From Treponema sp. (GTDB lineage Bacteria > Spirochaetota > Spirochaetia > Treponematales > Breznakiellaceae), in the NCBI GenBank assembly GCA_031256445.1, contig JAIRQN010000097.1:1-40039 (forward strand): a stretch of DNA of 40,039 bases. Reading direction: 5' to 3'. Below are positions 1 through 40,039 of the stretch, in pieces. The notes under the pieces are model-generated. The model made no database searches. It saw nothing but the letters and a program-made list of their open reading frames with translations, and was not told the DNA's origin. Positions within the stretch are counted from its first letter, which is position 1; the number at the start of each line of letters is the position of its first letter. The position numbers and the translations under genes were made by a program.

Positions 1-130
1 TAAAAACATAACAATAACACATACTCCCAATAATAATCGTTTCATAAACAGCCTCTCTGCTTTGTGTATATTAATACAGTACCACTTATTTGCTGAAAAA
101 TCATGTTTCCGATCCATAAGTAATTTCAAC

Positions 131-186
131 TGTGTCAAAATGACACAAAATTCTATCATTTTCAGCCTCGCTATGTCATTTTGACG
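131..186. promoter_or_regulatory. Two related palindromes, possible activator or repressor sites
   Basis: TGTGTCAAAATGACACA (131-147) is a perfect 17-bp palindrome with 7-bp arms. A related TGTCATTTTGACG lies at 174-186, with centres about 41 bp apart. They lie about 270-320 bp upstream of the sigma-54-type promoter of hsp20, a possible distance for enhancer-type sites. The protein that binds them is unknown. Confidence 0.4.
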
Positions 187-330
187 CAATAACCCATTTT
201 AAACAGTAATTTTATTCAAAAATGTATGCAGAATAGTATTCTTAAGACGGCTGCGCAGAAGCCCTGACGGATAAGCTGGATTTTTAACATAAATATTCCC
301 CTGTTTTTTAAAAATATATGCTAAAAAACA

Positions 331-423
331 TACTTGAGGGGTTTTGGGAGGCCGCGAAAGCGGCTTCCTTGCAAAGTATCGTGCCACGTCACGGTGCTTT
401 GCCCGCTGACAGGCCCCCAAGCA
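331..423 (-). ncRNA. Foldable block, possible structured RNA or terminator
   Basis: TACTTGAGGGG (331-341) can pair with CCCCCAAGCA (414-423) with one mismatch and one bulge. Inside are a 9-bp hairpin with a GAAA loop (347-368, plus-strand reading) and a second hairpin with GCAAAG/CTTTGC arms (371-402) and an inner CGTG/CACG stem. Read on the minus strand the block ends in CCCCTCAAGTA followed by a T-run, as an intrinsically terminated RNA would. No known RNA family was recognised. It may simply be a terminator-like structure. Confidence 0.3.
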
Positions 424-451
424 AACTCTTCAAGCATACATTTTTATTACT

Positions 452-467
452 TGGCATGAATATTGCT
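452..467 (+). promoter_or_regulatory. Sigma-54 (RpoN) type promoter of hsp20
   Basis: TGGCATGAATATTGCT matches the -24/-12 consensus (TGGCAC-N5-TTGCA/T). The invariant GG (453-454) and GC (465-466) are correctly spaced, with one deviation at the sixth base. Transcription would start near 478, leaving a leader of about 100 bases before the hsp20 ATG at 579. Confidence 0.6.
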
Positions 468-578
468 ATTAAATGGGTGTCGATGAGAAAGAGTGAAAGA
501 GCCCGCCGTAAGGGGGATGGTTCGTTGAACCATATAACTTTCACCGGTTATCACATCGGACATTATCAGGAGAAAGTT

Positions 579-1043
579 ATGAAAACTTTAACCATGTATC
601 AGCCAAACGTAATTCAAAACGCATTAAGCGATTTTGACCGCTACTTTGAGTCGTTCTTTGGAGACTCAATTCTGGCTCCAGCGGCAAGAATTATTAATCA
701 AACGCCAGCGGTAGACATCCGGGAAAACGAAAACGCCTATGTCCTGGATATGGATCTGCCCGGGTTTGACGAGAAAAATATCGAAGTCCATGTGGACGGC
801 ACGAGCCTGTGCATTACTTCCAGACAGGAAGAGCAGAATGAAAAAAAAGGCAAGGATGACGATACACAGGGAACATATATTCTTCGGGAACGGAAGACAA
901 GTTCCTTCAGCCGCTCATTTAAGCTGCCTGAAGGCGCCAATCCCGAAGCGGTTAATGCCAGTTTTAAGAATGGCGTATTAAAACTGGAAATCAAAAAGCG
1001 CGAGGAAGCGCAAAAACGGACAATTCAGATAAACGCTGCTTAA
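579..1043 (+). CDS. Small heat shock protein, Hsp20/alpha-crystallin family
   Basis: A 154-residue cytoplasmic ATP-independent holdase chaperone that binds unfolding proteins and hands them to DnaK/ClpB-type machines. The start is the ATG at 579, preceded by AGGAGAAAG; the open frame extends upstream but without a ribosome binding site. The alpha-crystallin domain covers roughly residues 45-150: it opens with TPAVDIRENENAYVLDMDLPG, contains the acidic, lysine-rich loop typical of bacterial class A sHSPs, and has the F-x-NGVLKLEIKK motif near the end. The C-terminal tail carries RTIQI, matching the I-x-I oligomerisation motif. The gene stands alone. A sigma-54-type promoter lies 110 bp upstream, which would be an unusual control for this family. 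Confidence 0.93.
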   Translation: MKTLTMYQPNVIQNALSDFDRYFESFFGDSILAPAARIINQTPAVDIRENENAYVLDMDLPGFDEKNIEVHVDGTSLCITSRQEEQNEKKGKDDDTQGTYILRERKTSSFSRSFKLPEGANPEAVNASFKNGVLKLEIKKREEAQKRTIQINAA

Positions 1044-1065
1044 ACTGAATTGCGCCACTTGGTTT

Positions 1066-1159
1066 TACTTGAGGGATAACCGGCGGTTTAAAAGCCGCAT
1101 ACAAAACACCGCGAAGGGAGCGCGATGTTCTGCTGCCGGAAATCCCTCAAGTATTTTTT
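1066..1159 (+). terminator. Branched hairpin with T-run after hsp20
   Basis: TACTTGAGGGAT (1066-1077) and ATCCCTCAAGTA (1142-1153) form a perfect 12-bp stem followed by TTTTTT. The 64-base interior folds further: CCGGC/GCCGG continue the stem, and a hairpin CGCG-AAGGGAG-CGCG extends through ACA/TGT. It probably ends the hsp20 transcript. The branched interior also allows a small structured RNA. Its right arm overlaps the end of the convergent reductase gene. The TACTTGAGGG box also occurs at 331-340. Confidence 0.5.
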
Positions 1160-1779
1160 ATTCCGCGGATAAAATTAGTGAATATTCTGGTTTCTTTTTC
1201 TGGCAGTCCGTAGCGTTCCCTGCCAAGATCTATGCTTTTAATCAGGAATGCCATGTTCCTGCCCAAAATGCGCATTGTCTGCATCCCTTCTTCGTCCTTT
1301 TTTACATCATCGGGCGCGTTGCCATGCACCTCGTTCCAGTACTGGCTAGAAACAACGGGCATGCCCGATATGGTGAAATATTTATTAAGCGCGTCAAATG
1401 TTGATGAACATCCGGTTCTTCTGGCTGACACTACCGCTGCGCCGACCTTCATTGTCTTGTCAAATGAAGCACTGAAGAACAGCCTGTCCAAAAATGAAAT
1501 AACGCTGCCGTTTGCGGATGAGTAATAAACGGGAGAACCGATTAAAAGACCGTCACATTCGCGGAATTTGAGCGCCGCTTCATTAACCAAATCATCAAAA
1601 ACGCATTTATTGATTTCCCTGCATTTGTAACAGCCCATACAGCCGTGAATTTCCTTATTGCCCGCCTGGATAATTTCCGTATCTACGCCGTTTTCGTTCA
1701 GGGTTTTCGCCGCTTCGCTCAGAGCGGTAAAGGTGCAGCCGTTTGAATTCGGACTGCCGTTTATAACCAACACTCTCAT
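1147..1779 (-). CDS. Flavodoxin-fold NAD(P)H-dependent FMN reductase / iron-sulfur flavoprotein-like
   Basis: A 210-residue cytoplasmic protein that opens with VLVINGSPNSNGCT, the FMN phosphate-binding loop of the flavodoxin-like reductase family. It continues with a cysteine cluster (GCMGCYKCREINKC) of the kind seen in the iron-sulfur flavoprotein and NADPH-dependent FMN reductase groups, and then GLLIGSPVYYSS, the second flavin contact. These proteins pass electrons from NAD(P)H or ferredoxin to quinones, metals or other acceptors; the actual substrate cannot be read from the sequence. The start at 1779 is preferred over an in-frame ATG 15 bases upstream because GGAG sits 7 bases before it. 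It lies 114 bases after the LUD gene on the same strand and may share its transcript. Confidence 0.85.
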   Translation of the reverse strand: MRVLVINGSPNSNGCTFTALSEAAKTLNENGVDTEIIQAGNKEIHGCMGCYKCREINKCVFDDLVNEAALKFRECDGLLIGSPVYYSSANGSVISFLDRLFFSASFDKTMKVGAAVVSARRTGCSSTFDALNKYFTISGMPVVSSQYWNEVHGNAPDDVKKDEEGMQTMRILGRNMAFLIKSIDLGRERYGLPEKETRIFTNFIRGIKNT

Positions 1780-1893
1780 TCGCTTAACTCCCATATAATT
1801 TTTCAGCTTATTTATACTTTAATTTTTACGTTTATGCCAGATATTGAAAAAAGATTAAATGCCGGAGACAGCGCGGGGAAAAGCAGAATACGC

Positions 1894-2535
1894 CTACAGT
1901 CCCAGATCCTTCCCGATCAATATCACTTTAATGCGTCCGGCGGGTTTGCAGAAACGGGTTGTGACAAAGTACGAACAGATTGTGTCCGGGACAAGGCAGT
2001 CCGCGCAGGCGCCCGTTTCATTGCAGGGAGTTTTTAGATTTGGGAAGCGCTGCATGTTAAGGGGCGCGGCTATGGTTCTGGCGCGGACAACCGCGTCTTC
2101 GTAAGTTTTGGCGGCTTTATTCATGCCGGCGGCGACGATCACCTGTTTGGGTCCGTAAATCATGGCGGCTGCGCGGTTGCCGAAACCGTCGATATTAACA
2201 AGCTGCCCGTCTTCGGTGACGGCGTTTGTACCGGAGAGAAAAGTGTCACATAACAGCGCGCGGCGCATTATATCCTGCCGTTCTTCCGCAGAAGCGGCTT
2301 TGTCCCTGTCCAGCAGGCTGTATCCCAGATTTGCCAGCTTTTCCTGAATGCCAAGATCAACCATCGTTTTTGATCCGCCCCAGGATACCAGATGATCTTT
2401 TGGAATTAAAGAAATAATTTTTTCTGCCGCCTCGTCCGGTTCGTCATAGTAAAAAGCGTCAAAGGAGCGTTTTATTAACGCTTTAGCGACAACCGGCCCG
2501 AGTTTTGAATACCTTTGTTCATTTATGGTTTTCAT
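1894..2535 (-). CDS. LUD-domain protein (LutC/DUF162-like)
   Basis: A 213-residue protein of the LUD family, whose better-known members (LutB, LutC) take part in L-lactate oxidation. Stand-alone copies of this kind are common in anaerobes and have no defined reaction. The fold is recognised from HLVSWGGSKTMVDLG near residue 50, the glycine-rich SGTNAVTEDGQLVNIDGFGNR segment and GPKQVIVAAGMNK. The tail contains CNETGACADC and several other cysteines, suggesting a metal or Fe-S site. The start ATG at 2535 has GGAG 5 bases upstream; the longer in-frame ATG at 2556 lies upstream of the likely transcription start. No lutA or lutB partner is present, so a lactate role is not claimed. Confidence 0.8.
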   Translation of the reverse strand: MKTINEQRYSKLGPVVAKALIKRSFDAFYYDEPDEAAEKIISLIPKDHLVSWGGSKTMVDLGIQEKLANLGYSLLDRDKAASAEERQDIMRRALLCDTFLSGTNAVTEDGQLVNIDGFGNRAAAMIYGPKQVIVAAGMNKAAKTYEDAVVRARTIAAPLNMQRFPNLKTPCNETGACADCLVPDTICSYFVTTRFCKPAGRIKVILIGKDLGL

Positions 2536-2556
2536 ATAAACTCCAATATTCTTCAT

Positions 2557-2585
2557 ATGTTATCATTTAGCTTCATAAAAATCAA
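2557..2585 (-). promoter_or_regulatory. Promoter of the LUD gene
   Basis: On the minus strand TTGATT (2585-2580), a 17-base spacer and TAACAT (2562-2557). The expected start near 2550 supports the shorter start codon at 2535. Confidence 0.4.
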
Positions 2586-2586
2586 T

Positions 2587-2614
2587 ATGACAAAATATGA
2601 TAAATTGATACAAT
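2587..2614 (+). promoter_or_regulatory. Promoter of the receiver-kinase-cyclase operon
   Basis: ATGACA (2587-2592), a 16-base spacer and TACAAT (2609-2614). It is the best housekeeping-type promoter in the AT-rich gap before the receiver gene, about 90 bases upstream of the start codon. Confidence 0.4.
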
Positions 2615-2705
2615 TCAAACAGTTTCTATGTCAAAACAAATAAATCATGAAGTATTATTAAATATTGCTTGAGAAAATAACAAAATCGTGTTAATATTCA
2701 AAAAC

Positions 2706-3125
2706 ATGGAAGAAAGAAAGAATACATTATTGATTGTAGATGATGAAAAATCGAATTTGGAAGTATTAATCAACATACTGGGTCCCGAATATACAATTTT
2801 TATGACAAAAAGCAGCGCCGCAGCTTTTGAAATGGCCCAGAAACATATGCCAGATGTCATATTGCTTGACATTATGATGCCGGAAATGGACGGATTTGAA
2901 GTTCTCGCCGGGTTAAAGAAGTCAGAAAAAACGCGGAACATTCCTGTTATTTTTACAACAGGCCTTAACAGCGTTCAGGACGAAGAAAAAATGATGGACG
3001 CGGGAGCTGTTGATTTTGTGCATAAACCTTTCAGCGCGAAAGTTGTAAAAATGAGAGTCAGAAATCAAATTCAAATAGTGAATTTAAGCCATATTGCAGA
3101 AAAAGCTGCAAATATGAACAAATAG
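2706..3125 (+). CDS. Single-domain response regulator (CheY-like receiver)
   Basis: A 139-residue cytoplasmic receiver domain with no output domain. LLIVDDE supplies the acidic pocket, LLDIMMPEMDG carries the phospho-acceptor Asp55, TTGLNS the switch threonine, and HKPFSAK the conserved lysine. It is followed by the signalling operon's hybrid kinase 24 bases downstream. Its sequence is very close to the receiver of the GGDEF protein at 5890 (shared TGLNS, KPFSAK and RVRNQIQI), so the two look like a duplication. It may be a phosphate sink or shuttle. The start is uncertain: a GTG at 2688 is in frame but neither start has a strong ribosome binding site; ATG 2706 gives the normal short lead-in. 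Confidence 0.9.
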   Translation: MEERKNTLLIVDDEKSNLEVLINILGPEYTIFMTKSSAAAFEMAQKHMPDVILLDIMMPEMDGFEVLAGLKKSEKTRNIPVIFTTGLNSVQDEEKMMDAGAVDFVHKPFSAKVVKMRVRNQIQIVNLSHIAEKAANMNK

Positions 3126-3149
3126 TACCGCCAACAAAGGAAAGTGGAA

Positions 3150-5885
3150 ATGGCTGCCAAAACGGAAACCAAAGCTGAACAGAACTCCGAAGCCGCCAGA
3201 AAAGAAAAGGGCATATCAATCTATTTAAGAATCCTTGTTGTAATAATCGCCGTATCAGTCGCAATAATAATTTCCGGACTTTTTGTCGGCTCGCGTTTTT
3301 TGTCAAGCAGCATAAACAGGACAATGGAAGATGATTTACTGATAACCGTCGACGTAGCCGAGCTTTATGTAAAAAAAGAAATTGAACTTTTAAAATTAAT
3401 CGCCCAGGAAGCGGCCAGGGAAATTAACCAGTATCTGCCAACAGGCTGGACCGCGGGAATTCTGGAACGCGTCCGCCTTGATCATTCTTCATACATCGGC
3501 CTTGCCGTTTTTGATGATAAAACACTAATTGACTCCTGCGGCGGGCTGTCTATACCAAATGATTTAATAAATGAGCCGTTCATGACTCTTACAAAGTCGG
3601 GCGCCGCGACAATCTCAACTACCATGTACACTGATGACGGAACGCTTGTTATGTACGTGCCGGCGAGAATCAATGACGATCTTGTTCTTGCCGCTATCCT
3701 GCCTGGTTTGTATTTCAGCAGTCAGATTTCCGGTTTTACATTCTGGCAAAGCGGTCATTTTTACATTGATGACGCCGAAGGGACAGTTATTTCCAATTAC
3801 CGCGAAGATTGGGTGCAGTACCGCGTTAACTTTATGGAAATGGCAAAAACAGACAGTTCATACAATGACCTAAGCAGCCTGGTGCGGCGAGGGATGAACG
3901 GAGAACGCGGCATAGGCCACGCCAGCGTCAGCGGCGCGCGGAGAATAAGCGCGTTCCGCCCCATTACCACGCCGGAAGGGTGGTACATCGGCGTTATCGC
4001 ACCTTTATCAGAAAGCGCGTTAAATGAAATACCGAGGGGAATATTGCTGATTGGTTCAATAACAATGCTGTTAAGCATAATAGCCGCCTCTCTTGCCGCT
4101 TCATTTCTCAAGCGCCCGTACGAAGAAGTCGATCACCTGCGAAGGGAAGCCGAAATCGCGTCAATATCAAAATCCACCTTCCTTGCCAACATGAGCCACG
4201 AAATCAGAACTCCCATGAACAGCGTAATGGGCTTTTCGGAACTTGCGCTGGACGATGATGTCGCTCCCAAAACCAGAGATTACCTTTTAAAGATACGGAC
4301 AAACGCTGAATGGCTATTGCAGATAATAAATGACATACTTGACATTTCCAAAATTGAAGCCGGAAAAATGGAACTGGAGAATATTCCTTTCGATATTCAT
4401 GAATTATTTGTCAGCTGCCGCACTTTAATTCTGCCCAAGGCCGTTGAAAAAAACATTATGCTGCACTTTTACGCCGAACCCAGCCTGGGGAAAAGGCCGT
4501 TAGGCGATCCGACAAGGCTTCGCCAGGTATTTGTAAATCTGCTTTCCAACGCCATTAAATTTACGAACACAGGCATGGTCAAGCTTCATTCGGATATTAT
4601 CAGAATGGAAAACAACAGCATTTCAATTCATTTTGAAATAAAAGATTCCGGCATCGGGATGACAAAAGAACAGATCGAAAAAATATTCGATCCGTTTACG
4701 CAGGCGGAATCCGGCACTACGCGCAAATACGGCGGCACAGGGCTTGGGCTTGCCATTACAAAAAATATTATTGAGATGATGGGCGGAAAACTCCATGTCG
4801 AAAGCACGCCCGGCGTCGGCACAAAATTCAGTTTTGATCTTGTTTTTGACACGATTGACATCAGCGATGACGAAGCATTCAGCCAAAAAGTCGTATTTGA
4901 CGAAATTGAAAAACCGGTTTTTGAAGGCGAAATTCTGTTATGCGAAGATAACGCCATGAACCAGCAGGTTATCTGCGAGCATCTTACAAGGGTTGGACTC
5001 AAGACAGTCGTGGCGGAGAACGGCAGGATAGGCCTGGATATGGTCAGGGAAAGGATTCAAAACGGCGCGCAGCAGTTCAATTTGATTTTCATGGACATGC
5101 ATATGCCCGTAATGGACGGCCTGGAAGCGTCTTCGCAGATTATCAGGCTTGATACTGGCATTCCGATAGTGGCCATGACAGCTAACATTATGTCAGACGA
5201 CAGGGAGATATACGCGAAAAGCGGAATGAACGACTGCGTGGGCAAACCTTTTACATCCCAGGAATTATGGCGCTGCCTGATGAAATACCTGACTCCTGTA
5301 ATCAGGGAAAAAACGTCAATAACCGGGAATGAATCAGGCGGCGGAATACTGGAAGCGGACAAGAACTTCCAGAAGAAACTTCAGCTGTTGTTTGTCAAAA
5401 ACAACAATAAAAAATTTGATGAGCTGACCGAGGCTCTGAAAAACAACGATATAAAACTCGCTCACCGGATTGCGCACACATTAAAGAGCAACGCGGCGCA
5501 GATTGGAAAAACAGTTCTGCAGAAAGCCGCCGAAACCGTTGAAAGCTATCTGAAAGACGAAAATAATTTCACGACAGAAATGCAGATATTGAATCTGGAA
5601 GCCGAACTGAATATAGTCCTGAAGGAGCTGTCTCCCCTGCTTGAACAGCAGGTTCAGCAGGAAGTAATAACAAAAACAATTAATCCCGATGAAGCAAGGG
5701 AACTGCTGGAGAAACTGGAACCTCTGGTAAAATGCGGAAACCCGGAATCATTATCCCTGAAAAATGATATCCGCACGATGCCCGTCAGCAATGAGTTAAA
5801 AGAAAAACTAATAGCCGAAATGGAAGATTTTGAATTTGAATCGGCGGCCGTTACGATTGCCGAAATACGACAAAGGATGGGTTAA
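3150..5885 (+). CDS. Membrane hybrid sensor histidine kinase (Cache-HisKA-HATPase-REC-HPt)
   Basis: A 911-residue inner-membrane sensor for a phosphorelay. A first membrane segment (about residues 22-46) and a second (about 290-315) enclose a periplasmic Cache-like sensor region. The HisKA box FLANMSHEIRTPMN carries His350. The ATPase domain shows N-box VNLLSNAIKF, GIGMTKEQ and GGTGLGLAI. A receiver follows with Asp649 in FMDMHMPVMDG, then a C-terminal HPt domain with His776 in IAHTLKSNAAQ. All relay residues are intact. The start is ATG 3150 (AAAGG 9 bases upstream); a GTG at 3144 is also in frame. Only 4 bases separate it from the diguanylate cyclase gene, its likely partner. The ligand is unknown. 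Confidence 0.93.
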   Translation: MAAKTETKAEQNSEAARKEKGISIYLRILVVIIAVSVAIIISGLFVGSRFLSSSINRTMEDDLLITVDVAELYVKKEIELLKLIAQEAAREINQYLPTGWTAGILERVRLDHSSYIGLAVFDDKTLIDSCGGLSIPNDLINEPFMTLTKSGAATISTTMYTDDGTLVMYVPARINDDLVLAAILPGLYFSSQISGFTFWQSGHFYIDDAEGTVISNYREDWVQYRVNFMEMAKTDSSYNDLSSLVRRGMNGERGIGHASVSGARRISAFRPITTPEGWYIGVIAPLSESALNEIPRGILLIGSITMLLSIIAASLAASFLKRPYEEVDHLRREAEIASISKSTFLANMSHEIRTPMNSVMGFSELALDDDVAPKTRDYLLKIRTNAEWLLQIINDILDISKIEAGKMELENIPFDIHELFVSCRTLILPKAVEKNIMLHFYAEPSLGKRPLGDPTRLRQVFVNLLSNAIKFTNTGMVKLHSDIIRMENNSISIHFEIKDSGIGMTKEQIEKIFDPFTQAESGTTRKYGGTGLGLAITKNIIEMMGGKLHVESTPGVGTKFSFDLVFDTIDISDDEAFSQKVVFDEIEKPVFEGEILLCEDNAMNQQVICEHLTRVGLKTVVAENGRIGLDMVRERIQNGAQQFNLIFMDMHMPVMDGLEASSQIIRLDTGIPIVAMTANIMSDDREIYAKSGMNDCVGKPFTSQELWRCLMKYLTPVIREKTSITGNESGGGILEADKNFQKKLQLLFVKNNNKKFDELTEALKNNDIKLAHRIAHTLKSNAAQIGKTVLQKAAETVESYLKDENNFTTEMQILNLEAELNIVLKELSPLLEQQVQQEVITKTINPDEARELLEKLEPLVKCGNPESLSLKNDIRTMPVSNELKEKLIAEMEDFEFESAAVTIAEIRQRMG

Positions 5886-5889
5886 TGCG

Positions 5890-6813
5890 ATGGAAGCGGG
5901 AAAGAAAAATTCAATTTTAATTGTTGATGATGATAACACAAATATAAAAGTTTTAACCCATATTTTGGGCGGCGATTACGACATTCTGTCAGCGTCTAAC
6001 GGCATAAGCGCAATGGGAAAAGCAAGGGAATACAAACCCGATCTTATCCTGCTTGATATTCTGATGCCGGGAATGAACGGGTACGAAACACTTGTCGAAA
6101 TGAAGAAGAACGATGTCATTCAGAAAATACCGGTCATCTTTATTACAGGGCTTAACAGCGACGAAGACGAAGAAAAAGGACTGTCACTGGAAGCGGTGGA
6201 CTATATAACAAAACCTTTCAGCGCGAAAATCGTAAAATTAAGGGTACGGAACCAGATTCAAATTATCAATCAGCTTCACACCATCAAGGATCTGAGCATG
6301 CTCGATCAGCTGACAAAACTTCCCAACAGGCGCTGTTTTGATGAGAGACTGCGCATTGAATGGAAACAGGCCATCGTGGAAAAGACGCCTTTAAGCCTGA
6401 TAATGCTTGATCTGGATAAATTCAAAAAGTTAAACGATACATACGGGCATCAGCAGGGCGATGCCGCGTTAAAGACAATAGCTGGCATATTTCCGCACGC
6501 ATTCAGGCGTCCCGGCGATATTGCGGCCCGCTGGGGCGGCGAAGAATTTGTCATTCTGCTGCCGAATACTCCGCTGGCAGACGCCCTTGAAACCGCGGAA
6601 AAAGTCCGCACCGATATTGAAGATGCTGACATTCCGCGTTCCGGCGATTTGACTCCCATAAAAAGCACAGTAAGCATCGGCGTTAACTCGCTCATTCCCG
6701 AAATGGACAGCTCAATTGACATGTTCATTTCCAAAACCGATAAAGCCCTCTACAAGGCAAAAGAAGCGGGCGGAAACTGCATTATGCAAATGAAAGATAT
6801 TCAGACAGAGTGA
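5890..6813 (+). CDS. Receiver-GGDEF response regulator, diguanylate cyclase (PleD-like half)
   Basis: A 307-residue cytoplasmic protein predicted to make cyclic di-GMP from two GTP when phosphorylated. An N-terminal receiver (Asp56 in LLDILMPGMNG, lysine in TKPFSAK) is joined to a GGDEF domain with an intact GGEEF signature (216-220). RPGD at 207-210, five residues before the signature, fits the RxxD inhibitory site for product feedback. The domain retains LDKFKKLNDTYGH, the substrate-binding helix. It is cotranscribed with the kinase and lone receiver, so this operon probably turns a periplasmic signal into c-di-GMP. The coding end overlaps the convergent MFS gene by 13 bases. Confidence 0.95.
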   Translation: MEAGKKNSILIVDDDNTNIKVLTHILGGDYDILSASNGISAMGKAREYKPDLILLDILMPGMNGYETLVEMKKNDVIQKIPVIFITGLNSDEDEEKGLSLEAVDYITKPFSAKIVKLRVRNQIQIINQLHTIKDLSMLDQLTKLPNRRCFDERLRIEWKQAIVEKTPLSLIMLDLDKFKKLNDTYGHQQGDAALKTIAGIFPHAFRRPGDIAARWGGEEFVILLPNTPLADALETAEKVRTDIEDADIPRSGDLTPIKSTVSIGVNSLIPEMDSSIDMFISKTDKALYKAKEAGGNCIMQMKDIQTE

Positions 6814-8051
6814 TCTTCGGTTTTCCTGTAATAAAATAATGTCACGCAAAAACCCGCCGCAAGTATTACAAGGTTCAGCGCGAAAGGCAGGTTTCTTGAA
6901 ATATCGGAAAGAAAACCGCCAAGCCAGGCAAACGGAGCTGTCGCGATCATTATGAACATGTAACGGATAGCCATTATTCTTGCGCGTTCTTCCGGGTTTA
7001 CATGCAGCGCGATTAAAGATTCAGAGAGCATACCGAGCATTCCCAATCCAAAACCGTCAAACACAAGCGACACGCAGATAAGCGGGTATTTCAGAACGCC
7101 TTCTGCGGGAACCATAATAAGCAGGCTCTGCCCGGCAAAGTAACCGGCGAAAGCCAGAAGAAGCGGCAATTTTAAAAGTCCTTTTGTTAACCGGGGTATA
7201 ATTAAAAACAGAAAAATAATCGCCAGCAGGGATCTGAAAACATTAAAGAGGGGAAGCGCCGCTTCCGGAACAAGAAGTTTTTTATTCGCGATAATCTGCC
7301 AGAATGTACTGTTAATGGTTCCGACTATCCATGCAAGAGCGGCTATAATAATTGAAAAAACGGTTCCGCGGGACCCGATAATAATCTTTATTACTCCGCC
7401 GTAACCGCCGGCAAGCTGAAACACATTCATTCCCTTTGTTTCACGCAGCCGCGTTTCGCCGACAGTGGTTTCTTTGGAAGCGAGGTAAAGAATGACAACC
7501 TTTATCAGCATTAAAATGAAAGCGTTTACAAACAGAATGCGGATGGCGGGAACAAGCGTCATTCTGGAAATAAGCACAGCGGAAATAGGAGCGAAAACGG
7601 CCGAAAGCTGTCCGCACGCCATAACTACCGAATAAATTTTTGTTATCTGCTTTTTTTCAGCGTCTTCCACCAGGAGGCAGTGCCATGAATTTGTCGTAAC
7701 GCCGTTTGTCCCGTTTATAAGAGCCGCGGCCAGAAAGAACCAGAAACCTTCCGCCCTCCACCAGATTATACTGGGAATACACCAGGCAAGAACATCAAAA
7801 ACCGCGGTCGCTTTTCTTCTGCCCATTTTATCGGTAATGGGCCCGCTTAAAAAAGAAAACGCCATCTGGGAAAGCGTGTTGATTGTTACGATAAAACCTA
7901 CCCGCGTATCGCTCAGTCCAAGAGCAAGCATATAAACCGACAGATACGGCATGCAGAGATTCATCGAAAGCCCCCAGAGCGGCTCTGTATAAACACATGC
8001 TCTGGGATTCCCCTTAAGACGCGCTATTGTAGAAAAAAGCGAATTGCTCAT
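6801..8051 (-). CDS. Major facilitator superfamily transporter
   Basis: A 416-residue inner-membrane carrier with about 12 hydrophobic segments. The MFS loop between helices 2 and 3 is visible as GPITDKMGRRKA. The family moves small solutes by proton coupling or facilitated diffusion. No motif identifies the substrate, but the gene follows the beta-glucosidase on the same strand and faces away from an ABC sugar importer, so a sugar or sugar-product exporter is plausible. The GGCGGA ribosome binding site lies 7 bases before the ATG. Two hairpin repeats and a terminator-like palindrome separate it from the glucosidase gene, so joint transcription may be partial. Confidence 0.85.
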   Translation of the reverse strand: MSNSLFSTIARLKGNPRACVYTEPLWGLSMNLCMPYLSVYMLALGLSDTRVGFIVTINTLSQMAFSFLSGPITDKMGRRKATAVFDVLAWCIPSIIWWRAEGFWFFLAAALINGTNGVTTNSWHCLLVEDAEKKQITKIYSVVMACGQLSAVFAPISAVLISRMTLVPAIRILFVNAFILMLIKVVILYLASKETTVGETRLRETKGMNVFQLAGGYGGVIKIIIGSRGTVFSIIIAALAWIVGTINSTFWQIIANKKLLVPEAALPLFNVFRSLLAIIFLFLIIPRLTKGLLKLPLLLAFAGYFAGQSLLIMVPAEGVLKYPLICVSLVFDGFGLGMLGMLSESLIALHVNPEERARIMAIRYMFIMIATAPFAWLGGFLSDISRNLPFALNLVILAAGFCVTLFYYRKTEDHSV

Positions 8052-8065
8052 AAATATTTCCGCCA

Positions 8066-8097
8066 GTGTCCGAAAAGTTGAAAACTTCTTCGGACAC
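8066..8097. repeat. Dispersed hairpin repeat, copy 1
   Basis: An inverted repeat with GTGTCCGAA and TTCGGACAC outer arms and inner AAGTT/AACTT. A close copy, including the following TTCATTAATT, lies at 13231-13262. Related forms lie at 8153-8187 and 34368-34401. Confidence 0.7.
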
Positions 8098-8110
8098 TTT
8101 CATTAATTAC

Positions 8111-8150
8111 TGTTTTTTCGTATTATTTCGCAGAAATAAGAGAAAAAACA
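8111..8150. terminator. AT-rich palindrome, probable bidirectional terminator
   Basis: TGTTTTTTC ... GAAAAAACA arms with an inner TATTTC-GCA-GAAATA stem form a nearly perfect hairpin of about 17 bp. It lies between the glucosidase and MFS genes, directly beside two copies of the dispersed hairpin repeat. Confidence 0.4.
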
Positions 8151-8152
8151 AA

Positions 8153-8187
8153 GGCTGTCCGTGAAGTAACCAACTTCCCGGACAGCC
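8153..8187. repeat. Dispersed hairpin repeat, copy 2
   Basis: Perfect 9-bp outer arms GGCTGTCCG/CGGACAGCC and inner GAAGT/ACTTC. It sits 5 bases after the glucosidase stop codon, where it can also act as a transcript end. It shares the core CTGTCCG-AAGT with the other copies. Confidence 0.7.
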
Positions 8188-8191
8188 CCCT

Positions 8192-9538
8192 TTACCACTC
8201 TCCAAATCCGGCGATTGTATCCCTGAGAAAATACCCGCTGTCTTTAATGGTGCGCTTCTGCGTCCTGAAATCAACATGAATAATGCCAAAACGTTTGGAA
8301 TAGCCAAAAGCCCATTCAAAATTATCCAAAAGCGACCAGACATAGTACCCTTTCAGGGGAACTCCCTTCTTTATCACATCCGCGCATACAGCAAGATGTT
8401 TTTTAAGGTAATCAATTCTCTGCGTATCATGAACCCGGCCGGCGGCGGTTACCGTGTCGTCACAGGCGCAGCCGTTCTCGGTAATGTAAATCGGTATCTC
8501 TTTTTTGCCGAACGCGCCCTTTGAAATTTCGGCTATCCATAAAATCTGCCTCTCAAGGCCGCCGGGCGTAAAGTGCCATCCCATAACAGAGGTTTCCTGC
8601 CAGGAAGGTTTGAACGAGAATTTCAATTCAGCTTTTTCATCGGCGGCTGCAACGTCTTCGAAGTAATAATTTACTCCGATAAAATCAACCGGCTGCGCGA
8701 TTATTTCAAGATCGCCGTCTTTAACCGGCAAGCCAAAACCAGCCGTTTTAACAATTTCAGGATAACCTTTGCCAAGACACGGCAGAATAAAAACCTCGGT
8801 ATTTATGGCCCTTGCCGTTTCGGCGGCTTTTCTGTCAGCTTCTTTTACGCTTGCCGGCCTTGGAGTAATTGGATTCCAGGTTATGCCAATGGGCGCTTTC
8901 AATCCGGTTTTGCGGTACTCCCTGACAGCGATACCGTGCGCCATGTTTATATGATGCACAGCGGCGGCGGCCTTTTGAGCCTCACGGCGACCGGGAGCGT
9001 GCACTCCAACAAAGTAACCAAGACGCGCTATGCAAAATGGTTCGTTAACGGTAATCCACATATCAACAACATCGCCCAACTCCCTGTAACAAACCTTTAC
9101 ATATTCTTCGAACGCTTCCAAAACGGAACGCTCCAGCCATCCGCCTGCGTCTTCCAGCAGCTGAGGCAGATCCCAATGGTAAATGGTCGCGCAGGCGCTG
9201 ATATTATATTTATGCAGCTCATCGCAGAGTCCGCGGTAATAGGCAATGCCTTCCGGATTCACCTTGCCGGTTCCGGCGGGAATGATCCTGGGCCAGGCAA
9301 TGGAAAAGCGGTAACTTGTAAAGCCAAGCTGCGCCATCAATGCGGCGTCTTCTTTATAGCGATGATACTGATCGCACGCTACATCTCCGTTTTCTCCCGC
9401 GTAAACAGCTCCCGGTTTGCGGGCAAAAGTATCCCAGATGCTCTCGCCCCTGCCGCCTTCCCGCGCCGCTCCTTCAACCTGATAACTGGCAGTCGCTGTA
9501 CCCCACACAAAATCCTTCGGAAAATCAAGCCTTTCCAT
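8192..9538 (-). CDS. GH1 beta-glucosidase / 6-phospho-beta-glucosidase family
   Basis: A 448-residue cytoplasmic glycoside hydrolase of family 1, which releases glucose or related sugars from short beta-linked oligosaccharides by a retaining mechanism. The protein opens with FPKDFVWGTATASYQVEGA, the family start. The acid/base Glu166 lies in TVNEP and the nucleophile Glu354 in ITENG. The tail shows YYVWSLLDNFEWAFGYSKRFG, where the WAFGY segment resembles non-phosphorylated sugar binders, so a true beta-glucosidase is favoured. The start is ATG 9538 (AGGGG 7 bases upstream), 90 bases inside the longest frame. It is transcribed divergently from the ABC importer and likely degrades what that system imports. 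Confidence 0.93.
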   Translation of the reverse strand: MERLDFPKDFVWGTATASYQVEGAAREGGRGESIWDTFARKPGAVYAGENGDVACDQYHRYKEDAALMAQLGFTSYRFSIAWPRIIPAGTGKVNPEGIAYYRGLCDELHKYNISACATIYHWDLPQLLEDAGGWLERSVLEAFEEYVKVCYRELGDVVDMWITVNEPFCIARLGYFVGVHAPGRREAQKAAAAVHHINMAHGIAVREYRKTGLKAPIGITWNPITPRPASVKEADRKAAETARAINTEVFILPCLGKGYPEIVKTAGFGLPVKDGDLEIIAQPVDFIGVNYYFEDVAAADEKAELKFSFKPSWQETSVMGWHFTPGGLERQILWIAEISKGAFGKKEIPIYITENGCACDDTVTAAGRVHDTQRIDYLKKHLAVCADVIKKGVPLKGYYVWSLLDNFEWAFGYSKRFGIIHVDFRTQKRTIKDSGYFLRDTIAGFGEW

Positions 9539-9621
9539 AAAAACGCCCCTTGAATTAATTACAATATAATTCCCCAAATTTAAGGAAAGTTCAACAGGGA
9601 ATTCGCCAAAAATCACTTCTC

Positions 9622-9657
9622 TTGACAAAACAGGGCATTCCCGTGTACTATAACACG
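9622..9657 (+). promoter_or_regulatory. Strong promoter with overlapping operator for the ABC importer
   Basis: TTGACA (9622-9627), an 18-base spacer and TACTAT (9646-9651) make a near-consensus housekeeping promoter. CGTGTACTATAACACG (9642-9657), a palindrome with 5-bp arms, covers the -10 box. A second inverted pair, GGGAAT (9597-9602) and ATTCCC (9637-9642), brackets the -35 box. Binding there would block transcription, so substrate-controlled repression is likely. The regulator gene is not evident nearby. Confidence 0.65.
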
Positions 9658-9684
9658 AGCAAGAATTTAAATTTAGGAAAGGCT

Positions 9685-10608
9685 GTGGCGGTAAAATCCG
9701 GACATATCACTTATCTTCAGCGTTCTTGGATGCTTTATGCAATGCTGGCGTTGCCTATGGCGTTTTTTTTGCTTTTCCGTTATGTCCCCATGACAAATAT
9801 TGTTACCGCTTTTAAGGATTACAATATTTTCCAGGGCGTCTGGTCGGAAGGTTCACCCTGGGTTGGATTTAAATGGTTCGAGAGAGCCTTCGCGTCAAGG
9901 AATTTCTGGCTCGCAATGAGAAACACCCTGATGCTCAATTTCCTGGACTTGATAGTAGGTTTTCCGGCTCCTATTATTCTGGCTCTGTTATTGAATGAGC
10001 TTATATTCAAAAAATTCAAAAAAGTAACGCAGACTATCGTTTACCTTCCCCACTTTCTTTCGTGGATCATTGTTTCGAGCATAGCCACAAGGCTTCTGGC
10101 GCCCAGTACAGGCGTTGTTAATATTTACCTTACCAGTACATTCGGTATTGAACCAATAGACTTCCTGATGGACAAAACCAAGTGGGTAATGACCTACATT
10201 GTTTTCGGCGTATGGAAAGAAATGGGCTGGGGAACGATTATTTACCTTGCGGCAATTACAGGCATTAATCCGGAACTCTATGAAGCCGCGGAAGTTGACG
10301 GAGCCGGACGCTGGCGGAAACTCTGGCATGTTACCCTGCCGGGAATTAGAGCTACAATTGTGATTCTTTTGATAATGAATGTCGGGCGTATTCTTGGAAT
10401 CGAGCTGGATCGTCCCTATACAATGGCAAACCGCGTGGTCATGGAAGTCGCGGACGTTCTTTCCACTCTGGTATACCGCGTTGGCATAAGATCGTTCCAG
10501 TTCTCTTTAACAGCGGCTATTGGGCTATTCCAGTCAGTAATATGCGTAATATTCCTGGTCGCGGCGAATACGCTTGCGAAAAAATTCGGCGAAAGGGGAA
10601 TTTGGTAG
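9685..10608 (+). CDS. ABC sugar transporter permease, LplB type
   Basis: A 307-residue inner-membrane permease of the CUT1 class, LplB/YtcP-like group (often annotated as oligosaccharide or aldouronate importer permease). Six hydrophobic segments are visible, and the ATPase-coupling loop reads EAAEVDGAGRWRKLWHVTLP. The start is the GTG at 9685, six bases after AGGA. The longer in-frame TTG at 9622 cannot be used because it is the -35 box of the promoter. It forms one operon with the second permease (4-base gap) and the binding protein. No ATPase gene is present, as is usual for this group, which shares an MsmX-like ATPase encoded elsewhere. Confidence 0.93.
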   Translation: MAVKSGHITYLQRSWMLYAMLALPMAFFLLFRYVPMTNIVTAFKDYNIFQGVWSEGSPWVGFKWFERAFASRNFWLAMRNTLMLNFLDLIVGFPAPIILALLLNELIFKKFKKVTQTIVYLPHFLSWIIVSSIATRLLAPSTGVVNIYLTSTFGIEPIDFLMDKTKWVMTYIVFGVWKEMGWGTIIYLAAITGINPELYEAAEVDGAGRWRKLWHVTLPGIRATIVILLIMNVGRILGIELDRPYTMANRVVMEVADVLSTLVYRVGIRSFQFSLTAAIGLFQSVICVIFLVAANTLAKKFGERGIW

Positions 10609-10612
10609 GCAT

Positions 10613-11527
10613 ATGAAAATCAAATCGAAAGGAACCAGATTAGGAGATTTGATAGTCATTTTTTTCTGCGTCCTTGTAATTCTTTTATGCCTTCTGCCGA
10701 TGTTAAATCTTCTTGCCCAGTCCTTAAGCAGTTCCCAATCCGTTATTAACAGCAAAGTAACCTTTTTGCCCGTGGTCTTCAATAACGAAAACATGACGTA
10801 TCATTACGGGATAACAATGGAATCCTACAAATATGTATTTTTGGACCCGGCTTTTTCACATTCAATGTGGTGGACGGCAATCCTCACTGTTATTTGCACT
10901 ATTCTCTCCCTTACCATGACAATTCTTTGCGCGTATCCATTAACCTACGACTGGCTGAAGGGCAAAACGGTAATTAATACAATAATTATTTTTACCATGT
11001 ATTTCAGCGCGGGAACCATACCAAATTACATATTGATGAAAACGCTCGGTCTTTTAAACAATCCTCTGGTTCTTATTATTCCCAACTGCCTTTCAGTTTT
11101 TAACATGATTATTCTCCGCAGTTTCTTTTTTGGAATCCCCGACAGCCTGCGCGAATCCGCCGAAATTGACGGGGCAAACCCTTTCACAGTCCTTATACGG
11201 ATATACCTTCCGCTGTCGGCGCCTGTACTGGCTACATTGGCACTGTTTTACGCGGTCGGCCGCTGGAACGGGTTTACAGACGCGCTTCTTTACATTAACT
11301 CTGCGCCGCAATGGGTGCCGATACAGTTAAAACTCTGGCAGTTAATTCAGAATATGACATCAATAGATGTAAGCACTGTTGAAATGGTATCCGGCAATGT
11401 GCCAAGGGCATCGGACGCGATAAAAGCCGCGGCGATAATGTTCGCCACCGTGCCCATTCTGATAGTGTATCCCTGGCTGCAGCGGTATTTCATCGCCGGC
11501 GTTACAATAGGAGCCGTAAAAGGCTGA
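10613..11527 (+). CDS. ABC sugar transporter permease, LplC/YtcP type
   Basis: A 304-residue inner-membrane protein, partner of the upstream permease in the heterodimeric channel. Six hydrophobic segments are present, and the coupling loop reads ESAEIDGANPFTVLIRIYLP. The tail PWLQRYFIAGVTIGAVKG is characteristic of the LplC group. The start is ATG 10613, four bases after the upstream stop; an in-frame alternative at 10574 would overlap the upstream gene. Substrate specificity comes from the binding protein, so a plant-type beta-oligosaccharide is only inferred from the neighbouring GH1 enzyme. Confidence 0.93.
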   Translation: MKIKSKGTRLGDLIVIFFCVLVILLCLLPMLNLLAQSLSSSQSVINSKVTFLPVVFNNENMTYHYGITMESYKYVFLDPAFSHSMWWTAILTVICTILSLTMTILCAYPLTYDWLKGKTVINTIIIFTMYFSAGTIPNYILMKTLGLLNNPLVLIIPNCLSVFNMIILRSFFFGIPDSLRESAEIDGANPFTVLIRIYLPLSAPVLATLALFYAVGRWNGFTDALLYINSAPQWVPIQLKLWQLIQNMTSIDVSTVEMVSGNVPRASDAIKAAAIMFATVPILIVYPWLQRYFIAGVTIGAVKG

Positions 11528-11543
11528 TTACTTCGGATTAAAG

Positions 11544-11560
11544 CCTGCGCGAAGCGCAGG
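11544..11560 (+). other. Intercistronic hairpin before the binding-protein gene
   Basis: CCTGCGC-GAA-GCGCAGG is a perfect 7-bp stem with no T-run, between permease and binding-protein genes. Hairpins here often protect the downstream part of the message, giving more binding protein than permease. Confidence 0.5.
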
Positions 11561-11591
11561 TATAAATCATATCTTATCAGGAGGAGATTTT

Positions 11592-13205
11592 ATGAAAAAA
11601 CTCTTATTAGTACTGGTCATGTTATTGGCCGCAACAATGGTATTTGCGGGAGGAAGCAAAGATTCAGGCTCAAGACCTGCCGCGCCTGCGTACATACCAA
11701 AAGAACCGCCGCCGCCAGGACCGGCTGTACCGCTTCCGGCAACAGGAAAACTTACAGTAGAAGTTTTTGACCGCGGCACAGACGGTGGAAAATCAATGGC
11801 CCATGATAATGAATGGACCAACTGGATTAAACAAAAGGTGAAAGCCGATCTTGGCATTGACGTTACCTTTATTCCCGTCGGCAGATGGTCAGAGAACACA
11901 GATATTGTCAATCTGATGGCAGCCGGCCCGGGCAGCGCTCCTGATCTTTGCTACACATACGCGCATGATATGGTAAACGCGTTCCGCGATCAGGGCGGTA
12001 TAATGGATCTTGCGCCTTATATCAACTCATACCTGCCCGATCTGAAAAAACTGCTTGGTTCAGACCCTGCATTCAGCGGCAAGGATTTTATTAACCGCAA
12101 CGTAGACCTTCAGACAGGAAAGATTTTTTCAATTCCCAGTTATCGTGTCGCAATCGCCCAGCGGAATATTTTTATCCGCAAAGACTGGCTGGATAAACTC
12201 GGGCTTGGCATACCCAAAGACTACAATGAATTCTACAACACGCTTAAGGCTTTTAAAGCCAGAGATCCGGGCGGAGTCGGCGCCAGGCTTGTTCCCTACG
12301 GCGTAAACAGCGATGCGCGCTGGGGGCTTGCCGATGTTATTCATCATCATATTAAACCAATGAACGACAGGGATCGCTGGGTTTACAACATCGCGGATCG
12401 TTATATATACATGAACGGATATAAAGACGGCGTAAAAGAAATGAACAAATGGTATAACGAAGGCCTCATATTCAAGGATTTCCCGCTGATGGTTACCGCT
12501 GAGGATTTCTATAACCAGATAAAGAGCGGCGTTGTAGGCGCGTTCTGCCAGAACTGGGATATGCCTTACCGGACAGACTACAGAATCCTTGAAGATCTCC
12601 GCAAGAATGTTCCCAGCGCGGATTATATCCCCATCGACATCGTTAACAATAAAGACATGATGGACAAAGTAGGACTTCAGATTTTTATTCCGGAATTCTC
12701 TCCAAATAAAGACGCGGCTCTCAAGTATCTTAACTGGCTTGCAAAACCGGAAAATTACGGCTTCCTGCAGCTTGGTCAAGCGGGTATTAACCATGAAATG
12801 GTAAGCGGTGTTCCCAGAACCCTCGCGGCTCCGGCGCAGCATCCATGGATTCAGAATTCACCCAATAACATCGACTACACAATGCCCATGAACGGCGTAG
12901 AACTCGGAAGTACGGAACTTAACGGCAGAGCCCTCGGTTTAGGCTACGGCAGTATTTCGGCGGATGTTGTATCAAACGCGTTTGTTATTTCCACACGAAA
13001 CGCCCGCGCGCCGGCGGTTTTCCAGGCCACAACAAGGGTTAATCAGTATTCCAACGACCTGAAGGAACAGGCCGATGATCTTATCGCCAAAGCGATAACC
13101 TGCCCCCCCAGAGATTTTGACAAGGTCTGGGATGCAGGCATTAAAGCATGGCTTAGCTCCGGCGGACAGGAAGTATATGACGAAAGAGCGTCATTGTACA
13201 AATAA
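11592..13205 (+). CDS. Extracellular solute-binding protein of the LplA type
   Basis: A 537-residue periplasmic or surface sugar-binding protein that delivers substrate to the two permeases. It begins with a signal sequence (MKKLLLVLVMLLAATMVFAG) followed by a short serine- and proline-rich linker. The cleavage region has no cysteine, so a standard lipobox is absent although relatives are often lipoproteins. GKLTVEVFDRGTDGG begins the mature binding fold, and the length matches the large LplA-type binding proteins. A strong GGAGGAG ribosome binding site precedes the ATG. It is the third gene of the importer operon and is followed by a hairpin repeat and a symmetric terminator. Confidence 0.93.
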   Translation: MKKLLLVLVMLLAATMVFAGGSKDSGSRPAAPAYIPKEPPPPGPAVPLPATGKLTVEVFDRGTDGGKSMAHDNEWTNWIKQKVKADLGIDVTFIPVGRWSENTDIVNLMAAGPGSAPDLCYTYAHDMVNAFRDQGGIMDLAPYINSYLPDLKKLLGSDPAFSGKDFINRNVDLQTGKIFSIPSYRVAIAQRNIFIRKDWLDKLGLGIPKDYNEFYNTLKAFKARDPGGVGARLVPYGVNSDARWGLADVIHHHIKPMNDRDRWVYNIADRYIYMNGYKDGVKEMNKWYNEGLIFKDFPLMVTAEDFYNQIKSGVVGAFCQNWDMPYRTDYRILEDLRKNVPSADYIPIDIVNNKDMMDKVGLQIFIPEFSPNKDAALKYLNWLAKPENYGFLQLGQAGINHEMVSGVPRTLAAPAQHPWIQNSPNNIDYTMPMNGVELGSTELNGRALGLGYGSISADVVSNAFVISTRNARAPAVFQATTRVNQYSNDLKEQADDLIAKAITCPPRDFDKVWDAGIKAWLSSGGQEVYDERASLYK

Positions 13206-13230
13206 CGCCCGAAAATGCATGAAAAAATAG

Positions 13231-13262
13231 GTGTCCGAAAGTTGGAAAACTTCTTCGGACAC
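13231..13262. repeat. Dispersed hairpin repeat, copy 3
   Basis: GTGTCCGAA/TTCGGACAC outer arms and AAGTT/AACTT inner arms, followed by CTTCATTAATT. It is nearly identical to 8066-8097 and again lies just downstream of a gene stop. A small TGGCG/CGCCA hairpin follows at 13282-13295. Confidence 0.7.
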
Positions 13263-13300
13263 CTTCATTAATTTGAAAGCTTGGCGTGTGCGCCAGAGAT

Positions 13301-13335
13301 AAAAAAAACGGGCTGCCCAGGCAGCCCGTTTTTTT
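13301..13335. terminator. Symmetric bidirectional terminator
   Basis: A8 then CGGGCTGCC-CA-GGCAGCCCG then T7: a perfect 9-bp GC-rich stem with an A-run on one side and a T-run on the other. It serves both the importer operon and the convergent lipoprotein gene. Confidence 0.9.
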
Positions 13336-13347
13336 GTCCGCAGTAAT

Positions 13348-13923
13348 TTAATTGTGCCAGGTGATTTCTGTTACTTCAATAAATTTAACGCCTGCGTTGG
13401 AGTTCTGGAAAAGAATTCCGCCGGGAGCTTTTGTAAGCCTTGATCTTGATCCCTTGTCTGTGGAAACAACGCCGGAATATCCCATCAGGTTCATTTCTTT
13501 AAGAGGGGTATTCGGGCCAGCGTCCATTGCCGGGCCTCTCTTGTCGCCGTCAATATCATAAACCAGTACAACCATCGCATTGGTGTCGCCGGCGGGGATT
13601 TCCTCGCCTGCTTCATTGAAATATTTGCATTTGATGGTTATTCTCTGATACTGGGTAACATCAACCGGGAATTCGTCAAATATGAACATTAAATCCGCAT
13701 AATTCTTCGGGAAAGGGGTCTGATTCCTTAAAATACCTTTTCCAACTGTTTCGCCGATAGCGTCTTTTTCCGCCAATAAAACCTGGGTCAGTGTTGAAAG
13801 ATCAACAGAATAAGGCTCTCCGCCGCCTGCGCTACTGCCGGCTGCCGATGACTTGCCGCCGCTTGCGCATCCGGCAAAAGCTACGATTGCAACTACTGCA
13901 ATAATAAATCCTAACTTCTTCAT
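13348..13923 (-). CDS. Small lipoprotein of unknown family
   Basis: A 191-residue exported lipoprotein. The signal peptide MKKLGFIIAVVAIVAFAGC ends in a lipobox (AFAG-Cys19), followed by a Gly/Ser-rich tether (SGGKSSAAGSSAGGG). The rest is a compact, mostly beta-type domain with VDVTQYQRITIKCKYFNEAGEE and IKFIEVTEITWHN-like ends, resembling the jelly-roll organisation of carbohydrate-binding modules, but I do not recognise the family. AAGGAG lies upstream of the ATG. Its position tail to tail with a sugar-binding protein makes a surface glycan-related role possible and no more. Confidence 0.75.
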   Translation of the reverse strand: MKKLGFIIAVVAIVAFAGCASGGKSSAAGSSAGGGEPYSVDLSTLTQVLLAEKDAIGETVGKGILRNQTPFPKNYADLMFIFDEFPVDVTQYQRITIKCKYFNEAGEEIPAGDTNAMVVLVYDIDGDKRGPAMDAGPNTPLKEMNLMGYSGVVSTDKGSRSRLTKAPGGILFQNSNAGVKFIEVTEITWHN

Positions 13924-13979
13924 AAAGAATTCTCCTTAAAAAAAATTAATCTGCAGGAAACATACGTTCCATAAATGCA

Positions 13980-14008
13980 AGTGTATATAAATGGAAAATT
14001 TATGTCAA
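13980..14008 (-). promoter_or_regulatory. Promoter of the small lipoprotein gene
   Basis: On the minus strand TTGACA (14008-14003), a 17-base spacer and TACACT (13985-13980), about 55 bases before the start codon. Confidence 0.6.
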
Positions 14009-14059
14009 TAAATAATTAGAAATATTTGGCACTTTATACAAAATATTTGATCTGAAGGG

Positions 14060-15280
14060 TTAAAAAACCTGCTCCAGGACATAAAAAACGCTCTTGTCAG
14101 TGCCAAAAATGACTCTTTTACCGGCTATCACGGGAGCGGAGAGAATTGAACCTTCGGTTTCCATCTGCCAGAGGATTTTGCCGTTTCTTGCGGAAATACA
14201 GACAAATTGAGGCGGGGTTAAATCGCTTCCAAGAAGGCCGAAATAAACCCTGCCGGCGGCAATGGTGGGAGCGGAGCTTACCGGCATGTCAAATTCCCTT
14301 TCCCACCGCAAAACGCCGGTTTGCGCGTCAAACGCGCGCGCGACACAATCCCCGCCGGTGAAGATAACCAGGTCTTTCCATACCGTAGGAGCGGCAAAAT
14401 CAAGCAAATCAACATTTCTGATAAAAAAGTTCCATTCAGATTCAAAATCGTATGAATTCAGGATTCCGTCATGAATCTGATTCCAGACCATTTCTCCGGT
14501 ATGGCGGTTATAGGCATAAAAACCCAAAGTTGTACCGCCGTATATATCCGCCGTTCCAAAATACAGAAGATCGCCGCGGATCGCGGGGAATGAATACCAT
14601 GTCGCTCCGATTTCATAATAGGACAGAAACCACAGGAATTCCCTTTTATTTATATCAAAAGGGCCGATCAGCTCAACCTGCGGGCCGGTAGCCATATACA
14701 TCACATCATCCGCCATCAGGAAGGTAAAGTTGTACCATCCGGGGTTATTGATGCGGAACTGTTCAATGCCTTCCGGCGAAAGAAAATAAATGGCGTCGGC
14801 GTCTCCGCAGAAGATGATGTAATCGCCGTAACGCTGCACCTGCGAGTTGATCTGGCTCCGGATTGGGAATGTCCATATTTCCTGCCCTGTTTCGCGTGAC
14901 AGGGCGTAGAGTTTTCCGTCCTTACTGCCAAAGTAAACCTGGTTTTTGTCAGCGTATGGGATTGAATTTATCTCCGCGCCGCTTTTGAATACCCAGCGCA
15001 TATACCCGCTTTCCACATCAAGAGCGTAGAAATTTCCGTCATCCGAACCAAAGTAAATTGTGTCGCCCATAACAACCGGAGGATTCAAAGACCGGATTTT
15101 CTCATCGCCGGACTGCAGCCTGATTTTCCAGCGAAGCCCCAGCGGCGGTATAATTCGCGAAGAACTGACGCCGCGGCCGTCTTCTCCCCTGAACTGCACC
15201 CAGTCAGCGTTACGCGAACACGCGCTCAGCAGCCAAAAAACATTAATTATGCAAAATAAAATTGTTATGTGCTTTTTCAT
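14060..15280 (-). CDS. PQQ-type beta-propeller lipoprotein
   Basis: A 406-residue lipoprotein: signal peptide with lipobox LLSAC, then repeated blade motifs of the pyrroloquinoline-quinone/outer-membrane-assembly propeller type (IYFGSDDGNFYALDVESG, VYFGSKDGKLYALSRETG, and a final KRVIFGTDKSVFYVL). About seven blades fit the length. Nothing shows cofactor binding, so it is probably a periplasmic scaffold or binding protein and not a dehydrogenase. The ATG at 15280 overlaps the upstream stop codon (ATGA), so translation is coupled to the transglutaminase gene. It is the last gene of the MoxR cluster. Confidence 0.85.
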   Translation of the reverse strand: MKKHITILFCIINVFWLLSACSRNADWVQFRGEDGRGVSSSRIIPPLGLRWKIRLQSGDEKIRSLNPPVVMGDTIYFGSDDGNFYALDVESGYMRWVFKSGAEINSIPYADKNQVYFGSKDGKLYALSRETGQEIWTFPIRSQINSQVQRYGDYIIFCGDADAIYFLSPEGIEQFRINNPGWYNFTFLMADDVMYMATGPQVELIGPFDINKREFLWFLSYYEIGATWYSFPAIRGDLLYFGTADIYGGTTLGFYAYNRHTGEMVWNQIHDGILNSYDFESEWNFFIRNVDLLDFAAPTVWKDLVIFTGGDCVARAFDAQTGVLRWEREFDMPVSSAPTIAAGRVYFGLLGSDLTPPQFVCISARNGKILWQMETEGSILSAPVIAGKRVIFGTDKSVFYVLEQVF

Positions 15281-17679
15281 AGGTAGGCGAGTCCTCTTAA
15301 ACTGAATGCGCGTTTTAGCGCGTGATGCGGACCGCGGCGGTACGCGGATTTTAATATCTCGCTGTACTTCTGCCGCAGAAGCATAAAACATTTTTCCATC
15401 TCGCCGTTGTCAGCGAACTGCCGCCAGCGCAGCTGAGAGTAAAGAGAAGCGAATACCTGAAAGTGCGGATCCGCCGCGCCCCCGGTTGATTTATCCGGGA
15501 ACAACTGCGAGTACTCATGCGCGGTTTTTGACGCGGGCTTTACCGGTTTGCCGTCCGCGGCCAGTTTCGCGAGGAGCAAAAGATACAAGGAGCGGGCTCC
15601 CGCCCTGCCACCGCGCCGGACGCCGGCGTACAGGACAAGTTCCCGTCCGTAGCGCAATGTATACGCCAGAACAACAGCGAAAACCGCCAAAACACAGACG
15701 GTACGCAGCGCAGCGCGCCAGGGGAATTTTTTAACGTTGGAGAAAACTTTTGTTTCGTTAATCACGGGAATTACAACATCCCATCCGTTAAAATCGCCCG
15801 TGCCAAGCGGCGGCATGGAAAAAGAGGTCGCTTCAAAATCCAGCCAGCCGTAATCGGGGATAAAGAACTGCGTCCACGAATGACTGTGCAGATTGGTAAC
15901 AAGGAAAAGGTCGTCAAAACGGAATTTCTGCAGAACCGGTATTCTTGCGCGAAGAGCGGCAAGCCCGCGCAGATGCGCCGTTGTCTGAAGACTGTCTGCG
16001 GCGAGGTAGCCTGTTACCACGCGCGAGGGAATTCCCGCCAAACGCCCAAGCAGCGCGAGCGTATTGGAAAATTCAACGCAGTCGCCTTCAGCCGAATTAA
16101 AAAGAAATTCTTTTAACGCGGCAACGGAAAAATCATCGTTATAATTCAGGTTATACTGGTAACCGGAAAAACTCACAAGCAGCGCAATTATTTTCTCCAT
16201 ATATTCATTGCCGGAACGCAAAGCCGGCGCGTAATCCGGCTCCCATTCATCCTTTCCGCCCGAAAAAATCTGCTTCAGATAATTGTCTTCCGCAATTAAC
16301 GTACCGCGGTTTTCTTTCCATGTTTTTACCGCCTTGTCCAAATATGCGTTAAATGCTTTTATATCGTTTTCTTCAAGGGGAATTTCAAGATAATGGGCAA
16401 GTGATTTTTTTTCATATTCGCTGAAGTAACGGGTCTGCGCGTTAACAAGCATCAGGGGATCGCCAAGGTGGGTATTCGCAGTAACCTGATGAATGTAACG
16501 CAAAGGGCCGGAGTCTTCGCTCAGTATTGTAGGATCAACCGATACAGGGCGGAAAGGCAGATACTTCTGCGGCAGCGTGGAAAGGGAAAAAACTTCCTGC
16601 CGCCGCCTGCCGAAGTCATAATCCGGTTCATTGTTGAACCATGTTACGAAAAAACGCTGGTTGACAAGGTTATTCAAAGGTTCATTCTGACTCACAAGGA
16701 ATCCCTCCGTTCTGTCAAGATGCCCGCGGAACGAACTGCCCATATATACAGGCTCTCTGTCAGAAGCGACAACCATCACCATGTACTGCCTGTTATCCTG
16801 CGAGCCTCCTCCCCTGCCCCGTCCGGTCCGGTTCTGCCAATTGTGTTCGGCGATACCGCGCAATCCCGGCTGCCCGTCTCCGCCGTTCTTTGGCAGAGTC
16901 CTGCGCCCGTCTCTTCTGGAACTGGAATCCTTTGGAATGCCGTGATCTGAATCGGAAGCCCTTCTCTCCGGCGCCCTGTCCTGAAGCAGATTGTTGATCA
17001 CTGCGTTACGGATAAAATCCGGCGGCAGAACAAGAAGAACAGTAAACAGCAAAACCGCGGCCGCGGCAAAGAATATCGCGGCTTCATTCATTGAGCCTTT
17101 TGCCCGCGAGCCTGACGCTGAAGCGGCATGAGCGCTTTGGGGATAGGCGCAAAAATAAACAACAACGCAGTGAAGCAAAAACACAACAGCCGTCCAGACG
17201 AGGATGAACTGAGTTAACGCGGCGCTCTCTCCCGCGATATCCTCTCCGGAGCGGGAAAGCGCAAGAAGCCGCAAACACACCCATGCCAGAAAAAACGGTT
17301 CAAGCGCGGCAATTTTCGCCATATTGCGCAGAAGCGGGCCGCCCTGATGATTGAACAACAGGAAAGTCAGTAAAAAACTGATAATGCCCGCGGTAAAAGG
17401 CCGGAACGCGCCCGGGCTGAAACCTCCCGCCCAAACTGAAAGTATAAACAAAGGCAATAAAATTATTACGCACTTCCTGCGCAGGCTGAACGAAAATTTC
17501 ACCATATCTGAAAAAAATATAAAAGTGATTAACGCCTGCGCGGGAATGATTACAAACCACTGCAATACGCCTATACGGTCAAAAGAAACCGTAATACCCG
17601 GATGAATTGTAATTAGCGAAATAACGCTCAGGTAAAAAAACATTCTCAGGGAAAAAAGCATAACAAGGTTTCTTTTCAT
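15277..17679 (-). CDS. Membrane transglutaminase-like protein with C-terminal DUF4129-like tail
   Basis: An 800-residue membrane protein. About seven hydrophobic segments fill the first 250 residues. They are followed by a charged linker and an exported region with a transglutaminase/protease core: Cys534 in EGDCVEFSN, His600 in HSHSWTQFF and Asp614 in WLDFEAT, a complete triad. Another membrane helix follows and then a cytoplasmic tail rich in the LYLLLLAKL/HEYSQLF features of DUF4129. Proteins of this layout always sit with MoxR and DUF58 genes; the reaction is unproven, perhaps peptide cleavage or crosslinking outside the membrane. The start at 17679 overlaps the DUF58 stop by 4 bases and has GAGG 7 bases upstream. 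Confidence 0.9.
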   Translation of the reverse strand: MKRNLVMLFSLRMFFYLSVISLITIHPGITVSFDRIGVLQWFVIIPAQALITFIFFSDMVKFSFSLRRKCVIILLPLFILSVWAGGFSPGAFRPFTAGIISFLLTFLLFNHQGGPLLRNMAKIAALEPFFLAWVCLRLLALSRSGEDIAGESAALTQFILVWTAVVFLLHCVVVYFCAYPQSAHAASASGSRAKGSMNEAAIFFAAAAVLLFTVLLVLPPDFIRNAVINNLLQDRAPERRASDSDHGIPKDSSSRRDGRRTLPKNGGDGQPGLRGIAEHNWQNRTGRGRGGGSQDNRQYMVMVVASDREPVYMGSSFRGHLDRTEGFLVSQNEPLNNLVNQRFFVTWFNNEPDYDFGRRRQEVFSLSTLPQKYLPFRPVSVDPTILSEDSGPLRYIHQVTANTHLGDPLMLVNAQTRYFSEYEKKSLAHYLEIPLEENDIKAFNAYLDKAVKTWKENRGTLIAEDNYLKQIFSGGKDEWEPDYAPALRSGNEYMEKIIALLVSFSGYQYNLNYNDDFSVAALKEFLFNSAEGDCVEFSNTLALLGRLAGIPSRVVTGYLAADSLQTTAHLRGLAALRARIPVLQKFRFDDLFLVTNLHSHSWTQFFIPDYGWLDFEATSFSMPPLGTGDFNGWDVVIPVINETKVFSNVKKFPWRAALRTVCVLAVFAVVLAYTLRYGRELVLYAGVRRGGRAGARSLYLLLLAKLAADGKPVKPASKTAHEYSQLFPDKSTGGAADPHFQVFASLYSQLRWRQFADNGEMEKCFMLLRQKYSEILKSAYRRGPHHALKRAFSLRGLAYL

Positions 17680-18938
17680 AACTTTACCTCTGCGTAAGTT
17701 AACTCCATTCTGGCGGATCGGACACTTAACGGTTTGGTTTTCTTTCCCGCCAGCCATCCGACAGAAGGAACGCTTCCTTTCCTGATAAAACTTTTTATGT
17801 TAAGAGTTTCGATGTCTTTTTCCCTCTGCGCCGGCTGAATCAGGAAAAGTGAAACCTGTTTTTGGCTGTTTGCCACGAGATAATCCGGCAGTCCAATATC
17901 ACAGGCTGTGGAAAAAACATATATATCCCCGCCGGCGGCTGATACGATTTCTGCGGTTTCATTCCGGGACGGTGAAAATGAAAGGCCCGCAAGCTCTTCA
18001 AGAAAAGCGTCCAGGTCTTCTTCATCTTCTATATCGCGGCTTCCCGACGCGAAGCGTACGTTAAAAATGAACGAGGAATTCTGCTCTCTGACGTTCCGCA
18101 AAAAATACGCAAGTCTCGCCTTTGCCCGGTCCAAAAGCCACGATGCCTCAAGAGACGCCCTGTTTTCCCTGTTATCTGCATTAAGCCCGAAATTTCTGAA
18201 GTAGACATCAATCCGGCTTACCTTCTCCTGATTATCAGGCGATATGCGCGTAATAAGAACGTCAATTTTTTCCGAGCTTTTCCAGTTAATGTCGCGGAAA
18301 CGATCTCCGGGAGTATACTCGCGCATGTAATAACGCTCTTCGCTGCTGGATGTTTTATTGCGCTGGTCTTCCGATCCCGACTGCGGGTTAATTGGCAGTT
18401 TAGTCCCAAAGCACGGAGCGCTTCTGACATTTACGGACCTGCGCTGCGGTTTTCCGCACCGGAATGAATAAAAACCGAATATGTCGCGTAATGCACAATG
18501 CCCGTCCCCGCTAAATACCCCCGATACGGGAAAATCAAACGGAAGCTGCGCGGCTGTCTCTCCCCGCGGAACTGAAGTTTCAACCAACACAGGGCAGCCA
18601 CGGAATTTTCCCAGAATTCTCCCGGCGGGGAAAAAGCGGCCTTTGACAATAAAATGCAGCCGGAAAAAAAGCGGTACAGGCGCGTCAAGGCCTGTAATAC
18701 GCATATTATTATCCACGGCGTTAGCTGTCATTGGAAACGGCGGCTTCCAGCCAGGCTCCATCTGTTCCATTTTGCGCGACTTCCACTTTCCGATAACGCC
18801 GAGAATGAGCAGAAGCAAAAGCGCCGCCGATGAAAGCGCTATTTCGTAGGAATTGCGCGCGGTAAGGGAGCGAATTAAAAGAGCAATGGCAATTATCAGA
18901 ACAACGCCGCCTGCAGGCGTAAAAACCGGCCTGATCAA
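17676..18938 (-). CDS. DUF58 protein of the MoxR cluster
   Basis: A 420-residue protein with two N-terminal membrane helices and a cytoplasmic DUF58 domain, marked by YMREYTPGDRFRDINWKSS (the GDxxRxIxW signature). DUF58 proteins have a von Willebrand A-like fold and act with MoxR ATPases in assembling or activating partner complexes. The start codon is TTG at 18938, which overlaps the MoxR stop as TTGA, with GGGA six bases upstream. The next gene overlaps it by 4 bases. The four genes from MoxR to the propeller are thus tightly coupled. Confidence 0.9.
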   Translation of the reverse strand: MIRPVFTPAGGVVLIIAIALLIRSLTARNSYEIALSSAALLLLLILGVIGKWKSRKMEQMEPGWKPPFPMTANAVDNNMRITGLDAPVPLFFRLHFIVKGRFFPAGRILGKFRGCPVLVETSVPRGETAAQLPFDFPVSGVFSGDGHCALRDIFGFYSFRCGKPQRRSVNVRSAPCFGTKLPINPQSGSEDQRNKTSSSEERYYMREYTPGDRFRDINWKSSEKIDVLITRISPDNQEKVSRIDVYFRNFGLNADNRENRASLEASWLLDRAKARLAYFLRNVREQNSSFIFNVRFASGSRDIEDEEDLDAFLEELAGLSFSPSRNETAEIVSAAGGDIYVFSTACDIGLPDYLVANSQKQVSLFLIQPAQREKDIETLNIKSFIRKGSVPSVGWLAGKKTKPLSVRSARMELTYAEVKL

Positions 18939-19954
18939 TTACGTTCCCGTTTTTTTTCGACAGGAACAGAATCCAGAATACTCTGAAGCGGCGCTTCCGG
19001 CGGTATGGACGGATCGCGGGTTATAATTCTGTGAGCCATCGCGTGTATAAATATTTCTTTTATTATATCAACCGGAACATAATCCATACCGCGGCAAAGA
19101 GCGAGAGAACGCGCAAGCCGCGAAATGCGGACGCCGGCGCGCGGGCTTGCGGGCGTTTCAATATCGGGATGTATCCGCGTCTGACGCACGCAGTTTACAA
19201 GATACGCGGTTACATCGGGATGCATCTGCACTTCGTCAACCATCTTTTTCCAGCGTATTAAATCATCGCTGCCGATTACGCTTTTAAAACTGTCCCAGGC
19301 GTCTATCCTGCCGTGCCTGTTGATTATTCCGGTTTCATCTTCTTCATTCGGGTAACCTAGCGACAGCCGGATCATAAAACGATCAAGCTGCGGGGTCGGA
19401 AGCGGGAACAGGTGGACGCCCTTCAGGTTCATTGTCGCGATGATAAAGAACGGATCGGTTAAGCGGTACAGCTTTCCTTCGATGGTAACGCTCTGCTCTT
19501 CCATCACCTGGAAAAAACTCCCCTGGGTTTTCGGGGTAAGCAGGTTAATTTCGTCACATAAAACAAAATGCGCGAACACTGGCCCTTTATTGAAAATCAA
19601 CTCTTCCGAATGGCCCAAAAAGCGGTTATACCCAAGTATATCCTGTGGAAGAAGGTCTACGGTACATTGAATGCGGCTGAACCCCTCCATCAATGCTTCT
19701 CCGGTTTTTGCGCGGGAAACATCGCCGCCAGAAGCGTCTTTTGAAACCCCTGCGCCTTCTTTCCGCCAGTTGAAAGACTGAGCCAGCGCCCGCGCGAGGG
19801 AGGTTTTTCCCACCCCATGCGAATCCGCCAGAATCACATGCCCTCCGGCTATCTGAGCCGCGATAATGTACTCCAGTTTTTTGGCATCTACGGAGATTAA
19901 CCGCCTGATGTTGCTGATTAGAAGTTCGATTGATGGTTTTATTTGGGTATCCAT
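18935..19954 (-). CDS. MoxR family AAA+ ATPase
   Basis: A 339-residue cytoplasmic AAA+ ATPase. The Walker A loop is ADSHGVGKT (residues 43-51), Walker B lies in FVLCDEINLLTPKTQ, and sensor 1 in IATMNL. Family members remodel client proteins that carry VWA domains, here presumably the DUF58 protein. The Walker A lead-in SHG and the NLL after DEI differ from the usual PPG and NRA, but catalytic residues are retained. It lies 36 bases after the large hybrid kinase on the same strand, so kinase and cluster may be cotranscribed. No strong ribosome binding site is visible. Confidence 0.92.
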   Translation of the reverse strand: MDTQIKPSIELLISNIRRLISVDAKKLEYIIAAQIAGGHVILADSHGVGKTSLARALAQSFNWRKEGAGVSKDASGGDVSRAKTGEALMEGFSRIQCTVDLLPQDILGYNRFLGHSEELIFNKGPVFAHFVLCDEINLLTPKTQGSFFQVMEEQSVTIEGKLYRLTDPFFIIATMNLKGVHLFPLPTPQLDRFMIRLSLGYPNEEDETGIINRHGRIDAWDSFKSVIGSDDLIRWKKMVDEVQMHPDVTAYLVNCVRQTRIHPDIETPASPRAGVRISRLARSLALCRGMDYVPVDIIKEIFIHAMAHRIITRDPSIPPEAPLQSILDSVPVEKKRERN

Positions 19955-19990
19955 GACTAATGATAGCAGAAATGTATGCCTAAATAAAGG

Positions 19991-22900
19991 TCATGTCGTA
20001 AGAAGCCCCTTCGGTGTCTGTTCCCGGCTGTTTAATTTTTTCATCAATGACCTGAGGCTATTCAAAAACTCTGGGGTTTCCTCGAATATTACCTTTGTTT
20101 CCCCGTTTTTAGCCGCTTCTTCCAGCTTGAACGCGGCGTTTGAAAGCGGCATTTCGCCTATATTGGCGAAGGCGCTTTTCACGCCGTGAACGGTTATTGC
20201 GAATAACTGAAGATCCTCGCCGATGTTTGCGGCAGTGCTGCCGTAGGCAGCTTGGGAATTTATCCTCGGTAATAATTCTTCCAGAACGGTGAGGGCGTTT
20301 TCTATGTCATGAATTGTTGCCTCCGCCAATTCATTGCTTACAACCGTCCGTTGCGCCGCTATTGGCAGTAAATCGGGAACGGTACCGTTCTGTGGCTGCC
20401 TGCCATCTGATAACTGCGCGGTTTCCGCCCCTGCCGCCTCAATAACTTCGATAGGTTTTATATCGCGTATGAATTCGTTCAGTACGCGGTTAAGCACGCG
20501 TGAGTCAATCGGTTTGGAAATAAAACCGTCAAAGCCGTTGTCTAAAAACATCTTCTCCTGTCCGCTCAGAGCATTGGCGGTCAGGGCGATTATTGTTTTT
20601 GAGTACCCCATACCGCGGAGAATTTTTACCGCTTCGATGCCGTCCATTTTCGGCATCATGTGATCCATAAAGACTATATCGTAGACGTTTCCGTCTTCAA
20701 TTTTTTTGATAGCGTCAAACCCGTTGGAGACGGAATCAATCTTTAGACCGTAAGGAAGCAGCATGCCTTTTATAACATAGATATTTGATTTCACATCATC
20801 AACCACAAGGACGCTTCCGTAGGGCATATGCTCGCGCATAAACTCCGCCTTTTTCCTGGGCGCTATGCTTTGGAAACGGAAGTTATGCAGTTTTTCGGCC
20901 AGCTCGGAGCCGCAAACGGCCTGGCCTATGCGTTTCTGAGGAAGGCGTACCGTAAAAACAGAACCCTTGCCTGGCTCACTATGGACGGATATAGTGCCGT
21001 TCATAATATCAAGAAGGCGCTTTGTGATGCTCATGCCCAGGCCGGTGCCGACTGTTTCACGGTTGGCTTCGATATTAAAGCGCGTGTACTCTTCTTTAAA
21101 AAGGCTGGCGACTTGCTCTTCCGTCATGCCCTGGCCTGTATCGCTGACGCGGAAGGAAATTATCACGTCCTCGCCTGCGCTCTCATGCGCTGCATCTGCC
21201 GGCTGCGCGGGTTCGGCGCAAACGTAAAATTCAATATTGCCTTCATCGGTATATTTGAACGCGTTGGAAATGATGTTGTTCAGTATCTGCTTAATCCGGA
21301 GTTCGTCGCCAAAAAATTCAACCGGAGTATTTTCATCTACATTAAGGGTAAAATCAATAGGCTTGCTGTCGTAGCGCAGGATGTTTAATTGGACGGTATC
21401 GTTGATCAGGCTTGGAATATCATATTTTGCGAGGGACAGTTCCAGCCTGCCCGCTTCGATTTTTGAAATATCAAGTATATCGTTTATGATATTGAGCAGC
21501 AAATCGCCTGACTCGTATATCTTGCTGAACGCTTCCGCGAAATTTCCGGGGATGGCCTTGTTCTGAAGCTGTATCTCCGCGATGCCGAGGATCGCGTTCA
21601 TCGGAGTGCGTATTTCATGGCTCATATTGGCAAGAAAAGCGCTCTTGTGGCGGCTGCTCTCTTCGGCTTTGTTTTTCTCTGCGATGGCAGCCCTGGTTTC
21701 CCGCAGATCGCGCATATGCGCAATGAAAATATCTTTCCCTTCGTATGTCGAATTTACGATTGTAACTTCAACCGGGAGCAGCTCGCCGTTTGATTTTTGG
21801 TGTACCCACTCAAATTGATTGCGGCCTTCTATAGACGCTGTTTCCAGGAATTCGCGCTGTAAATCGCTTGACAGCGCCCCGCCTGGTTGATATACAGGTG
21901 AAAAGTTAAAAAAATTCCTGCTGTATTCCTCTTTGTCATAGATATCAAACATTTTCAGCGCCGCCAGATTGTTGTCAATAACCTTGAAATTTTTATCAAA
22001 AAAATTAACAGCGAACGGCGACGAATCAAGCATTATCTGGGTACGTTTCTCTATTTTATTCTTTTGCGCGACAATGCGCAGCAGAATGGCGCTTAATCCA
22101 ACAGACATAAAAAGTCCGAAAACAACAAGAAACCATAGTATGTTTTTTATATTGGCGTAGTAACTGTCCACTGGAGTTGATACGCCTATATACCAGCCGT
22201 TCTTTGTCTGCCTGACTGAATATATTCTCTTTTCCCCCACGGGGTTAACAAATTTGTGTGATAAAACAGGCAGTCCCTGTTCCAGCCTGTCAGCGATATC
22301 TTCAATACCGCTGCCCTTCGCTTCGCGTACACTCATTCCCAGAAATTCCTCAAAGGGGTAGGAAATAATGTTTAAATTTCTGTCAAGCATCATCCATGAA
22401 TGAATACCCAAATTTGGATGTTCTGATGAAATTTTATTGATATTGCTTAGAAGGATATCCATGCAAATAATGGCCAAACGGCTGCCGCTATTGTCATATA
22501 TGCAGCGGGCGTATGTAAAGGAAACTTCATGGCTTAACGCGTCTACATACGGATTTGTTTCCACGATCTCGCCGTTTGATTTGTCCGCCGTGATATACCA
22601 CGGACGTTCCTGCGGCACATAATCCGGGATGTCCTTTTCCCAGTCCAGATCAGGAACAAGCCCGTTAATTCCTGCGCCGTCGAATACGTCAAACATGGCA
22701 AAAATAACGCCAAAGCCGTTAATGCCGCCATTTTCGCGCAGCCCGAAATTGGTCATTTCAGTTATGTACGCTTTCACTTCCTCAAAATCAGCGCCCCGCA
22801 AAAGCAATGAGCGTATGGTTTCGGACACAACGCTTATGAATGTCTTTAACTCATGCAGATTGGTGGTAAGCCGCTCTTCAATTTCTATGGATAAAGCCTC

Positions 22901-23044
22901 CTCATAGTTTTTTGAATGCTGTCTTTCGGTATTTACTGCAAGCAGGAAAGTCGCGGTTCCCATTACCGTGAATGCCAGGAAGACGCAAAGCATCTGGGCA
23001 TACGGCAATTGTGATGATAATAAATATTTGATGGCTTTACGCAT
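19991..23044 (-). CDS. Membrane hybrid sensor histidine kinase (Cache-PAS-HisKA-HATPase-REC-HPt)
   Basis: A 1017-residue inner-membrane sensor. A first helix (about 17-37) and a second (about 298-320) flank a dCache-type periplasmic sensor region with DKSNGEIVETNPYVDA, followed by a PAS domain (about 335-450). The HisKA box carries His476 in FLANMSHEIRTPMN. The ATPase domain has DTGQGMTEEQ and GTGLGMSI. The receiver carries Asp794 in FMDHMMPKMDG and the tail HPt His953 in ITVHGVKSAF. All relay residues are intact. The domain plan resembles the kinase at 3150 with an added PAS. It leads the MoxR cluster by 36 bases. The ATG follows AGGGCGG, which could be masked by an upstream structure. Confidence 0.93.
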   Translation of the reverse strand: MRKAIKYLLSSQLPYAQMLCVFLAFTVMGTATFLLAVNTERQHSKNYEEALSIEIEERLTTNLHELKTFISVVSETIRSLLLRGADFEEVKAYITEMTNFGLRENGGINGFGVIFAMFDVFDGAGINGLVPDLDWEKDIPDYVPQERPWYITADKSNGEIVETNPYVDALSHEVSFTYARCIYDNSGSRLAIICMDILLSNINKISSEHPNLGIHSWMMLDRNLNIISYPFEEFLGMSVREAKGSGIEDIADRLEQGLPVLSHKFVNPVGEKRIYSVRQTKNGWYIGVSTPVDSYYANIKNILWFLVVFGLFMSVGLSAILLRIVAQKNKIEKRTQIMLDSSPFAVNFFDKNFKVIDNNLAALKMFDIYDKEEYSRNFFNFSPVYQPGGALSSDLQREFLETASIEGRNQFEWVHQKSNGELLPVEVTIVNSTYEGKDIFIAHMRDLRETRAAIAEKNKAEESSRHKSAFLANMSHEIRTPMNAILGIAEIQLQNKAIPGNFAEAFSKIYESGDLLLNIINDILDISKIEAGRLELSLAKYDIPSLINDTVQLNILRYDSKPIDFTLNVDENTPVEFFGDELRIKQILNNIISNAFKYTDEGNIEFYVCAEPAQPADAAHESAGEDVIISFRVSDTGQGMTEEQVASLFKEEYTRFNIEANRETVGTGLGMSITKRLLDIMNGTISVHSEPGKGSVFTVRLPQKRIGQAVCGSELAEKLHNFRFQSIAPRKKAEFMREHMPYGSVLVVDDVKSNIYVIKGMLLPYGLKIDSVSNGFDAIKKIEDGNVYDIVFMDHMMPKMDGIEAVKILRGMGYSKTIIALTANALSGQEKMFLDNGFDGFISKPIDSRVLNRVLNEFIRDIKPIEVIEAAGAETAQLSDGRQPQNGTVPDLLPIAAQRTVVSNELAEATIHDIENALTVLEELLPRINSQAAYGSTAANIGEDLQLFAITVHGVKSAFANIGEMPLSNAAFKLEEAAKNGETKVIFEETPEFLNSLRSLMKKLNSREQTPKGLLTT

Positions 23045-23046
23045 TA

Positions 23047-23100
23047 CCGCCCTAGACTTTCCTTTGCATAGCTTCCAATTTTAATTGGCGGGGGAAAGTC
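23047..23100 (-). promoter_or_regulatory. Folded leader of the hybrid kinase, possible pseudoknot over the ribosome binding site
   Basis: On the minus strand GACTTTCC (23100-23093) pairs with GGAAAGTC (23062-23055), enclosing a CCAATT-AA-AATTGG hairpin (23088-23075). CCGCC in the enclosed loop (23091-23087) is complementary to GGCGG of the ribosome binding site (23051-23047), which would form a pseudoknot and close the start. The perfect 8-bp outer stem is clear; the switch is inferred. Confidence 0.4.
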
Positions 23101-23128
23101 GAAATATGTAACTTCAATTTGTAATTTA

Positions 23129-23157
23129 ATACTAACACATTTGTAGATGTTCGTCAA
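23129..23157 (-). promoter_or_regulatory. Promoter of the hybrid kinase / MoxR operon
   Basis: On the minus strand TTGACG (23157-23152), a 17-base spacer and TAGTAT (23134-23129). The leader would be about 80 bases and include the folded element at 23047-23100. Confidence 0.55.
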
Positions 23158-23201
23158 CAAGGGAATAAAAGGTTAGTTTAGGGAAACATTACAATTATAA
23201 A

Positions 23202-23522
23202 ATGGAAACTACAAAAATTAAGGCCATTTTAGGCAAAAATGTAAAATATTTTCGCAGCCACAGAAAACTTTCACAGGCAGAACTGGCAAGTAGAGCGGAT
23301 ATATCTGTTACGTTCCTTTCAAACATTGAACGCGGCATTATGTTTCCTAAAGTTGAAACCTTATCACGGCTGACCGCCAGCCTTGATGTGGAAGTATTCG
23401 AACTTTTTAGAACTGATATTATTGACAAAGACCAAAAAGTAATGATGAACCGCTTTTCATCAGATATAAAAGGTACACTTATTACTGCATTAGACGATGT
23501 AATCACAAAATATATGGGCTAG
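23202..23522 (+). CDS. XRE-family helix-turn-helix regulator
   Basis: A 106-residue DNA-binding protein with a Cro/C1-type helix-turn-helix over residues 10-65 (KLSQAELASRADISVTFLSNIERG, then FPKVETLSRLTASLDVEVFELF). The tail is short and lacks a known ligand or protease domain. It is divergent from the hybrid kinase, with 157 bases between the starts, and could control it. No ribosome binding site is obvious, and TATAAA directly before the ATG suggests a short or absent leader. Confidence 0.88.
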   Translation: METTKIKAILGKNVKYFRSHRKLSQAELASRADISVTFLSNIERGIMFPKVETLSRLTASLDVEVFELFRTDIIDKDQKVMMNRFSSDIKGTLITALDDVITKYMG

Positions 23523-23635
23523 GAGCGGGTGCTTGTGTATTTTAACAATCACCCTTTCGGGAAGGCTGTACGGAACGCTCAAACGCTGGAAAAGTTATTG
23601 GATTGATTAATTAAAGATGGGGGAAAATAAATATT

Positions 23636-23941
23636 TTATAAAAATTTAGATACTAATCGTATGATAATTTCGCGCGCCTGTTGGCGGTCTGTGTCATTGG
23701 ATTCAAAAAGAACCGCGGGGTTAATTTGCAGAACTTTACATATACATAAAATGGTATTTAAATTTGGCGTTCTTTTTCCGGTTTCAATATAATTAACCTG
23801 ATTTTGTGATAAACCTGCCTTAAATGATAAATCCATCTGGGATATACCCTGCTTTTCACGTTCCTCCCGTAATCGCTGAATAATTTGCTTTATTTGATTA
23901 TTTATTTCTCTTTCATGCTCAAATTTTTCCTTTTTTACCAT
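23636..23941 (-). CDS. XRE-family repressor next to a phased operator array
   Basis: A 101-residue DNA-binding protein. A charged N-terminal helix (MVKKEKFEHEREINNQIKQ) precedes a Cro/C1-type helix-turn-helix (KQGISQMDLSFKAGLSQNQVNYIETGKRTPN), with a short C-terminal helix. Its start codon lies inside the first of four similar palindromes that run towards the divergent lipoprotein gene. Autorepression and control of that gene are therefore likely. It is convergent with the XRE gene at 23202. No good ribosome binding site is visible. Confidence 0.88.
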   Translation of the reverse strand: MVKKEKFEHEREINNQIKQIIQRLREEREKQGISQMDLSFKAGLSQNQVNYIETGKRTPNLNTILCICKVLQINPAVLFESNDTDRQQAREIIIRLVSKFL

Positions 23942-24014
23942 ATCAGGTGATTAATACCACCTTTTTAGGTTGACAAAAACACCTATTTAGGTGAATATTT
24001 ATACCATATATGGT
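23937..24014. promoter_or_regulatory. Array of four operators spaced exactly 22 bp
   Basis: Four 12-bp palindromic sites ACC(A/T)-N4-(A/T)GGT lie at 23937-23948, 23959-23970, 23981-23992 and 24003-24014. Centres fall at 23942.5, 23964.5, 23986.5 and 24008.5, about two helical turns apart, so all face one side of the DNA. The fourth, ACCATATATGGT, is a perfect palindrome. The first overlaps the XRE start codon. The second and third overlap the lipoprotein promoter. Confidence 0.75.
23970..23998 (+). promoter_or_regulatory. Promoter of the large lipoprotein gene
   Basis: TTGACA (23970-23975) is a perfect -35 box. The -10 box is weaker: GAATAT at 17 bases, or TATTTA at 20 bases. The third operator fills the spacer, so occupation would block polymerase. 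Confidence 0.5.
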
Positions 24015-24054
24015 GATTCCAAGGGATAAAAATATTTTTTAATAGGAAAACAAC

Positions 24055-26685
24055 ATGAAGCAGAAAAAAGGCAAAGAATATAAAAGGAAGTTAACACTCA
24101 TTGTTTCAACGGTAATACTGAGTCTCGTCCTGAGCAACTGTCCGGAGCCTGAAGTGAATCAGGAGCCCGGGGAAAATCAAGAACCAGAAAATAACGCGCC
24201 TTCATTGTACGCGGCGGAATTCCGAGGAGAATGGATACGCATTGATAACGGCGACTTATGGTATATAAAAGGAAACCAAATCAAGGCGGGCAGCACAGTC
24301 ATGAACCAGAGCGTAACGCTTGCAAGGACTTCCGAAAATGTAATTACGGCAACAACAGCGGGCGGACAAAGATATACCTTATTCGCGGCGCGGGTTGCAG
24401 ATGCAGGTTTCAACGCTAAAGTAGTAATTCTTGATGAAAGTACAGCAAACAGCAGCGCTGTCAGAAGTATTACTGATATTATACCGCCGGTAAAAATAAA
24501 AAATCCCGAACAGCCGGACATGGAGATAACGGTAACACCGGATGCGCTTGGCGTTATTAACGTTCCCGGAGTTATACCGGGAGACAGGGTTGAGATTATT
24601 CCGCAATCCGATGAATGGAGCAATATTACAGTAGGGATTACGCCCGGCTACGGCAATGAGCAAAACATGGGGACAATCCCGCTTACACACGGAGATAACT
24701 TTAAAGTTTCATTAAGAATGGCAAACCCGGCAGCAAATGATATGAATGAATTATACGCTGATATGGTTCCGCGCGGCTATATTTTAGAACTTGAAAATAT
24801 CGGGACAACGCATACCGGAGAAGTAGGCTGGGAAATAGAATGGGACAGCGGTGATTATCTGGAAAGTTCATCGGGAATAATTGATGAATTCGCCAATATC
24901 CCGCCAGGTACAAAAAAACAACGCAGCCTGACTCTCACTCCAAAAACAATCGGAGCTGAGGAAACAACAAAAAATCTTATAACAATTAAAATGATGAATT
25001 ATGATTCAGTATCAAAAAGAGTCAGGGAATGGGAAGATTCTGTATCAGTTAAATACTATAATGTACCCGTATCATTTAATATTAAATCGGAAAAAAAGGT
25101 TCAGGGCGTAATAAAAGCGGGAAATGGAAAGAGTTATTATTTTAGTACGGCAAGGACAGGAACAACCGGCGACTTTGCCGTTACAAAAGAACTGCCGTGG
25201 TCAAATGATGAATATACCATAGTGTTTCTGGGAGCGGATGTAGCAGCGGAGACAGCGACAAAATATTCATTCGGAATAAACGCCGATCCTCCTACAAACT
25301 GGTCCTCTTTGAGCCAGTTTGATTTCCTGAGAGAATATAAACCTGACAACGAATTTGAAGAAACAGCTCCGGTAATTAACCTTGCAACAGGCGAAAGAAC
25401 ATTCATGGGTTATCTTGCCGGTAACAGCATTGATTATTATAAGATTGCACTGGGCAGTACGCCGCCGCCGCCGAGGGTGGGCACTGTTACTTACAACACT
25501 AACGAGGCTGATGACGGAACTGCCCCTGCGCCTGTTACCAGAGGTTTCGGCGCCAGTATAACGCTGCCCGGCCAGGAGAGTTTAGAAAGAGAAGGATATG
25601 TCTTTGACGGCTGGAATACAAATGCGGACGGCAGTGGGACAACATACGCGGCAGGAGCTTCTTATACTGTTACAGGAAATGTTACTCTCTACGCTAAGTG
25701 GGAACTTGCTACCAATACCTATACTATAACATTTAACGCCAACGGCGCGGCAAGCGGGACCGCTCCCGCCACGATGAGCGCAAACCAGAACGCAAGTATT
25801 ACACTACCTGGTCAGGGAAGTCTTACAAGAACAGGATATATATTTAACGGCTGGAACACCGCCGCAAACGGCGGCGGGACAACATACGCGGCAGGTTCTT
25901 CTTATACTGTTACCGGCAATGTTACTTTGTATGTGATTTGGATACCAATAATTGAAATGGTACAGATTAACCTAGGTACTTTTGCAAGAAACGGCTACAC
26001 AATAACATTAACCAGCGGTTTTTACATGGGAAAATATGAGGTAACTCAAGAGCAGTATCAGGCAGTTATGGGTAATAATCCAAGTGATTCATCAAACCCG
26101 GCTAGTGGCGAAATACAAGGCAGACGCCCTGTGGAGAATGTAAGATGGTATGACGCTATTGTATTCTGCAATAAGTTAAGTATGGCGGAAGGATTAACTG
26201 CGGCATACAGTATTAATGGCAGTACAGATCCTGCTATTTGGGGGACAGTACCGACAAGCAGTAACGCAACATGGAACGCTGCACAGGTTGTTGCAGGTTC
26301 TACAGGCTACCGGCTGCCTACAGAGGCGCAATGGGAATACGCGTGCAGGGCAGGGACAACAACAACCTGGTCTTTTGGAAACAATGAAAGCGGCCTTACA
26401 AATTACGCATGGTACAGCGGAAATTCAAGCAGCATGACGCATGAAGTTGGAAAGAAACTGCCTAACGCGTGGGGGTTATATGACATGCACGGGAATGTAT
26501 GGGAGTGGTGCTGGGACTGGTATGGAAGTTTACCATATACAGCGCAGACCGATCCCACGGGCGCAGTTTCCGGGAGCTACCGTCTGATACGCGGCGGGGG
26601 CTGTGGCAATTTGGCTGAGTACACTGCTTCGGCGTACCGGAACAACGGGTACAACTTTTACGGCTTCCGCATTGTGCGTCCATAG
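24055..26685 (+). CDS. Large surface lipoprotein with InlB-type repeats and FGE/C-type-lectin C-terminus
   Basis: An 876-residue exported lipoprotein. The signal segment ends in a lipobox (LVLSNC), followed by an acidic Pro/Glu/Asn tether. Residues about 40-475 form beta-rich regions of no family I recognise. Two InlB/Listeria-Bacteroides repeats follow (478-549 and 556-629, each ending in TLYAKW or TLYVIW). The last 240 residues are an FGE-sulfatase/SUMF1 domain (FYMGKYEVTQEQYQAVMG, YRLPTEAQWEYACRAG, LYDMHGNVWEWCWDW, GFRIVRP). The paired active-site cysteines of true FGE are not in place (only one Cys after RGGG), so binding and not catalysis is likely. AGGA precedes the ATG. The C-terminal end resembles the variable region of diversity-generating retroelement targets. 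Confidence 0.88.
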   Translation: MKQKKGKEYKRKLTLIVSTVILSLVLSNCPEPEVNQEPGENQEPENNAPSLYAAEFRGEWIRIDNGDLWYIKGNQIKAGSTVMNQSVTLARTSENVITATTAGGQRYTLFAARVADAGFNAKVVILDESTANSSAVRSITDIIPPVKIKNPEQPDMEITVTPDALGVINVPGVIPGDRVEIIPQSDEWSNITVGITPGYGNEQNMGTIPLTHGDNFKVSLRMANPAANDMNELYADMVPRGYILELENIGTTHTGEVGWEIEWDSGDYLESSSGIIDEFANIPPGTKKQRSLTLTPKTIGAEETTKNLITIKMMNYDSVSKRVREWEDSVSVKYYNVPVSFNIKSEKKVQGVIKAGNGKSYYFSTARTGTTGDFAVTKELPWSNDEYTIVFLGADVAAETATKYSFGINADPPTNWSSLSQFDFLREYKPDNEFEETAPVINLATGERTFMGYLAGNSIDYYKIALGSTPPPPRVGTVTYNTNEADDGTAPAPVTRGFGASITLPGQESLEREGYVFDGWNTNADGSGTTYAAGASYTVTGNVTLYAKWELATNTYTITFNANGAASGTAPATMSANQNASITLPGQGSLTRTGYIFNGWNTAANGGGTTYAAGSSYTVTGNVTLYVIWIPIIEMVQINLGTFARNGYTITLTSGFYMGKYEVTQEQYQAVMGNNPSDSSNPASGEIQGRRPVENVRWYDAIVFCNKLSMAEGLTAAYSINGSTDPAIWGTVPTSSNATWNAAQVVAGSTGYRLPTEAQWEYACRAGTTTTWSFGNNESGLTNYAWYSGNSSSMTHEVGKKLPNAWGLYDMHGNVWEWCWDWYGSLPYTAQTDPTGAVSGSYRLIRGGGCGNLAEYTASAYRNNGYNFYGFRIVRP
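25486..25941 (+). repeat. Two tandem InlB-type coding repeats
   Basis: Repeat 1 at 25486-25701 and repeat 2 at 25720-25941 encode about 72-74 residues each and share long near-identical DNA stretches such as GGGACAACATACGCGGCAG. Recent duplication or gene conversion inside the gene is likely. Confidence 0.8.
26590..26685 (+). other. Possible variable region of the FGE-fold lipoprotein
   Basis: The last 31 codons read from RGGG to GFRIVRP. In known retroelement targets such as T. denticola TvpA, the variable region occupies exactly this end of an FGE/C-type-lectin fold. The segment has several AAC and TAC codons on the ligand face (YRNNGYNFYGFR). No template repeat or reverse transcriptase is in the window. 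Confidence 0.4.
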
Positions 26686-26692
26686 GAGTTAT

Positions 26693-26726
26693 ACATTAAA
26701 AATGCCATCCTTGGCATTTTTAATGT
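26693..26726 (+). terminator. Perfect 15-bp hairpin after the lipoprotein gene
   Basis: ACATTAAAAATGCCA (26693-26707) and TGGCATTTTTAATGT (26712-26726) form a 15-bp stem with a 4-base loop, 7 bases after the stop codon. It probably ends transcription in both directions. A short-loop cruciform just after the variable region is also what retroelement targets carry. A second hairpin, AGCGGC/GCCGCT, follows at 26738-26754. Confidence 0.65.
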
Positions 26727-27178
26727 GGCTTTTGTTTAGCGGCCTCCTGCCGCTTAAGTTAGCAGCGGGGAGTGGAGGAGTTTGCAGCTAACAGAGCGTA
26801 GAGAAGGATAAATAAAGAGATTTACCACGAACAGGTCCGAACAAGCCCGAACCTGTAATTAAATTATCTGGAATTTAGAGCCAATAATCAAAACAACAGG
26901 TTTGTGTGGTTCGTGGTAAAAAAAATAAAGAGATTCACCACGAACAGGTCCTAACGACACGAACTAATTAATTTTTTTTTTGGTCTGTTCGCGGCTGGGC
27001 ATGGAGCAGGAACGGGCAGGCGGTGTTTAGCCGTTTAAGCGAGCAGGGAACAGAGAATGGAGGGGAGGTAGTAGTATGAAGTGAGGAGCGAGGAACGTGG
27101 AACTTTTATCTGATCGTTTTGCGTTCAATCTTGACAGGGATTCTGGTAATAAAGAATAAATAATGTATATAAATATAG
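26727..27178. other. Gene-free stretch with repeats before the cassette cluster
   Basis: No gene is supported. A 28-base direct repeat with one mismatch lies at 26811-26838 and 26924-26951 (core ACCACGAACAGGTCC). An inverted copy of part of it (GGTTCGTGGTAAA) ends at 26920. The rest is low-complexity purine-rich sequence that becomes AT-rich towards 27178. TTGACA at 27131 lacks a matching -10 box. Confidence 0.6.
26811..26951. repeat. 28-base direct repeat pair with inverted arm
   Basis: Copies at 26811-26838 and 26924-26951 are identical except for one base. The inverted segment before 26920 lets the right half fold (CGTGGT/ACCACG). It looks like non-coding repeat sequence and not a mobile gene. 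Confidence 0.6.
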
Positions 27179-27196
27179 TTAAGCAAAACGCCAATC

Positions 27197-27225
27197 TTGA
27201 TATTTTGTATAAAAAATCATAAAAT
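27197..27225 (+). promoter_or_regulatory. Internal promoter of cassette 1
   Basis: TTGATA (27197-27202), a 17-base spacer and TAAAAT (27220-27225). Only 6 bases separate the -10 box from the ATG at 27232, so the message would be leaderless. Confidence 0.6.
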
Positions 27226-27231
27226 GTATAA

Positions 27232-27909
27232 ATGAACCACTTTTCACAACTTTCAGAATTTATAGCTGCTCTTGTAAATGATTTCTTTAATTTTGATAAT
27301 AATTTAGAAAAATATATTCTTCATAATGATCCAAATGCGCCGTATCCAATGTTAATTACAAATGTAAATCCATTAATAATTAGAACATGTGTTAAAGATA
27401 ACGTATGGGATCAATTTTCCTATCAATTTTCACATGAATATACACATTTAGTAATACGATCTTTTAAAAATGATAAAAATAAATATTTAAAATGGTTTGA
27501 GGAAACAATCTGCGAATCAATGTCTCTGTTTACATTAATACATTTATCCAATAATTGGAAATTGTGTCCATTTTATAGTTTAAATACTAATTATAGTGAT
27601 TCAATAAAAAAATATTTTGAAAATGAATATAAAAAATCAGGATCAAAATTAAAATTTTGTAAAAATCATTTGGAATTAAAGAAAATAGATAATACTTGTG
27701 AGAGTTGTCGTGAAGAAAGATATGATGAAAGAAATTTTGTATATAAAGTAATTTCAAATTATAATGAAAAAGTAAAAATAATATTTGATTATACAAATTA
27801 TATTTCAAATAATGATTTACTCATAGATTTTGATTCATGGGTAAATAAATATGATGATGAATATAGAGACATAATAAATGAAATAAAGAAAATACAGCCT
27901 ATATTCTAA
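27232..27909 (+). CDS. Cassette-borne HExxH protein, putative metallopeptidase
   Basis: A 225-residue soluble protein with no signal peptide. FSHEYTH (about residues 67-73) is a zinc-protease HExxH motif. WFEETICESMSLF about 20 residues later can supply the third, glutamate ligand in gluzincin fashion. A second possible metal site has FCKNH and CESC at about residues 142-163. I do not recognise the family. The very AT-rich composition sets it apart from chromosomal neighbours and indicates transfer. It is the only gene of cassette 1 and lies behind a promoter that would give a leaderless message. A stress, defence or toxin role is common for cassette genes but is not shown here. Confidence 0.75.
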   Translation: MNHFSQLSEFIAALVNDFFNFDNNLEKYILHNDPNAPYPMLITNVNPLIIRTCVKDNVWDQFSYQFSHEYTHLVIRSFKNDKNKYLKWFEETICESMSLFTLIHLSNNWKLCPFYSLNTNYSDSIKKYFENEYKKSGSKLKFCKNHLELKKIDNTCESCREERYDERNFVYKVISNYNEKVKIIFDYTNYISNNDLLIDFDSWVNKYDDEYRDIINEIKKIQPIF

Positions 27910-27928
27910 TATAGAAGATTGGCACTTT

Positions 27929-28085
27929 GCTTAACAAACGGTAACTGCAAAAAGCCCTGTTCGGGCATTTTGGGTTTCGTTTGGCTAGGTATTCCCACGT
28001 CTCACTACACCACATTTTTTTGTGCCCGTAAAACGCTTCGCGTTTTACGGGCACAAAAAAATGTCAGTTACCTGTAACGTTATGT
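27929..28085 (+). other. attC recombination site 1
   Basis: Inverse core GCTTAAC (27929-27935), then GGTAACTG (27940-27947), whose exact complement CAGTTACC lies at 28065-28072, then AACG|TTATGT with core 28079-28085. The long centre holds a GCCC/GGGC hairpin and a 25-bp hairpin. The arms match attC 2 almost base for base, so the same integrase lineage made both. Confidence 0.8.
28012..28064. terminator. 25-bp perfect hairpin inside attC 1
   Basis: Arms of 25 bases around a TTC loop, with GTGCCCGTAAAACGC at the core and A/T runs of seven on the outer sides. It is a bidirectional terminator by form. It also enlarges the central stem of the attC, which is used as folded single-stranded DNA. 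Confidence 0.75.
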
Positions 28086-28144
28086 GAAATGGCATTAAAA
28101 TTTTAGGCAAATTTACAAAATTTGAAATAATGTCAAAATAATAC

Positions 28145-28173
28145 TTGACAATATAATATAAAAATGGTAATAT
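28145..28173 (+). promoter_or_regulatory. Promoter of the toxin-antitoxin cassette
   Basis: TTGACA (28145-28150), an exact 17-base spacer and TAATAT (28168-28173), 27 bases before the antitoxin ATG. Confidence 0.75.
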
Positions 28174-28200
28174 AAATTGATTAATAATTTGGGGGTATAA

Positions 28201-28461
28201 ATGCCAGCAACTAGGAAAACAACTGATTTACTTAATAATTTTAATGAAATTCTAAAATTTTGTCAAAAAAACAGGGAACCAGTGTATGTAACAGATGATA
28301 ATCAAAAAGAACAAGCTGTAATGATGAGTATTGAGGCTTATGAAGAATTAATAGGTAGATTAGAACTTTATCATTCATTACAGATGGGATTGGATCAGAT
28401 AAATAATGGTGAATTTATAGAAGAAGATGAATTTATGGAATTTTTAGATAATTTGGAGTAA
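28201..28461 (+). CDS. Phd/YefM-like type II antitoxin
   Basis: An 86-residue protein with the Phd/YefM plan: an N-terminal DNA-binding half (PATRKTTDLLNNFNEILKFCQKNREPVYVTDDNQKEQAVMMS in outline, with the PVYVT strand typical of the family) and an acidic C-terminal helix that wraps the toxin (EEDEFMEFLDNLE). It should neutralise the RelE/ParE-like product of the next frame and repress its own promoter. GGGGG lies 5 bases before the ATG. The toxin frame starts 8 bases after its stop. Confidence 0.88.
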   Translation: MPATRKTTDLLNNFNEILKFCQKNREPVYVTDDNQKEQAVMMSIEAYEELIGRLELYHSLQMGLDQINNGEFIEEDEFMEFLDNLE

Positions 28462-28468
28462 ATCTTTT

Positions 28469-28805
28469 TTGTATAAACTAAGAATTTCAAAATTATATAA
28501 AGAAGATACTTCTTCAAGTTACAATTATATAAAATATAAATTGGAAGCACCTATGGCTGCTGAAAATTTGAAAAAGGGAATAAAAGAAAAAATTAATAAA
28601 AATAAAAGAGAATCCCAATTTTCGTCCATTAGTTCAGGATAAATATTTAGCTTCTTTAGGTTATAGATTAATAAATGTAAAAAATTATATGATATTTTAT
28701 ATTATCGGAGAAGATAATAAACATTTAAAAATAGTTAGGTTTTTACATAATAAAAGAAATTGGATTAATATATTGAAAGAAATAATTATAGAGGAAATAA
28801 TGTAA
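28469..28805 (+). pseudogene. RelE/ParE-like toxin, frameshifted
   Basis: The frame opens at TTG 28469 behind GGAG and reads MYKLRISKLYKEDTSSSYNY up to the run AAAAA at 28598-28602. After that the reading continues one base later as KIKENPNFRPLVQDKYLASL, GYRLINVKNYMIFYIIGED and RFLHNKRNW to the stop at 28803-28805. Removing one A restores a continuous frame of 111 codons with the strand order and C-terminal arginine/histidine residues of RelE/ParE ribosome-dependent or gyrase-type toxins. It could be a true inactivating insertion, programmed slippage or a sequencing error. An unframed toxin beside an intact antitoxin is viable. Confidence 0.75.
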
Positions 28806-28818
28806 ATCATGCCACTTC

Positions 28819-28881
28819 GCATAACAAACGGTAACTGTTGCGCCGCCTATTCGGCGGCTCGGGTTACCTGGAACGTTAGGT
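28819..28881 (+). other. attC recombination site 2
   Basis: A classical short attC of 63 bases: GCATAAC (28819-28825), GGTAAC (28830-28835), a central hairpin GCCGCC-TATTC-GGCGGC, GTTACC (28863-28868) and the core GTTAGGT (28875-28881). Arms and flanks (AACAAACGGTAACTG, GTGAAATG) are shared with attC 1. Confidence 0.88.
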
Positions 28882-29075
28882 GAAATGCAAAATAATATAC
28901 ATGAGTTCAAAAATGGAATATAATGATATATGGAATGAGTTATGTTTTCGTGTTAAAATTTTGAATAAAAATGAGTATTCAAAAGAAAATCTTAATAAAT
29001 GATTGTGTGAACATGACAAGCGCCAAATTTCCTGGTGTTCATGCGGGCAATGGAAAAATACCTGTAGTGTAACAG
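28876..29075 (+). mobile_element. Truncated third cassette
   Basis: A new cassette should begin at TTAGGTGAAATGC (28876), but the expected inverse core ACCTAAC and a second attC arm do not occur before the next gene. Composition shifts from AT-rich to chromosomal near 29010. The cassette was probably cut by deletion, or this is the end of the array. Confidence 0.5.
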
Positions 29076-29086
29076 CTAATAATTAA
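28901..29086 (+). pseudogene. Remnant cassette gene with internal TGA
   Basis: From ATG 28901 the frame encodes 33 residues (starting MSSKMEYNDIWNELCFRVK), then TGA at 29000-29002. It then stays open for 27 more codons (CEHDKRQISWCSCGQWKNTC in part) to TAA at 29084-29086. A TGG-to-TGA change would explain it. No ribosome binding site or family is recognised, and the second half may be chance. Confidence 0.35.
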
Positions 29087-31055
29087 AATCCAAAACAGTT
29101 TCCTTTCCGCCTGCGTTGATACGGTAGAGTTTCTCTCCAAAGGAGACGGCGCAGAACGGGTTGTCATAACGCTTGTAATCCCGGATGGAAATTTCTTCGC
29201 CATTCAGACGAAGCGGCCCTTTCCACCCAAAGGACATTTCCCCCAGCGAAGGAGACCGGTATGAAAAAGCGAAAGTATCTCCTGTGAAAGCGGCTGTCCT
29301 GAATTTGGCGGTAAAATTATCAAAACTTCCGTCGGTTTTTTCATCGCCCATTTCGCAGATGTAGACAACTGCGTGTTTTGGAACCAGGTACTCATAAGGT
29401 TTTGCGGAATTGAATTTTTCTTCCCAATAATCGCCGTAAACCGCTTTGTAAAAATCAGGGTCTGGGTTTTCCCATTTGCCGCGAACTGAAGAAAAAACCG
29501 CTATGTATGCCCCGCCGCGTGAGGCGAAAATCCAGCCTCCCTCTTCTGCGACCTGATCAAATTCACTCTGCGGGAAATAAATGTGCGTAAAGAAAAAGTG
29601 CGCGCTTTCGGCAGGCAGCCTGTAGACGCAGAAAAGAACGTTTTGATGCTGTACAGACCGAGGCATAAATTTGCTGCCGATGAATTTACTCGGTCTGTCT
29701 TTGTACTCATTGGAACCCGGCGAGTTTGTGAACACCAAAGCATTGCCGCCCAGAGTCGCCTGCCAGATATGCTGCTGGTATCCGGCTTTCCCTTTTCTGA
29801 AATCCTGCGCGTTGCTCAGGCAATAATAGGGGGTCTTATATACATAGATATCCGCCTGCGTCAAAGCGCAGCACGCCATATCCGGATCGTACAGGCCGTC
29901 TTCTGTAAATCCGTTTGGTAAAAGCGGATCAAAATGTCTTGGTTTAAAACCGGACGCTTCAAGCGTTTGGTACTTTTCCCAATGCGCGTCAATGGAAGGA
30001 CGCATTCCCAGCCAGAGAGGACAGATCTTCATTGAGTTTTCTATCACATCCCTGTGAAGGAATGTCTGCTGTCCCCAGTAGAACATTATGTCTTCGTATC
30101 TTGCTGGGTCCAAGCCGTACTTTTTGGAATCTTCAACATCAAGGCTCATGCGTTCGCGGTTAATGATTACGCTTTTATCCAGAGCCGCGTTCCTTACCGC
30201 TTCGCCGCATTCGTAGCCGAAAACCGCGAGCGCGACCGCGCCGATGGACACAGCCTCGAATGAGCCTTCGTCCCAATAGAGTTTGCAAATGGCGGATGTC
30301 GCGGGCAGTTCGGTGCGCATTGTCATGGGCAGATAAGCCCTGCCGTTTGTCGCGCCAAGGATGCCGTTAAAAGAATTTATTGCAATGTCAAAAAGAGTCA
30401 GTTCAATTAATTTTCCAGCCTGTTCTTTCAGGTCTTTATCTTCGGCAAGACCCCAGACAAGAGAGAGCGCCATTAGGTCTTCGCCGTAATAATCATTGGA
30501 AAGCCACTCTGAATAGCCGAACCGGGCTCTCCAGTCTATCCATTGGAGCAGGCGTTTCTTCCCGCGCTCGCGGTGCCAGCTTCCCTTCTGCTGGTTATTG
30601 GTAAAAAGCTCATCAGGGAACAACTGACCGGCAATATACTCGCTCGCTCCATAAAGGATTTGATGGTTTTCGGTGAAATAACAAATACCGTGTCTGTCTT
30701 CGTTTGGATCGTTCATGAAATATTTGAAATTAATAACCGCGCTTTTATATGTATCAAAATTTTCTTTCGTCAGGAGGTTTGAATCTTTATACATGGAAAG
30801 GAAGGCAAGAAAAACCGGCATTACAAAATCTGCGCAGTCCCTGTGTTCTGTAACGATGTTCAGGCATTTTTCTATCCTGTTATAATCCAGCGGGTAAACG
30901 CCTTCCCCCCGTTTTTCAAGTTCCAGTTTCGGCCACTCCAGAAAGACATCCATATTGAAAAAACCCGCGTTATACCTGCTAGATGAGCCGGTATCCTGAG
31001 AGTATTTTTCGGCAATTTGCTTCAGGTAAACAGATGATATTTTAGTTTGGTTCAT
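29076..31055 (-). CDS. Large cytoplasmic protein, possible (alpha/alpha)-toroid glycan-active enzyme
   Basis: A 659-residue protein without signal peptide or membrane helices. I do not recognise its family with confidence. The first 400 residues are helical with Trp- and Asp-rich segments (RFGYSEWLSNDYYGEDLMALSL, MRTELPATSAICKLYWDEGS). The last 250 are beta-rich (HIWQATLGGNALVFTNSPGS, GGAYIAVFSSVRG). This helical-toroid plus beta-sandwich order is typical of polysaccharide lyases and some glycoside hydrolases, with HIWQATLGG resembling their catalytic-face strands. A cytoplasmic role on imported oligosaccharides would fit. The stop overlaps the cassette remnant by 11 bases, and the gene diverges from asnA with its own weak upstream purine site. 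Confidence 0.6.
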   Translation of the reverse strand: MNQTKISSVYLKQIAEKYSQDTGSSSRYNAGFFNMDVFLEWPKLELEKRGEGVYPLDYNRIEKCLNIVTEHRDCADFVMPVFLAFLSMYKDSNLLTKENFDTYKSAVINFKYFMNDPNEDRHGICYFTENHQILYGASEYIAGQLFPDELFTNNQQKGSWHRERGKKRLLQWIDWRARFGYSEWLSNDYYGEDLMALSLVWGLAEDKDLKEQAGKLIELTLFDIAINSFNGILGATNGRAYLPMTMRTELPATSAICKLYWDEGSFEAVSIGAVALAVFGYECGEAVRNAALDKSVIINRERMSLDVEDSKKYGLDPARYEDIMFYWGQQTFLHRDVIENSMKICPLWLGMRPSIDAHWEKYQTLEASGFKPRHFDPLLPNGFTEDGLYDPDMACCALTQADIYVYKTPYYCLSNAQDFRKGKAGYQQHIWQATLGGNALVFTNSPGSNEYKDRPSKFIGSKFMPRSVQHQNVLFCVYRLPAESAHFFFTHIYFPQSEFDQVAEEGGWIFASRGGAYIAVFSSVRGKWENPDPDFYKAVYGDYWEEKFNSAKPYEYLVPKHAVVYICEMGDEKTDGSFDNFTAKFRTAAFTGDTFAFSYRSPSLGEMSFGWKGPLRLNGEEISIRDYKRYDNPFCAVSFGEKLYRINAGGKETVLDFNY

Positions 31056-31116
31056 GTTCTTATTTTTATCGTATTAAATTTATTTTGCAAGGACAATAAA
31101 TAATCTTTTATCCCGC

Positions 31117-31143
31117 TTGACAAAAATTTAAAAATTGTATAGA
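31117..31143 (+). promoter_or_regulatory. Promoter of the asnA-glnN operon
   Basis: TTGACA (31117-31122) is perfect. TATAGA (31138-31143) lies at a short 15-base spacing, so activation may be needed. Start expected near 31150, just before the antiterminator hairpin. Confidence 0.5.
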
Positions 31144-31155
31144 GTTAACACAGAA

Positions 31156-31171
31156 ACAGCAAAGGCGCTGT
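31156..31171 (+). promoter_or_regulatory. Antiterminator-type hairpin with AAAGGC loop before asnA
   Basis: ACAGC-AAAGGC-GCTGT is a 5-bp stem with a six-base loop. Its right half (GGC-GCTGT) is also the left arm of the terminator at 31165-31205, so the two structures exclude each other. Loop A1 and G4 match the ANTAR-domain recognition rule. The amt leader has the same loop on a different stem. Confidence 0.65.
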
Positions 31172-31211
31172 ATCTGACCATGGAATTTGTGGTCGGGTAC
31201 AGTGCTTTTTT
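31165..31211 (+). terminator. Leader terminator (attenuator) of asnA
   Basis: A continuous 17-bp stem pairs 31165-31181 with 31189-31205 (GCGCTGTA against TACAGTGC, then CTGACCA against TGGTCGG, some G-U pairs). It has a 7-base loop and TTTTTT at 31206-31211. It lies between promoter and asnA start codon, so it must be bypassed for expression. Confidence 0.85.
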
Positions 31212-31232
31212 ATTTACAGGGAGAGCACGGAA

Positions 31233-32240
31233 ATGAGTAAGCTGAACATACCAGACGGTTACAGGCCGGTTTTGTCTTTATACGAAACCCAGACCGCTAT
31301 TGGTACGATAAAAAGGCTGTTCGAGGATTATCTGTACCGCGCTCTAAACCTGAAGCGCGTTTCAGCGCCGCTATTTGTCGAGCCGCAGACGGGTTTGAAT
31401 GACGATCTGAATGGCGTAGAGCGTCCTGTCGAGTTTGACATCGCAGAGACAAAGACAAACGCGCAGATTGTTCATTCACTTGCCAAATGGAAGCGTATGG
31501 CGCTCTACAAATACGGTTTCCCTGTTGGCGAAGGGCTCTGCACGGATATGAACGCCATCCGCCGTGACGAGGAAATGGATAACATTCATTCCATATATGT
31601 TGATCAATGGGATTGGGAAGTTGTAATTGACAGGGAAATGCGGAACGAAAGTTACCTGAAAAAAACCGTCTCAGACATTGTCGGCGCGATTTGCGATACG
31701 GCGGAAAAAATAAAGGAGATTTACCCTGAACTGAAAGTCTGCCTTTCGCGGGACGTTAAGTTTGTAACGACCCAGCAGCTTGAAGATATGTATCCGCAGA
31801 TGAGTCCAAAGGAGAGGGAGAACGTTTATTTGGAAGAGAACAAGACCGCGTTCATCATGCAGATCGGCGATTTACTGAAGTCGAGGAATAAGCATGACGG
31901 GCGCGCTCCCGACTACGATGACTGGACGCTGAACGGAGACATTGTTTTCTGGAACGATGTTTTAAAGTGCGCCTTTGAAATTTCTTCGATGGGGATTCGC
32001 GTGGATTCCGCGGCTCTTGACTCGCAGTTGGAGAAAGCGAAGTGCGGGCACAGAAGGCAGCTTCCGTTTCATAAAATGCTGCTGGAAGGAAAACTTCCGC
32101 TGACAATGGGCGGCGGCATCGGGCAGTCAAGGCTGTGTATGCTGATGCTGGAAAAAGCGCACATCGGGGAAGTGCAGGTTTCCGTGTGGGATAAAGAAAC
32201 ATTAACCGGATGTAATGAAGCCGGTATCAAAATATTATAA
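31233..32240 (+). CDS. asnA: Aspartate-ammonia ligase (ammonia-dependent asparagine synthetase)
   Basis: A 335-residue cytoplasmic enzyme that makes asparagine from aspartate, ammonia and ATP (to AMP and pyrophosphate) on a class II aminoacyl-tRNA-synthetase fold. Recognisable segments include [17 protein letters not shown] at the start, [20 protein letters not shown], and [17 protein letters not shown] with [10 protein letters not shown] near the end. Length equals the E. coli family. AGGGAG lies upstream of the ATG. It leads an operon with type III glutamine synthetase (10-base gap) behind an attenuator and provides an ammonia-assimilating route when ammonium is plentiful. Confidence 0.96.
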
Positions 32241-32250
32241 GGAGAGAAAC

Positions 32251-34347
32251 ATGAAAAACATTCCGGAATTATTCGGAAGCATGGTTTTTAATGACCCTGT
32301 TATGAAACAGCGGCTTCCGAAAGACATTTACAGGGCGTTTATAAAGACGATGCAGCAGGGGAAGCATCTTGAACTTGATATCGCCAATGTTGTCGCAAGC
32401 GCGATGAAAGAATGGGCGGTAGAAAAAGGCGCGACGCACTTTACCCACTGGTTCCAGCCGATGACAGGAACAACCGCGGAAAAACACGATTCGTTTATTT
32501 CGCCGACAAACGACGGCAAGGTAATCATGGAGTTTTCGGGCAAGGAGCTGGTGCGCGGAGAGCCTGACGCGTCAAGTTTCCCGTCCGGCGGGTTACGCGC
32601 AACATTTGAAGCCAGGGGCTACACAGTCTGGGACACGACCTCGTACGCGTTCATTAAAAACGGCACCCTCTGCATCCCGACGGCTTTCTGTTCGTACTCA
32701 GGCGAAGCGCTCGACAAAAAGACGCCGCTTCTGCGTTCAATGGAAGCAGTTGACAAACAGGCCCTTCGCATACTCAAGCTGTTCGGCAACACAACAGCCC
32801 AGCGCGTTATTACAACCGTGGGTCCTGAGCAGGAATATTTTCTTATTGATAAAGAAGCGTTCCTTAAGCGCCCGGATTTGATCTATACAGGAAGGACTTT
32901 GTTCGGAGCGCGTCCGCCCAAGGGACAGGAGCTTGAAGATCATTACTTCGGATGCATCAAGCCGCGCGTTTCCGATTTTATGAAAGAACTTGACGAAGAA
33001 CTGTGGAAGCTCGGCGTTTACGCCAAGACAAAACACAACGAAGTCGCTCCCGCTCAGCATGAGCTGGCTCCGGTATTTTCCACAACAAATATCGCGACCG
33101 ATCACAATCAGATCACAATGGAACTGATGAAAACCATCGCCAACAAGCACGGCTTTGCCTGCCTGCTTCATGAAAAACCGTTCGCGGGAGTTAACGGAAG
33201 CGGCAAGCATAACAACTGGTCAATAAGCACTGACACCGGACTTAATCTGCTTGAGCCAGGCGACACCCCGCAGGATAACGCCCAGTTCCTGCTTTTCCTT
33301 GTCGCGCTCATCAAGGCGATTGACGAGTATCAGGATTTAATGCGCCTGTCCGCCGCAAGCGCGGCTAACGATCACCGCCTTGGCGCGAACGAAGCGCCAC
33401 CGGCGATTATTTCAATGTTTATCGGCGATGAACTAAAAGAGATCCTTGACGCTATAGAGGGAGGAACCGCCTACAAGGGAAAGGAAAAACATGATATGGA
33501 GATCGGAGTAATGGTGCTGCCGAATTTTCCGAAGGACTCAACAGACCGCAACCGCACGTCTCCTTTCGCGTTCACGGGAAACAAGTTTGAGTTCCGCATG
33601 CTCGGCTCTACTTTTTCAATCGCGGGACCAAACATTGTGCTTAACACAATAACCGCCGAAGCGCTCTGTCAGTTTGCCGACATTCTGGAAAAATCAGGCG
33701 ACTTTAATACTGACCTTGCCGCGCTTGTCAAGAAGACATACAGCGAGCATAAAAGAATCATTTTTAACGGCAACAATTATTCCGAAGAATGGGTTGCGGA
33801 AGCGCAGAAACGGGGGCTTTCAAATTTAAAAACCACAGTTGACGCCCTGCCCAAATTTATCGAGAAGAAAAGCATTGACCTCTTTACAAAGCATCATGTA
33901 TTTACGGAAAGCGAGGTAAATTCGCGTTATGAGATAATGATGGAATCCTATTGCAAGACGCTTCATATAGAAGCGCTGACAATGGTGGACATGGTCAAAG
34001 GAGCGATAATTCCATCGTGCATGGATTATCAGCGCGAACTGATTGATCTTCTGCGCCAGAAGAAAGCGTACGGCGGCGTCTCCTTTGATTGTTCGCTTGA
34101 GGAACATTTCCTGAACAGCATCACAAAACTGTCGGCGTGTCTTTTAAAGAAACTGACCGCTCTTGAAAGCGCTGTTCTGGAATCATCCCAGGAGAGGGAG
34201 ATACTCGCGCAGGCAGCTTTCTACCGCGACAACATTTTTACGGCAATGTCGGAACTCAGGCTCATCGTTGACGAGCTGGAAACGCTGGTCGCGCGAAAGC
34301 ACTGGCCCATCCCCACATACGCGGAGATGTTGTACTCTGTGATCTAG
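32251..34347 (+). CDS. glnN: Glutamine synthetase type III
   Basis: A 698-residue cytoplasmic enzyme of the GSIII class, which condenses ammonia and glutamate with ATP to glutamine as double-ring dodecamers. The N-terminal GSIII extension starts [19 protein letters not shown]. The catalytic core shows [40 protein letters not shown] and [21 protein letters not shown]. The C-terminal helical part continues to the usual length. The start is ATG 32251 with GGAGAG 4 bases upstream; the longer frame from 32215 would overlap asnA. GSIII occurs in Bacteroides, cyanobacteria, spirochaetes and some firmicutes and is not controlled by adenylylation, so the leader attenuator is probably a main control point. 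Confidence 0.96.
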
Positions 34348-34367
34348 AGGCGTGGAATGAGAATGGC

Positions 34368-34401
34368 GGTATCTGAAAAGTGACAAACTTCTCGGACAAC
34401 C
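34368..34401. repeat. Dispersed hairpin repeat, degenerate copy 4
   Basis: GGTATCTGA-AAAGT...AACTT-CTCGGACAACC keeps the inner AAGT/ACTT arms and the GGACA half of the repeat at 8066, 8153 and 13231, with mismatches in the outer stem. It again lies just after a stop codon. Confidence 0.55.
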
Positions 34402-34424
34402 CCTTCTTAACTATATAACTTATT

Positions 34425-34455
34425 AACGGCGTTGCCGTTCACACAAAGGCGTGTG
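34425..34455 (+). promoter_or_regulatory. Tandem hairpins with AAAGGC loop before amt
   Basis: AACGGC-GTT-GCCGTT (34425-34439) is followed directly by CACAC-AAAGGC-GTGTG (34440-34455). The second has the same six-base loop as the asnA hairpin on a stem of different sequence, and its right half begins the terminator that follows. Two adjacent hairpins with the second overlapping a terminator is the layout of ANTAR targets. TATAAC near 34415 may be the -10 box. Confidence 0.65.
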
Positions 34456-34505
34456 TTTTTGTTTGCATATTTTTTGCAGGCAAGAACATACGCCGTTTTT
34501 TTTTT
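34448..34505 (+). terminator. Leader terminator (attenuator) of amt
   Basis: A 19-bp stem pairs 34448-34466 with 34476-34494 (GGCGTGTG against CATACGCC, then TTTTTGTTTGC against GCAGGCAAGAA with G-U pairs). It has a 9-base loop and a run of ten T at 34496-34505. The amt ribosome binding site GGAGGG follows immediately. Confidence 0.88.
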
Positions 34506-34519
34506 GGAGGGAAAGTATT

Positions 34520-36154
34520 ATGGACTTTCAAATTTGGTTTCTGGTAGGCGTTGCGCTGGTATTCTTTATGCAATGCGGTTTTGCAATGCTCGAGGCGGGT
34601 TTTACACGGGCAAAAAACGCGGGCAATATCATCATGAAAAACCTGATGGATTTTGGCCTTGGCGCAATCGCCTTTATGCTGCTTGGTTACTGCCTTCTTG
34701 CGGCGGAAGATTACGTATTCGGACTGATTGGAATTCCGAATCTCGGCATTCTGACAGATTATAAAAATTTCGATTACTCCGATTTTATTTTTAATCTGGT
34801 CTTCTGCGCTACAGCGGCGACAATTGTATCGGGCGCGATGGCTGAGCGCACCAAGTTCAGCGCTTACTGCATTTACAGTATTGTGATCAGCGCGGTTATT
34901 TATCCAATCGAAGCCGGCTGGGTGTGGAACGGAAGCGGCTGGCTTGCACAGCTCGGCTTTCTTGATTTCGCGGGGTCGGCGGCTATTCACATGGTCGGCG
35001 GCATTTCCGCGTTCCTCGGCGCGGCTTTTCTTGGTCCGCGTATCGGCAAGTATGCCAAAGACGGAAAAGCCCGCGCCATTCCCGGCCACAGCCTAACGCT
35101 GGGCGCTCTTGGCGTGTTTATTCTGTGGTTTGGCTGGTATGGTTTCAACGGCGCGGCCGCCGGAAATGTGAGCGAACTCGGTTCAATTTTTGTTACGACA
35201 ACAATTGCCGCTACCTCCGCTTCTGTCGCGACTATGGCTTTTACATGGATTAAAACCGGAAAGCCGGACGTGTCAATGTCGCTTAACGGCGCGCTGGCGG
35301 GTCTTGTTGGCATAACGGCAGGCTGCGCGTTCGTTGACGCTGTCGGAGCGCTCACCATCGGTTTGTGCGCCGGCGTTCTTGTAGTTCTTGCGGTTGAGTT
35401 TATTGACATAAAACTCCGCGTGGATGATCCTGTAGGCGCGGTCGCGGTGCACGGCGTATGCGGCGTTTGGGGGACAATAGCCGTTGGTTTTTTTGCCGTA
35501 GAAGACGGCCTGTTTTACAGCGGCGACGCGCGCCTGCTTGGAATACAGTCGCTCGGCGTTCTGACAATCGCGGCCTGGACTTTCGCGACAGTCGGGTTAA
35601 CATTTTTCATAATAAAGAAAATCAACGGACTGCGCGTTTCAAAACAGGATGAAATTTCCGGCCTTGATATTACAGAACACGGTCTTGCGAGCAGTTACGC
35701 CGACTTTATGATTTCTTCCTCAGGTTCCTATGCGCCCGCGGCGGAGACGGTTCCGGAAAATGCGGCAATTCCGGTCGTTAACAATTCAAAGCCAGGCGCG
35801 AAAATGACAAAGGTAGTTATCATTACAAAGAAGAACATGTTTGAAGGTTTGAAAGCGTCTTTCGACAGGATCGGAGTAACCGGTATGACTGTAACCCAGG
35901 TTCTCGGCTGCGGTATGCAGAGGGGCAGAAAGGAATTCTATCGCGGCATTCCGCTTGAATCGACGCTTCTGCCCAAGATTAAAATTGAAGTAGTTATCTG
36001 CAAAGTGCCGCTAAAACTCTTTGTCGATACCGTTAAGAAAGCGCTTTACACGGGCAATGTCGGAGACGGCAAGATCTTCATTTATGATGTTGAAAATGTC
36101 GTGAAAGTACGCACAGGAGAAGAGGGATACGACGCGCTTCAGGATGAGGCGTAA
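34520..36154 (+). CDS. amt: Ammonium transporter fused to a PII signalling domain
   Basis: A 544-residue inner-membrane ammonium channel (about residues 1-400, eleven hydrophobic segments) joined to a complete GlnB/GlnK-type domain (429-544). Channel landmarks are the pore histidines in AAIHMVGG and VAVHGVCGVWG, and LDFAGS with the structural Asp. The PII part opens MTKVVIITKKNMFEGLKASF and ends with the ATP-binding TGNVGDGKIFIYDVENVVKVRTGE. It has a tyrosine in the T-loop (Tyr474), but the loop is unlike GlnK in detail. In most bacteria GlnK is separate and plugs Amt when nitrogen is plentiful; fusion would make this gating built in. The start at 34520 has GGAGGG upstream; the longer open frame runs back through the terminator. 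Confidence 0.95.
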   Translation: MDFQIWFLVGVALVFFMQCGFAMLEAGFTRAKNAGNIIMKNLMDFGLGAIAFMLLGYCLLAAEDYVFGLIGIPNLGILTDYKNFDYSDFIFNLVFCATAATIVSGAMAERTKFSAYCIYSIVISAVIYPIEAGWVWNGSGWLAQLGFLDFAGSAAIHMVGGISAFLGAAFLGPRIGKYAKDGKARAIPGHSLTLGALGVFILWFGWYGFNGAAAGNVSELGSIFVTTTIAATSASVATMAFTWIKTGKPDVSMSLNGALAGLVGITAGCAFVDAVGALTIGLCAGVLVVLAVEFIDIKLRVDDPVGAVAVHGVCGVWGTIAVGFFAVEDGLFYSGDARLLGIQSLGVLTIAAWTFATVGLTFFIIKKINGLRVSKQDEISGLDITEHGLASSYADFMISSSGSYAPAAETVPENAAIPVVNNSKPGAKMTKVVIITKKNMFEGLKASFDRIGVTGMTVTQVLGCGMQRGRKEFYRGIPLESTLLPKIKIEVVICKVPLKLFVDTVKKALYTGNVGDGKIFIYDVENVVKVRTGEEGYDALQDEA

Positions 36155-36250
36155 CAGTAGCAGGAAAGAATTTCCCGCGGAGGCGCTGAGTTTTCTCTGT
36201 GCCTTCGCGCGTGGTCTTCCGCGCACAGTCTGTAAAAAAGGAAGGATTTA

Positions 36251-38962
36251 ATGGCTATTGATAAACGGGTAAGCACGGGGCTTCCGGGATTCGATCATGT
36301 TATTGACATGCTGTGGTTAGGCGACAATGTTGTCTGGCAGGTTCAGTCAATAGAGGATTACCTGAAGGTAGCGCGTCCTTTTATTGAACAGTCAAAACGC
36401 GACAACCGCAGGCTTGTGTATTTCCGGTTCGGCAATCACCAGCCCATTATGGGCGAAGATGAGCCTTCTGTAGTTTACAAACTGGACGCATCAGTCGGGT
36501 TTGAAAGTTTCGCCACGCAGGTGCATGATTTAATCGCGAAGGAAGGGTTAAAGGCTTTTTATGTTTTTGACTGCCTGAGCGATCTTCTGGAGTTCTGGTA
36601 TTCAGACCTTATGATAGGCAATTTCTTTCGCGTAACGTGCCCTTTTCTTTATGTGCTTGATACTGTCGCGTACTTCGCGCTGATTCGCGGCGTTCACACC
36701 CATTCCACAATCGCGCGTATCCGCGAGACAACGCAGCTGCTGCTCGATCTTTACAGCATAGACGATAAACTCTATATTCATCCGCTGAAAGTATGGGAAC
36801 GTTATTCGCCCACCATGTTTTTCCCCCATCTTATTGATTCAGACAAGGCTGTCCCCATAACGTCAAGCGCGGACGCCGCGTCCCTTTTCTCCGGCCTTGG
36901 ACACGGAATAAAAGCGCGTGATTACTGGGATATAACGCTGGAGAAGGCGAACGCCCTTAACGAAGACAAAAACGCCCAATCGTCACAGCAGGCCGAAGAT
37001 ATGAAAAAACTGCTTATCAGCCTGATAATCAGCAGGGAACCGCGCATCTGCGAGCTTGCCGAGAAATATTTTTCATTACGCGACATTCTTGACATAGCGT
37101 CGCGTGAAATTGGATCTGGTTTTATCGGCGGGAAAAGCGTAGGTATGCTGCTGGGCAGAAAAGTCACTGAAAAAGACATGCCGTTTCATGAAAACGGAGA
37201 CGCGAATCCCGCGGATGCGCTGTCAAATTACTGGGAACCGCATGATTCATGGTTTCTCGGCTCCGATATTTTTTATACATATATTGTCTACAACGACTGG
37301 TGGGATCTGCGCTGCAGGCAAAAAACGCCCGAAGGTTATTTTGAACTTGCGCCTGAATTAAAAGAAAAACTTTTAAAAGGGAAATTTCCGGACGTAATCC
37401 GCGAGCAATTTTATCAGATGATGGAACATTTCGGCTGGTCTCCCATTATTGTCAGATCAAGCTCTCTTCTGGAAGATAATTTCGGCAACGCGTTTGCCGG
37501 AAAGTACGAGAGCGTTTTCTGCGCTAATCAGGGAACTCCCGAAGAAAGGTTTGAAGCGTTTGAACAGGCGGTGCGCGCGGTTTACGCAAGCTCTATGAGC
37601 GAGGACGCCCTTGTCTACAGGAAAGCCAGAGAACTCGCGAACATGGACGAGCAGATGGCTATTCTTGTTCAACGGGTTTCCGGGGATCATTACGCATACG
37701 AAGAAGGCGGCAGCGGGTTGTTCTTTCCGCATATCGCGGGCGTTGGCCACTCCAATAACCTTTATGTGTGGAACAGGGAAATGGATCCCAAAGCCGGAAT
37801 GCTTCGGCTTGTTTTTGGGCTTGGCACCCGCGCTGTAGACCGCGTAAGCGGCGATTACGCGCGTCTTGTCCCTCTTGATCATCCGGAAAAAAGCCCGCCT
37901 GTTCACTACGGCGATGAACGGAAATTCTCCCAGCATAAAGCGGACGTTCTTGATTTAAAAGAAAACCGCATGACGGAAGCGCAGGTAGATATTCTTTACA
38001 ATCAGAATTTAAAAACAGATAAAAATATTTTTTTCAGCGTAGATAACGCCATGCTTGCGCGTCTGCAGGAGCTTGGCCGGCCCACGAACCCAAAGCCCGT
38101 CATGCTGGATTTCAGAAAATTGTTAGCTGAAACCAAATTTCCGGGCTTTGCAAAAAAAGTAATGCATACAATTGAAAAAGCGTACAATTACCCCGTAGAC
38201 ATTGAATTTACGGCTAACTTTGACAATGATGGAAATTTCAAATTCAATCTGCTCCAGTGCCGCCCGCTGCAGACAAAGAGAGGCGGAAAAGCGTCCGATG
38301 TCTCGGCGGTAAACCAGGATATCAGTATTCCAAAACCCGCCAGGGAAAATATTTTCTTTTCCTCTGCAGGTAATTTTATGGGAGGCAATGCACGCCTGCC
38401 GCTGGATTATGTTATTTTTGTAAAAGCGGAAGAATATCTGGCGCTTACAGAGCGCGACAAGTATCAGACTGCGCGTATCATAGGCATGCTGAATCATAAA
38501 CTGAAAGGCAGCAATGTTATGCTGACAGGGCCAGGCAGATGGGGGACTACAACTCCGTCTCTGGGCGTACCCGTTCATTTCAGCGAGTTATGCAACATGG
38601 CATGTTTGTGCGAAGTGTCATACAGGCAGGGCGGTTTAATGCCGGAATTGTCTTTCGGCAGTCACTTTTTTCAGGACATTGTAGAGGCGGATATTTTCTA
38701 TGCCGCGATTTTTGAACCCCGGACGGAGCTGATCACTCGTGATTCGTCAGACGAAGATTCCCATCCCGGCGGAGAGGAAAATGTCATCTTCAATCCGAAC
38801 TTAATTCTTGATAAACCAAATATGCTTAACGTTATATTAAATGTTGAAGAGTCATCTTCGGAAAAAAATCTGGAACATGTTATTCACCTTGCGCAGATAA
38901 AAGGACTGACATTATATTCAGATATTACAAGTCAGGAAATAATTTGCGCTGTGAATACTTAA
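36251..38962 (+). CDS. Protein with KaiC-like N-terminus and PPDK/PEP-synthase ATP-grasp domain
   Basis: A 903-residue cytoplasmic protein. The N-terminal 250 residues resemble a RecA/KaiC-type domain (STGLPGFDHVIDMLWLGDNVVWQV), but the P-loop is lost. A middle part has FIGGKSVGM, the start of a pyruvate-phosphate-dikinase N-terminal domain, and PIIVRSSSLLEDNFGNAFAG, its ATP-grasp signature. The domain ends with LLQCRPLQT. The phosphohistidine swivel and the C-terminal PEP-binding barrel of true PPDK and PEP synthase are absent. It therefore is not a complete dikinase. It may use the ATP-grasp half for another phosphotransfer. GGAAGG precedes the ATG, 96 bases after amt. Confidence 0.8.
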   Translation: MAIDKRVSTGLPGFDHVIDMLWLGDNVVWQVQSIEDYLKVARPFIEQSKRDNRRLVYFRFGNHQPIMGEDEPSVVYKLDASVGFESFATQVHDLIAKEGLKAFYVFDCLSDLLEFWYSDLMIGNFFRVTCPFLYVLDTVAYFALIRGVHTHSTIARIRETTQLLLDLYSIDDKLYIHPLKVWERYSPTMFFPHLIDSDKAVPITSSADAASLFSGLGHGIKARDYWDITLEKANALNEDKNAQSSQQAEDMKKLLISLIISREPRICELAEKYFSLRDILDIASREIGSGFIGGKSVGMLLGRKVTEKDMPFHENGDANPADALSNYWEPHDSWFLGSDIFYTYIVYNDWWDLRCRQKTPEGYFELAPELKEKLLKGKFPDVIREQFYQMMEHFGWSPIIVRSSSLLEDNFGNAFAGKYESVFCANQGTPEERFEAFEQAVRAVYASSMSEDALVYRKARELANMDEQMAILVQRVSGDHYAYEEGGSGLFFPHIAGVGHSNNLYVWNREMDPKAGMLRLVFGLGTRAVDRVSGDYARLVPLDHPEKSPPVHYGDERKFSQHKADVLDLKENRMTEAQVDILYNQNLKTDKNIFFSVDNAMLARLQELGRPTNPKPVMLDFRKLLAETKFPGFAKKVMHTIEKAYNYPVDIEFTANFDNDGNFKFNLLQCRPLQTKRGGKASDVSAVNQDISIPKPARENIFFSSAGNFMGGNARLPLDYVIFVKAEEYLALTERDKYQTARIIGMLNHKLKGSNVMLTGPGRWGTTTPSLGVPVHFSELCNMACLCEVSYRQGGLMPELSFGSHFFQDIVEADIFYAAIFEPRTELITRDSSDEDSHPGGEENVIFNPNLILDKPNMLNVILNVEESSSEKNLEHVIHLAQIKGLTLYSDITSQEIICAVNT

Positions 38963-38965
38963 ACC

Positions 38966-40039
38966 TTATCTTAACATTTTTGCTTTCATGCTTTCCAGCC
39001 TGTTCAGCGCTTCGTTAAGAGTATCGTTCTTTTTGGCAAAATGAAAACGTATAAGATGATTTACATTCTCCCTGAAAAAACAGGAGCCGGGAACCGCGCC
39101 TACGCCGACTTTTTCAGCGAGCTTTTCGCAAAAATCAAGGTCGCTTTCGTATCCGAATTCCGATATATCAAGCAGCACATAATACGCGCCTTCGGGATTG
39201 GTATGTTGAATGCCAAGGGAGTCCAGTCCGTTCAGGAACAGCGCGCGTTTTTCGGTATACTCCCGCAAAAGACCGGCGTAATACGATTCGCCGAAACGCA
39301 GCCCTTTTACAGCCGCTTCCTGTAATGGAGCGGCGGCTCCTACAGTCAGGAAGTCGTGCACTTTTTTTGATACTTCAATGATTTCCTGCGCGGCGATAAT
39401 GTATCCAATCCGCCAGCCTGTGATTGAGTATGTTTTTGAAAGCGAACTGCATGAGATTGTCCTTTCGAACATTCCGGGCAGTGATGCGATATATGTGTGA
39501 GCGTTAGGCGCATACACAATATGCTCATACACTTCGTCTGTGATGATATAGGCATCGTATTTTTTCGCCAGATCGGCGATAATCGTCAGTTCGCCTCGTG
39601 TAAAAACTTTGCCGCACGGGTTTGAGGGGTTGCAGAGAATCAGCGCTTTGGGACGCTGCCTGAAAGCGGCTTCAAGTTCATCGGTATTAAAGTTAAAGGA
39701 AGGAGGGTAAAGCGGCACATATACAGGCTGAGCGCCTGACAGTATCGCGTCCGCGCCGTAATTTTCGTAAAAAGGCGAGAAAACAATTACCTTGTCGCCG
39801 GGATTTGCGACTGTCATCATTGCCGCCATCATTGCTTCTGTGCTGCCGCATGTGACTACAATTTCCCTGTCGGGGTCAATCTGCCTGCCCATCAGTTTTG
39901 ATTGTTTTTCGGCCAATGCGTCGCAGAAATTTTTTGCGCCCCATGTGATGGAATACTGATGCGGACCTGTATGTGAAATTTCGGCCAGCCTGTCCAATAT
40001 TTCTTTTGGCGGATCAAAATCCGGGAATCCCTGGGAAAG
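38966..40039 (-). CDS. PLP-dependent class I/II aminotransferase, cut by the window edge
   Basis: The open frame covers 357 residues and continues past 40039, where it reads LSQGFPDFDPPKEI, the usual start region of aspartate/kynurenine-type aminotransferases, so only about 25-35 residues are missing. ILCNPSNPCGKVF is the substrate/PLP-binding segment, ITDEVYEHIVY holds the PLP-contacting Asp and Tyr, and SLSKTYSITGWRIGY carries the Schiff-base lysine. RFHFAKKNDTL contains the terminal arginine that holds the substrate carboxylate. It transfers amino groups between amino and keto acids; the exact substrate is not readable. It converges with the ATP-grasp gene, 3 bases apart. Confidence 0.92.
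   Translation of the reverse strand, partial: LSQGFPDFDPPKEILDRLAEISHTGPHQYSITWGAKNFCDALAEKQSKLMGRQIDPDREIVVTCGSTEAMMAAMMTVANPGDKVIVFSPFYENYGADAILSGAQPVYVPLYPPSFNFNTDELEAAFRQRPKALILCNPSNPCGKVFTRGELTIIADLAKKYDAYIITDEVYEHIVYAPNAHTYIASLPGMFERTISCSSLSKTYSITGWRIGYIIAAQEIIEVSKKVHDFLTVGAAAPLQEAAVKGLRFGESYYAGLLREYTEKRALFLNGLDSLGIQHTNPEGAYYVLLDISEFGYESDLDFCEKLAEKVGVGAVPGSCFFRENVNHLIRFHFAKKNDTLNEALNRLESMKAKMLR

Follow-up and report, generated by a model that had tools for sequence, protein, structure and literature searches.

Probable targets of a TvpA-type diversity-generating retroelement dispersed through a Treponema genome with no reverse transcriptase or template repeat in its assembly

The lipoprotein gene at positions 24055 to 26685 (forward strand) of the window, a term used here for the whole 40,039-nucleotide stretch of DNA that was analysed, raises the question of whether its 3' end is, or once was, the target of a diversity-generating retroelement (DGR) whose reverse transcriptase (RT) and template repeat (TR) lie elsewhere. 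The window is an entire contig (C62) of a metagenome-assembled genome (MAG) of 2.79 Mb in 107 contigs, 97.7% complete; its nearest named relatives are mostly Treponema MAGs, with isolate names that suggest a possible link to termite guts. The reading developed below, to which a probability of roughly 0.87 is assigned, is that positions 26560 to 26685 constitute the variable region (VR) of a TvpA-type DGR, one among several dispersed targets that were once rewritten from a common template.

The 876-amino acid product of this DGR-type target gene begins with MKQKKGKEYKRKLTLIVSTVILSLVLSNC, a plausible spirochaete lipoprotein signal (its lipobox was judged by eye), carries two Listeria-Bacteroides (Flg_new) repeats, the best stretch by Pfam being residues 556 to 626, and ends in an FGE-sulfatase/C-type-lectin domain (residues 649 to 875; positions 25999 to 26679, forward strand; Pfam E-value 2e-37). 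Homology to TvpA of T. denticola, the nearest solved structure (2Y3C), is present in sequence across this domain at a phmmer E-value of 5e-63, true FGE enzymes reaching only about 1e-11, and a solved homologue at that level settles the fold. Both searches agree with a preliminary description of this DNA, in which the gene was taken to encode a lipoprotein ending in such a domain. The alignment with TvpA extends to the motif YRNN, the window protein having T where TvpA retains Cys. The formylglycine-generating enzymes (SUMF1 and bacterial FGE) represent the same common fold family (PF03781), and at the positions that we take to be those of their catalytic Cys pair (the RGGSxxCxxxxC region) the window protein, which reads RGGGCGNLAEYT, has no Cys at either place, as had been pointed out previously. 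The protein is not expected to act as an FGE enzyme; it is predicted to be a surface lipoprotein, which would be displayed on the cell and bind a ligand.

The end of this domain, RGGGCGNLAEYTASAYRNNGYNFYGFRIVRP, comprises exactly 31 codons (positions 26590 to 26682) followed by the stop codon, such that the VR forms the 3' end of the FGE-domain gene. That these codons occupy the site at which TvpA varies, as proposed in the preliminary description, was confirmed, and TvpA is itself a DGR target. The interval suggested at that time, 26590 to 26685, covers the main part of the VR, but the start was moved some 30 bases upstream, to near position 26560, because the codons at 26578 to 26580 and 26587 to 26589 also vary among the copies in the genome. 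The start was placed by homology to the template repeats of congeners and, compared with full-length VRs, the region so delimited (26560 to 26685, forward strand; assigned by homology to congener VR/TR pairs) is internally shortened. Its 3' end, GGCTTCCGCATTGTGCGTCCATAG (26662 to 26685, forward strand), corresponds to the end at which homing initiates and has diverged from the GGCTTCCGGCTTCTTCGCCCCTGA of its paralogues.

A query with positions 26440 to 26690 returned close copies in the same genome on contigs C103 (two, denoted C103a and C103b), C51, C49 (two), C101 and C26, together with others that are more distant. The C103 locus (L180:3465-5975; G000:C103) encodes a single protein of 837 residues with two FGE domains, each having its own VR at its end; the first VR is internal, and Listeria-Bacteroides repeats come after it. 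On C49, near 40.5k (L182:4482-5693 and the sequence upstream), a caspase-like domain, recognized by eye, is joined to an FGE domain that has a VR, and the N-terminal part of the gene lies in another reading frame, the frameshift belonging either to the genome or to its assembly.

Evidence for the origin of these copies came from related species. A template was guessed from the VRs of the genome itself by placing asparagine AAC codons at the variable sites, and it matched a sequence of the congener G005 at an E-value of 8e-28; the matched sequence is the TR of a complete DGR, which also has an FGE target gene and an RT and in which mismatches between VR and TR occur almost exclusively at template adenines. 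The same association of FGE-target VR, RT and TR, again with mismatches almost only at template adenines, was found in G004, G009, G014 and G024, and the RTs of the congener DGRs carry the motif IGN[LV]TSQ, which we take to be typical of DGR RTs. In the comparison of these five congeners (G004, G005, G009, G014 and G024; loci L042, L034, L033, L040 and L035) with the window family, template and VR agree in sequence, frame and layout of the 3' end; they differ in that the congeners possess complete VR-RT-TR cassettes, whereas the genome under study has VRs only. In a further genome, G013, an FGE target adjoins a template repeat (L287; C41:535-1374 and 1616-1722); the 9 kb that were read there contain no RT, and the sole RT match of that genome is on a different contig, accompanied by its own, different template. 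A second type of congener DGR, not of the FGE type, was seen at L038, L041 and L046, where the templates end in VRAVRGF and the targets in VRAVRAF.

With the adenines of the G005 template serving as a mask, an outside proxy for the genome's own template, 25 of 30 adenine columns were variable among the five alignable VRs, compared with 19 of 78 other columns (Fisher's exact test, 3e-8); the codon alignment was made by hand, with gaps in two copies and the divergent copies at C49:53899 and on C101 excluded. Sliding the mask by 1 to 4 bases lowered the number of variable adenine columns from 25 to between 11 and 19. Variability by codon position followed the order 1 > 2 > 3 within the VR, but was concentrated at position 3, far above positions 1 and 2, in the 150 bases upstream. 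The pair formed by C49 and C103b is only 75% identical upstream (37 of 150 columns differ), whereas within the VR it differs at 2 of 63 non-adenine columns (p = 5e-5 against upstream) and at 15 of 30 adenine columns; the non-adenine columns of the VR are homogenized between these two copies. Copying from one common template accounts for the match to the mask, the reversal of codon positions and the homogenization together, which ordinary selection on paralogues does not.

The VR of the window gene itself appears less fresh. Relative to the other copies it is changed at 11 of 23 adenine columns and at 10 of 70 non-adenine columns (p = 0.003), which makes its adenine bias the weakest among the five alignable VRs and its non-adenine changes the most numerous, six of the ten falling within the last 13 bases. 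Its nearest paralogue, C103a, is 93% identical upstream and has variable codons in common with it (TAC, in two places), which suggests that this VR arrived with a gene duplication and not through a fresh round of rewriting. The copy appears to be eroded, and it has probably not been rewritten recently; given the non-adenine changes, the shortening of the VR and the codons in common with C103a, it is judged to be a relic, or a target that at most works poorly today.

As proposed here, one adenine-rich template would once have rewritten several dispersed targets by mutagenic retrohoming. By analogy with the DGRs that have been studied, an error-prone RT would have copied the template RNA, misreading its adenines, and the resulting cDNA would have replaced the 3' end of each target, such that the predicted surface lipoprotein would present a lectin-fold binding face that had been diversified; the RT and the template, which make up the core, would either lie in an unassembled gap or have been lost. 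Past retrohoming in this lineage is what the sequences appear to record. The earlier proposal that a retroelement acts on this gene from elsewhere is supported in part: the FGE C-terminus bears the signature of a DGR VR, and intact DGRs of the matching type occur in the genus, while current action is unsupported in view of the lack of an RT or template in the assembly, the non-adenine changes, the shortened VR and the variable codons shared with C103a.

The core was sought in several ways. No RT was detected with Pfam RVT_1 (PF00078) anywhere in the 97.7%-complete, 107-contig assembly, the window included, nor was there any match in it to a profile built from eight congener DGR RTs. Three kinds of search for a template in the same genome, using DNA similarity, a mismatch-tolerant pattern and the guessed template, returned VR-like copies only. 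The statement in the preliminary description that the window has neither RT nor template repeat thus extends to the assembled genome as a whole, where the check it had recommended, a near-copy of the VR next to an RT, likewise yielded VR-like copies and no RT. The VR core motif was then sought in 150 genomes of the family and in IMG/VR with no template recognized elsewhere, two distant matches with two mismatches each turning up, and a scan of IMG/VR for the RT retrieved distant relatives only, the best at 44% identity. We infer that the DGR core is either unassembled or lost from this genome.

Such an arrangement is already known. Eight of 17 isolates of T. denticola were found to carry two to six targets without a TR or RT (Nimkulrat et al., 2016; PMC4891356), and the window gene is a further case. 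The TvpA system resembles the present one in its FGE/C-type-lectin lipoprotein targets, several of them dispersed per genome, in variation at template adenines and in the existence of genomes with targets and no core (PMC4891356); it differs in belonging to another species group, and the window target for its part carries Listeria-Bacteroides repeats ahead of the FGE domain, with no core found in its genome. FGE/C-type-lectin variable domains and candidate remote targets also characterize the DGR-diversified putative antigen sensors of multicellular bacteria (PMC10907252), to which the caspase-like fusion on C49 is similar, whereas the window gene encodes a predicted surface lipoprotein and not a conflict-system protein. 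Surveys confined to the neighbourhood of an RT miss remote targets (Roux et al.; PMC8144416). The present Treponema MAG is one more clear example of DGR targets dispersed at a distance from any core, and an adenine mask borrowed from a related species made it possible to recognize orphan targets in a fragmented assembly with neither RT nor template.

Regarding the fate of the core, its loss from the lineage, leaving the scattered VRs as inherited relics that drift and spread by gene duplication, is given somewhat better than even odds. The failure to find either RT or TR in an assembly of this completeness is consistent with loss, as are the non-adenine drift of the window copy, the congeners G003, G020 and G027, which likewise hold VR-like copies with no RT match, and the precedent in T. 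denticola (PMC4891356); the near identity of C103b and C49 at non-adenine columns (2 of 63), which suggests that rewriting was not very old, and the fragmentation of the assembly argue in the other direction. It is rather unlikely that the window VR is instead a live target, rewritten in trans by a complete core in the unassembled part of the genome. At least five congeners do carry intact DGRs of the matching type, and three of the eight target genes lie at contig ends or no more than a few hundred bases away, as a TR/VR repeat would cause: C26 breaks just ahead of its VR, and C51 and C49 end soon past theirs. Of the assembly, 3% lies within 400 bases of a contig end, which gives P about 0.0014 for the excess of target genes there (about 0.0004-0.005 with other choices of distance), and for this reason the core may sit in an assembly gap. 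Against current rewriting of the window copy, however, stand its 10 non-adenine changes and altered 3' end, the alleles in common with C103a that suggest duplication, and a sequence after the stop codon without the TGAGTTCTGC context that congener VRs have. The broader notion that a single unassembled core diversifies the dispersed FGE targets in trans, including the C103 protein with its two VRs and the caspase-FGE fusion, is rather unlikely; if true, several surface or intracellular sensors would be reshuffled from one template. That no retroelement was ever involved, and that these are ordinary FGE-like paralogues whose binding face is subject to diversifying selection, is very improbable: FGE/C-type-lectin domains do occur commonly in Treponema and are variable there, but selection leaves unexplained why variation should track the adenines of another species' template while neighbouring silent positions are more alike in the VR than in the gene upstream.

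A separate question concerns the inverted repeat at positions 26693 to 26726, ACATTAAAAATGCCA-TCCT-TGGCATTTTTAATGT, whose 15-bp arms pair perfectly around a 4-base loop and which lies 7 bases past the stop codon, exactly as previously described, and could be either a terminator or a homing cruciform. In DGRs, a hairpin or cruciform with a GRNA loop downstream of the VR is common and not strictly defining, its description coming from phage DGRs. Among 2000 60-mers drawn at random from the window, 1997 had no stem longer than 9 bp, and near-copies of the repeat occur 3' of three other FGE genes (C103:21422, C101:49.4k and C103:5570). The published homing cruciform has a GC-rich stem of 7-10 bp and a GRNA loop and is found 4-34 bases after the stop (PMC3240598). 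The distance of the present repeat agrees with this and, together with the near-copies, favours a cruciform marking a DGR target; the 15-bp AT-rich stem (4 of 15 pairs GC), the loop TCCT, the A5 and T5 runs flanking a short GC core in the manner of a bidirectional terminator, and the inconsistent occurrence of a hairpin after congener FGE targets all speak against it, as does a second 15-bp hairpin with a 4-base loop after an unrelated window gene. This identification is considered rather unlikely, and the repeat was rejected as proof of a DGR in view of its AT-rich stem, non-GRNA loop and terminator-like form. The unrelated gene (13348 to 13923, reverse strand) is followed by a perfect hairpin with A/T runs that is likely an ordinary terminator.

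Farther downstream, positions 26810 to 26966 hold a dispersed repeat with palindromic parts (CCACGAACAGG and GGTTCGTGG), copies of which occur on C59, C101, C49, C97 and other contigs, some of them after FGE genes. The gene at 27232 to 27909 encodes a protein of 225 residues with no Pfam match and a HEYTH motif as in zinc peptidases, and positions 31233 to 36154 comprise a nitrogen cluster of AsnA, a glutamine synthetase of type III and an ammonium transporter that has a fused P-II domain.
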